A DNA stretch of 43,413 nt from Terriglobia bacterium (lineage in GTDB: Bacteria; Acidobacteriota; Terriglobia; Acidiferrales; UBA7541), in the NCBI GenBank assembly GCA_020072765.1, contig JAIQGD010000059.1:1-43413 (forward strand). The letters are read 5' to 3'. Position 1 is the stretch's first letter, and every line of letters starts with the position of its first letter. The translations under genes were made by a program, and so were the position numbers. The notes below the pieces were generated by a model, which saw only the letters and a program-made list of their open reading frames with translations, ran no database searches and had not been told where the DNA came from. This document shows positions 1-43,413 of the stretch, piece by piece.

Positions 1-367
<367 letters not shown>

Positions 368-426
368 ATCTGTCTACTCCTCCGCTTGCGCGTGCGTTGC
401 TACCGATTCCGGGATGAACGTTCCAA

Positions 427-2691
<2,265 letters not shown>

Positions 2692-2737
2692 GTCTAAAAT
2701 CGGTTCGCGCGCAGCGCGCTCCCTTGCGATTGCCTTC

Positions 2738-3208
2738 CTACCACCGGTAGTGCGCGAAGGCCTTGTTGGCCTCGGCCATGCGGTGCACGTCTTCCTTCTT
2801 CTTGACGGCGCCGCCGCGTCCATTGGCGGCGTCGATAATTTCTTCAGCCAACTTGTCGGTCATCGACTTGCCGGCCCGCGAGCGGGAATAGAGCACCAGC
2901 CAGTGAATGGCCAGCGACTGCTTGCGGAACGGATTGACCTCGATGGGCACCTGATAGTTGGCGCCGCCGACGCGCCGCGACTTCACTTCCAGCACGGGCT
3001 TGCAATTCTCGATGGCCTTCTTGAACAGCTTGAAGGCGTCGTCGTTGGTCTTCTTGGCCACCTGGTCCATGGCCGTGTAGAAGATGGTCTGGGCCGTCGA
3101 ACGCTTGCCGTCGTACATCATGCTCGAGATGAACTTCTGCACCAGGTCGCTGCCGTATACGGCATCGCCCGGAATCTTGCGGCGAACTACCCAGCCTTTG
3201 CGTGGCAT
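2738..3208 (-). CDS. rpsG: 30S ribosomal protein S7
   Basis: S7 nucleates assembly of the 30S head by binding the 3' domain of 16S rRNA. The 156-residue product starts [20 protein letters not shown] and has the family's conserved blocks [33 protein letters not shown] and [11 protein letters not shown], with a normal length (about 156). The gene follows rpsL by only 12 bp and precedes fusA by 46 bp, the classic str order. In other bacteria S7 feeds back on its own operon; I see no sequence here that proves this. No anomalies were noticed. Confidence 0.98.
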
Positions 3209-3220
3209 CGTTCCGGTCTC

Positions 3221-3604
3221 CTACTTCTGTGCGGCTTTGGGCCGCTTGGCGCCGTATTTCGAGCGCCCCTGTTTGCGATTCTCGACGCCGGCGGTGTCGA
3301 GGGTGCCGCGAATGACGTGGTAGCGCACGCCCGGCAGGTCCTTCACGCGGCCTCCGCGGACGAGGACGATCGAGTGTTCCTGCAAATTGTGGCCGATCCC
3401 CGGGATGTAGGTGGTGACTTCGGCGCTATTGGTCAGGCGCGCGCGGGCCACTTTGCGCAGCGCGGAGTTCGGCTTCTTGGGCGTCTGGGTATAGACGCGC
3501 ACGCACACGCCGCGCTTTTCCGGGCATCCCTCAAGAGCCGGAGACTTGGTCTTGGTGCGCATCTTCTCACGGCCATACCGCACTAGTTGTGCAAACGTCG
3601 GCAC
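3221..3604 (-). CDS. rpsL: 30S ribosomal protein S12
   Basis: S12 sits at the decoding centre. I place the start at the GTG at 3602-3604, preceded by GGGAGGAAGC, giving a 127-residue protein beginning (M)[13 protein letters not shown], like other S12 proteins; the open frame continues 34 codons upstream without family similarity. Conserved [10 protein letters not shown] and [13 protein letters not shown] are intact, with lysines at the two positions whose substitution classically gives streptomycin resistance, so the visible genotype is the sensitive type. The last part, [11 protein letters not shown], is typical. It is the first gene of the str operon, behind a leader of about 300 nt. Confidence 0.96.
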
Positions 3605-3907
3605 GCTTCCTCCCTGCTTCGAAAAACTCCGTGTCCCAGCGCTTCCGCGCGCCACTGATACCGGCGCGCAGAACTCTGCGGGTGAATGAACAGAAAAGGC
3701 CGCCAAACCCGAAGGAAAAACCAGGTACTCCGCGCTGCTGATTCACCCCGAGGAGTGAACTGCATCTGCCCACTGCGGAGAGGCTCACACGGCTTTGCGG
3801 GGCTGGCGCCCCATTTCGGCCGTTCTTTCCTGCCCCATTCCGTCGTTCTCTGTTCCGGGGCGGAAAGACTTCCTTTTCACCACTCAGGCCCAAAGGCCTC
3901 AGGACAA
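3605..3907 (-). other. long untranslated leader of the str operon
   Basis: About 300 nt separate the predicted transcription start (near 3908) from the rpsL GTG start. No convincing gene is seen on either strand. An 8-bp inverted repeat, GGGTGAAT (3680-3687) and ATTCACCC (3741-3748), could form a long-range stem. A leader this long in front of a ribosomal protein operon is compatible with autogenous or attenuation control, but this is inference. Confidence 0.5.
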
Positions 3908-3914
3908 CCGCATT

Positions 3915-3943
3915 AGTATAGGCAAAGGAACCTTGCGTGTCAA
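3915..3943 (-). promoter_or_regulatory. promoter of the str operon
   Basis: Read on the minus strand: TTGACA (3938-3943), a 17-bp spacer and TATACT (3915-3920). This is an almost perfect sigma70-type promoter pointing at rpsL-rpsG-fusA-tuf. The start of transcription would be near 3908. Confidence 0.88.
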
Positions 3944-4022
3944 CTTGATTCCGGTGTGGAAATCCAAGTGCAGGCCGCCCACCAACGGGTGAGGCTTCCT
4001 GATGGACGCCCTCACCGAAATC

Positions 4023-4028
4023 AGTATA
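4023..4028 (-). promoter_or_regulatory. possible second, upstream str promoter (-10 only)
   Basis: A minus-strand TATACT preceded by TGC gives an extended -10 (TGCTATACT), but the -35 region 17 bp upstream is poor. It could be a second start upstream of the main str promoter. The evidence is weak. Confidence 0.3.
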
Positions 4029-4330
4029 GCAGACCGGATCCCATTCGTCTCAGGTCCTATGGCGAAATATCAACGGGCGGCTGAGGAGGACGGTTTGAAA
4101 AGCAGCCCAGCCTCCGATCGCAACTTTATCTACTACATAACACTACACTTACAAAGACTCATTTCGATGCCACACCCATAGAATCAGGACCAGTACCAGT
4201 GCACTCGTTTCAGACCCCGACATCCGTTCCGCCGCGCCTGGATCGGGCGCGCAGCTGGCAACTGCTTCGCCTTCCCCGCTTTACCGAGGACGGGAATCAA
4301 CCTAAACTGGGAATTCATCAGGGAGAACGA

Positions 4331-7300
4331 ATGAAACATTTTTGGCCAGTGCTTTTGTGCGTGCTGAGCGTGCCCACGGCAGCCGTGTCGCAAGACCACC
4401 CGGCGACGGGCACTCCGCCCGCAAACGCCGCAAACGCTTCCGCAAAACAATCCCCTGCGGATTATTCGCAGGAACCGTTTGTCGTGGAGCAGTACGTCAC
4501 GACCGCGCGATTTGAAAACGACGGGACGGGCGGACGCACCGTCACGGCGCGGGTGCGGGTGCAAAGCGACGCGGGGGTGCAGGAACTGGGCGAACTGGTG
4601 TTCGGCTACAACTCGGCGAACGAGCAGATGGAAGTGCGCTACGTGCGGGTGCGCAAGCCGGACGGCAGCGTGGCCACCGCGGGCGCGGATGCGGTGAAGG
4701 AAATGACGGCGCCGGTGGCGCGCGACGCGCCGGTGTACACCGACTACAAGGAAAAACATATCTCGGTACCAGCGCTGGCTCCGGGGTCCACGCTGGAATA
4801 CGAGATCGTCACGCGCCTGGTGACGCCGCTGGCGGCGGGCGAATTCTGGTTCCAGCACAATTTTCTGGCCGGCGCCATCGTGCTGGACGAGCAACTGGAA
4901 ATCAATATTCCGGAACACCGGCAGATCGGACTGGAATCGGCGGGCGGAACAACCTACGAGATCCACTCGGGAAACGGGCGCACGGTCTATCGCTGGAAAC
5001 ATTCGAATCTCACGCATCCGCCCGAAGAGGAAACGAAGAAGGCCGCGCGGGAAGCGAAAGCGCCCGACGTGCAGCTGACGACGTTTCGCAACTGGTCGGA
5101 TGTGGCGCAGTGGTACGCCCAGCTGGAGAAGGGCCGCACCGAGCCCTCGGCGGAAATTCGCGCCAAGACGGACGCGCTGCTCGGCCAGCTTCCGGGCCAC
5201 GCGAGCGACTTGGAAAAGATGCGGGTTCTGTACGACTACGTCGCGAAGAACATCCGGTATGTCAGCCTTTCGTTTGGGCTGGGACGCTACCAGCCGCACA
5301 CCGCCGCCGAGGTGTTCGCCAATCAGTACGGCGACTGCAAGGACAAGCACACGCTGCTGGCGGCGATGCTGCGCGCCGCGGGAATGCAAGCCGACGCCGT
5401 GCTGATCCCGTCCGCGCGCAAGCTGGATACGTCGATGCCTTCTCCGCTGCAGTTCGATCATGTGATCACGGCCGTGCCCATGGGCCACGAACTGATCTGG
5501 ATGGATTCGACGGCGGAAGTCGCGCCGTTCCGGCTGCTGGCATCGCCGCTGCGGAAGAAGTCCGCGTTGCTGGCGCCTCCCGAGGGAGGCGGCAAACTGG
5601 TGGAAACGCCCGCCGACCCGCCGTTTCCCTCGACGCAGCAGGTGGAAATCGAGGGGCAAGTGAGCGATCTGGGGAAGCTCACGGCGCACGCGCATTACGT
5701 GTTGCGCGGCGATACGGAACTGGTGCTGCGCCTGGCGTTTCGGCGCACCCCGCAAACGCAGTGGAAACAGCTGGGGCAGACGATTCTTTCGCTCGACGGG
5801 CTGCCAGGCGAGGTTACTTCGGTAAAACCGAGCGATCCCACCGCGACGCAAACTCCGTTTGAGATCGACCTGGAATTCACGCAATCGAGCTTCCTGGACT
5901 GGTCGAGCAAGAAGGCCAAGGCCAGCGTGCCCCTGGTAGTGATCGGACTTCCGGAAGCGGCCGACGACACGACGGCGCCCATCGAACTGGGCAGCCCGCT
6001 GCAGGTGGGTGTCCGGCTGAAACTGACTCTGCCGCCGGCCTTCCTGGCGCGGGCGCCCATCGCCGTGTCGGTGACGCGGGATTACGCGGAATACAAATCG
6101 AGTTACCGCTTCGCCGAACATACGCTCACGGCCGAGCGTTCGATGGATTTCAAGATGGCGGAATTGCCGGCCTCTCGGGCCAGCGACTACCTCGCCTTCA
6201 CGCGCGCCGTCACCGCCGACGAAAACCAGGCGCTCAGCGTGGAAAATGCGGCGCCCGGTGCGTCCACCGTCCCGGCCACGGCCAAAGCGGACGAACTGCT
6301 CGAGGCCGGCCGGGCCGCGCTGAATTCCGGCAACGTGCGCGCGGCCATTCCCCTGCTGGAACGCGTGGTTGCGCTCGAACCGCAGCACAAAGAGGCGTGG
6401 AATGATCTGGGGCTGGCGCGCCTGCGCGCGGGCAGCAACGAGGCAGCGGTGGCGGCCTTCCGGAAACAGCTGGAAGTGAATCCGTTCGACGAGCACGCCA
6501 ACGACTACCTGGGCATCGCGCTGGAGCAGCAGCAGAAATACCCCGAAGCCATCACTGCATTCCGCAAACAGATCGAGGGGAACCCGCTCGACGCGATCGC
6601 CCACGCCGCACTGGGGGAAATCCTGCTGCAGCAGCACAGCTACGCCGACGCCATCCCCGAGCTCGAAAAAGCGACCATTCTCTCGCCCGACAATGGCGGG
6701 CTCCAGGCAGAACTGGGTCAGGCGTACCTCAATACAGGCGAGCAGGACAAGGCGCTGGCGGCGTTCGAAAAGGGCGCGGAGCTTTCGCAGACACCCACGG
6801 TGTGGAACAACATCGCCTACAGCCTGGCCGACCACAAGCTGGAACTCGACAAAGCGCAGCAGTACGCGGAATCCGCCGTTTCCGCGACCGCGGCCAACCT
6901 CCGCACGATCGATCTGGCGCACGTGACCCTGGACCAGATGGGCGAAGTGGCCAGCATCGGTTCGTACTGGGATACGCTGGGCTGGGTCTATTTCCAGCAA
7001 GGCGATCTGGCGCGGGCCGGGCGGTACGTCGAGGCGGCGTGGACGGTGAATCAGCACGGCGAGGTGGGGGATCATCTGGCGCAGATTTACGGCAAGCTGG
7101 GGCAGAAAGACAGGGCGATTCACGCCTACGCCCTCGCGCTGGCGGCGCGGCACGTCGTGCCCGAAACGCGCGCGCGGCTGATGCTGCTGCTGGGCGGCAA
7201 TGCCGGGATCGAGGAGTTGGTGAACCAGGCGCGGCCGGAGCTCGATGCCGCGCGGTCCATTTCGTTGGAGAATGCGTGGAAGGAAAAGGCGGACACCGCG

Positions 7301-7555
7301 GCCGATTTTCTGATTCTGTTTTCACCGGGAAGCGCCGGGGGAGCAGCGGCCAGCGTGGAAGCCGTCCAGTATGTGAGCGGGAGCCCAGCCCTGCGGGCCT
7401 TCGCGCAACGGCTGCGTTCGCTCGACTATGGCATCAAGTTTCCCGACGCTGCTCCCGTGAAGCTGGTGCGCCGGGCGACGCTTTCCTGCGCGGCCCGGAG
7501 CGGCGATTGCACGCTGGTGCTGAGCCCGCCCGAAGACGTGCGCGCGGTGAATTGA
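4331..7555 (+). CDS. secreted transglutaminase-like protein with DUF3857-type N-terminus and TPR tail
   Basis: The start is the ATG at 4331 after GGGAGAA; the frame is open 44 codons further up but only this start gives a signal peptide (MKHFWPVLLCVLSVPTAAVSQ). The product has 1074 residues. Residues about 40-230 look like the DUF3857 beta domain that precedes bacterial transglutaminase-like domains. Next is a transglutaminase-like core with Cys336 in YGDCKDKHTLLAAMLR, His377 in FDHVITAV and Asp392 in WMDSTAE, a complete catalytic triad. After a beta-rich linker, residues from about 650 onwards contain several TPR units. Known relatives are exported proteins of unknown substrate in Acidobacteria and Bacteroidetes. 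It is a lone plus-strand gene between two minus-strand operons. An AT-rich stretch at about 4118-4170 may hold its promoter, but I find no clean -35/-10 pair. Function beyond 'exported cysteine-triad protein' is unknown. Confidence 0.85.
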   Translation: MKHFWPVLLCVLSVPTAAVSQDHPATGTPPANAANASAKQSPADYSQEPFVVEQYVTTARFENDGTGGRTVTARVRVQSDAGVQELGELVFGYNSANEQMEVRYVRVRKPDGSVATAGADAVKEMTAPVARDAPVYTDYKEKHISVPALAPGSTLEYEIVTRLVTPLAAGEFWFQHNFLAGAIVLDEQLEINIPEHRQIGLESAGGTTYEIHSGNGRTVYRWKHSNLTHPPEEETKKAAREAKAPDVQLTTFRNWSDVAQWYAQLEKGRTEPSAEIRAKTDALLGQLPGHASDLEKMRVLYDYVAKNIRYVSLSFGLGRYQPHTAAEVFANQYGDCKDKHTLLAAMLRAAGMQADAVLIPSARKLDTSMPSPLQFDHVITAVPMGHELIWMDSTAEVAPFRLLASPLRKKSALLAPPEGGGKLVETPADPPFPSTQQVEIEGQVSDLGKLTAHAHYVLRGDTELVLRLAFRRTPQTQWKQLGQTILSLDGLPGEVTSVKPSDPTATQTPFEIDLEFTQSSFLDWSSKKAKASVPLVVIGLPEAADDTTAPIELGSPLQVGVRLKLTLPPAFLARAPIAVSVTRDYAEYKSSYRFAEHTLTAERSMDFKMAELPASRASDYLAFTRAVTADENQALSVENAAPGASTVPATAKADELLEAGRAALNSGNVRAAIPLLERVVALEPQHKEAWNDLGLARLRAGSNEAAVAAFRKQLEVNPFDEHANDYLGIALEQQQKYPEAITAFRKQIEGNPLDAIAHAALGEILLQQHSYADAIPELEKATILSPDNGGLQAELGQAYLNTGEQDKALAAFEKGAELSQTPTVWNNIAYSLADHKLELDKAQQYAESAVSATAANLRTIDLAHVTLDQMGEVASIGSYWDTLGWVYFQQGDLARAGRYVEAAWTVNQHGEVGDHLAQIYGKLGQKDRAIHAYALALAARHVVPETRARLMLLLGGNAGIEELVNQARPELDAARSISLENAWKEKADTAADFLILFSPGSAGGAAASVEAVQYVSGSPALRAFAQRLRSLDYGIKFPDAAPVKLVRRATLSCAARSGDCTLVLSPPEDVRAVN

Positions 7556-7720
7556 CGATCCGGCCAGGATCGTCCGCCTTCGGTCGCGGCACGGCCATTC
7601 GGATCAGCGGCAGGAAGAGAGATCCTTCGCTCGCTGCGCTCCGCTCAGGTCCGATTCGTGGACTCCGGTGGAGTCCCTCGGACTCCAGAAACCGGAGATG
7701 ACGATCCTCGTCGGATCGTC
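7554..7720. repeat. convergent 3' intergenic region with a duplicated hairpin
   Basis: Two hairpins share the same 8-bp stem GACGATCC/GGATCGTC: arms 7554-7561 and 7567-7574 right at the stop of the transglutaminase-like gene, and arms 7700-7707 and 7713-7720 overlapping the frr stop codon. Between them is a third hairpin, GGACTCC/GGAGTCC (7660-7666/7670-7676), and a REP-like stretch rich in CGCTCGCTGCGCTCCGCTC. None is followed by a T-run. The arrangement suggests a bidirectional transcript end for two convergent genes. Confidence 0.6.
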
Positions 7721-8294
7721 ACTTGATTTCGAGGACTTCCTTTTCCTTGGCGGCCGCGAGGTCTTCGATTTTCTTGGTTTCGGCGTGGGTGAGTTTTTCG
7801 AGTTCGTCGAGCGAGCGTTTGCGGTCGTCTTCGCTGATCTTCTTGTCTTTCTCCAGCTTTTCGACGGCCTCTTTGATGTCGCGGCGGATATTGCGGACCG
7901 CAGTGCGGTGATTTTCCAGCACCTTGTGCATGTGCTTCACCAGTTCCTTGCGGCGATCTTCGGTGAGCGGGGGAATGGGCACGCGCACGACTTTGCCGTC
8001 GGTGGCGGGATTCAGCCCGAGATCCGAGGTGCGGATCGCTTTGTCGATCAAGGGAACGGCGCCCGGGTCCCACGGCGCAATCACGATCATGGTGGCGTCC
8101 GGGACGGTGAGCGCGCCGAGCTGGTTGATGGGCATCGGAGTGCCGTGGTAATCCACGCGGATTTGATCGAGCAGCGAGACGTTGGCGCGCCCGGTGCGCA
8201 CGCTGGCGAGGTCCTTGCGGAAATCCTCGACGGCCTTTTCCATGCGCGTCTTCGCCTGAGCCAAAGCGTCCTTACTGGTGGCCACTGTAGTCAT
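7719..8294 (-). CDS. frr: ribosome recycling factor
   Basis: RRF splits post-termination ribosomes with EF-G. The 191-residue product from the ATG at 8294 (MTTVATSKDALAQAKTRMEK) is slightly longer than the usual 185. It shows the family signature DLASVRTGRANVSLLDQIRVDYHG, then PWDPGAVPLIDKAIRTSDLGLNP and the charged helical tail with RRDIKEAVEKLEKDKKISEDD. The open frame continues 37 codons upstream into pyrH without family similarity. It is the last gene of rpsB-tsf-pyrH-frr, 28 bp after pyrH, and ends against a hairpin. Confidence 0.96.
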   Translation of the reverse strand: MTTVATSKDALAQAKTRMEKAVEDFRKDLASVRTGRANVSLLDQIRVDYHGTPMPINQLGALTVPDATMIVIAPWDPGAVPLIDKAIRTSDLGLNPATDGKVVRVPIPPLTEDRRKELVKHMHKVLENHRTAVRNIRRDIKEAVEKLEKDKKISEDDRKRSLDELEKLTHAETKKIEDLAAAKEKEVLEIK

Positions 8295-8322
8295 CGAAAC
8301 AATCGCCTCCGCCGGAGGAAGT

Positions 8323-9093
8323 TTACGCCGCCGTGACGGTCGAGCCAACTCGCTCGCCCAGCACGACGCGTTGCAGGTTTCCCGGCACGGACATGTTGAA
8401 CACAACGATGGGCATTTTATTGTCCATGCAGAGAGAAATCGCCGTGGAGTCCATCACCGACAGGCCCCTCTGCAGGACGTCGATATAGGTGATGCGGTCG
8501 AACATCTTGGCTTGCGGGAATTTTTCGGGATCGGCGTCGTAGATGCCGTCGACGCGCGTGGCCTTCAGGATGACCTGGGCCTTGATTTCCATGGCACGGA
8601 GGGCAGCGGCCGTATCGGTGGAGAAGTAGGGATTGCCGGTGCCGCCGGCGAAAATCACGACGCGCTGTTTCTCCAGGTGGCGGGCGGCGCGGCGCCGGAT
8701 GAACGGCTCGGCCACCTGATGCATCTCGATCGCGCTCATCAGCCGGGTCTTGCAGCCGGCCTTTTCCAGCGCGTCCTGCAGCGCCAGGCCGTTGATGACC
8801 GTGGCGAGCATGCCCATGTAGTCGCCGGTAGCGCGGTCAATGGCGAGCCCCTGCTGGCGCGCGCCGCGGAAGATGTTGCCTCCGCCGACGATGATCGCGA
8901 CCTCCACCCGCAGGTCGTGGAGCTTCTTTACTTCCCGCGCAATGTTCTGAATGGTTTCGGCGTGGATGCCAAAGCTATCGGGTCCGGACAGCGATTCACC
9001 GGAAAGCTTCACCACGATGCGCCGGTAAACCGGCGTGCGCGGCGCGGCGAGCGCTCCGCGGGTCTTCTTCTGTTTTTTGGCTGCCTTGGGCAT
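8323..9093 (-). CDS. pyrH: UMP kinase
   Basis: UMP kinase phosphorylates UMP to UDP in pyrimidine nucleotide synthesis. From the ATG at 9093 the protein has 256 residues with a lysine-rich extension ([13 protein letters not shown]...) before the family start [14 protein letters not shown]. Conserved parts include [55 protein letters not shown] and the [13 protein letters not shown] loop. No good ribosome binding site is visible; an in-frame ATG at 9114 is an alternative. An extended -10 (TGCTAGAAT; TAGAAT is at 9113-9118) without a -35 lies just upstream, so pyrH might be partly uncoupled from tsf. Its order between tsf and frr is standard. Confidence 0.94.
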
Positions 9094-9191
9094 AGAATTC
9101 TTGGTCCGACGCATTCTAGCAGAGAATGGCATCCAGCGGACCGCGGGATTGCACGCGCGGGAGGTGCGGGGCGGCGGCATCCTGGCTGCGC

Positions 9192-9232
9192 GGACGCGGA
9201 ATCACACCGGTCGGAAAGTAGATTCCGCGTCC
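9192..9232 (-). repeat. perfect 12-bp inverted repeat between tsf and pyrH
   Basis: Arms GGACGCGGAATC (9192-9203) and GATTCCGCGTCC (9221-9232) are perfectly complementary around a 17-nt loop, in the 172-bp gap between tsf and pyrH. There is no T-run, so it may act as a processing, pausing or stability element rather than as an intrinsic terminator. Confidence 0.7.
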
Positions 9233-9265
9233 CTCGGGGTACCGAACTGCAGATGCCGCGGGATG

Positions 9266-9934
9266 CTAGGCTTCGACGGCTTCCGGCGCGGCGCTGGCCG
9301 CTCCGGCGGCATCCGACTCGCCCACCTTGAAGCGGGAGAAGCGGCGGATGGCGATGTTTTCGCCGAGCTTGGCGATGGCCTGATCCACGAGTTCCTTCAC
9401 GGTGACGGCCTCGTCCTTGATGAAGTGCTGCTCGTAGAGGCAATTCTCTTCGTAGAACTTTTCCATCTTGCCGTTCACGATCTTCTCGATGACGGCCGGG
9501 GGCTTGCCGGTGGCCTTGGCCTGCTCGCCGTAAATCTCGCGTTCGCGGTCGAGGATTTCCTGAGTCACTTCCTCGCGACGCAGGAAGCGCGGGTCGAGCG
9601 CCGCCACGTGCATGGCGACGTCGTGGCAGAGGCGCTGGAACGCTTCGGTGCGCGCGACGAAATCGCTTTCGCAATTGATCTCGACGAGCACGCCGATTTT
9701 TCCGCCGGCGTGGATGTAGCAGCCGACCAGGCCTTCCGAGGTGGCGCGCTGCGCCTTCTTGGCCGCCGCGGCCTGCCCTTTCTTGCGCAGGATATTGATC
9801 GCCTGCTCGATATCGCCGCCCGATTCCACCAGGGCCGCGCGGCAATCCGAGAAGCCCGCGCCGGTGCGGTCTCGCAGATCCTTCACGAGTTGCGCGGACA
9901 CATTTCCTTTTCCACTTTCCGGTGCTGTCGCCAT
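9266..9934 (-). CDS. tsf: elongation factor Ts
   Basis: EF-Ts is the nucleotide exchange factor for EF-Tu. The 222-residue product has the N-terminal UBA-like block [19 protein letters not shown], the segment [15 protein letters not shown], and the core EF-Tu-binding motif [19 protein letters not shown]. At 222 residues it is the short type (one dimerisation-region copy; E. coli has 283), as in many non-proteobacterial phyla. The tail is Ala/Glu-rich. It follows rpsB by 92 bp and is co-directional with it. Confidence 0.97.
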
Positions 9935-10026
9935 CAGTGCTGAATTCCTTTTCAGAGAATTACGTTCGGTTAGCCGCTCCGGCCAAACCGGAGCGGGCTG
10001 GAGGAAAAAAACCGTCTGCGCCCAGG

Positions 10027-10911
10027 CTATTGCGGAGCGCTTTCGTCGTCGGTGGCCACCGGGGCCGCAGCCTCATCGGCCGCGGGCGCCGCGCTCGGCT
10101 CGCCTTCAACGAAGTCGCCTTCCTGCTTTTCGTACTGTTCGTAGGCGCTGGTATCGACGTACTCGGGGCCCTCTTCGCCGGCGGCTTGCTCGGCGGCTTT
10201 CTGGTCGGCGATCTGGGACTGCTCGAACGATTGCCGGCCGGCCAGAACCGCGTCGGAGATTTTCGAGGTAAACAGGCGAATGGCGCGCAAGGCGTCGTCG
10301 TTGCCGGGAATCACGGCGTCGACCAGCGTGGGATCGCAATTGGTGTCCACAATGGCCACCACGGGGATGCCCATGCGCCGCGCTTCGCGCACGGCGATCA
10401 ATTCGGAGTTGGGATCGATGACAAACATGGCATCGGGAAGCGTCGTCATGTTTTCAACCCCCGCGAAATTCTGGTTCAGGTGCTTGAGCTCGCGCTCCAG
10501 GCGCGCGGCTTCCTTTTTCGGGAGCGCGGCCATGCGGCCGTCCTCGACCATGGCCTTGAGCAGCTTCATGCGCTTGATCGATTTTTGCAGGGTGACCCAG
10601 TTGGTGAGCGTGCCGCCGAGCCAGCGGTGGTTGACGTAAAACATGCCGCAGCGCTGCGCTTCTTCGGCGATGGCTTCCTGCGCCTGGCGCTTGGTGCCCA
10701 GAAACAGCACGGTTCGGCCCTGGGCTGCCTGTTCGGAGACGTACCGGGCCGCCTCGCGGAACATCTTCAGGGTCTTTTGCAGGTCAATGATGTGGATTCC
10801 GTTGCGTTCGCCGAAGATGTACTCCTTCATCTTCGGGTTCCAGCGCCGCGTCTGATGGCCGAAGTGCACACCGGCCTCCAGAAGTTCCTTCATGGTGATT
10901 TCGACTGCCAA
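10027..10911 (-). CDS. rpsB: 30S ribosomal protein S2
   Basis: The 294-residue product begins (M)[19 protein letters not shown] with family blocks [30 protein letters not shown]-like [26 protein letters not shown] and [12 protein letters not shown]...AIVDTNCDP. The start is a TTG at 10909-10911 with a strong AGGAGG 4 nt upstream (GGGAGGAGGTACT). The C-terminal 60 residues are an acidic Ala/Glu-rich extension beyond the core. It is the first gene of rpsB-tsf-pyrH-frr, immediately preceded by a terminator-like hairpin that could act as an attenuator. Confidence 0.97.
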
Positions 10912-10927
10912 AGTACCTCCTCCCGTT

Positions 10928-10972
10928 AAAAGGGATGCTTGGACCCCCGGCTTGCGGGGGCAGCATCCTTTT
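10928..10972 (-). terminator. terminator or attenuator hairpin just upstream of rpsB
   Basis: On the minus strand, AAAAGGATGCT (10962-10972) pairs with AGCATCCCTTTT (10928-10939) around an inner CCCCCG/CGGGGG stem, ending in TTTT. This is a textbook A-stem-T intrinsic terminator, usable in both directions. It lies only 16 nt before the rpsB coding start, and the Shine-Dalgarno sequence follows it within a few nucleotides. It either ends rplM-rpsI transcription or attenuates an rpsB transcript that starts upstream. Confidence 0.75.
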
Positions 10973-11001
10973 CTGCCGGTTCCTTGCCGGCCGTGAATTG
11001 A

Positions 11002-11021
11002 GTCCGGCCCGAAGGCCGGAC
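11002..11021 (-). terminator. GC hairpin after rpsI
   Basis: An 8-bp perfect stem GTCCGGCC/GGCCGGAC with a tetraloop (TTCG on the minus strand) lies 10 bp after the rpsI stop. There is no T-run. It is likely a 3' end-stabilising element or a weak terminator. Confidence 0.55.
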
Positions 11022-11031
11022 CCTTGGTGCT

Positions 11032-11451
11032 TTAACGCTTGCTGTACTGGAAGCGGCGGCGAGCGCCCTTCTGCCCGTACTTCTTGCGTTCCTTCATGCG
11101 CGGATCGCGCGTCAGGAAACCGTTCTTGCGCAGCGCGGGCCGGAGTTCCGGGTTCAGGATCGCCAGGGCGCGCGAAATGCCCATGCGCACCGCGCCGGCC
11201 TGCCCGCCCACTCCGCCGCCCTTGACCTGGGCCTTCACTTCGACCTGATCCAGCATCTGGGTGAACTTGAGCGGCTCGACGGCGGCGGTATGCCAGGCCA
11301 CGTTCTGGAAATATTCCTCGACGGGGCGTCCGTTGACGGTGAAGCTCGCCGGGCCCGGCTTAACGTAGACGCGCGCCACGGCTTCGCGGCGGCGGCCGGT
11401 ACCGTAGAAATGCTTGGTGGCACCTTGCATTGAATTGGCGGCTGAACTCAA
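11032..11451 (-). CDS. rpsI: 30S ribosomal protein S9
   Basis: The core YGTGRRREAVARVYVKPG, VKGGGVGGQAGAVRMGISRAL and the basic C-terminal end RMKERKKYGQKGARRRFQYSKR are diagnostic for S9, whose tail reaches the P-site tRNA. I choose the TTG at 11451 as start because AGGAGG lies 8 nt upstream; this gives 139 residues. A downstream ATG at 11430 (132 residues) has no ribosome binding site, and an upstream open frame to 11514 looks non-coding. It is second in rplM-rpsI, with about 116 bp between the genes. Confidence 0.93.
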   Translation of the reverse strand: MSSAANSMQGATKHFYGTGRRREAVARVYVKPGPASFTVNGRPVEEYFQNVAWHTAAVEPLKFTQMLDQVEVKAQVKGGGVGGQAGAVRMGISRALAILNPELRPALRKNGFLTRDPRMKERKKYGQKGARRRFQYSKR

Positions 11452-11567
11452 CTTCGTTTCCTCCTGTTTCCCCTGCATGTCCTGCGCCGATGGCGGCGCC
11501 GCGATAGGCGGCACGACACGGCAAAATGCTTGGCCCGGCTCAAGAAACTCGAACCTGTGTCTCGAGG

Positions 11568-12029
11568 CTACAGCGCGAGCGGCTGGGGCTTCTGTCCGGC
11601 GTGGCGGGCGAGCGATTCGCTTCCCTTATAGACACGCAATTTCTTGGCGCGGCGCGCGCGGAGCTTGTTCTTCGGCAGCATTCCGAGCACGGCCTCGCGC
11701 ACAACTTCTTCCGGATGCTTCTGCAGGAGCGTCCGAATGGGCACTTCCTTCAAACCGCCCGGATACCCGCTGTGATGGCGATAGATTTTCTGATCGATTT
11801 TGTTGCCGGTCAGCCGGATGCGCTCGGCGTTGATCACGACCACGTGATCGCCGCAATCGAGGTACGGCGTGAAGCTCGGTTTGTCCTTCCCCATCAGAAG
11901 CCGGGCGACGCGGGTCGCCAAACGCCCGAGAACCTGCCCCTCGGCGTCAATTACAAACCAGTTTTTGCCGACCTGGAGGGCTTCCGCCTCCCGGCCCTTC
12001 GGCACGTACGTCTGCATTGGCCCAGTCAC
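11568..12029 (-). CDS. rplM: 50S ribosomal protein L13
   Basis: L13 is an early 50S assembly protein. The 153-residue product contains WFVIDAEGQVLGRLATRVA, the block KPSFTPYLDCGDHVVVINAERIRLTGNK, HHSGYPGGLKE and VLGMLPKNKLRA. The start is taken as the GTG at 12029 with AAGGA 5 nt upstream; an ATG four codons later is possible. A consensus promoter sits just upstream, so rplM starts the rplM-rpsI transcript with a leader of about 20 nt. Confidence 0.96.
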   Translation of the reverse strand: MTGPMQTYVPKGREAEALQVGKNWFVIDAEGQVLGRLATRVARLLMGKDKPSFTPYLDCGDHVVVINAERIRLTGNKIDQKIYRHHSGYPGGLKEVPIRTLLQKHPEEVVREAVLGMLPKNKLRARRAKKLRVYKGSESLARHAGQKPQPLAL

Positions 12030-12055
12030 ACCTTTCCTTATAGAGACAAACGTTG

Positions 12056-12084
12056 AGTCTAAGCTACGGGAGGCATTCTGTCAA
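12056..12084 (-). promoter_or_regulatory. rplM-rpsI promoter
   Basis: Minus strand: TTGACA (12079-12084), 17-bp spacer, TAGACT (12056-12061). The predicted start is near 12049, about 20 nt before the rplM GTG. Confidence 0.8.
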
Positions 12085-12116
12085 CGCGGAGTGATGCAAA
12101 CTTCCAGACAGGCGCC

Positions 12117-12142
12117 GGCGGGCCGCTTCTGCGCGGCCCGCC
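12117..12142 (-). terminator. strong hairpin after the bactofilin gene
   Basis: A perfect 10-bp stem GGCGGGCCGC/GCGGCCCGCC (12117-12126 and 12133-12142) with a 6-nt loop lies 24 bp after the bactofilin stop. No T-run follows, so it may be a factor-assisted terminator. Confidence 0.5.
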
Positions 12143-12165
12143 GTGCTTGCCGAGGAGGAACAAAC

Positions 12166-12732
12166 TTAAACGGCCGAAGCGGTGGTCGAAGCCGACGCGC
12201 GGGCAAACGACTTGTGTTCGCTTTCGCCCGCATCGCTGGTCTTGTCGATCTCGATGGAGCCCTTGAAGTAGGCCCCATCCTCGATCATGATCCGCGCCGT
12301 GGTCAGGTCGCCGACCACCGAGCCGTCCTTCTTGATCTCGATACGGTCGCGCGCCCGCAGATTGCCCTTCACGTTGCCGTAGACGACGACTTCGCGGGCC
12401 AGAACGTCCGCGGTGACGCGGGCGCTGGCGCCGATGGTGAGCTTGCGGTCTTCCAACTGAATCAAGCCCTCGACACTGCCATCAATGGCGAGATCTTCGT
12501 TACCGCTGATTTCGCCCTTCACGTGCAGGCCCGAACCGAGCCGTGCCGTGCCGCCGCTCGCCCGTTCGGAAACCGTCGTCCCATAGGTCGTATCCATCGG
12601 TGCCATCTTCTCAGCCTCCTTGGAAAAGGTTGGTACGGGTGTTTCCATCTCTCGCACAGGTGTAGCAACTTCCCTAGGCTGCTGCTGGAGCGGCATCCTA
12701 ACGGGAGCCCCCTGCTTCTTATCTCCCCACAT
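12166..12732 (-). CDS. bactofilin family polymer-forming cytoskeletal protein
   Basis: From the ATG at 12732 (AGGAGG 4 nt upstream) the product has 188 residues: a flexible Pro/Gln/Glu-rich head of about 60 residues, then the bactofilin beta-helix with repeating hydrophobic-glycine rungs (LGSGLHVKGEISGNEDLAIDG, VEGLIQ, LTIGASARVTADVLAREVVVYGNVKGNL, IEIKKDGSVVGDLTTARIMIEDGAYFKGSIE), and a disordered Ser/Ala-rich tail. Bactofilins form nucleotide-independent filaments that often position cell-wall enzymes. An M23 peptidase and a transpeptidase are encoded 5-7 kb away, though not in the same operon. The gene has its own likely promoter. Confidence 0.92.
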   Translation of the reverse strand: MWGDKKQGAPVRMPLQQQPREVATPVREMETPVPTFSKEAEKMAPMDTTYGTTVSERASGGTARLGSGLHVKGEISGNEDLAIDGSVEGLIQLEDRKLTIGASARVTADVLAREVVVYGNVKGNLRARDRIEIKKDGSVVGDLTTARIMIEDGAYFKGSIEIDKTSDAGESEHKSFARASASTTASAV

Positions 12733-12793
12733 TTCGCCTCCTTGGGCCCAATTGCGCCGAAACCAATTCGTAGATGTGCTGACCGGGGACCTC

Positions 12794-12822
12794 AATCTAG
12801 TGCAGAGCACGAGGGCCGCCAA
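12794..12822 (-). promoter_or_regulatory. probable bactofilin promoter
   Basis: Minus strand: TTGGCG (12817-12822), 17-bp spacer, TAGATT (12794-12799), giving a leader of about 55 nt. The match is moderate (4 of 6 in both boxes). Confidence 0.45.
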
Positions 12823-12916
12823 TCCCAAAATGGGAGGCTTGTGTCTGAGCGATTAATGGACCAAGGATCAGGATAAGAACAGGGCGAAAGGTTAGAAACC
12901 TCTGAAGGTGGACGAT

Positions 12917-13324
12917 CTATCGGCGAGTTCTTTCGGCACGCCGGCCGCCGAAGGCGTGGATGGTCCTAGTCCCAGCCACGGGTTCACCGCCATGCCAGAC
13001 GCCCTTCGGTATGAAGTATTCCTCACCGGCTCTGACCGGAATGCGCCGGCCATCGATGATCAACGTGTAACAGCCCTGCACGACAACAAAATACTCGTCG
13101 TAGTCATGGACATGCGGCGCGGATGCCGCGGTCTCACGGCACGTCCAAAACGCCATCTGATTTCCGCCCACGCCGTCAAAAACGTAACCTTCAACTCCGG
13201 GGGTGGCCTGACTGCTCACCGCAATCTTGTTCGCGGGATGCTTCATGAAGTCCGGGAAATCGTCCACCGTCCCTCCTTCACCTCTTACATGAATCTGGTC
13301 AGTGGCCACTTCCCACGAGCTCAA
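12917..13324 (-). CDS. small cupin-domain protein
   Basis: A 135-residue protein with a single cupin barrel. Metal-binding motif 1 is HVHDYDEYFVVVQG (His71, His73, Glu77) and motif 2 is IPKGVWHGG (His111), a complete His3-Glu set for a mononuclear metal. The frame begins with a TTG (13322-13324) that overlaps the lexA stop as TTGA, suggesting translational coupling; GTG six codons in is an alternative start. Substrate is unknown: small stand-alone cupins may be isomerases, dioxygenases or sensors. Being directly downstream of lexA, it would be co-transcribed and thus co-induced with the SOS repressor. Confidence 0.85.
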   Translation of the reverse strand: MSSWEVATDQIHVRGEGGTVDDFPDFMKHPANKIAVSSQATPGVEGYVFDGVGGNQMAFWTCRETAASAPHVHDYDEYFVVVQGCYTLIIDGRRIPVRAGEEYFIPKGVWHGGEPVAGTRTIHAFGGRRAERTRR

Positions 13325-13944
13325 AACTTTCTCAAGACGCCGACCACTTTGCCCTGAATCTTGACGTCGGTGGCCGGCAGGATGATCGGCGCCATCTGGG
13401 AATTGGCGGGCTGCAGTCGGATTTTGCCGCCGGCTTCGCGGTAGAAACGCTTGACGGTGGCTTCGTCCTCACCGACCAGCGCGACGACGATTTCTCCCGG
13501 GTTGGCGACCTGGGTCTGCTCGACCACGATGTAATCGCCGTCGAGGATGTGATCGTCGCGCATGGATTCGCCCTTCACCTGCAGGACGAAGCTGTTCTGG
13601 CCGCGCGCAAAATCGGCCAGGGAAATGGTCTCGCGGTCTTCGACGGCCTCCAGGGGACGCCCGGCCGCGATGCGTCCGGCGAGCGGCAGCTCCACCACAT
13701 GCCGGTCGAGAATCTCTTCGCGCACCGGCTTGGGAAGCTGCATCACTTCGATGGAGCGGCTCTGGTTGTAGCCCCGGCGCACGTAGCCCTTCTTTTCCAG
13801 CGTCGAGAGATGCTTGTGCACCGTCGCCAGCGAAGTGAGCTTCAGGGCGTGGGCGATCTCCTCGAAACTCGGGGCATAGCCGTTTTTGTTGAGGAAGCCC
13901 ACCAGGTAATTCAGCACTTCCTTCTGCCGCTTCGTCAGTGTCAT
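13321..13944 (-). CDS. lexA: LexA repressor (SOS regulator)
   Basis: The 207-residue product has an N-terminal winged helix (MTLTKRQKEVLNYLVGFLNK, PSFEEIAHALKLTSLATVHKHLSTLEKKGYVRR) and a C-terminal S24 autoprotease domain. The cleavage bond is Ala89-Gly90 (LPLAGRIAAG), the nucleophile Ser127 in KGESMRDDHI, and the general base Lys165 in EATVKRF. RecA-stimulated self-cleavage should therefore be functional. The ATG is preceded by GGGAGGGAA. Its promoter spacer is filled by a direct repeat, TTCGCC-N5-TTCGCC, also found at recA and uvrD, proposed here as its own operator (autoregulation). The cupin gene overlaps its stop. Confidence 0.97.
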   Translation of the reverse strand: MTLTKRQKEVLNYLVGFLNKNGYAPSFEEIAHALKLTSLATVHKHLSTLEKKGYVRRGYNQSRSIEVMQLPKPVREEILDRHVVELPLAGRIAAGRPLEAVEDRETISLADFARGQNSFVLQVKGESMRDDHILDGDYIVVEQTQVANPGEIVVALVGEDEATVKRFYREAGGKIRLQPANSQMAPIILPATDVKIQGKVVGVLRKF

Positions 13945-13992
13945 CGCAGTTCCCTCCCTGAGGCACAGCGGTGCCGGGTGCTAGCGTCGCAA

Positions 13993-14021
13993 AGTGTAGG
14001 CGAATTAAAGGCGAAAGTCAA
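13993..14021 (-). promoter_or_regulatory. lexA promoter with putative LexA operator in the spacer
   Basis: Minus strand: TTGACT (14016-14021), 17-bp spacer, TACACT (13993-13998). The spacer (13999-14015) is exactly TTCGCCTTTAATTCGCC, a direct repeat of TTCGCC with an 11-bp period. A protein bound there would block RNA polymerase. The same arrangement occurs at 42031-42047 (uvrD), and a degenerate form at 22030-22046 (recA). Confidence 0.8.
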
Positions 14022-14406
14022 TGGAGAGGTGATTAGTGATTGGTGAGCGGTGATTGGTGATTCATGACTCGTAATTCGTGTCCCGGTATCGCGCATAAAC
14101 CGCGCACCGGGATCCCGGTTCGTGATCCGCACCGGGAATTCGTGCGGCGACTTTCGGGCTCCGCCTTTTTTCTGTGCAAGGCGCGCGGCTGCAGTCTTCA
14201 CTCTCCTTTACCTCCTCTGCTTCCTCCGCTTCCTCTGCCTCCTTCTCCTCGCGCGGCAGATACTCGAAACGCCACAACTGCGGCCAATTGGCATTTTCCT
14301 GAGTCCGCGGCTGTGCTACCCTTGTAAAAGTGGAGCGGATTGCCGCTGACGTTTCGGCGGCAATCTCTGGGTAACCTATACGGCTCCACATCCATCTATA
14401 ATACCC
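14022..14406. repeat. lexA-korA divergent intergenic region with low-complexity repeats
   Basis: This 385-bp gap contains no gene that I can support. It holds a degenerate tandem run of GTGATTGGTGA-like units (about 14029-14075), a perfect 14-bp palindrome ACCGGGATCCCGGT (14106-14119), a C/T-only rich tract of repeated CCTC/TTCC units (about 14205-14255), and a perfect inverted repeat GATTGCCGC/GCGGCAATC (14338-14346/14357-14365) 41 bp before korA. The inverted repeat is a candidate operator or 5' hairpin for korAB. Confidence 0.6.
14397..14402 (+). promoter_or_regulatory. TATAAT box 4 bp before the korA start (possible leaderless transcript)
   Basis: A perfect TATAAT ends 4 bp before the korA ATG and no Shine-Dalgarno sequence is present, so transcription could start on or next to the start codon. 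No convincing -35 is seen. Confidence 0.35.
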
Positions 14407-16278
14407 ATGTCTACGACTCTGAGTCAGCCTCGGCAGCACAAGCGCGAGATCGTTGAAAAAGCGGTCATCCGGTTCGCCGGCGATTCCGGCGACGGCATGC
14501 AGATCACCGGAGGCCAGTTCACCAACACGGTGGCCCTGTACGGCAACGACCTGGCCACACTGCCCGATTATCCAGCGGAAATCCGCGCTCCCGCGGGGAC
14601 GATCCCCGGGGTGAGCGGATTCCAGGTGCACTTCTCCTCGAGCGACGTCTACACACCAGGCGACAACGTCGACGCCCTGATCGCCATGAACCCCGCGGCG
14701 CTGCGCGTGAATCTTCCCGACCTCATCCCCAACGGGATTCTGATCGTCAATCTGGACGATTTCGGGGAGGCCGACCTGCGCAAGGCGCATTTGACCTCGA
14801 ATCCGCTGGAGGATCATTCGCTCGACGGGTACCGGCTGTTTCCGGTCGAACTGACGCGACTCACCCGCGCGGCGCTGAAAGACGTGGGGCTGGATGCGAA
14901 GTCCATGGACCGGTGCAAGAACTTCTTTGCGCTGGGGATGTGCTACTGGCTCTACAACCGGTCGATGGACATGACGCTGCGGTGGATCGAGGACAAATTC
15001 AAGAACAAGCCGCTGCTGGTGCAGGCCAACCGCCTGGCGATGGAAGCGGGCTACAGCTATTGCGAAGCCACCGAAGCCTTCCAGATCAGCTACGAAATTC
15101 CGCCGGCCAAGCTCGCGCCCGGGCTGTATCGCAGCATCAGCGGGAACGTGGCGCTGGCCATGGGCTTCGTGGCGGCTTCGCAGAAGGCCGGAATTCCCCT
15201 GTTTCTGGGGTCGTATCCGATCACGCCGGCTTCGGACATCCTGCATGCGCTGGCTAATTACAAAGAGTTCGGCGTCATCACCTTCCAGGCCGAGGATGAA
15301 ATCGCCGCCATCACGTCGGCGATCGGCGCCGCGTACGGGGGGGCCCTGGGCATCACGGCGACATCCGGCCCGGGAATGTCGCTCAAGACCGAAGCGCTGG
15401 GTCTGGCCGTGGGCGTCGAACTGCCGCTGGTGATCTGCAACGTCCAGCGCGGCGGTCCCTCGACGGGTTTGCCGACCAAGACGGAACAGGCCGACCTGTT
15501 GCAGGCGCTGTTCGGGAGAAACTCCGAGGCGCCGGTGCCGGTGCTGGCTCCGGCGACGCCGGGCGACTGCTTCTGGATCGCTCTGGAGGCCGCGCGCATC
15601 GCCATCAAGTACATGGTGCCGGTGATCATCCTTTCCGACGGCTACCTGGCAAATGGTGCCGAGCCGTGGCACATTCCTGCCGCGTCGGACCTGCCGGAAA
15701 TTCCCGTCCACTTCGAAACCAACCCGACCGACTTCAGCCCCTACCGGCGCAACCCGGAGACGCTGGCGCGGCCCTGGGCCATCCCGGGCACGCCCGAAAT
15801 GGAGCATCGCATCGGGGGAATCGAGAAGCAGGACATCACCGGCAATGTGAGCTATGACCCGATCAACCACGAGCACATGGTCCGCCTGCGGGCCGCGAAG
15901 GTGGATGCCGTGGTCCAGGAAGTGCCGGACGCTGTACCGGCCGGAGATCCCTCGGGTGACTTGCTGATCGTCGCCTGGGGCTCGACGCACGGCGCGGTGA
16001 CGGCGGCGTTGAAAGCGCAGCGCGCCCAGGGACGCCGCATCGGACATGTCCACCTGCGCCACCTGAACCCGCTGCCGAAGAATCTCGGCGAGGTTCTCGG
16101 GCGCTACAAGAAAGTTCTCGTCCCCGAAATGAACATGGGGCAGCTCCTGATGGTGCTGCGCGCCAAGTATCTGGTGGACGCGCAGGGCTACGACAAGATT
16201 CAGGGCAAGCCCTTCAAACAATCGGAAATCGAGCGCAAGATCGAAGAGATGCTCGGCGTGAATCAGGAGACCCGGTAA
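14407..16278 (+). CDS. korA: 2-oxoacid:ferredoxin oxidoreductase, alpha subunit (gamma-alpha fusion)
   Basis: A 623-residue subunit of a TPP-dependent 2-oxoglutarate (or related 2-oxoacid):ferredoxin oxidoreductase, which makes acyl-CoA and reduced ferredoxin or runs in reverse. The N-terminal gamma-type domain (residues about 20-190) has FAGDSGDGMQITGGQFT and DYPAEIRAPAGTIPGVSGFQVHF. The alpha domain starts at about 235 with SGNVALAMG and LGSYPITPASDILH, followed by FQAEDEIAAITSAIGAAYGGALGITATSGPGMSLK and NVQRGGPSTGLPTKTEQADL. These are the hallmarks of the two-subunit KorAB type. Its stop overlaps the korB start by 1 nt (TAATG). Substrate specificity cannot be fixed by eye; 2-oxoglutarate is the usual call. 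Confidence 0.93.
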   Translation: MSTTLSQPRQHKREIVEKAVIRFAGDSGDGMQITGGQFTNTVALYGNDLATLPDYPAEIRAPAGTIPGVSGFQVHFSSSDVYTPGDNVDALIAMNPAALRVNLPDLIPNGILIVNLDDFGEADLRKAHLTSNPLEDHSLDGYRLFPVELTRLTRAALKDVGLDAKSMDRCKNFFALGMCYWLYNRSMDMTLRWIEDKFKNKPLLVQANRLAMEAGYSYCEATEAFQISYEIPPAKLAPGLYRSISGNVALAMGFVAASQKAGIPLFLGSYPITPASDILHALANYKEFGVITFQAEDEIAAITSAIGAAYGGALGITATSGPGMSLKTEALGLAVGVELPLVICNVQRGGPSTGLPTKTEQADLLQALFGRNSEAPVPVLAPATPGDCFWIALEAARIAIKYMVPVIILSDGYLANGAEPWHIPAASDLPEIPVHFETNPTDFSPYRRNPETLARPWAIPGTPEMEHRIGGIEKQDITGNVSYDPINHEHMVRLRAAKVDAVVQEVPDAVPAGDPSGDLLIVAWGSTHGAVTAALKAQRAQGRRIGHVHLRHLNPLPKNLGEVLGRYKKVLVPEMNMGQLLMVLRAKYLVDAQGYDKIQGKPFKQSEIERKIEEMLGVNQETR

Positions 16279-17306
16279 TGACCACGGCCACGATGCCCCT
16301 TGTTACGAAAAAAGATTTTCAGACGGACCAGGAAATCCGCTGGTGCCCCGGTTGCGGAGACTACGCGATCCTTTCCGCAGTTCAATCGGTCTTCCCCGAA
16401 CTGGGCATTCCGCGGGAAAATTTCGTCATCATATCCGGGATCGGATGTTCGAGCCGGTTCCCGTATTACATGAACACGTTCGGCTTCCACACCATTCACG
16501 GCCGCGCGCCCGCCGTGGCCACGGGCCTGAAAATCACGCGCCCGGATCTGAGCGTCTGGGTGGTCACCGGCGACGGCGACTCGCTTTCGATCGGCGGCAA
16601 CCACACGATCCACATGCTGCGGCGCAACATCGGCCTGAAAGTGCTGCTGTTCAACAACCGGATTTACGGCCTCACGAAGGGACAGTTTTCGCCGACCTCC
16701 GAACTCGGCAAGCGGACCAAGTCCACGCCGTTCGGCACGACCGACCGGCCGTTCAATCCGCTGTCTCTGGCAATCGGCTCCGAGGCGACGTTCGTGGCCC
16801 GCTCGGTGGACGTCTTCCAGCAGCACCTGAAAGAGACGCTGAAGAAGGCCGCCGCCCACAAGGGCTCGGCCTACATCGAGATCCTGCAGAACTGCAACAT
16901 CTTCAACGACCGCGCGTGGGAATCGCTGACGGAAAAGGACGCGCGCAGCGAGCACGTCGTGCATCTGGAGCACGGCAAACCGCTCATCTTCGGCAAAAAC
17001 CACGACAAGGGAATCCGCCTCAATGGCCTGGAGCTCGAAGTCGTCACGCTGGGCAACGGCATCACGGAGAAGGATCTTCTCATCCACGACGAGCATCATC
17101 CGCTGCCCGCCTACGCCTTCCTGCTGGCGCACATGGAAGAACGGCCCGGCTTCCCCTCTCCCATCGGCGTGCTGCGCTCGTGGGAAAACGTCCCGTGCTA
17201 CGAGGACCTGATCAACCAGCAGATTCGCGACGTGCAGGCCAAGCGCGGCAAAGGCGATCTCGCGAAACTCCTCCGCGCCGGAGATACCTGGGAAGTCAAA
17301 CCCTAA
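16278..17306 (+). CDS. korB: 2-oxoacid:ferredoxin oxidoreductase, beta subunit
   Basis: The 342-residue TPP- and 4Fe-4S-binding partner of KorA. Cluster cysteines fit Cys23 and Cys26 (WCPGCGD), Cys57 (GIGCSSR) and Cys206 (LQNCNIFND). The TPP/Mg site is GDGDSLSIGGNH (98 onward) with NNRIYGLTKGQ downstream. The protein has KorB length and lacks the extra ferredoxin domain of pyruvate:ferredoxin oxidoreductases. It is translationally coupled to korA and followed by an intrinsic terminator. Together the pair suggests ferredoxin-linked central carbon metabolism (TCA branch) in a possibly microaerobic or anaerobic-capable organism. Confidence 0.94.
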   Translation: MTTATMPLVTKKDFQTDQEIRWCPGCGDYAILSAVQSVFPELGIPRENFVIISGIGCSSRFPYYMNTFGFHTIHGRAPAVATGLKITRPDLSVWVVTGDGDSLSIGGNHTIHMLRRNIGLKVLLFNNRIYGLTKGQFSPTSELGKRTKSTPFGTTDRPFNPLSLAIGSEATFVARSVDVFQQHLKETLKKAAAHKGSAYIEILQNCNIFNDRAWESLTEKDARSEHVVHLEHGKPLIFGKNHDKGIRLNGLELEVVTLGNGITEKDLLIHDEHHPLPAYAFLLAHMEERPGFPSPIGVLRSWENVPCYEDLINQQIRDVQAKRGKGDLAKLLRAGDTWEVKP

Positions 17307-17335
17307 AGCCCGTCCGGAATCTGTGAATTTCAAGG

Positions 17336-17375
17336 AAACGGCGTCCCAATGCACCGGGGCGCCGTTTTCGTTTTT
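17336..17375 (+). terminator. intrinsic terminator of korAB
   Basis: Stem AAACGGCG (17336-17343) pairs with CGCCGTTT (17360-17367), followed by a T-rich run (TTTTCGTTTTT). It lies 30 bp after korB and just before the convergent M23 gene's stop. Confidence 0.85.
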
Positions 17376-17407
17376 GCAGGACTCGAATTCTTTCGACAGG
17401 ATTGCGA

Positions 17408-18700
17408 CTAGCGGCTGGCAGACGGCGGCGCGGGCGAGATGTTTTTCGCAAGCGCGGGCTGCTGCGAGGGCAAGGGCGGCATCAGCGCGAGGGCACGGTC
17501 GCGGGCGGCGGCGAATTCCTTCAGATCGCGCTTGGCCACGGGATCGGCGGAAGGCAGCGGCAGACGCTCGAAGTTCAAGAATTGCCCGCGAAGCTGGATG
17601 CGGAAATCGAGATGGGGTCCGGTGGCGAGGCCGGTCATGCCCACCAGCCCGATGCGCTGGCCCTGCTCGACGCGCTCGCCATTGCGCACGAGAATGCGCG
17701 ACAGATGCATGTAGTACGTCGCATAGCCGTTGGAGTGCTGCACCTTGACGAGATTTCCGTCTCCGCCTTTGCGTCCCGCAAAGATCACGCGGCCCTCGCC
17801 GATGGTCTGCACCGGCGTGCCGGTCGGCGCCGCGTAGTCGATTCCCAGATGCGGGCGATACTGCTTCAGAATGGGATGAAAGCGGTGCTGGCTGAAGTGC
17901 GAGGTAATGGGCGCCCCAAATTTGAGGGGCGAGCGCAGAAACGCCTTCTTCATGGACTTGCCTTCGGGCGTGTAATAGGAGGCATTCCCCGCCCCGTCGT
18001 GGAACAGCACGGCGCGATACGTATGGCCGTCGTTCGTGTACTCGGCCGCGAGAATCCGGCCGTAGCCCGCCGTTTCGCCGCCGTCGAGCGTCTTCTTCTC
18101 GACGGCCACGCGGAACGTGTCGCCCGGCCGCGGATCGGTGTAGAAATCCAGGTCCCATCCGAAAATTGCGGCCAGGCGCATGGCCAGCTCGGGTGTTTCT
18201 CCGGCGTCGGTGACGGACTGGAACAACGAATCGCGGATTTCGCCGCTCACGCCGGCGGTTACGGTTTGCGAAGGAATCGTGTCAATCTCGGAATGAAAGT
18301 CGCCACCGCGAGGCGCGATGGAGAGAAAGCGGTCGGCATCAATGCGGTAGCGCACCTCGCGCAAATCACCGAGCACGGAGCGTCCCACGGCCACCTGGTG
18401 CCCCGCGCGCATTTGGCGCAAATCGAAGACAGGCTGCGCCGCCACGGCCAGGCTCGCTGCCGTCTGGGCATTGACTCCAAAACCCTGCAAGAGTGAGGCG
18501 AACGGAAGCCCCTCGGGCACCACGCGCTGGGTGAAGAGGACCACCTGCTGCTGAATCCTCTGCGCCTGCTCGCGCGCCGCGGTGGCCTCGATGGCCATGC
18601 GCTTCTCGGCGGAATACCGGACGTAATACGACGCCCCGAGGCACACCGCCGCAGCCGCCGCAAAACTCAGCCAGAAAACAGTTTTCCCTTTACGCCCCAT
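17408..18700 (-). CDS. membrane-anchored M23-family peptidoglycan endopeptidase-like protein
   Basis: 430 residues from the ATG at 18700 (MGRKGKTVFWLSFAAAAAVC), with one N-terminal membrane segment (about 8-26). A middle region resembles the LysM-like/opacity domain seen upstream of M23 domains in MepM-type proteins. The C-terminal M23 domain is at about 260-375. The first zinc ligands are present (His284 and Asp288 in RPHLGIDYAAPTGTP), as are His332 (YYMHLS) and His363 (GPHLDFR). The position that is normally the last zinc-ligand histidine of GPHLHF is Asp365. It may still bind metal or may be a scaffold such as an activator. The start lies in a long open frame; the choice rests on the membrane segment. 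The likely role is cell wall remodelling. Confidence 0.85.
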   Translation of the reverse strand: MGRKGKTVFWLSFAAAAAVCLGASYYVRYSAEKRMAIEATAAREQAQRIQQQVVLFTQRVVPEGLPFASLLQGFGVNAQTAASLAVAAQPVFDLRQMRAGHQVAVGRSVLGDLREVRYRIDADRFLSIAPRGGDFHSEIDTIPSQTVTAGVSGEIRDSLFQSVTDAGETPELAMRLAAIFGWDLDFYTDPRPGDTFRVAVEKKTLDGGETAGYGRILAAEYTNDGHTYRAVLFHDGAGNASYYTPEGKSMKKAFLRSPLKFGAPITSHFSQHRFHPILKQYRPHLGIDYAAPTGTPVQTIGEGRVIFAGRKGGDGNLVKVQHSNGYATYYMHLSRILVRNGERVEQGQRIGLVGMTGLATGPHLDFRIQLRGQFLNFERLPLPSADPVAKRDLKEFAAARDRALALMPPLPSQQPALAKNISPAPPSASR

Positions 18701-18821
18701 GGCCCCGCGATGCCCCCTTCCAGAGAGTGCGCAGCATAGCGCAGAGGAACTGCCGGCGAGAAGCGGAAATGCACACACTTGCGGCGAGTCCGGCAACAGC
18801 GTGTGGATTAGGCGCGGGACG

Positions 18822-19946
18822 CTAGCGCGAGGGGTTGGTGGAAACGCTGGCGCGAACCAACTCGGGATATGCTGCTTCGGAAGGGCCGGCCGGCTCGGAC
18901 TGGGCGAAGTAATTCCGCACCGAGAGGCCGCGGTAGATGCGCCCGGCGATTTGCGAAGCATGCGGCCCGCTGACAATATGGCCGCCGCCATGCAGCAAGA
19001 CCACGATCACGATCTTGGGATGAGCCTGGTCGGCGTAGGACACGAACCATCCCAGCCGGCCGCCGATCCCCTCGTCGTTGCACGTGCCCGTCTTGCCCAG
19101 GGCTTGTTCGCCATAGGGATCGAAACTGCGCCGCGCCGTGCCGTACAGCACCGCGGCCAGCATTCCTTCACGCAGATCGGGGAGCAGCGGCGCGATATCG
19201 AGCTGCTGGCGGACGCGCGGCTCGAAATTTTGGCGCTCCTGCTCGCTCCGCGGATATTGCAGGTAATACTGCGTTCCGCCGTTGGCCAGCGTCCCCACCA
19301 GGGAGGCGAGCTGAAAGGGCGTGATGCGAATGCCTTCGCCGAAGCTCGACATGCGCGCCACGCCGCCGTACGCCGGAGGCGCGGAGGGCAAATAGCCGGG
19401 CTGCTCTTCGGGAATGTTATAGCCGACGTGCTGGCCGAGCCCGAGGAGATGGTCGTACTTGGCCACGCGGTCAAAACCCAGCCGCCGGCCAACTTCTTCG
19501 AAAAACTTGTTATTGGAATGGGCCATCGCCTCGGTGAGGTTCATGTAGCGGCGGCGCCCCACCTGGATCATGGTGTCGTGCGCCAGCACGCCCTCCTGAA
19601 GTCCGGCCAGCGCGATGAAGGGCTTGATAGTCGAGCAGGGCTCGAAGCCGGCGGAAAAGGCCATCTTCTGATTGACGATGGCGAGGATGCGGCCGCTGGT
19701 CGGGTCAACCGCCACGACGGACCCCTTCTCATGGCCGAGTGCGCCCGCGGCCACCTGGCGGATCAGCGGATCGTCGTGCTCGGTGATGTCGTCCTTCGCG
19801 GGATTGGCGTAGTACGACGCCCGGTGCGACGTGCGCGCACGGTGCGCCACCGGCTTGGATCGGGGCGCCCCAAAGGCGGCACAGCCGCTCACAAGAAGGA
19901 GACAAAAGATCGCAACCGCATGTCGAAGCACTGGATTCCGCAGCAT
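18822..19946 (-). CDS. lipoprotein penicillin-binding transpeptidase-domain protein
   Basis: 374 residues with a lipoprotein signal (hydrophobic stretch then LVSGC, Cys22). The catalytic motifs of serine transpeptidases are all present: Ser105 and Lys108 in CSTIKPF, Ser144-Asn145-Asn146 in AHSNNKFF, and Lys285-Thr286-Gly287 in LGKTGTCND. The blocks VVAVDPTSGRILAIVNQ and EGIRITPFQLASLVGTLANGG are typical of PBP transpeptidase domains. It lacks the N-terminal PBP dimerisation domain and any glycosyltransferase domain, so it is a minimal, lipid-anchored transpeptidase; carboxypeptidase or beta-lactamase-like activity is also possible. It is 121 bp upstream of the co-directional M23 gene and has a clear promoter. 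Confidence 0.88.
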   Translation of the reverse strand: MLRNPVLRHAVAIFCLLLVSGCAAFGAPRSKPVAHRARTSHRASYYANPAKDDITEHDDPLIRQVAAGALGHEKGSVVAVDPTSGRILAIVNQKMAFSAGFEPCSTIKPFIALAGLQEGVLAHDTMIQVGRRRYMNLTEAMAHSNNKFFEEVGRRLGFDRVAKYDHLLGLGQHVGYNIPEEQPGYLPSAPPAYGGVARMSSFGEGIRITPFQLASLVGTLANGGTQYYLQYPRSEQERQNFEPRVRQQLDIAPLLPDLREGMLAAVLYGTARRSFDPYGEQALGKTGTCNDEGIGGRLGWFVSYADQAHPKIVIVVLLHGGGHIVSGPHASQIAGRIYRGLSVRNYFAQSEPAGPSEAAYPELVRASVSTNPSR

Positions 19947-19996
19947 ATAAAGTTGGTTGGGCCCGTGGCCTTCTTCCCCAATGAACGCCGGACTTC

Positions 19997-20026
19997 AGTG
20001 TAAGGAATCCCGAACGACCGGCGCAA
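19997..20026 (-). promoter_or_regulatory. promoter of the transpeptidase gene
   Basis: Minus strand: TTGCGC (20021-20026), 18-bp spacer, TACACT (19997-20002). The predicted leader is about 45 nt. Confidence 0.55.
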
Positions 20027-20179
20027 TCAAAAAAGCCACGGACCTGTTCCAGACTGGCATGAGACCTCCACCCCTGGCCGAGCGGACAGGTAGACGCCCC
20101 GGATCATTCCCTCGCGCTTGGCCCGCGCCTGCCAGTGGAGTATGATCCCGAGCCAAGCGGGGTCAACGTGGAGGACACC

Positions 20180-20725
20180 ATGACGGCAAACGAACGGGAA
20201 GTTATTTTGAAGAATCTTGCGGATTCGCGCGAACGGCTACTGAGGCTGGCGCAGGGTCTCTCGAAGACGCAACTGGCATACCAGCCCGCGCCGGGGCGCT
20301 GGTCGGTGGCTGAGAACGTCGAGCACTTGGCCGTGGTCGAAACCGGCATACTCGGCATGGTCCAAAAGGGCCTGGAGGCGCCGGCGGATTCCTCCAAGCG
20401 CAGCGCGATGGATGATCCGGGCCTGATCGCGGATGTCGCGGGCCGCATTACGCGTTTTCCGGCACCGGAGTTTCTGGCGCCCACGGGGCGATGGCGGGAC
20501 GACGAGCTATGGCCGCAGTTCGACGCCGCTCGCAAACGCACCCAGGAATTCGCCGCCGCCACAAGCGCCGACCTGCGCGCTCATTTCCTACCGCACCCCA
20601 TCATGGGTGAACTGGACTGCTATCAGTGGCTGCTCCTGATGGCGGCGCACTGCGATCGCCACTGCACGCAGATCGAAGAGGTCAAGGCCAGCGCAGGGTT
20701 CCCGCGAGCCGCCGCAGCCCGCTAG
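20180..20725 (+). CDS. DinB-like four-helix metal-binding protein
   Basis: 181 residues from the ATG at 20180, with GGAGG 5 nt upstream. The pattern is that of the DinB/YfiT superfamily: helix 1 ANEREVILKNLADSRERLL, the motif WSVAENVEHLAVVE with a metal-ligand histidine, and a late AAHCDRHCTQIEEV with the HxxxH pair. These proteins bind a divalent metal and often act as thiol transferases or are of unknown function. It lies alone between the transpeptidase gene (divergent) and recA (convergent). Despite the family name, no SOS-type direct repeat is visible upstream. Confidence 0.85.
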   Translation: MTANEREVILKNLADSRERLLRLAQGLSKTQLAYQPAPGRWSVAENVEHLAVVETGILGMVQKGLEAPADSSKRSAMDDPGLIADVAGRITRFPAPEFLAPTGRWRDDELWPQFDAARKRTQEFAAATSADLRAHFLPHPIMGELDCYQWLLLMAAHCDRHCTQIEEVKASAGFPRAAAAR

Positions 20726-20821
20726 TCACACCAGGGAAAAGCAGTATCTCAGCTGTTAGCCAAGGCCGCATCCAGGCACGCGGCCGATGCCGCGCGCCGG
20801 TGCGGAGATGTTCCCGTCCCG
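20726..20821. other. short convergent gap with a GC hairpin
   Basis: This 96-bp gap between the DinB-like gene and recA 3' ends contains a CGCGGC/GCCGCG hairpin (about 20779-20794). No T-run and no gene are seen. Confidence 0.4.
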
Positions 20822-21919
20822 CTAACGCGCGGGGCGGCCTGGCGCGGCGGCAGCAGCTGCGGCAGCCGCCTTCACCGCGGGTTTCTCGGCTTCGGCGGAC
20901 GCTTTCTTGGCGTCGTCCAGCGGCCGCGTGTTGAGACCCAGCACCTTGCGCAGATCGTGCTCGATCTTGTCGCGGACGTCGGTGTGCTCGCGCAGGAAGA
21001 CGCGCGCATTTTCGCGGCCCTGGCCGATGCGCTCGCCCTTGTAGGAAATCCACGTGCCCGATTTTTCGACCACGTTTTTGGCCACGCCGAGATCCAGCAG
21101 GTCGCCTTCCTTGGAAATTCCTTCGCCGTAGATGATGTCGAACTCCGCCTCGCGGAACGGCGCGGCGACTTTGTTCTTCACGATCTTGGCGCGGGTGCGC
21201 GAGCCAACCACGCGGTCCCCTTCCTTGATGGACTGAATGCGGCGGATATCCACGCGCATCGAGGCGTAAAACTTCAGCGCGCGGCCGCCCGTGGTGGTCT
21301 CGGGATTGCCGAACATCACGCCGATTTTTTCACGGATCTGGTTGATGAAGACCAGGCAGGTGTTCGATTTGTTCACGATGGCGGTGAGCTTCCGCAGCGC
21401 CTGCGACATCAGCCGCGCCTGCAAGCCCATCTGCGGGTCGCCCATGTCGCCCTCGAGTTCGGCCTTGGGAACCAGCGCCGCGACCGAGTCCACCACGATG
21501 ATATCCACGGCACTGGTGCGGATCAGCGCCTCGGCGATAGCCAGGGCCTGCTCGCCGTTATCCGGCTGCGACACCAGCAGATTATCCACATCCACGCCCA
21601 GCTTGCGCGCGTAGTTGGGATCAAGCGCGTGCTCGGCGTCGATGAACGCCGCCTGTCCGCCCAGCTTCTGCGCTTCGGCGATCACATGCAGCGTCAGCGT
21701 GGTCTTGCCGCCCGACTCCGGGCCGTACACTTCGATCACCCGGCCGCGCGGGAATCCCCCGACGCCCACCGCCGCGTCGATCGAGATCGAGCCCGTCGGA
21801 ATCACGTTCACGGGGACCAGCACGTCCCGGCTCCCCAGCCGCATGATCGAGCCCTTGCCGTAATCCTTTTCAATTTGCGAGATTGCGATTTCCAGATTTT
21901 TTGTTTTTTCGTCTGTCAC
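20822..21919 (-). CDS. recA: RecA recombinase
   Basis: 365 residues, starting at a GTG (21917-21919) after GAGGTG. The Walker A motif GPESGGKT is at 66-73, and the Walker B region is [27 protein letters not shown]-binding loop residues are in [26 protein letters not shown]. The C-terminal end is an unusual Lys/Ala-rich tail with a run of eleven residues that are nearly all alanine. RecA filaments carry out strand exchange and stimulate LexA self-cleavage. The promoter overlaps a degenerate copy of the direct repeat found at lexA and uvrD, consistent with SOS control. Confidence 0.98.
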
Positions 21920-22017
21920 AGTGCACCTCGAGAGAGCGTTCGTTTAGGTCCCGCCGCGGCGGGCGGCCCGATTCTACCAGACTGCCCTTTCCCCAGCCCG
22001 TCCATTTCCGAGGGGGG

Positions 22018-22046
22018 ATAGTAGCATGAGGCGAAGAAAAAGCAAA
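22018..22046 (-). promoter_or_regulatory. recA promoter overlapping a putative LexA operator
   Basis: Minus strand: TTGCTT (22040-22045), 16-bp spacer, TACTAT (22018-22023) with an upstream TGC (extended -10). The 17-mer TTTGCTTTTTCTTCGCC (22030-22046) matches the lexA/uvrD direct repeat: perfect in the downstream half TTCGCC, 4 of 6 in the upstream half, with the same N5 spacing. Confidence 0.65.
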
Positions 22047-22059
22047 CACTATTTCGGCC

Positions 22060-22080
22060 CCCAGAGCCGTGGGGCTCGGG
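22060..22080 (-). terminator. hairpin after the hbd-like gene
   Basis: Stem GAGCC/GGCTC, extended by flanking C/G pairs, with a 4-nt loop, lies between the dehydrogenase stop and the recA promoter. No T-run is seen. It is a weak candidate transcript end. Confidence 0.35.
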
Positions 22081-22130
22081 ATTGAAGATGCCGATTCCCC
22101 GCCGCTGCGCGACCGGGCGCCCTCGGGCTC

Positions 22131-22988
22131 CTAATACTTGTAGAAGCCGCGGGAGGATTTACGGCCCAGCCAGCCGGCGGCCACATATTTCCTCAGCAGC
22201 GGGCAGGCGCGGTATTTCGGATCGCCGAAGCCCTTGTAGAGCACGTCGAGGATGGCCACGCAGACGTCGAGGCCGATGAAATCGGCGAGCTCGAGCGGGC
22301 CCATGGGGTGGTTGGTCCCGAGCTTCATGACGGTGTCAATATCCTCGGGCTTGGCCACGCTTTCCATGACGGCGAAGGCGGCCTCGTTGATCAGCGGCAG
22401 CAAGAGGCGGTTGGCGACGAAGCCGGGCGAGTCGTTCACGGCCACCGGCGTCTTCCCCAGCTTCTGGCACAGCGCCATGGTGGTCTCGAACGTCGCGTCG
22501 CTGGTGGCCAGCCCGCGGATCACTTCCACCAGGGCCATCATGGGCACCGGGTTGAAGAAGTGCATCCCGATGAAGCCGCCGGGACGCGAGGTCTCCGCGG
22601 CAATTTCGGTGATCGCGAGCGACGATGTGTTGCTGGCGAGGATGACGCCCGGGCGCAGGACCGCATCCGCTTCCTTCAGCACGCGCGTCTTCAGCTCGCG
22701 CTGCTCGGGAACAGCTTCGATGGCGATATCCGCGGCGGCCAGAGCGGCTATGTCCGTGACGGGCTGGATGCGCCCGAGCGCGGCGGCTTTGTCCGCTTCG
22801 GCGAGTTTTCCTTTTTTCACTTCGCGGTCGAGATTTTTGGTGATGGTTTCCAGGCCGCGGTCCAGAAACCGCTTTTCGACGTCGCGCAGGATGACTTGGT
22901 ATCCCGAGCGGGCAAAGACGTGCGCGATGCCATTGCCCATGGTGCCCGCGCCGAGAACGGCCACGGTTTTGATTGCGTCAGCTGACAT
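22131..22988 (-). CDS. hbd: 3-hydroxyacyl-CoA (3-hydroxybutyryl-CoA) dehydrogenase
   Basis: 285 residues from the ATG at 22988 with AAGGAG upstream. The N-terminal Rossmann fold has the NAD motif VLGAGTMGNGIAHVFA. The catalytic region contains SNTSSLAITEIA and GMHFFNPVPMMALVEVIRG (catalytic His), and the C-terminal domain DSPGFVANRLLLPLINEAAF and NHPMGPLELADFIGLD. The length is typical of the short Hbd/PaaH type that oxidises (S)-3-hydroxybutyryl-CoA. It is the third gene of thiolase/zinc-ribbon/hbd, so the operon is for short-chain acyl-CoA turnover or butanoate/PHB-type metabolism. Confidence 0.93.
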   Translation of the reverse strand: MSADAIKTVAVLGAGTMGNGIAHVFARSGYQVILRDVEKRFLDRGLETITKNLDREVKKGKLAEADKAAALGRIQPVTDIAALAAADIAIEAVPEQRELKTRVLKEADAVLRPGVILASNTSSLAITEIAAETSRPGGFIGMHFFNPVPMMALVEVIRGLATSDATFETTMALCQKLGKTPVAVNDSPGFVANRLLLPLINEAAFAVMESVAKPEDIDTVMKLGTNHPMGPLELADFIGLDVCVAILDVLYKGFGDPKYRACPLLRKYVAAGWLGRKSSRGFYKY

Positions 22989-23086
22989 GAGAGCTCCTTG
23001 CGTAAAAGAGGATAAGAATGATGGCATATCCAATCACGGTGGATGATAACGGAAGTCGTGTGGTGAAAGAAAGGAATCCGGCGCGG

Positions 23087-23809
23087 CTATTCCATTGGGG
23101 TTTGTTCCGTGATTTCGCGAACGACCTCGCGGGCGCGCGCCTCGGCTGCGGGAAGGACGAGAATCCTCAGCTTGCCGCCATCCTCGGCAACGACACAGCC
23201 AATGCCGACTCCGTTGAGGCAGTCCTGGCAGACTTGCGCCATCTCCTCGCTTTCGCCGGCCCACACTGCGGCCGTGGCATCTTCGGGATCGAAGTCTTCA
23301 ATAATGTCGCTCGGCGCAGGTTCATGCGGGGAGTCGGACTCGGGCGCCTCATCCTCGTTTTCCATGTCGCTCTGCCCGGGAACCCGGTTGAAGACCGGGC
23401 GGTTAATGCTGAGCGGATTCACCCTCTTCACGTCTATCGCAAGCCCGTCGACGTTCCGTTCGTCGTCAGGCCGTTGGGCGAAGGACTCGGCCAGAACGGC
23501 GCGGGCGGCGGCGCGATCGGCCGGTTTGATCCAAATGAACATCGCACTCTGCGTGAAAGCGGGGAGGATACCGAAATCCTTGTCCGTATCCTTATGGAAT
23601 ATGCGGGCGGCATCGAGGGCATCTCTAATTTCACCGGCCAGTCCGGGCGAAAGGCCGCTCCAAAGGAGCTCCAGACCTCCGGAGTCCGTGGGAGGGTTGT
23701 CGCCATCGGCTGAGTCGCTACCGGGCAGATACTCGGCCAGCGCCACGTGACAATCGGCACATTCGTTGAATCCCGGCCGATACTCCGTCTTGCAGAGAGG
23801 ACAGAACAT
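23087..23809 (-). CDS. zinc-ribbon protein with two DUF2007-like repeats
   Basis: 240 residues. The N-terminal zinc ribbon has Cys3, Cys6, Cys17 and Cys20 ([20 protein letters not shown]). Two alpha/beta segments follow: one around [26 protein letters not shown]...[19 protein letters not shown] and one around [27 protein letters not shown]...[15 protein letters not shown]. Both resemble the small DUF2007 putative signal-transducing domain. An acidic linker (about 150-180) joins them. The gene sits between the thiolase (36 bp) and hbd (98 bp) genes in the same direction. The function is unknown; regulation or metal sensing is only a guess. Confidence 0.75.
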
Positions 23810-23845
23810 AGTGGCGGCAGTTTTACCGCAAAGTGGCGGTTTACG

Positions 23846-24915
23846 CTACAGGCGTTCGACGGCCAGCGCGACGGCGTTGCCTCCGCCGAGGCACAGCGCG
23901 GCGATGCCGCGCTGGAGGTTGCGGCGCTGCAATTCGTACAGCAGCGTGACCAGCACGCGCGCGCCCGAGGCGCCGATGGGATGGCCCAGCGCCACCGCCC
24001 CGCCGTTCACATTGACCTTTTCCGGATTGAGCTTGAGCCCCCGCGTGACGCCGATGGCGGCGACGGCAAACGCCTCGTTCAGCTCGTACAGGTCGACGTC
24101 CTTGTCGCGGTCCCAGCCGGTCTTCTTCAGAATCATTTCGACGGCATCCACGGGCGCCATCATGATCCACTTCGGCTCGATGCCGCTGACGGCCTGCGCC
24201 ACGATGCGCGCGATCGGCTTCTTGCCCAGCCGCGCGGCGTTCTTTTCCGTGGTGACGACGACCGCTCCGTCTGGATGACGACCGGGGCGCCCTTCCGTTG
24301 CGGGATTTCGACGGGAACGATTTGCGCGGCGACGAATCCCGATTTCGTGGCGTTCACGGCCTTGCGGTGGCTTTCATACGCGAACTGGTCCTGCTCCTGC
24401 CGCGTGATGCCGTATTTTTCGGCCACCAGCTCGGCGGTCATGCCCATGTGGAAATTTTCGTAGACGTCCCACAGGCCGTCCGCGATCATCGAGTCGAGCA
24501 GCTCTCCGTGGCCCAGGCGGAAGCCGGTGCGCGCGCCCTTCATCAGATACGGGCAATTCGACATCGACTCCATGCCGCCCGCCACCACGATTTCCGTCTC
24601 GCCGAGCATGACTCCCTGCGCCGCCAGCCCCACGGCCTTCAGGCCCGAGCCGCACACTTTGTTGATCGTCATCGCCGCAACGCGCGGGTCCAGCCCGCCG
24701 CGCAACGCCGCCTGCCGCGCCGGATTCTGCCCGATCCCCGCCTGCACCACGTTGCCCATGATCACTTCGTCCACCTGCTTGGGCTCGATGCCGGCCCGGC
24801 GCACCGATTCGCTCACCACCCGCGCGCCCAGCTCCGGCGCGGTCAGTGACGCAAGCCCTCCCATGAATTTCCCGATCGGCGTGCGCACCGCACTCAGTAT
24901 GACGGCCTGCTCCAT
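23846..24915 (-). pseudogene. acetyl-CoA acetyltransferase (thiolase) with internal deletion and frameshift
   Basis: The first part (24915 to about 24266) encodes a normal thiolase N-terminus: [20 protein letters not shown], the nucleophile in [15 protein letters not shown], and [17 protein letters not shown]. The last part (about 24265 to 23846), in another frame, encodes [50 protein letters not shown] and [15 protein letters not shown]. At the junction (24266-24271, GACGGA on the minus strand) about 36 residues of the family are missing, including the conserved TAGNASGIN stretch. The missing length is not a multiple of three. A deletion between short GACGGA-like repeats would explain this; an assembly fault is possible. 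The promoter and ribosome binding site are intact. Operon: thiolase, zinc-ribbon, hbd. Confidence 0.85.
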
Positions 24916-24952
24916 GATGATTTCTCCTTAGTATGAAAGACGCAGAAGAAGC

Positions 24953-24981
24953 AGTATAGGCCGCGCTCAAAGGAGGGTCAA
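24953..24981 (-). promoter_or_regulatory. promoter of the thiolase operon
   Basis: Minus strand: TTGACC (24976-24981), 17-bp spacer, TATACT (24953-24958), with AAGGAG before the ATG. An identical promoter is duplicated at 30736-30764. Confidence 0.82.
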
Positions 24982-25072
24982 CGTAGCTGGGAAATACCGG
25001 ATCGGGACGAAAAAAAGGGACCACCCGCCCGACCGCCATAACAGAACCCTGGCGCGGTCGGCGACCGCGCTG

Positions 25073-25120
25073 GCCTGGTACTGGGACCAACTTGTCCGGT
25101 TAGCGCGTTTACCAGGCACT
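25073..25120 (+). repeat. dispersed repeat, copy E (right half only)
   Basis: It contains the right-arm core CTTGTCCGGTTAGCGCG followed by TTTACCAGG, after a GGGACCAA loop sequence. The left arm is absent. It lies about 90 bp upstream of the thiolase promoter, beside a CGCGGTC/GACCGCG hairpin (25053-25069). Confidence 0.7.
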
Positions 25121-25228
25121 GCATCCTGAAGATGAACACCTTAGCGCTGGCTTAGGGAAACATCACAATTACGGAGGCTTGCGGCAATTTTCTTGCCGAA
25201 CCAAATGGCCGCATTCGTGCGGGCTCCG

Positions 25229-25599
25229 TTAGTTTGAGCCTGCGCGGGGATGGTAAGGAATCTTGATCGGGATGTAGAAGAATTTGCCCTTGGTGGAACC
25301 TTCGAGCATCATGGCGGACATCGCTGTCGGCCATCCCGAATAGAACGCGAGATGAGTGATGGCTTCGACGAGCTGCTCCTTCGTCACGCCATTAGGAACG
25401 CGCGCTCGAGATGGAAGCGCAGCTGTTCGGTACGATTGAGCGCCACAAGGCTCGCGACGGTGATGAGGCAAGGGTCGCGCGTGGCGAGGCCGGGTCGCGC
25501 CCAGACGTCGCCGAAAAGAACTTTCTCCGTGAGTTCAACAAGCTTCGGCGCAACGTCGCCAATTGACGCTGCTGCGGGCAACTTCTGCTGGGTTGCCAT
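25229..25599 (-). pseudogene. carboxymuconolactone decarboxylase-like protein, frameshifted
   Basis: The ATG at 25599 (GGGAGG upstream) opens a frame with the family motif KVLFGDVWARPGLATRDPCLITVASLVALNRTEQLRFHLERA, which stops at 25384. The continuation NGVTKEQLVEAITHLAFYSGWPTAMSAM, exactly what should follow, is in another frame and ends at 25229. A single missing base near 25393-25400 accounts for the break. An intact product would be about 123 residues, a normal length for this family of small trimeric/hexameric helical proteins (gamma-carboxymuconolactone decarboxylase or AhpD-like peroxidase). The family cysteine pair of AhpD is not seen. It could be a true pseudogene or a sequencing error. 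Confidence 0.8.
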
Positions 25600-25609
25600 G
25601 AATCCTCCC

Positions 25610-25650
25610 TATCTCTCAGGCTCGCCTAGTCGGCGACCTGGGAGCGCTTC
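25610..25650 (+). repeat. short direct repeat, copy 1
   Basis: About 41 bp, with GGCTCGCCTAGTCGGCGACC followed by TGGGAGC, starting 11 bp upstream of the decarboxylase-like gene. It is repeated at 25733-25774 with few differences (AGTCGGCGACC versus AACCGGTGACC). Confidence 0.7.
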
Positions 25651-25732
25651 TTTGTCGAATCGAACGCGGGTGCGGGGATTCTATGCGATTCGATCGAGGA
25701 TTCACAACTGACGGACTCCCTGGGGGTGGACT

Positions 25733-25774
25733 TATCTCCTAGGCTCGCCTAACCGGTGACCTGGGAGCCCTTCC
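25733..25774 (+). repeat. short direct repeat, copy 2
   Basis: Second copy (AGGCTCGCCTAACCGG, then TGACCTGGGAGC), 83 bp after copy 1 and 22 bp past the end of the Ig-lipoprotein gene. The intervening segment contains an inverted pair TCGAATCG/CGATTCGA. Confidence 0.7.
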
Positions 25775-25796
25775 CTTGCGCCGCGCGCGGAAGTAT

Positions 25797-28259
25797 CTAC
25801 GGGCAATTGACGACGGTGACGGAGATGTTCTGCCCTGATGTAGATGGCGGGCTCGCCGAATCTATCGCACCGAGCGACCCCTGAAAGGTGCCGAGAGCAC
25901 CGGGTATGCCACTGAAAACGCCAGTGCTCTGGTTGAGGATGAGGCCGGGCCAGAAGTTGGACATGAAACTGAATTGAATCGGCGGCAAGCCACCGGTGGT
26001 CGTGACGGTAAAAGAGTAGGGCTGATTGGCGCAGGCATTCGGCCAGGTGGCAGGGCTGGTGATGGCCACAGGCTCGGCGATCTGAAGTGTGTATTGCTGG
26101 CGCGCCGTCTGCGGGGGGCTGCCGGAATCGGTCGCGAGCACGGTGAACGTGTAGGTGCCATCGGTGGTGGCGGCGCCGCTGATCACACCCGCGGAGCTGA
26201 GCGACCATCCCGTCGGCAACGCTCCGGAGTCCAGCGACCACGTCACGGAACCTGTGCCGCCGGAACTCTGCAACGGCTGGTTGATGTTTGCGCCGCGAGT
26301 GGCGCCAGTTCCCAGGGTCGTCGTCGTAATCGTCAACGGTTCCACGACGCCGCTGATGTTGAGGTAGTACTGCATGTCCGGGCGGGCATCGCCGCGCCAG
26401 TCAAACACGTGAACGTAGAAAGTGGCTTGGGCCGTCGCACTGCCGGGCACTTTCACGTCCAGCGCCGAGTCGAGCGTGGTGTTGTCGAGATCGTCGTTCA
26501 GGCAGACGGAACTGAATGCCGGTGAAGTGCAGGTCTGTAGCCTGTTGCCGCTGCCATCGAGAATTTCGATCACAGTATCGAGCGGATCAGCACCCCAGGA
26601 CCGTTGTGCATACGTTTCCACATGCACGGTGCTGCCACCGGCGGCGACCAGGCGGTAGAAGTCCGTGTCCGGATTCGGAGTGGCCGCATTGATCGGATCA
26701 ATGTAGGGGCTGATCGAGAAAGGTATGGGGGTTTGCTGGTTGGCGCTATTGCCCAAAGGAGTGGCCGTGGCGATGGAATCGTTGCGGCCCATTCCCTTGC
26801 GAATCACGATGAAATCGTTGGCAGTGGCCTTCTGCGCCGGAGACTGGGAATCAGTGCCCTGCGCAACGAAATTGAATGTGCCGGCTTGCGTGGGCGTGCC
26901 GTCAATGAAGCCGGCGGACGTGTCGAACGTCAGCCCCGGGGGCAATTGGCCGGAAGTAATCGCGAACGAATACGGCGGAATTCCGCCGGAGATGGGAATC
27001 TGGGAATGATAGGGCACGTTGACGGGAGCGGGCGACAACGGTTCTCCGCCCACGCTCAAGGGCACGGGCACGACATCGAGCGTGAACGGCTGCTGAATGG
27101 ATTCCGGCGGATTCCCCGAATCCGTCAGCTGGAGAACAATGTTGCTCGAGCCAAGCTGCGTAGGCGTGCCGGAGATGCTTCCACTGGGATAAAACGAGAG
27201 TCCCGGCGGCGTGATTCCGGAAGAGAGCGACCACGTGTAGGGGTAGAAGCCGCCGATGGCAGTAAGGTTGGCGAGGTACGGCCGCCCGATATACGCCGGA
27301 GGCAGATTGCCGATGATCTGCAGTTGCGAAGCGATGTTGAAAACGCCTTGCGCGGAATCGCTTTGCTGCGTCGCGCTGGAGTCCGTGACCGTGACAGTGT
27401 AGGGGAAACCACCGGTGCTGGCGGTGGTACCGGAGAGTGTTCCCGATGCCGGGTCGAGGATCAGACCGGTCGGAACGCCTCCGACCTTCGACCAGCTGAT
27501 CGTCCAGGTGAAGGGAGGCGTGCCGTTCACAGCCGTAAACGAATTCGAGTAGGCCTCATTCTGCCGGCCGGGTTTCAGCGTCGCCTTGGTGATTGCCAGA
27601 TGGGTATCCACGACGAGGGTGAAATCCTGCGTGGCCGTTTGTGGAATGGTGTAATCCTGGGCTTGCAGGGTGAAATTGAACGTGCCGGCCTGCGTGGGAG
27701 TGCCGGAGATCGCCTCCGCGTTGAGGTTGTTGATGGCATTCAAGGTGAGGCCTGGCGGCAACTGCCCGCCCGCGAGGCTCCAGCTCGCGATAGCAGACGA
27801 TGCCGTGGCTGTGACCGTGAATAAGTACGGTGCGTTGAGGTGCGCCGCCGGAGGCGGGGCCGGATTGATCGTGAGCTTCGTCCATACGTTGGAATAGAAA
27901 AGCTTGGAGATGCTCGCCTTCGCGTCGGCCGCTTGAATCGTGACGCCGACGCCTGAGCCGGCGGTCGGGGTGCCGGAGATGATACCGGTGGAAGACTCGA
28001 GGGAAAGCCCGACCGGCAATTGTCCCGAAAGGATCGTCCAAGTGACGGTGCTGAGTGCCCCGGTTTCCTGCAGAGTCAGACTGAACGGCACATTCTGCAC
28101 GCACTGAATTGGCGAAGGCGTTGTGATGGTGATGGTCTCGGGCTGCGGAGGAGGCGGCGGCTGTTGGACCACCTGCGAGGATCCTGCACCGCAACCGCTG
28201 AAAGCGGCAGCGAGCAACAGCGCGGCTCCTGCCAGCCATGCGCGCGAGCCGCGCTTCAC
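25797..28259 (-). CDS. large lipoprotein with seven putative Ig-like repeats and a PPC-like domain
   Basis: I start at the GTG at 28259, which overlaps the upstream stop (GTGA) and has GGAG 8 nt upstream; an in-frame GTG at 28280 is possible. The product has 820 residues with a lipoprotein signal ending FSGC (Cys23) and a proline-rich spacer. At least seven repeats of the 'putative Ig' type follow, each with a version of LPPGLTL...G.ISGTPTQAG. Between repeats 5 and 6 is a domain resembling the bacterial pre-peptidase C-terminal (PPC) fold (NDSIATATPLG ... DTDFYRLVAAGGSTVHVETYA ... VIEILDGSGNRLQTC). These are surface adhesion or substrate-binding modules. It is the last gene of a three-gene operon with a secreted metalloprotease. 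The substrate is unknown. Confidence 0.85.
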   Translation of the reverse strand: MKRGSRAWLAGAALLLAAAFSGCGAGSSQVVQQPPPPPQPETITITTPSPIQCVQNVPFSLTLQETGALSTVTWTILSGQLPVGLSLESSTGIISGTPTAGSGVGVTIQAADAKASISKLFYSNVWTKLTINPAPPPAAHLNAPYLFTVTATASSAIASWSLAGGQLPPGLTLNAINNLNAEAISGTPTQAGTFNFTLQAQDYTIPQTATQDFTLVVDTHLAITKATLKPGRQNEAYSNSFTAVNGTPPFTWTISWSKVGGVPTGLILDPASGTLSGTTASTGGFPYTVTVTDSSATQQSDSAQGVFNIASQLQIIGNLPPAYIGRPYLANLTAIGGFYPYTWSLSSGITPPGLSFYPSGSISGTPTQLGSSNIVLQLTDSGNPPESIQQPFTLDVVPVPLSVGGEPLSPAPVNVPYHSQIPISGGIPPYSFAITSGQLPPGLTFDTSAGFIDGTPTQAGTFNFVAQGTDSQSPAQKATANDFIVIRKGMGRNDSIATATPLGNSANQQTPIPFSISPYIDPINAATPNPDTDFYRLVAAGGSTVHVETYAQRSWGADPLDTVIEILDGSGNRLQTCTSPAFSSVCLNDDLDNTTLDSALDVKVPGSATAQATFYVHVFDWRGDARPDMQYYLNISGVVEPLTITTTTLGTGATRGANINQPLQSSGGTGSVTWSLDSGALPTGWSLSSAGVISGAATTDGTYTFTVLATDSGSPPQTARQQYTLQIAEPVAITSPATWPNACANQPYSFTVTTTGGLPPIQFSFMSNFWPGLILNQSTGVFSGIPGALGTFQGSLGAIDSASPPSTSGQNISVTVVNCP

Positions 28260-29662
28260 GACGCACGCTCCAGGCTCCACGGTGCCGGCGAAGGGCGAAG
28301 CAGGAACGGTTCGTGGGGCGGCAGCAGAAGCACTTCGCCGTCTTCAAACTGGTCGAAGCGATTCAGCATCGGGGTTGTCTGATTGAGGATGAAGTTGATG
28401 TTGCTGATTTTCTGCCCCGCCTGCACGGTCACCGGGTCTTTGACCGTGGGATCGTCGTAGGCCGATTCGTACAGATGCCAGAACTCCGCCGCCGCGTACG
28501 TGGTGGCGGGCGGAACGAGAGGGCCGACGTTCGATCCCCCGGCGAACGCGGAATCAATGTTCTCCGTCTGAATCGTGTAGGTGCCCGGGGGCACGGGAAT
28601 CTCGTAGTAGCCGATTAGAGCGGGATTCCGGCTGCCATACGAGCTCCCACCAGTGTTCGTGCCGGAGATGGATTGTCCGGGATTGCCGGTGAAGGAAAAT
28701 CCGGAGACCACCGATACGGCGATGCGCTTGGATTCGTCCTCCGGCGTCGCGGGATCATCCACGCGGCGCGCGATGACGTTGACGCCCTGCAGCGCCGTGA
28801 TCCCGTCCTGGAAAAAGACGAAGCCGCTGATCGTGCCGTAGTTCGACGCGTAGCTGGAGGCCGGGTAGAGCTTCGAGATCCACGCAACATCATCAGGCGC
28901 AAGGATCGGAAGCCCTGCAGATTTCCGCGACTGGCAGAACAGGATTGGGAACATCAGCGGGAGGCCCGCCAGTCGGTCGAGGTCGCAATTCCCCACCGCG
29001 CCGCTCTCGTAAAGATCCAAGTTGATCTGCGAGTGATCCAGTCCGGAAAAATGTCCCATCTCGTGGGTGATTGCTTCGTCGAACTGGTCTGCCGAGATCT
29101 CTGGATTGGTCGTGTTGTGATCGGCCACCCCGTCCTGGAACTGGCCGTTCATGAAAATCAGCGCGGAAACGATGTGTCCGACCTGCAGATCGAGTTTGCA
29201 CGCGCCCGAAAATCCAATGACGAACGGACTCAGCCCGAGGGCCTTCAATATCGAACCGTCCGCATCGAATATCACCGGATTCTGTGTGCCGTTCTTACAG
29301 ACGCCCACGACCGCGTTGTAGTCCTGGATCGTCTTGACGTCGCCACCGGCGGAAAGCCCCGGCGCGGTAATGACGCCTGCGTACGAAAAGCTGATCGCTG
29401 CTGTCGGAACGGAGGACCAGCTCTGGAACATGCTGGCGACGCGCGAACGGCCCGTCGCGTTGTCGATGACCGTCTGCCCGCTGGGGTTCGCACTCAACGG
29501 GCCGCCATCGACGGTGTACTTGATCGCACTGGAGGTATCCCACACGAACGGCTGCCCGGGCGTGGTGGCCGCGGGGCCGGTGACGCGCAGAGGGCCGCCG
29601 GCGTTGACCGATCCAACGAACAACAGTAACGCCAGCATGAGTCCGCCCGCTCGACGCTTCAT
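28256..29662 (-). CDS. secreted matrixin-like zinc metalloprotease
   Basis: 468 residues with a signal peptide (MKRRAGGLMLALLLFVGSVNA). The metzincin zinc motif HEMGHFSGLDHS supplies His200, Glu201, His204 and His210; a likely Met-turn is LPLMFPILF (about Met237). The N-terminal catalytic part (about 30-270) is followed by a beta domain (about 275-395: GTISGFVFFQDGITALQGVNV ... YYEIPVPPGTYTIQTE) like carboxypeptidase-regulatory or SdrD-B folds. It overlaps both neighbours by 4 nt (ATGA with the upstream gene, GTGA with the downstream one), so the three are translationally coupled. It is likely an exported or cell-surface protease. Confidence 0.88.
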   Translation of the reverse strand: MKRRAGGLMLALLLFVGSVNAGGPLRVTGPAATTPGQPFVWDTSSAIKYTVDGGPLSANPSGQTVIDNATGRSRVASMFQSWSSVPTAAISFSYAGVITAPGLSAGGDVKTIQDYNAVVGVCKNGTQNPVIFDADGSILKALGLSPFVIGFSGACKLDLQVGHIVSALIFMNGQFQDGVADHNTTNPEISADQFDEAITHEMGHFSGLDHSQINLDLYESGAVGNCDLDRLAGLPLMFPILFCQSRKSAGLPILAPDDVAWISKLYPASSYASNYGTISGFVFFQDGITALQGVNVIARRVDDPATPEDESKRIAVSVVSGFSFTGNPGQSISGTNTGGSSYGSRNPALIGYYEIPVPPGTYTIQTENIDSAFAGGSNVGPLVPPATTYAAAEFWHLYESAYDDPTVKDPVTVQAGQKISNINFILNQTTPMLNRFDQFEDGEVLLLPPHEPFLLRPSPAPWSLERAS

Positions 29663-30321
29663 TTCTGTCCGCCTGCCAGCGTCTGGATGAGGTCTTCCAG
29701 AGCCGTGAGAGGAAGCGGGCCGCGAGGTTGCGTCAACAGCGCAGCAGCCTCCGGCGAGGGTGCCAGTCCTCGTGCGGCGATCGCGCTCGGGAGTTGATCG
29801 AAGAGGCCCAGATTGGCTCGGCCGTTGATCGCGGTGCGATTCCCCTTAGCGTCGCGCAGAATTCGAAAGCGCCCCTGTTCGAGGCCGACCGGACTCGTCA
29901 AGCCATACTCGGAAACGGGACCGAGAAACAGCAGCAATTCCTCGGACTTGCGATAGCCGGCGAGAGTCGGAACGTCGCGCGCATCCCATACGAACTGCCG
30001 GAATACGAGGGTCGTTCCGGCGCTGCCCTTGAGTGCGCGCTCGACCTTTATCGTCACCACGACAGTCTGCAAATTGGAAAATTGCGGGTGCGGCTCCATC
30101 ACGGCGGAAACGACGTAGCCGTGTACAATCGTGTGCGCCTGCTGCACGAGCTGGTCTAGATTCGCCTGTGCCGTGGTCGCGCCGTGCTGCGCGGGGAGAG
30201 GCCCGGAGACCAGCATCAGAACGCCCAGAATCAGCCACAGACGAACGCGAATGGCTTCCGCAATTCGATGGCGACACTCAACCGCTGGAGCTGTCCGCAC
30301 GTGCCGTGGCCCTTGGGTCAT
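29659..30321 (-). CDS. small exported protein, first gene of the metalloprotease operon
   Basis: 220 residues, with a hydrophobic export segment at about 27-44 (RLWLILGVLMLVSGPLPAQ) after a long positively charged n-region; the true start may be internal. The mature part begins with a helix and a beta-rich segment (AHTIVHGYVVSAVMEPHP ... TVVVTIKVERALKGSAGTTLVFRQF). This pattern is found in small exported OB-fold-like proteins often sitting next to proteases, and a TIMP-like inhibitor fold is a speculative possibility. Its stop overlaps the protease start (ATGA). I do not recognise the family with confidence. Confidence 0.65.
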   Translation of the reverse strand: MTQGPRHVRTAPAVECRHRIAEAIRVRLWLILGVLMLVSGPLPAQHGATTAQANLDQLVQQAHTIVHGYVVSAVMEPHPQFSNLQTVVVTIKVERALKGSAGTTLVFRQFVWDARDVPTLAGYRKSEELLLFLGPVSEYGLTSPVGLEQGRFRILRDAKGNRTAINGRANLGLFDQLPSAIAARGLAPSPEAAALLTQPRGPLPLTALEDLIQTLAGGQK

Positions 30322-30464
30322 TTTCCGTGGTATATGGTCCGTGCCTGAAAAGTAGGCGGGGAGACGCTACTCTCAAATAACTAGCGTGTCAAGCACCTGC
30401 TGCGCGGTGAAATAGGCGTCGCGGACGGGTGAGGGTGTTGTTCGGTCGCGCGGAGCAGCCTCAG

Positions 30465-30493
30465 GTCTTCCCGACACACGGCGCCGGGAAGAC
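30465..30493 (-). terminator. hairpin behind the aquaporin remnant
   Basis: Perfect 9-bp stem GTCTTCCCG (30465-30473)/CGGGAAGAC (30485-30493). It is probably the old transcript end of the aquaporin gene. No T-run is seen. Confidence 0.45.
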
Positions 30494-30511
30494 TTGGGCT
30501 ACATGAGGAAC

Positions 30512-30614
30512 TCAGGACTTCGATTCGCCGAAGAGGGCGGAATAAACGAGGCCGCCGAGCGCACCTCCAATAATCGGCGCGACCCAGAACAGCCACAACT
30601 GATGCAGAGCCCAG
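30512..30614 (-). pseudogene. aquaporin C-terminal remnant
   Basis: The minus strand encodes LHQLWLFWVAPIIGGALGG then LVYSALFGESKS and a stop (TGA at 30512-30514). This is the last transmembrane helix of an aquaporin/glycerol facilitator (compare QLWLFWVAPIIGA in AqpZ). The gene is cut at about 30610, where the sequence switches to a copy of the thiolase 5' end. Only about 33 residues remain. Confidence 0.75.
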
Positions 30615-30860
30615 CTCCGGCGCGGTCAGTGACGCAAGCCCTCCCATGAATTTCCCAATCGGCGTGCGCACCGCACTCAGTATGACGGCCTGCTCCATGA
30701 TGATTTCTCCTTTGTATGAAAGACGCAGAAGCAGCAGTATAGGCCGCGCTCAAAGGAGGGTCAACGTAGCGGGGGGATAGCGGATAGGGACCGAAAAAAG
30801 GGACTACCCCCCTTTGCGCCGTGACACAATCTCGGTGCAAGGGGGATCGCGCCCGCTCGG
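30610..30860 (-). repeat. duplicated thiolase 5' end with promoter (pseudogene fragment)
   Basis: From 30610 to about 30770 the sequence is nearly identical to 24826-24986: the first 30 thiolase codons ([20 protein letters not shown]...), the ribosome binding site, and the promoter (TTGACC at 30759-30764, TATACT at 30736-30741, 17-bp spacer). Similarity continues more weakly up to repeat copy F, where copy E stands in the original. The reading frame runs into the aquaporin remnant out of frame. An intact promoter thus fires into a dead fragment. Confidence 0.88.
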
Positions 30861-30900
30861 TGCCGGGACCCACTTGTCCGGTTACCGCGTTTATCAGGAC
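30860..30900 (+). repeat. dispersed repeat, copy F (right half only)
   Basis: GGGACCCACTTGTCCGG, then TTACCGCGTTTATCAGG. This is the closest to the right-arm consensus; the left arm is missing, as in copy E. It forms the outer end of the duplicated thiolase segment. Confidence 0.75.
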
Positions 30901-31022
30901 TTAGGCCGGTCTGTTACGGTAGCTGCGCCCTCTCACCGAACCCGGTTCAAAAGCAAGGCTCGGTCAAACATGCCTTCTGGGTGGCCTTGATTGCGTCACG
31001 GGCAGCTATCCGTAAGGATTGC

Positions 31023-32402
31023 CTATTTAGGAAAGGGCATCGCGTTCATTGCGCCCCATTGCAGGTAGACATTGTTTTTGGAACTGACAAGCGAAAAATC
31101 TTGTGCCAATGCTGCTGCGATCCCCCGTTCGTAGTCGTCCGTGCAGAGGGTGCGGGATCGTTCTTCAGCCTGGGCAGCTTCCTTCTTGGCCTCCGCCGTG
31201 TCACCACCGCCAGTTGATAGGATGTTTGCCAGCACCAGCCACGCTCGACTATGTTGGGGCATTAATTCCGTGGCTTTCCGCGCGCAGGGAAGCGCTTCTG
31301 CTGACCGCCCAAGCGCTGCGAGTGTGACAGCAAGATCCATGTTTAGAAGGTGGTCATAGGCTGGACCAACCCCAGACAATTCCAGCGCTTGACGATACTC
31401 CTTCTCAGCCGCCGCCGGTTGTCCAATGGACTGCCAGGCATATCCATAGACGTAATGAACGGCCGCCTCGTTGTCGGCGCTACGTACGTAAGGAGTCCCC
31501 GGGCCTTTTTTTGCCACGATTTGGAGATAGTCGGGAGGATAAGGAGCGCTATACAATGGTTTGCCAAGGAAATTCCACATTTTCCAAAAGTCATCGTAGC
31601 CTACTTCCCACGCTGGTCCGAAGGTAGGGTCGTGAAGAATCAGGACCCGGCGTGCATCATCATACCCAATGACAACACGGGAGGCGATCACCATCGATTC
31701 ATTCACCACTTGCGCGCCCTGCTTGGCCAATTCCTGGTACTTCTCAAGTGGCAGCCAAACTCCGAAGGCTCCTGATGCTGGCCCCTCGGCCTCGAAGGCA
31801 TACGTCGTGTGGACTAACAAATGTAGTTGATCGAAAGACATTTTATACTTCCCGTTTACAATCTTGACTCCTGCCTTCTTCATTGCCATCCATATCGCCA
31901 AGCTCAGGTCTTGTCTATGCGCATACGGCGTGAAGGCCGGCGAAACTAAGACAGGTATCTTGCGGTCGATCAGTTTCTTGATTTCTTCCAAGTTGCCCGG
32001 TCGTGATTCGCGCCCCTTCCAACCCTTCATTGGGTCTTGTTTGCCTTCCAATTCTTTGCGACTTCTTCCCCAGTATTCGAGGATCATGGCTGACGCTGCT
32101 GCATATGATGGATTCATTATGGACTTCTCTTGATAATTCAGTCGCGCTGCGTCACCCCACTGTATGAATGGCACCCCTCCGATCAGGTGAGGTGAAGTTT
32201 GGTTGCCCACGGAAGGAGGAACTGGATTGTTGGGCGGCGTGCCCGTCTGTTCTCGCGTGGCGATCCACAGTTGCGCGCCAGGGATTTGTCCTTGATTCCA
32301 AGTAGAAAAGCTTTCCTGCGCTGACAGGGCTTCTTGCTGCGCCCATGCAGGAGAAATCAAGCCCATGAGAAAGAGCAGTATGAAAATCTCTTTTCGCTTC
32401 AT
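31023..32402 (-). CDS. exported C39-peptidase-like protein lacking catalytic residues, with TPR tail
   Basis: 459 residues with a signal peptide (MKRKEIFILLFLMGLISPAWA). Residues about 80-290 follow the layout of C39-like papain-fold domains: NPSYAAASAMILEYWG at the position of the CGPAS..MvL.YyG motif, and VIASRVVIGYDDARRVLILHDPTFG at the position of the GHyVVVvGYDD...DP motif. The catalytic Cys and His are both absent (no cysteine occurs in the first 370 residues), while the Asp-Pro remains. The tail (about 315-440) has TPR-like helices (AAEKEYRQALELSG, GRSAEALPCARKATELMPQHSRAW). It is probably a binding protein rather than a peptidase. The gene is visibly less GC-rich than the backbone. 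Confidence 0.72.
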   Translation of the reverse strand: MKRKEIFILLFLMGLISPAWAQQEALSAQESFSTWNQGQIPGAQLWIATREQTGTPPNNPVPPSVGNQTSPHLIGGVPFIQWGDAARLNYQEKSIMNPSYAAASAMILEYWGRSRKELEGKQDPMKGWKGRESRPGNLEEIKKLIDRKIPVLVSPAFTPYAHRQDLSLAIWMAMKKAGVKIVNGKYKMSFDQLHLLVHTTYAFEAEGPASGAFGVWLPLEKYQELAKQGAQVVNESMVIASRVVIGYDDARRVLILHDPTFGPAWEVGYDDFWKMWNFLGKPLYSAPYPPDYLQIVAKKGPGTPYVRSADNEAAVHYVYGYAWQSIGQPAAAEKEYRQALELSGVGPAYDHLLNMDLAVTLAALGRSAEALPCARKATELMPQHSRAWLVLANILSTGGGDTAEAKKEAAQAEERSRTLCTDDYERGIAAALAQDFSLVSSKNNVYLQWGAMNAMPFPK

Positions 32403-32527
32403 GACTCGCCCCTTTGGCTTCGGAATTGAAGCAGGCTGAGAAGGGACCTATAGCTCTATGCGATCATGCGCTTACCCCATTTGTACCTGACCAGGGGACG
32501 GCAGGATTCGCCCATGACCTCTGAAAC

Positions 32528-33931
32528 TCACTTCGGCTTCGTCGCGCGACGTTCAATTTCGTCGCATATCGGCTTTACTTGCCCTTCATCATCAGGTGGG
32601 AGTTTTCTCGCCTCTGCGCATTCCTTGATGGCCTCTGTGAACTGATTCAGGCGAGCATAGGCCACGGCGAGCAGAGCGTGGGGAAGAGACCAATCCGGAA
32701 CGTGCGCGATGAGTGGACGAAGTTCCTCAATGGCGCCATTCGCGTCACCCTTTCCCAATAGGGCGATAGCAATATATTGAGTCACACCTGGTATTGGTGG
32801 TTCGCCGAATTCCCGCCGCGCTTCGCGTAGTTCTACTAGCGCCTCGTCGTAGGTCTCATTCGCTACCAGTGCGATGCCCAGATTGTAGCGGTTCGTCCCG
32901 GGTTCAAGCTTATCTCCCAGTCTCACGGCCTCGCGAAAATGTGGAATGGCGGCGGCTGCATCCCCTTTGCCATCCAACAAAGCGTGCCCCAACACAAAAT
33001 GGTAAGTAGAATCATTAGGATTCAGACGTATGGCCTCATTGCACTCCGCGATCACGCCATCCAGATTCCCGCTCCCGCGGTAAAGCTGGACCAAATCGAA
33101 ATGATATGCAGCGTTAGTGGGCTCTTGTCGAATGTATTCCTTGACCAACGGTATCGATTCCGCCACTCCTTTATATTTCGTGAGGATTTGGAGAAGTTCG
33201 ACATGTGCGCCTAAATCGTCGGGGCTTAGTCGGATACACTCACGGAACTCTGCGATCGCGCTGTCCACATCGTTGGCCATCCCGAGCGCTTCGCCAAGCA
33301 AGCTGTGAGCTTGGGAGAAATCTGGTTCAAGACGCACCGCTTCGCGCAGTTCTGGCACAGGGGCCGCAGACGACAAGCCCCTGACCCACACCCATTTAAC
33401 CAACAATGCTCCGAGTGCGTAATGCGCGCTCGCGCTCCGCGGATCTTCTGCGATAGCTGCTCGCATTTCGCGCTCTGCCTCTTCGCATACTCCAGGATTC
33501 TTCTCAGAGCCCGACCTTTGTGAACAAAGAAATGCCTTTGCTGCTCCAATAGCGAGGTGGCGAAATACGAGTTGGTTCTCGGCGATTGCTGTGTCTGGTA
33601 GAGGCACGACCTTGGAATGCTGGAGTGCATTCAGAAGACGTTCCCCAGCGCCCGCGTCTCGAAATGCCTGGAGATCCTCAGCGCTCGGCGCAAACGTAAT
33701 GCCTTGCAGCTCGATAAGGCTGCTTATTTCACCATTCGCGTCTCCTGTGCGAACTGTCAGTGCCATCACCCGCGAACGGTCCAGCGCCTTCGACTGTGGC
33801 AATGCAGACAGTGACTGAACCGCAAGCGTTACCAACAAAACGCCGCCCAGAACCGAGCCTACGAAGGTCCGGCGAGCCCTTTTCGAGCATGTGGGGCTGC
33901 CCTTCATAGCTGACTGAATACGACGGATCAT
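32528..33931 (-). CDS. TPR-repeat protein with N-terminal membrane anchor or signal
   Basis: 467 residues. After a basic N-terminus there is a hydrophobic segment (about 25-42, GSVLGGVLLVTLAVQSLSA), then about eight TPR-like units from residue 110 on (for example DVDSAIAEFRECIRLSPDD, NLDGVIAECNEAIRLNPND, DAAAAIPHFREAVRLGD). The N-terminal stretch after the signal (VMALTVRTGDANGEISSLIELQGITFAP) occurs in other acidobacterial TPR proteins as far as I recall. No ribosome binding site decides between the ATG codons at 33931 and 33907. It is 125 bp upstream of the C39-like gene in the same direction, and both genes share lower GC, suggesting they were acquired together. Confidence 0.75.
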   Translation of the reverse strand: MIRRIQSAMKGSPTCSKRARRTFVGSVLGGVLLVTLAVQSLSALPQSKALDRSRVMALTVRTGDANGEISSLIELQGITFAPSAEDLQAFRDAGAGERLLNALQHSKVVPLPDTAIAENQLVFRHLAIGAAKAFLCSQRSGSEKNPGVCEEAEREMRAAIAEDPRSASAHYALGALLVKWVWVRGLSSAAPVPELREAVRLEPDFSQAHSLLGEALGMANDVDSAIAEFRECIRLSPDDLGAHVELLQILTKYKGVAESIPLVKEYIRQEPTNAAYHFDLVQLYRGSGNLDGVIAECNEAIRLNPNDSTYHFVLGHALLDGKGDAAAAIPHFREAVRLGDKLEPGTNRYNLGIALVANETYDEALVELREARREFGEPPIPGVTQYIAIALLGKGDANGAIEELRPLIAHVPDWSLPHALLAVAYARLNQFTEAIKECAEARKLPPDDEGQVKPICDEIERRATKPK

Positions 33932-33979
33932 TCTGGAATGCTGTGACTAGGATCACGCCTGTTTGTTTGGTTCATGCGG

Positions 33980-34060
33980 CGGGCTAAGTCCCGATAAGTC
34001 GGATAACCGGACATCTTCGTACTGGGACCCACTTTCCCGGTAACGGCGTTTGTCGGGAGT
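33980..34060 (+). repeat. dispersed palindromic repeat, copy A
   Basis: Full-length copy: GGGCTAAGTCCCGATAAGTC then GGATAACCGGACATCTTCG (left arm), loop TACTGGGACCCA, right arm CTTTCCCGGTAACGGCG and TTTGTCGGG. The arms share the complementary core ACCGGA/TCCGGT with one change in the right arm here. Confidence 0.8.
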
Positions 34061-34687
34061 TGGGAAAGCCTCGTGAATCTGCCTGGCCAAGCGTGCTGAT
34101 TGCTTTACATCCGGGGATTCACGGTTGCAGCCTGTCGCCGTTCAGAACTTCGTTGCTCGTGTTGCCCCGCGCACTTTCATAAGAGATGCAGAAATGCCCG
34201 CATTGACCGCTGGCTCAGAAGAGGGATCGCCCGTCCGGAAGGCCAAGAATGGAAATCCTGGCTAATAATGAGTCAGAGGCAGCGACCGGTAGTGAAGTGC
34301 TTCCGACAGTTGTTCGCCGGCGCGTCGAAATTCCTGGGCGCGTACACCCTTCCGCCTAGTCGCCGCCTCTTGCGAAGAACGGTTGCCGTTTCCTGGTCAC
34401 TTCGGTTTGAAGCCAACCCTGGAGGACCTCTGTGCTACTTTGGACTGCGCTCATCCAAAATGTCTTGGAGGCTCCCCATCGCGGTTTCCATCCTCCGACG
34501 ATCTCTTTTTACCCCAAGACAAAGAAAGAAAGCTGTGATGCAAGACACAGTTGGTGGTGATGAGCTTTAACACATGTTTTGACGTCACTTTGCGCACCCC
34601 ACAGACTCCTACGCGCCTCCTATCTTGCAATGCGGGGATGCAATCATGCGGAGGGATAGCTTGGTGGCCTGATCGCGACGATCCATC
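34061..34687. other. 627-bp segment between repeat copies A and B, no recognisable gene
   Basis: The only long open frame (34100-34570, plus) has the Arg/Ser-rich, motif-free composition of a chance frame, and no ribosome binding site. I see no RNA gene or IS gene. The segment is flanked by two direct copies of the dispersed repeat. Confidence 0.5.
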
Positions 34688-34760
34688 ACGGGCTAACTCT
34701 TAATTAGTCGGATTACCGGACATCTTCGTACGAGGACCCACTTGTACGGTAACCCCTCGG
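34688..34760 (+). repeat. dispersed palindromic repeat, copy B
   Basis: GGGCTAACTCTTAATTAGTC, GGATTACCGGACATCTTCG, loop TACGAGGACCCA, right arm CTTGTACGGTAACC. It ends 25 bp before the 3' end of the luciferase-like gene and is truncated at its right end. Confidence 0.78.
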
Positions 34761-34784
34761 CGAGCCGCTGTGCGCAGCTGAAGT

Positions 34785-35624
34785 TCAGATCGGGGGACCT
34801 TTCCGGACACGGTCGAGGCATTTCTGAACCGTATCCGCGGCCATGTCTCCTTCAATCCACCATGTCGCGCCCGCATCCACATACGGCCGGACGATATCCG
34901 CAGAACGTTGGGTTTTCTTTCCGGCAGATGACCCGCCTGTGATGATGTCGAAAACACCTGGCCCAGTGCGATGCTCGGCAACATAGGCGCGAAGCTGCCG
35001 TATTTCATCCGGGGATAGGGGATCATAGCTGTTGTATTTCTGGGGAATGACACCGTCCCATGACAGCATCCGCCGCAAGGATTTCGGCTTCTGCCAAACG
35101 GCGACGACCCATATGGGAATTCTCGGCTTCTGTACCGGCGACGGAATCATCGTCATACCCTCGAGTCGAAAGTGCTTACCGGCAAACGTCTGTGCCGTTC
35201 CCTTCCATAGGCCGTCAATGATGGCGAGACCTTCGTCGAGCCGCTCGGCGCGTACTCTCAAATCCATCGCCTCACCAACTTTGTAGAATCCCGCGTCATC
35301 TGTCGCCGCACCTAAGCCCACCGAAAGGATTAGCCGGCCTTTCGACAGGTGATCTACCGTGACGCACTCGCGGGCGAGTTTCCACGGACGCCGGCGCGGG
35401 ACGGGAGTGATCATAGTGCCGAGACGAATACGGGACGTACGCGCCGCAATCGCACCGAGAACAACCCATGGGTCAAAGAGCGGCAACGGGCCCAGGTTGG
35501 GAACGTCAATGGCGATTCCGTCCGGAACGAAGAACCCGTCCCATCCCGCTCGCTCTGCCTCACAGGCCAGATCGATGACTGCGTTGAAGTCGTCGGCTGC
35601 GTTGCTGCAGTAGGCGTAGCGCAT
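34785..35624 (-). CDS. LLM-class (luciferase-like) flavin-dependent oxidoreductase
   Basis: 279 residues in a TIM-barrel pattern of the bacterial luciferase family: ACEAERAGWDGFFVPD near the N-terminus, VLGAIAARTSRIRLGTMITPVPRRRPWKLAREC, DHLSKGRLILSVGLG, and PRIPIWVVAVWQKPKSLRRMLSWDGVIPQ. The C-terminal region is shortened compared with 320-350-residue members. It would use reduced F420 or FMN; the sequence does not decide which. It stands alone, with repeat copy B after its 3' end and an IS3-like end sequence before its 5' end. Confidence 0.85.
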   Translation of the reverse strand: MRYAYCSNAADDFNAVIDLACEAERAGWDGFFVPDGIAIDVPNLGPLPLFDPWVVLGAIAARTSRIRLGTMITPVPRRRPWKLARECVTVDHLSKGRLILSVGLGAATDDAGFYKVGEAMDLRVRAERLDEGLAIIDGLWKGTAQTFAGKHFRLEGMTMIPSPVQKPRIPIWVVAVWQKPKSLRRMLSWDGVIPQKYNSYDPLSPDEIRQLRAYVAEHRTGPGVFDIITGGSSAGKKTQRSADIVRPYVDAGATWWIEGDMAADTVQKCLDRVRKGPPI

Positions 35625-35672
35625 AATAAAACGTCATGATGCCGCAATCGCAACACATATGAAATAGATTAG

Positions 35673-35704
35673 TTTTGTAATGCTCCCCTCTAATTTGGAC
35701 AGTC
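35673..35704 (+). mobile_element. IS3-like terminal sequence, solo
   Basis: TGTAATGCTCCCCTCTAATT then TGGACAGTC resembles the TG...CCCC...GGACAG ends of IS3-group elements. A related end is at 41924-41953 in the same orientation (about 22 of 32 positions identical). No transposase gene is nearby, so this is a remnant at best. Confidence 0.4.
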
Positions 35705-35778
35705 AATAGTCGATAGCGCGGGGATGCACCGAATGCAGTTCTTAAACGCTCCGTCTCCTGTCCCCCAACATAGCCAGT

Positions 35779-35804
35779 CGCGCGGCGGTCGAGCACGGCG
35801 AAGG
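35779..35804 (+). repeat. 26-bp exact copy of a uvrD-like gene segment
   Basis: Positions 35779-35804 are identical to 42157-42182, which encode RAAVEHGEG of the helicase N-terminus. Flanking bases differ. Here the segment is in apparently non-coding DNA before the iron-sulfur gene's 3' end. Confidence 0.85.
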
Positions 35805-35899
35805 AGCGAAAGGCCCGCATACGCGTTCGGCTCCGGAAGCCACTTCACACGCACTCTTGGCCCCTTTCCTTCTTGCTCGCACACCAAGTGGCACGACAA

Positions 35900-37111
35900 T
35901 TACGAAGGTTTTTGGGTCCACACGCGAATGGCTTTGGCCGGGGTGGTCGGGCACACGACTTCGCACGCTCCGCAGCCGTTGCACTTATTGGGGTCGATCA
36001 CGGGGTAGGCAATATACTGTTCCTCGTCCCATGTGATTTTGATGGCCTGGTACGGACAGGAGCGTTTGCACGCGTCACATTCCTTCTTGCCGAGGGGAAC
36101 CAGGCAGACATTGTTATCGACGAGCGCCTCTCCGAGGATGTACTTGTTCTTCTGCTGCAGATCCAGCGGCGCGAGCGCTCCGGTCGGGCAAACCTGGGTG
36201 CAGGCGTTGCACGTTTCCAGGCAATACTTGTAATCCCTGTCGTATCGAATGACGGGCGCCATGAAGCCTGCCAGACCCGCCTCATGGCCGGTGTCCGGGC
36301 GAATGATTTTCGACGGGCAGGCGTGCACGCAGTTGTCGCAACGGATGCATAGCCCGGTAAAACGATCCTCCGCCACGGCGCCGGGAGGACGCAGCAGCGT
36401 GTCACTGGCGCGGTATCGCGCCGCGCCGATTCGCCGCGCCCAAACGCCGAGCAATGCGCCGGCCGCACCGGCGATGAGCGCACGCCGGGCGACACGGAAC
36501 TTCTGCGGGGATGCACTCGCAGTCCATCTGGTCCAGAGCGCCTTCCGGATGGAAAACAGCAGATCCTGCATTCCGCTGAGGGGGCAAATGCGGACGCACC
36601 ACACCATGCCAAAAACCAAAGTGCCCGCCACCAAAACACCCAGGCCGAAGCAGATCAGAATGGCGGATAGCAGGTTCGTCGCCCTGTTCAAGGCCAAGGG
36701 GCTGCTGAAAATGCACAGAGGATCCATCCACAGCAGCACCGGATACCCTGCCACGGCACCCGCCACCGTCAGGATCGCGACATATTTCCCGACCGGCGGG
36801 CACTTGCTCCACCACCGTGTCTTGCGCAACCCCGCGCGGGAGGCATTTTCGAGCAGGAAACCGGTCGGGCAGATGTACAGGCAGAACCACCGCTTTCGCA
36901 GTGAACTCGCGACGGCTACGATGAGTGCAAGGACCGCTCCGACGCCGATGGAGCGCGTGGCGATACTCGATGAGAGAGCAACGAAGGGACTGGCTTGTGC
37001 GAACAGCCTTGGCGCAATCGCCCAGGGCAGCAACGGCCAAAGCAGCACGACGGCGCCGGCAAAGCAAACCAACTGAATCAGCCGGCGTGGCATGCGCCTG
37101 CCAGACGTCAT
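35900..37111 (-). CDS. membrane 4Fe-4S electron-transfer protein, NapH-NapG-like fusion
   Basis: 403 residues from the ATG at 37111, which overlaps the flavoenzyme stop as ATGA. Part 1 (about 1-200) is NapH-like: four hydrophobic segments and two CxxxCP motifs (CLYICP at 77-82, CVRICP at 172-177). Part 2 begins with RRALIAGAAGALLGVWARR (about 209-227), the signal-anchor of NapG-type proteins, and continues with four cysteine clusters: CIRCDNCVHACPS, CLETCNACTQVCPTG, CLVPLGKKECDACKRSCPY and CNGCGACEVVCPTT. Known NapGH complexes pass electrons from quinol across the membrane to a periplasmic acceptor. Here the acceptor is plausibly the co-encoded Tat-exported flavoenzyme. Confidence 0.85.
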   Translation of the reverse strand: MTSGRRMPRRLIQLVCFAGAVVLLWPLLPWAIAPRLFAQASPFVALSSSIATRSIGVGAVLALIVAVASSLRKRWFCLYICPTGFLLENASRAGLRKTRWWSKCPPVGKYVAILTVAGAVAGYPVLLWMDPLCIFSSPLALNRATNLLSAILICFGLGVLVAGTLVFGMVWCVRICPLSGMQDLLFSIRKALWTRWTASASPQKFRVARRALIAGAAGALLGVWARRIGAARYRASDTLLRPPGAVAEDRFTGLCIRCDNCVHACPSKIIRPDTGHEAGLAGFMAPVIRYDRDYKYCLETCNACTQVCPTGALAPLDLQQKNKYILGEALVDNNVCLVPLGKKECDACKRSCPYQAIKITWDEEQYIAYPVIDPNKCNGCGACEVVCPTTPAKAIRVWTQKPS

Positions 37112-38526
37112 CCTAAATACGCCCCTTGCTGCCGCAGCAGGTTTTGCAGCTTCGCTACACTTACGTTGCGAGGCTTGCATTTGTCTTGGATGCACAAGGC
37201 GGCGGCCAAGCCTGCGGCCTGTCCGGTCACCCAGCACACCGGAATGAGCCGCGTGATATCTCCCACTTCGAAATCGGTCGATATGCAGCGTCCGGCCGCC
37301 AGGACATTTTCGACCTTGGAGGGAACGAGGGAGCCGTAAGGAATCTGGAATTCGGGAGCATTCGCATACGCGCCGGAATAGCCGATCACATCCTTGAACT
37401 TGGCGCCGCTCCGGATTTCCGGGACGGTAAGTTTCTTGACGCCCTCCAGCAGCCGGCTGAGCCGCACACCGATCTGCGGGGCCGTTTCGGCCAAGTAGAC
37501 CTGTTCGTTTCCCTTCTTTTGACGGAGCTTCTCGACATTGCTCCAGGTCGCGCGGCGATGCTTGAGTTCCAGCGCGGTCAGATCCGCGACGTCCAGGGCA
37601 TCTCCCATCGGGCCTACCATGTTGAGCCAGTTCACGTGGAGCGCCGGCGTCGAATTCCCGGCGTGACCGTTGAGATCGCTCACCCGACCCCTCGAGGGCC
37701 GGCCCGACCCGGGCTTGCCGGTCAGAGGCTTATTGGCCGCATCCGGGTCTTCGGATCCTCGGCCCGCGGCCATATCGATCTCATCGATGTTCCCGATTCG
37801 GCTGATCAGACCGATGTTGCTTTTGACTTTTTCAAACGCCGCCCCGGCGGCCGCGTAAATGTCACCGTCTCCCGAAGCATCGATCACCACATCGGCGAGG
37901 ATGGCCTGTCGCCCCGACTTGCTCTCGAACACGGCGCCCCGCACGGCTCCTTTGGCATCAACGATGGCATCGACACCCCAACAATCCAGGTAGGCCGTGA
38001 TCCCCGAATCGAGCACCATATCTGCCAACACATATTTGAAGGCCTCCGCGTCGATGGTCGGGTAAATCGGCGCCTTGTTCCGGTCGATGATTCCGAACTT
38101 GAGCACGTCCAGTTTCTTCATCATCTCTTCGCCGATGCCGAAGATGACCTGCTTGTTATTCCGATCGTAAAGCGGAAAGATTCCCAGCACGAGGCCGCCG
38201 GTGGCGAGCCCTCCGAGATACCCGTACCTCTCCACCAGAGTTACGTCGACGCCCAGCCGCTTGGCCGACAAGGCGGCCGCCGTCCCCGCCGGACCTCCTC
38301 CCACAACCAGGACGCTGGTCTTGTGCAGAACCGGCAGTTCCCTGCGCGGTTGCACGACCTTGCCGTCCACGATGGTCGCGGGAATCCTGCCGGCTTGAGG
38401 AGTGGATTGTCCGGCCGCTGGATTGGCGAGCATCGACGAAACCGGCATCAGTGATCCGGCCGCATACAACCCGCCGGCGGCAATCGAACGACGCATCAAT
38501 TCTCTTCGTGTCAGGTCCTTTGACAT
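37108..38526 (-). CDS. Tat-exported FAD-dependent oxidoreductase
   Basis: 472 residues. The N-terminus TRRELMRRSIAAGGLYAAG is a twin-arginine signal followed by a hydrophobic stretch ending near residue 33. The FAD-binding Rossmann motif VLVVGGGPAGTAAALSAKRLGVDVTLVER begins at about 72, followed by YGYLGGLATGGLVLG. A second nucleotide-associated motif, ADVVIDASGDGDIYAAAG, and the C-terminal VLAAGRCISTDFEVGDITRLIPVCWVTGQAAGLAAAL complete the FAD_oxidored-type fold. Start: ATG at 38526 after GGGAGAG. It is the first gene of a two-gene operon with the iron-sulfur membrane protein. The substrate is unknown; homologues are often annotated as generic FAD-dependent oxidoreductases. Confidence 0.88.
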   Translation of the reverse strand: MSKDLTRRELMRRSIAAGGLYAAGSLMPVSSMLANPAAGQSTPQAGRIPATIVDGKVVQPRRELPVLHKTSVLVVGGGPAGTAAALSAKRLGVDVTLVERYGYLGGLATGGLVLGIFPLYDRNNKQVIFGIGEEMMKKLDVLKFGIIDRNKAPIYPTIDAEAFKYVLADMVLDSGITAYLDCWGVDAIVDAKGAVRGAVFESKSGRQAILADVVIDASGDGDIYAAAGAAFEKVKSNIGLISRIGNIDEIDMAAGRGSEDPDAANKPLTGKPGSGRPSRGRVSDLNGHAGNSTPALHVNWLNMVGPMGDALDVADLTALELKHRRATWSNVEKLRQKKGNEQVYLAETAPQIGVRLSRLLEGVKKLTVPEIRSGAKFKDVIGYSGAYANAPEFQIPYGSLVPSKVENVLAAGRCISTDFEVGDITRLIPVCWVTGQAAGLAAALCIQDKCKPRNVSVAKLQNLLRQQGAYLG

Positions 38527-38593
38527 GTTTCGACTCTCCCGACAGTTAGCCGATCCGAACCCGATTTGCGGGCTCTCGATCTATTCGGCGCCC

Positions 38594-38622
38594 ATACTAT
38601 CCCAACGCGAACCAGCAGCCAA
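38594..38622 (-). promoter_or_regulatory. promoter of the flavoenzyme operon, -35 inside repeat C
   Basis: Minus strand: TTGGCT (38617-38622), 17-bp spacer, TAGTAT (38594-38599). The -35 box is the reverse complement of the left edge of repeat copy C. Confidence 0.5.
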
Positions 38623-38695
38623 CTCCTGGCAAGTCGGATCACCGGACATCTCGGTCCCGGGACCCACTTGTCTGGTAAATGCGTTACTCAGGCAC
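38616..38695 (+). repeat. dispersed palindromic repeat, copy C
   Basis: CAGCCAACTCCTGGCAAGTC, GGATCACCGGACATCTCGG, loop TCCCGGGACCCA, right arm CTTGTCTGGTAAATGCG and TTACTCAGGCAC. It is full length. Confidence 0.8.
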
Positions 38696-38734
38696 AAGCC
38701 CGAAAGTTCGGCGAAGGGCTGCGTCACCCGACGG

Positions 38735-38763
38735 TTGAAAACTTTCGCATTCAGGGATAGCAT
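38735..38763 (+). promoter_or_regulatory. promoter of the MoaF-like/NTF2-like pair
   Basis: TTGAAA (38735-38740), 17-bp spacer, TAGCAT (38758-38763). The leader to the chosen ATG is about 80 nt. Confidence 0.5.
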
Positions 38764-38849
38764 CAGGCCGCACGATCATGGTTCTGCAAGGTGACGATGC
38801 CTTGCATTCGCGCGATCCGCACGAAGACGGACGTGCTGGGGAGGGACGC

Positions 38850-40592
38850 ATGCCGGGAACGCCGTATCCGAAACAGCAGATGCACCGCATCGCGTACACG
38901 AAGATTTCGGAGCGACAGATTGCCGACAAGCTGAGCACGGTCGTGGCGAGCGGGCCGGCGAGCGTTTCGCCGCTGTCCGACGTGTTCGCCGGAAAATCGC
39001 TCCGCATCGTCACCGATAAAGGCCCGGCGCTGACCTATACGTTCGGCCGGAACAACCGCCTGAAGGTTGCCGAGAACGGTGGCGGCGCGGTGGAGGCGGG
39101 ATACGGCGCGCTGACCCTGAGTAGCGTCGTCTTCTTCTCGCACCTGATTCCGGGCACGCAGCGCGGCTACGCCGTGGTCATCGACCAGGACACGAACCTG
39201 GCGACGGTATTCGAACTCTGGTTCAGCGGCTATCAAGACAATCGCGAAGTCCAGCGCGAGATCTATTACGGCTACGTCGAGCAGCCGGGCCAGCAAGCGC
39301 CGAAAACGCGCCATGCCCCGACCAACCGCGTCGAGGGCAAGGGCTTTTATTGGAAGCAGGACACGGGCGCCGAGACGCTGGAGTTCTTTCCCTCCGCGGC
39401 CTACTCCCACTTTGTCGAGCTGTCGCGCCTGGGCGGCGAACTCGGGTTCTGCGGACCGTCCGACTACATCAAGATCAATGACGACCTGTATATCTACACC
39501 CGCACCGAATGCGAGTTCTCCGGCACCTTCACGGTGTACGCAATGGACGTGAACCGCGTCGAACAAGTCGGCGTGCGGCTCGGCTTCGACGCCAACGACC
39601 AGCTGGAATATTACGTCTTCCGCGGCACGGGCGAGTGGCTGGGGCAGCTCGCCACGTTCGAAAAATTCGGCGACGAGAGCGGCGCGCCGGTTCCAGCGGC
39701 CGCCGCCGGCCAGACTCCGGCGAAGGGCGCGCGGCGTGTCTATAGGCCCTTGCTGACGATGCCGAAAATGTCGAAGGCCGAAGTCGACGCCGTCTGCGCC
39801 AAGAAGACGACGGCGTTTGCCCCCGCCAGCGGGCCCGGCGCAATGATGGGCGGCAATCGCGGACCGAGCACCGGCTGGCTGGCCGGCAAAACGCTGACGA
39901 TTCGCTACGACAACGCGCCGGCGATGGAATACCGCTTCGACGACGCCGAAACGCTGCGCTGGCGCAAAGAAGGCGACACCAGTTGGACCAAGGCGCGCTA
40001 CCAGGCCTGGGAATCAATGCCCGGAGTGATCTTGTTTGGCCACCTGCTGGAAGGCGCGCCGAACCATGACGGACACTCGATCGTGGCCGATTTCCACCAC
40101 GGCCTAGTGACGTGTTTCAACGGCTATCTGAACGGGCCCTATTTCGCCAACGAGGCGTGCGTGAAGATCCTGTTCGGCGTGATCGAGATGGAAGGCCTGA
40201 CGCCGCCCAAGTATCGCCGCCACCAGTTCACCGATGAGATGGTCGGGCGCGCGGTGAGCCAGAACTACGCACCGGGCCTGACGTCCATGCACCTGTATTC
40301 GACGCCGCATTCGCTCTCCTGGATCATCTTCACCGATTCCGGGGCCGGTGGGCTGCAGTGGAGCGGGCCGGCGGCCTACGTGAAGATTCGCGACGGCCTG
40401 TATTTCCTCTATTGGCTGGAGGAGGCCTGCAACGGCACGCTCGGCACCATCCTGCTCAACTTGCATACGATGCGCGACGTTGGGGTCGGCTATCACTGCG
40501 GCGAAGAGGGCCTGAGCATGAGTGCGGTCGGCGCACACGAGCGGCTCGCCGGGCGGTTCGACATCACGCGCTTCTATCAGGTGAAGGCATGA
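38850..40592 (+). CDS. MoaF-like protein with two tandem barrel modules
   Basis: 580 residues from the ATG at 38850 (GGGAGGGACGC upstream); an ATG at 38778 in frame has no ribosome binding site. Two modules share a pattern: GKSLRIVTDKGPALTYTF ... VVFFSHLIPGTQRGYAVVIDQDTNLATVFE ... EIYYGYVEQPG (about 45-160) and GKTLTIRYDNAPAMEYRF ... VILFGHLLEGAPNHDGHSIVADFHHGLVTCFNGYL ... KILFGVIEME (about 350-450). Each is followed by a second beta module ending in conserved strands (YSHFVELSRLGGELGFCGPSDYIKINDDLYIY and MHLYSTPHSLSWIIFTD ... AAYVKIRDGLYFLYWLEEACNG). This corresponds to MoaF N and C domains, here duplicated. Despite the family name, a link to molybdenum cofactor is not shown. No signal peptide is seen. 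It is followed immediately by a Tat-exported protein. Confidence 0.75.
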   Translation: MPGTPYPKQQMHRIAYTKISERQIADKLSTVVASGPASVSPLSDVFAGKSLRIVTDKGPALTYTFGRNNRLKVAENGGGAVEAGYGALTLSSVVFFSHLIPGTQRGYAVVIDQDTNLATVFELWFSGYQDNREVQREIYYGYVEQPGQQAPKTRHAPTNRVEGKGFYWKQDTGAETLEFFPSAAYSHFVELSRLGGELGFCGPSDYIKINDDLYIYTRTECEFSGTFTVYAMDVNRVEQVGVRLGFDANDQLEYYVFRGTGEWLGQLATFEKFGDESGAPVPAAAAGQTPAKGARRVYRPLLTMPKMSKAEVDAVCAKKTTAFAPASGPGAMMGGNRGPSTGWLAGKTLTIRYDNAPAMEYRFDDAETLRWRKEGDTSWTKARYQAWESMPGVILFGHLLEGAPNHDGHSIVADFHHGLVTCFNGYLNGPYFANEACVKILFGVIEMEGLTPPKYRRHQFTDEMVGRAVSQNYAPGLTSMHLYSTPHSLSWIIFTDSGAGGLQWSGPAAYVKIRDGLYFLYWLEEACNGTLGTILLNLHTMRDVGVGYHCGEEGLSMSAVGAHERLAGRFDITRFYQVKA

Positions 40593-40603
40593 AGGAGGAC
40601 GCC

Positions 40604-41119
40604 ATGACCAGCCACACCACTTCTACTTCTACGCGCCGCTCGTTCCTGAAGCGCGGCGCAGTGCTGGCCGTGCCCCTGGCCGCCGTAGCGCCCGCCGCCG
40701 TCATGGCCGACGATCGCCTCACGGCGCGCCTGGCGAGGCTGGAGGATGAGGCCGCCATCCGCGAACTGCATCAGGCGTGGCTGCGGCGGATCAACATCGG
40801 AGCAGCCGACACCGCCACGCCGCGGTTCGCTGCTTCCGAAGGCGCCGCGTTCGACCAGTCCGTGCGCAGCATCGCGGCAGATCACGCCGCGCAACCGGAC
40901 GCCATCGAGGTCGCCCCGGACGGCCAGAGCGCTGCGGGACGCTTCCCCTGCGCCGTGGAAATCGAAACCACCATCGCGCAGGACTGCACCCTGGCGCAGA
41001 TGGCGCGCGCGCAAGGCGGCGGCGTCGTCCGCCGGACCGAGCGCCGCATGCTGCAAGTCAAATACGTGAAGTCCGGCGGCGCGTGGGCCATCGCCAAAGC
41101 CGAGATCGCGTCGGTCTAA
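40604..41119 (+). CDS. Tat-exported SnoaL/NTF2-like protein
   Basis: 171 residues from the ATG at 40604, with AAGGAGG 5 nt upstream inside the overlap region behind the MoaF-like stop (ATGA at 40589-40592 also offers a start five codons earlier). A strong twin-arginine signal, STRRSFLKRGAVLAVPLAAV, ends near residue 36. The mature part starts LTARLARLEDEAAIRELHQAWLRRINIG, the N-terminal helices of SnoaL/NTF2-like cone folds, and ends with strands VRRTERRMLQVKYVKSGGAWAIAKAEI. These folds bind small hydrophobic ligands or act as isomerases/dehydratases. The gene is co-transcribed with the MoaF-like gene. The substrate is unknown. Confidence 0.8.
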   Translation: MTSHTTSTSTRRSFLKRGAVLAVPLAAVAPAAVMADDRLTARLARLEDEAAIRELHQAWLRRINIGAADTATPRFAASEGAAFDQSVRSIAADHAAQPDAIEVAPDGQSAAGRFPCAVEIETTIAQDCTLAQMARAQGGGVVRRTERRMLQVKYVKSGGAWAIAKAEIASV

Positions 41120-41243
41120 CTCTGTCGTCTCACGTCCCTCCCTAACCGAACCAGTGGCTTGGCAGCCCAGAAACCGCCCGTGAGGGATCACAAACGAGAT
41201 CCCGGGCGGATGGTCGGCTACTCGGAACTTATCGTCGGACCAC

Positions 41244-41316
41244 GCGGCTAAATCCTGGTAAGTCGGATAACCAGCCAAGTCCAGTACTGAACCTTTGGGG
41301 AACGCGTCTGGCATGC
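41244..41316 (+). repeat. dispersed palindromic repeat, copy D (diverged)
   Basis: GGCTAAATCCTGGTAAGTCG, GATAACCAGCCAAGT, loop CAGTACTGAACC, right arm TTTGGGGAACGCGTCTGGC. The left arm is well conserved; the right arm has drifted. Confidence 0.68.
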
Positions 41317-41383
41317 CACAGCCTCGCAGTCAGGGAACTTCCGGGCCTTGCCTAACGTACCTTTCTACACAAGGAGGATTTCC

Positions 41384-41920
41384 ATGTCAGCACGGATACT
41401 TCGTATGAATGCAGGGCAGTTCGGCCTGCTGGTGGCGATTACGGTATGGGCGACATTTGGACTTGGGGTTCGATACGCGTCGGCACAGAACGACGATGGC
41501 GCTGGCATCGTAGTCAGCAAAAGGGCCAGCTCCGCCGACGTGGGGCTGCCGATTTATCCGGGCGCGAAGCCGCACAAGAATCCGGGCAGCGATTCGGACG
41601 CGGCACGGTTGGGTGTGTGGGGAGGCGCGTTCGGATTTAGGCTGGCGGTGATGCAGTTGGAATCGAGCGATGCTCCCACGAATATCGCGGAGTATTACAA
41701 GAAGGCGCTGGCGAAATATGGAACGGTGCTCGACTGTACCAACGGCGGCACGGTCCACGAGGGCTCGTCGAGTGCGCTAACGTGCGATGACAAACCCGGC
41801 AAGAACGGCGGGATGGTGTTCAAGGCCGGGACGAAAAAGAAGCAGCATATTGTCGAAGTCGATCCAAACGGTAGTGGATCAACGTTCGCACTGGTCTATT
41901 TGTGGACCAACGGAGACTGA
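41384..41920 (+). CDS. small secreted protein of unknown function
   Basis: 178 residues from the ATG at 41384, with AAGGAGG 6 nt upstream. It has an export signal (hydrophobic QFGLLVAITVWATFGLGV, ending around YASAQ). The mature part has the stretch ADVGLPIYPGAKPHKNPGSDSDAARLGVWGGAFGFRLAVMQLESSDAPTNIAEYYKKALAKYG, a pattern seen in other short acidobacterial exported proteins of about 150-200 residues where a 'P-x-YPGA' motif precedes a YYKKxLxxxG helix. Two cysteines (DCTNG, LTCDD) could form a disulfide. The function is not known. It lies between repeat D and an IS3-like end. Confidence 0.75.
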   Translation: MSARILRMNAGQFGLLVAITVWATFGLGVRYASAQNDDGAGIVVSKRASSADVGLPIYPGAKPHKNPGSDSDAARLGVWGGAFGFRLAVMQLESSDAPTNIAEYYKKALAKYGTVLDCTNGGTVHEGSSSALTCDDKPGKNGGMVFKAGTKKKQHIVEVDPNGSGSTFALVYLWTNGD

Positions 41921-41923
41921 GCC

Positions 41924-41953
41924 TTTTGTAGTGCTCCCCACTAGATGAGACGA
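41924..41953 (+). mobile_element. IS3-like terminal sequence, solo
   Basis: TTTTGTAGTGCTCCCCACTA then GATGAGACGA, related to 35673-35704 and in the same orientation. It follows the small secreted gene's stop by 3 bp. No transposase is present. Confidence 0.4.
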
Positions 41954-42030
41954 TTAGAGCCTCAGTTCCAGTGGGAGCTTTAGAAGCCATGAAGGTTCGC
42001 CGCCGCAGGCACGAAGTGGCCACGCAGCAG

Positions 42031-42068
42031 TTCGCCTTAGATTCGCCCGCGGAAAACTCTGCTAAGAT
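42031..42068 (+). promoter_or_regulatory. uvrD promoter region with putative LexA operator
   Basis: TTCGCCTTAGATTCGCC (42031-42047) differs from the lexA element only in the N5 spacer. An extended -10, TGCTAAGAT (TAAGAT at 42063-42068), follows 15 bp later, so the operator would overlap the -35 region. The implied start near 42075 rules out the in-frame ATG at 42067 and leaves the ATG at 42106. Confidence 0.7.
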
Positions 42069-42105
42069 GGGCGCTGCGCCTGTTGGTCGCAGGCGGCGCC
42101 CCCCT

Positions 42106-43413
42106 ATGACACGCACCGCCGATTCGCAGGAAGCCACGGGACTGAACGCCGAGCAGCGCGCGGCGGTCGAGCACGGCGAAGGGCCGCTACTCGTCGTCGC
42201 GGGCGCGGGCACCGGCAAGACGCGCGTCATCACCGAGCGTATCCGCCGCCTGCTCGAAGCCGACTCCGAGCTGGCCGGCGAACACATCCTCGGCCTGACC
42301 TTCACCAACAAGGCCGCGGGGCAGATGAAGCATCGCGTGGTGAAGGCGGCCGGCGAGCGCGCCGAAGGCGTGTGGCTCAGCACCTTTCATTCGTTCTGCC
42401 TCGAGAAAATCCTGCGCGCGGCCAATCCCGATATCCAGCCGCTCGACGACATCGACCACCGCATTCTTCTGCGGCGAAACATCGCCGAACTCGATTTGGT
42501 GATTTTCCGGCGGCTGGCGGAGCCCGCGGAGTTCCTGAAGGATTTCGCCGCGTTCTTTTCGCGCTGCCAGGACGAGCTGGTCACTCCGGACGATTACCAG
42601 CGCTACGTCGACGGGCTGCGCCGCGCCCACGACGCGCGCAAGGCCGCGCTCGAACCCGACGCCCGCCACGCCGCCGAGGAGGAGATGGCCCGGCAGGAGG
42701 AGCTGGCGCGCGTCTATCGCGTGAGCGAGCGCCTGCTGCGCGAGCGCAATCTCTCGACCTTCGGCGCGCAATTGCTGCAGGCGGTCGAGCTGCTGCGCGG
42801 CGATGCCGCGCTGCTCGAGCGCATGCGCGAACAGTACCGCTACATTCTCGTCGACGAGTTTCAGGACACCAATATCGCGCAGCTCGAGCTGCTCTGGCTG
42901 CTGGCGGGCGACCGCCGCAACATCTTCGCCGTGGGCGACGACGACCAGGCCATCTACCGTTTCCGCGGAGCGTCGTTCGGCAGCTTCACCATCTTCCTGG
43001 AACGCTTCTGCGGGCCCGCCCATCCAAAAGGCAATCCGAAGGGCGATACCAAGAACCAAGCGAACGCTAAACCGTTCGTCTCGCTTTCGCAGAATTACCG
43101 CTCGACGCAGCGCATCCTGCGCGTGGCGGGCGAAATCATCGCGAACAACGAACGTTCGCCGTTCCTGCCGCCCAAAAAGCTGACTACGCCGAACCCCGAA
43201 GGCGACAAGATCCGCGTGGCCGAATTCGCCACGTTCGACGAAGAGGCCCACTGGGTCGCCTCGGAAATCGAGCGCCTGCACGACGCGGGCGTCGCGTGGC
43301 GCAGCTTCGCCGTCCTCTACCGCAAGCACGTGCACCGCACGCAGCTTCTCGACGCGCTGCGCCGCCGGCGCATTCCCTTCGTGATCCGGAAATTCTCGAT
43401 TCTTTCGAGCACG
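42106..43413 (+). CDS. uvrD: UvrD/PcrA/Rep-family superfamily 1A DNA helicase, N-terminal part (cut by window edge)
   Basis: 436 residues are visible from the ATG at 42106. The Q-motif/entry is GLNAEQRAAVEHGEGPLLV; Walker A is AGAGTGKT (32-39); motif Ia is LGLTFTNKAAGQMK; then TFHSFC; Walker B and motif II are ILVDEFQDTN; motif III is FAVGDDDQAIYRFRGAS; motif IV is SLSQNYRST. These define a 3'-5' repair or replication-restart helicase; the choice between UvrD, PcrA and Rep needs the missing C-terminus. A short polar insert (about KGNPKGDTKNQANAK) precedes motif IV. A hairpin (GCGCCTG/CAGGCGGC) lies just before the start. The upstream direct repeat suggests SOS induction, as known for uvrD in other bacteria. 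Confidence 0.93.
   Translation, partial: MTRTADSQEATGLNAEQRAAVEHGEGPLLVVAGAGTGKTRVITERIRRLLEADSELAGEHILGLTFTNKAAGQMKHRVVKAAGERAEGVWLSTFHSFCLEKILRAANPDIQPLDDIDHRILLRRNIAELDLVIFRRLAEPAEFLKDFAAFFSRCQDELVTPDDYQRYVDGLRRAHDARKAALEPDARHAAEEEMARQEELARVYRVSERLLRERNLSTFGAQLLQAVELLRGDAALLERMREQYRYILVDEFQDTNIAQLELLWLLAGDRRNIFAVGDDDQAIYRFRGASFGSFTIFLERFCGPAHPKGNPKGDTKNQANAKPFVSLSQNYRSTQRILRVAGEIIANNERSPFLPPKKLTTPNPEGDKIRVAEFATFDEEAHWVASEIERLHDAGVAWRSFAVLYRKHVHRTQLLDALRRRRIPFVIRKFSILSST

Follow-up and report, generated by a model that had tools for sequence, protein, structure and literature searches.

A TTCGCY direct repeat upstream of lexA, recA, and uvrD as the predicted LexA operator of Terriglobia

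The window analyzed here, the whole stretch of 43,413 nucleotides, is contig 101 of the host genome (G000; 3.78 Mb in 152 contigs), which belongs to an acidobacterium of the class Terriglobia, and carries lexA, recA, and, at its end, a uvrD/pcrA-type helicase gene (Table 1). These had been named as three SOS genes in the original prediction; NCBIfam models confirm the identities of the first two (LexA, 211 bits; RecA, 551 bits), while the UvrD/PcrA-type helicase, cut by the window end, scores below the full-length cut-off. The LexA protein belongs to TIGR00498, scoring 211.4 bits against a cut-off of 110.95 over profile positions 3–202 of 203. Ala94-Gly95, Ser127, and Lys165 are invariant across the eight rows of LexA alignment A2; we take the first pair to be the LexA cleavage site and the latter two to be the catalytic pair. 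A structural model (mean pLDDT 76, pTM 0.50) places Lys44 on a predicted helix spanning residues 39–51, and a PDB search with this model ranked LexA structures first, the DNA complex 3jso included. Alignment to E. coli LexA is gapless across the DNA-binding domain, so that residues 44 (here Lys) and 40 correspond to E. coli positions 45 and 41, respectively. Among named genomes, the best LexA matches are to Acidobacteriota, many of them Terriglobia/Acidobacteriaceae (including Terriglobus roseus and Acidipila rosea), with weaker matches to Gemmatimonadota, Riflebacteria, Phycisphaerae, and others.

Table 1. Predicted operators, promoter-like elements, and associated genes in the window
Feature	Position	Strand	Remark
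Predicted LexA operator of lexA, TTCGCCTTTAATTCGCC	13999..14015	-	Fills the 17-bp promoter spacer; kept upstream of lexA across the class
-35-like hexamer TTGACT of lexA	14016..14021	-	T, T, G, A are the commonest letters there in 130 aligned sites
-10-like hexamer TACACT of lexA	13993..13998	-	Sequence reading; 130-site alignment
Possible third half-site TTTGCG, a further 11 bp on	13988..13993	-	Suggested by a 2-mismatch match at 13988-14004
lexA, recognition helix SLATVHKH with Lys44	13321..13944	-	Ala94-Gly95, Ser127, and Lys165 present
Predicted LexA operator of recA, TTTGCTTTTTCTTCGCC	22030..22046	-	Left half-site is the -35-like hexamer
-10-like hexamer TACTAT of recA	22018..22023	-	17 bp from TTTGCT
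recA	20822..21919	-	NCBIfam
Predicted LexA operator of uvrD/pcrA-type helicase gene, TTCGCCTTAGATTCGCC	42031..42047	+	
uvrD/pcrA-type helicase gene from likely ATG	42106..43413	+	Start probable; gene cut by window end

All three elements of the original prediction were recovered at their positions and strands. The pattern TTYGCYNNNNNTTCGCC (TTYGCY-N5-TTCGCC) occurs exactly in the window at these three sites only, before lexA, recA, and uvrD, against a chance level of 0.05 on average and 1 at most in 100 dinucleotide shuffles; allowing two mismatches leaves it hardly enriched (31 matches vs. 22.9 expected). As proposed, the lexA element exactly fills the spacer between TTGACT and TACACT, and the recA element overlaps the -35 region, its left half-site TTTGCT being itself -35-like; at uvrD, a -35 beneath the box is plausible. 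The claim that the element keeps one orientation relative to the gene applies to lexA, recA, and uvrD, but a fixed orientation can be rejected as a general property, as the box is reversed before dnaB and imuA-like genes. Degenerate GTGATTNGTGATTGGTG-like repeats lie just upstream of lexA at window positions 14030-14080, and similar short repeats are found near lexA in L069 and L495.

The host genome as a whole contains 16 exact TTYGCY-N5-TTCGCC sites, compared with 1 for the reversed control. Three of the 16 fall inside coding ORFs that by eye resemble rubrerythrin, atpA, and mfd, and probably reflect chance; others look real, namely one 39 bp ahead of an imuA-like gene, one 6 bp ahead of dnaB, one preceding a small ORF, and a pair of sites preceding a response-regulator-like gene. 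Across the host and 60 relatives, the refined pattern TTCGCYTTWNNTTCGCC is present in 52 of 61 genomes, with 189 sites against 11 for the control; the window's own family accounts for 148 sites against 7 (37 genomes, host included). The enrichment asked for alongside the original prediction is seen at both scales with these exact patterns, which have sites before lexA, recA, and imuA-like genes. The pattern TTCGCYTTNNNTTCGCY is present in 140 of 161 genomes of the class Terriglobia, including 214 sites vs. 22 control in the 31 genomes of this set that belong to the window's family and 21 vs. 3 in family f9 (12 genomes), and is not enriched in family f5 (1 site vs. 4 control; 11 genomes). Shuffles and reversed-pattern controls lead us to reject chance or a repeat artefact as the origin of the element.

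Of 15 other genomes of the window's family whose recA locus was examined, 13 have a perfect box that starts 104–194 bp before the gene; 11 of these 13 boxes read TTTGCTTTTT[CG]TTCGCC. Outside the family, none of 15 recA loci had a perfect box within 250 bp, five of them belonging to f5 and f9, where other LexAs occur; a class-wide recA box was thus not found. In Gemmatimonadota, TTCGG-N6-TTCGG was observed at recA: four of five named genomes have it exactly, and the remaining one agrees at 9 of its 10 letters.

Annotation of 106 motif loci, in part through representatives, extends the predicted regulon. These comprise the 16 from the host (two of which are one place), 30 returned by the TTCGCYTTWNNTTCGCC scan of the 61 genomes, and 60 picked from its matches after setting aside those already known at lexA; the set holds motif-bearing loci only. 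A repair or replication gene adjoins the box in 51 of the 106, some loci being counted twice: dnaB in 15, an imuA-like gene or recA in 14 (two recA), lexA in 9, an Hrq1-like helicase in 4, a DinB-family gene in 4, uvrD in 3, UDG in 2, and Ku, Nfo, and another DinB-like gene (so judged by eye) in one each. The other 55 showed no recognized repair gene. The ImuA-like protein falls below the curated ImuA cut-off (46.5 vs. 150 bits). At dnaB, the reversed box lies mostly within about 15 bp of the start codon (15 loci: L011 and 14 others); as an essential replication gene encoding the replicative helicase, dnaB is an unusual SOS target.

The letters of the box were examined at 130 lexA sites from genes encoding Lys44 LexAs outside the Gemmatimonadota and Riflebacteria rows, nearly all from Acidobacteriota; rows lacking the core or too near the start codon were left out, and the TTCG letters were themselves selected for. 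Base 5 is C in 94% and 98% of the two half-sites and base 6 is a pyrimidine; in the first half-site, these two positions have an information content of 1.6 and 0.9 bits. The linker is T-rich (T7 and T8, 92% each; T9 and T10, 72% each). TTGA borders the box on its upstream side (82%, 72%, 61%, and 52%) and a TANANT-like hexamer on its downstream side; the box thus commonly fills the promoter spacer at these sites, as it does in the window.

Taken together, the sites with their conservation and placement, the adjoining repair genes, the cleavage residues of LexA, and the dependence of the box on its recognition helix (below) make it almost certain that the TTCGCY direct repeat, read here from sequence, serves as the operator for LexA, the SOS repressor. 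On two TTCGCY half-sites in like orientation, 11 bp (one helical turn) apart and joined by the T-rich linker, an uncut LexA dimer would occupy a single face of the DNA, covering the promoter spacer or the -35, with its two DNA-binding domains placed to suit a direct repeat. LexA so bound would keep RNA polymerase off lexA, recA, and uvrD, as well as the imuA-like gene, dnaB, and others; upon DNA damage, RecA filaments would stimulate LexA to cut itself, relieving repression and turning these genes on. The direct-repeat SOS operator of the original prediction is strongly supported by the genome-wide enrichment, the class-wide position at lexA, the repair regulon, and the helix dependence.

It might instead be argued that the box is the published GTTC-N7-GTTC element of Alphaproteobacteria and A. 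capsulatum, with no specificity of its own, and that TTCGCC is an accident of the host genome. A. capsulatum LexA reportedly binds GTTC-N7-GTTC and stems from Alphaproteobacteria (a finding attributed to Mazon et al. in 2006). That box is likewise a direct repeat of 11-bp period with a TTC core before lexA, and the probable A. capsulatum lexA promoter, GTTCGGTTTTTGTTC, contains an exact GTTCN7GTTC. The 130 sites share with the GTTC-N7-GTTC class the direct repeat of TTC half-sites at an 11-bp period; however, the conserved G before each TTC, which the published A. capsulatum consensus is said to stress, is absent from the class-wide TTCGCY-TTTTN-TTCGCY, with G preceding the first TTC in only 24% of sites (0.09 bits) and the second in 19% (0.21 bits), compared with 94% and 98% for C5. 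The probable A. capsulatum genome (G251), with GTTCGGTTTTTGTTCGCT before lexA, also encodes a LexA with the SLATVHKH helix; in the tree, this protein falls among other Terriglobia LexAs, and its clade includes those of Terriglobus, Acidipila, and L103 (SH-aLRT 100). These data render the argument improbable; the box published for A. capsulatum is apparently a single case of the element found throughout the class, for which the leading G is not defining.

Direct-repeat recognition by LexA has precedents. Two papers give GTTC-N7-GTTC as the alphaproteobacterial LexA box (PMC3323433, PMC8565304). A third, with reference to work on A. capsulatum, Patescibacteria, and Verrucomicrobia, considers that recognition of direct repeats seems to have arisen on several separate occasions, and describes a direct repeat, TTACACATATTTTWTACATA, for LexA of Balneolaeota (PMC7739468). 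The Balneolaeota element resembles the Terriglobia box in being a direct repeat for LexA, but its letters are unrelated; the alphaproteobacterial box shares the 11-bp direct repeat and TTC core but differs in its conserved flanking bases. The recognition helix of alphaproteobacterial LexA differs as well. The Bacillus-type LexA palindrome, CGAAC-N4-GTTCG, also contains TTCG within its half-site GTTCG, but as an inverted rather than a direct repeat. The distinct LexA specificity originally proposed is thus upheld in its conserved bases, TTCGCY rather than GTTC, but not in its direct-repeat architecture, which was already known. Among the titles and abstract openings covered, which lie mostly outside the subscription literature, no description of the box in Acidobacteriota or Gemmatimonadota was found; the strongest novelty lies in defining the box across the class, in seeing it in additional phyla, and in the rules linking residues to bases that are considered below.

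Presence of the box upstream of lexA depends on the helix of the encoded LexA. Among the first 70 lexA loci, an exact TTYGCY-N5-TTYGCY lies within 260 bp in 45 of 51 with an HKH helix and in 0 of 19 with other helices. For a broader survey, 228 LexA genes with enough upstream sequence were de-duplicated to 215, residue 44 was assigned by alignment, and TTCG-N7-TTCG was sought in the 200 bp upstream with base 5 unused, at least 7 of the 8 letters counting as a core (a level that letter shuffles reach in about 7%). A core is present upstream of 142 of 146 Lys44 LexAs, the four without being L073, L146, L192, and L195, and upstream of 43 of 48 Glu44 LexAs; the remaining five are all from Phycisphaerae and have another helix, VT[VI]FEH. 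Asp44 (1 of 8) and Gln44 (1 of 11) LexAs, helix types of the same class, remain near the shuffle level in the same 200 bp, and the single Arg44 and single Ala44 LexAs have no core there. In the Riflebacteria records, two so named and one from Ozemobacter, which we count as Riflebacteria, all three LexAs have TTCGCCTTTT[GA]TTCGC[CT] upstream.

The two families set apart in the genome counts can be read against their LexAs. All 8 f5 LexAs examined (11 genomes in the family) carry an IYPATVQDH-type helix, and their genes instead have a palindrome around ACCGnAC-N4-GTnCGGT, identified by eye. Primary LexAs of f9 contain Gln44 within the helix SAQAIQQH, several with a palindrome around AGAC..GTCT upstream (also by eye). 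Family f9 seemed an exception, having a Gln44 LexA yet 21 sites, and a second LexA was sought there. In the 7 of 12 genomes examined, this second LexA carries SLATVHKH in all 7 and has the direct repeat upstream in all 7. Family f9 thus holds two LexA paralogues with unlike helices and operators (L495-L501; L050-L053, L057, L066, L114).

These patterns bear on the proposal that another DNA-damage regulator, such as an OmpR/PhoB-like response regulator, binds the box and that LexA is merely one of its targets. Direct repeats of 11 bp suit several regulator classes, OmpR/PhoB-like response regulators among those that bind them, and 11 motif loci, all among the 55 with no recognized repair gene, have a response-regulator-like gene after the box (L015 and L016 being one place). 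However, both the presence and the letters of the box track the LexA helix, within one class and between the two LexA copies of f9, leaving such a regulator a very unlikely explanation. An origin as a promoter or spacer element, or by chance, has negligible probability: the repeat coincides with the promoter spacer at lexA, but occurs in both orientations, directly before the start codons of dnaB and imuA-like genes, and at 189 sites against 11 for the control in 61 genomes. The response-regulator-like genes match PF00072 below its cut-off (L015/L016, L027, L312, L316, L323, L328, L340, and others), and some of these loci have two boxes 32–33 bp apart, or about three helical turns.

With LexA as the predicted binding protein, base 5 of the half-site tracks residue 44 almost perfectly. 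The 142 cores upstream of Lys44 LexAs have base-5 pairs CC (127), TC (8), CT (4), TT (1), CA (1), and GC (1), with no GG, whereas the 43 upstream of Glu44 LexAs have GG (40) and GC (3), with no CC. In a wider set, 59 Glu44 sites have GG (50), GC (5), TG (2), AG (1), and AA (1); Gln44 (one each of TT, CC, and GG) and Asp44 (GG and TC) are mixed. Both types occur within Gemmatimonadota, where 5 Lys44 LexAs accompany a TTCGC first half-site (second half: C in 3, T in 2) and 42 Glu44 LexAs accompany G at base 5 of the first half-site; when 36 Glu44 sites of this phylum are aligned, G stands at base 5 in 100% and 94% of the two half-sites. In Patescibacteria, the Lys44 LexA of L467 is found with TTTGC..TTCGC, while its Glu44 relatives have mostly TTYGG. 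A further residue may act on base 4: CACC-N7-CACC (e.g., TTCACCTTTTGTTCACC) lies within 150 bp of 11 of 14 LexAs with Asn40 and K-H at 44–45 and of 0 of 84 other LexAs of the second sample, such that Asn40 LexAs show G changed to A at base 4 and retain Lys44 and C5. SYGTVYKH helices accompany [TA][AC]CGCC-like repeats, by eye. Chemistry fits an arrangement in which Lys44 would face the G opposite C and Glu44 the C opposite G.

Counts across 61 Gemmatimonadota genomes, which include those with Lys44 LexAs and use a variable gap that counts some sites twice, give 546 TTCGG repeats vs. 101 control; TTCGC repeats also exceed their control there (328 vs. 173), so the reversed control underestimates chance in these genomes, by up to about twofold. 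Second and third LexA copies of Gemmatimonadota (13 examined) have other helices and no direct repeat. Trees of LexAs from outside Alphaproteobacteria were built with the helix columns removed, the second taking in the 44 of 98 second-sample loci that reach the TTCG core, and changes between Lys and Glu at residue 44 were counted. The best tree has three such changes, and its well-supported branches yield one independent pair. These numbers are too small for a sign test to reach significance, and the Lys44/Glu44 rule for base 5 is suggestive rather than proven.

On balance, we lean toward TTCG-N7-TTCG as a widespread, perhaps old, operator design common to Acidobacteriota, Gemmatimonadota, Riflebacteria, and Patescibacteria, modulated by a code in which Lys44 would specify TTCGC, Glu44 TTCGG, and Asn40 TTCACC, and in which the A. 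capsulatum box would be native. If so, that box would not in itself be evidence for an alphaproteobacterial origin of lexA, and the argument in print that A. capsulatum acquired its lexA laterally merits a second look. LexA is a classic example of a regulator that is itself conserved while the site it binds has shifted repeatedly; a site that can be read across four phyla beside the recognition helix offers testable residue-to-base rules. It also yields predicted SOS regulons for Acidobacteriota and Gemmatimonadota, with unusual targets such as the replicative helicase gene dnaB.

Several additional elements were observed beside the box or beside other LexAs. In Patescibacteria, L405, L407, L409, L414, L423, and L456 combine a SKNAVAKL-like helix with a palindrome-like candidate box around GGTGAACGATCGTTTACC, identified by eye. 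Two small protein families start about 12–17 bp from the box (L043, L342, and L348; L037, L039, and L349); representatives of both returned no Pfam match, and the families are candidates for new SOS proteins. In genome G014, TTCGCCTTTTGTTCGCC recurs at three loci (L332, L336, and L338), each time 3 bp in front of one of a set of related ORFs. At L332 this ORF belongs to the TnpB family (193 bits); the predicted LexA box seems to be carried by a mobile element in this genome.
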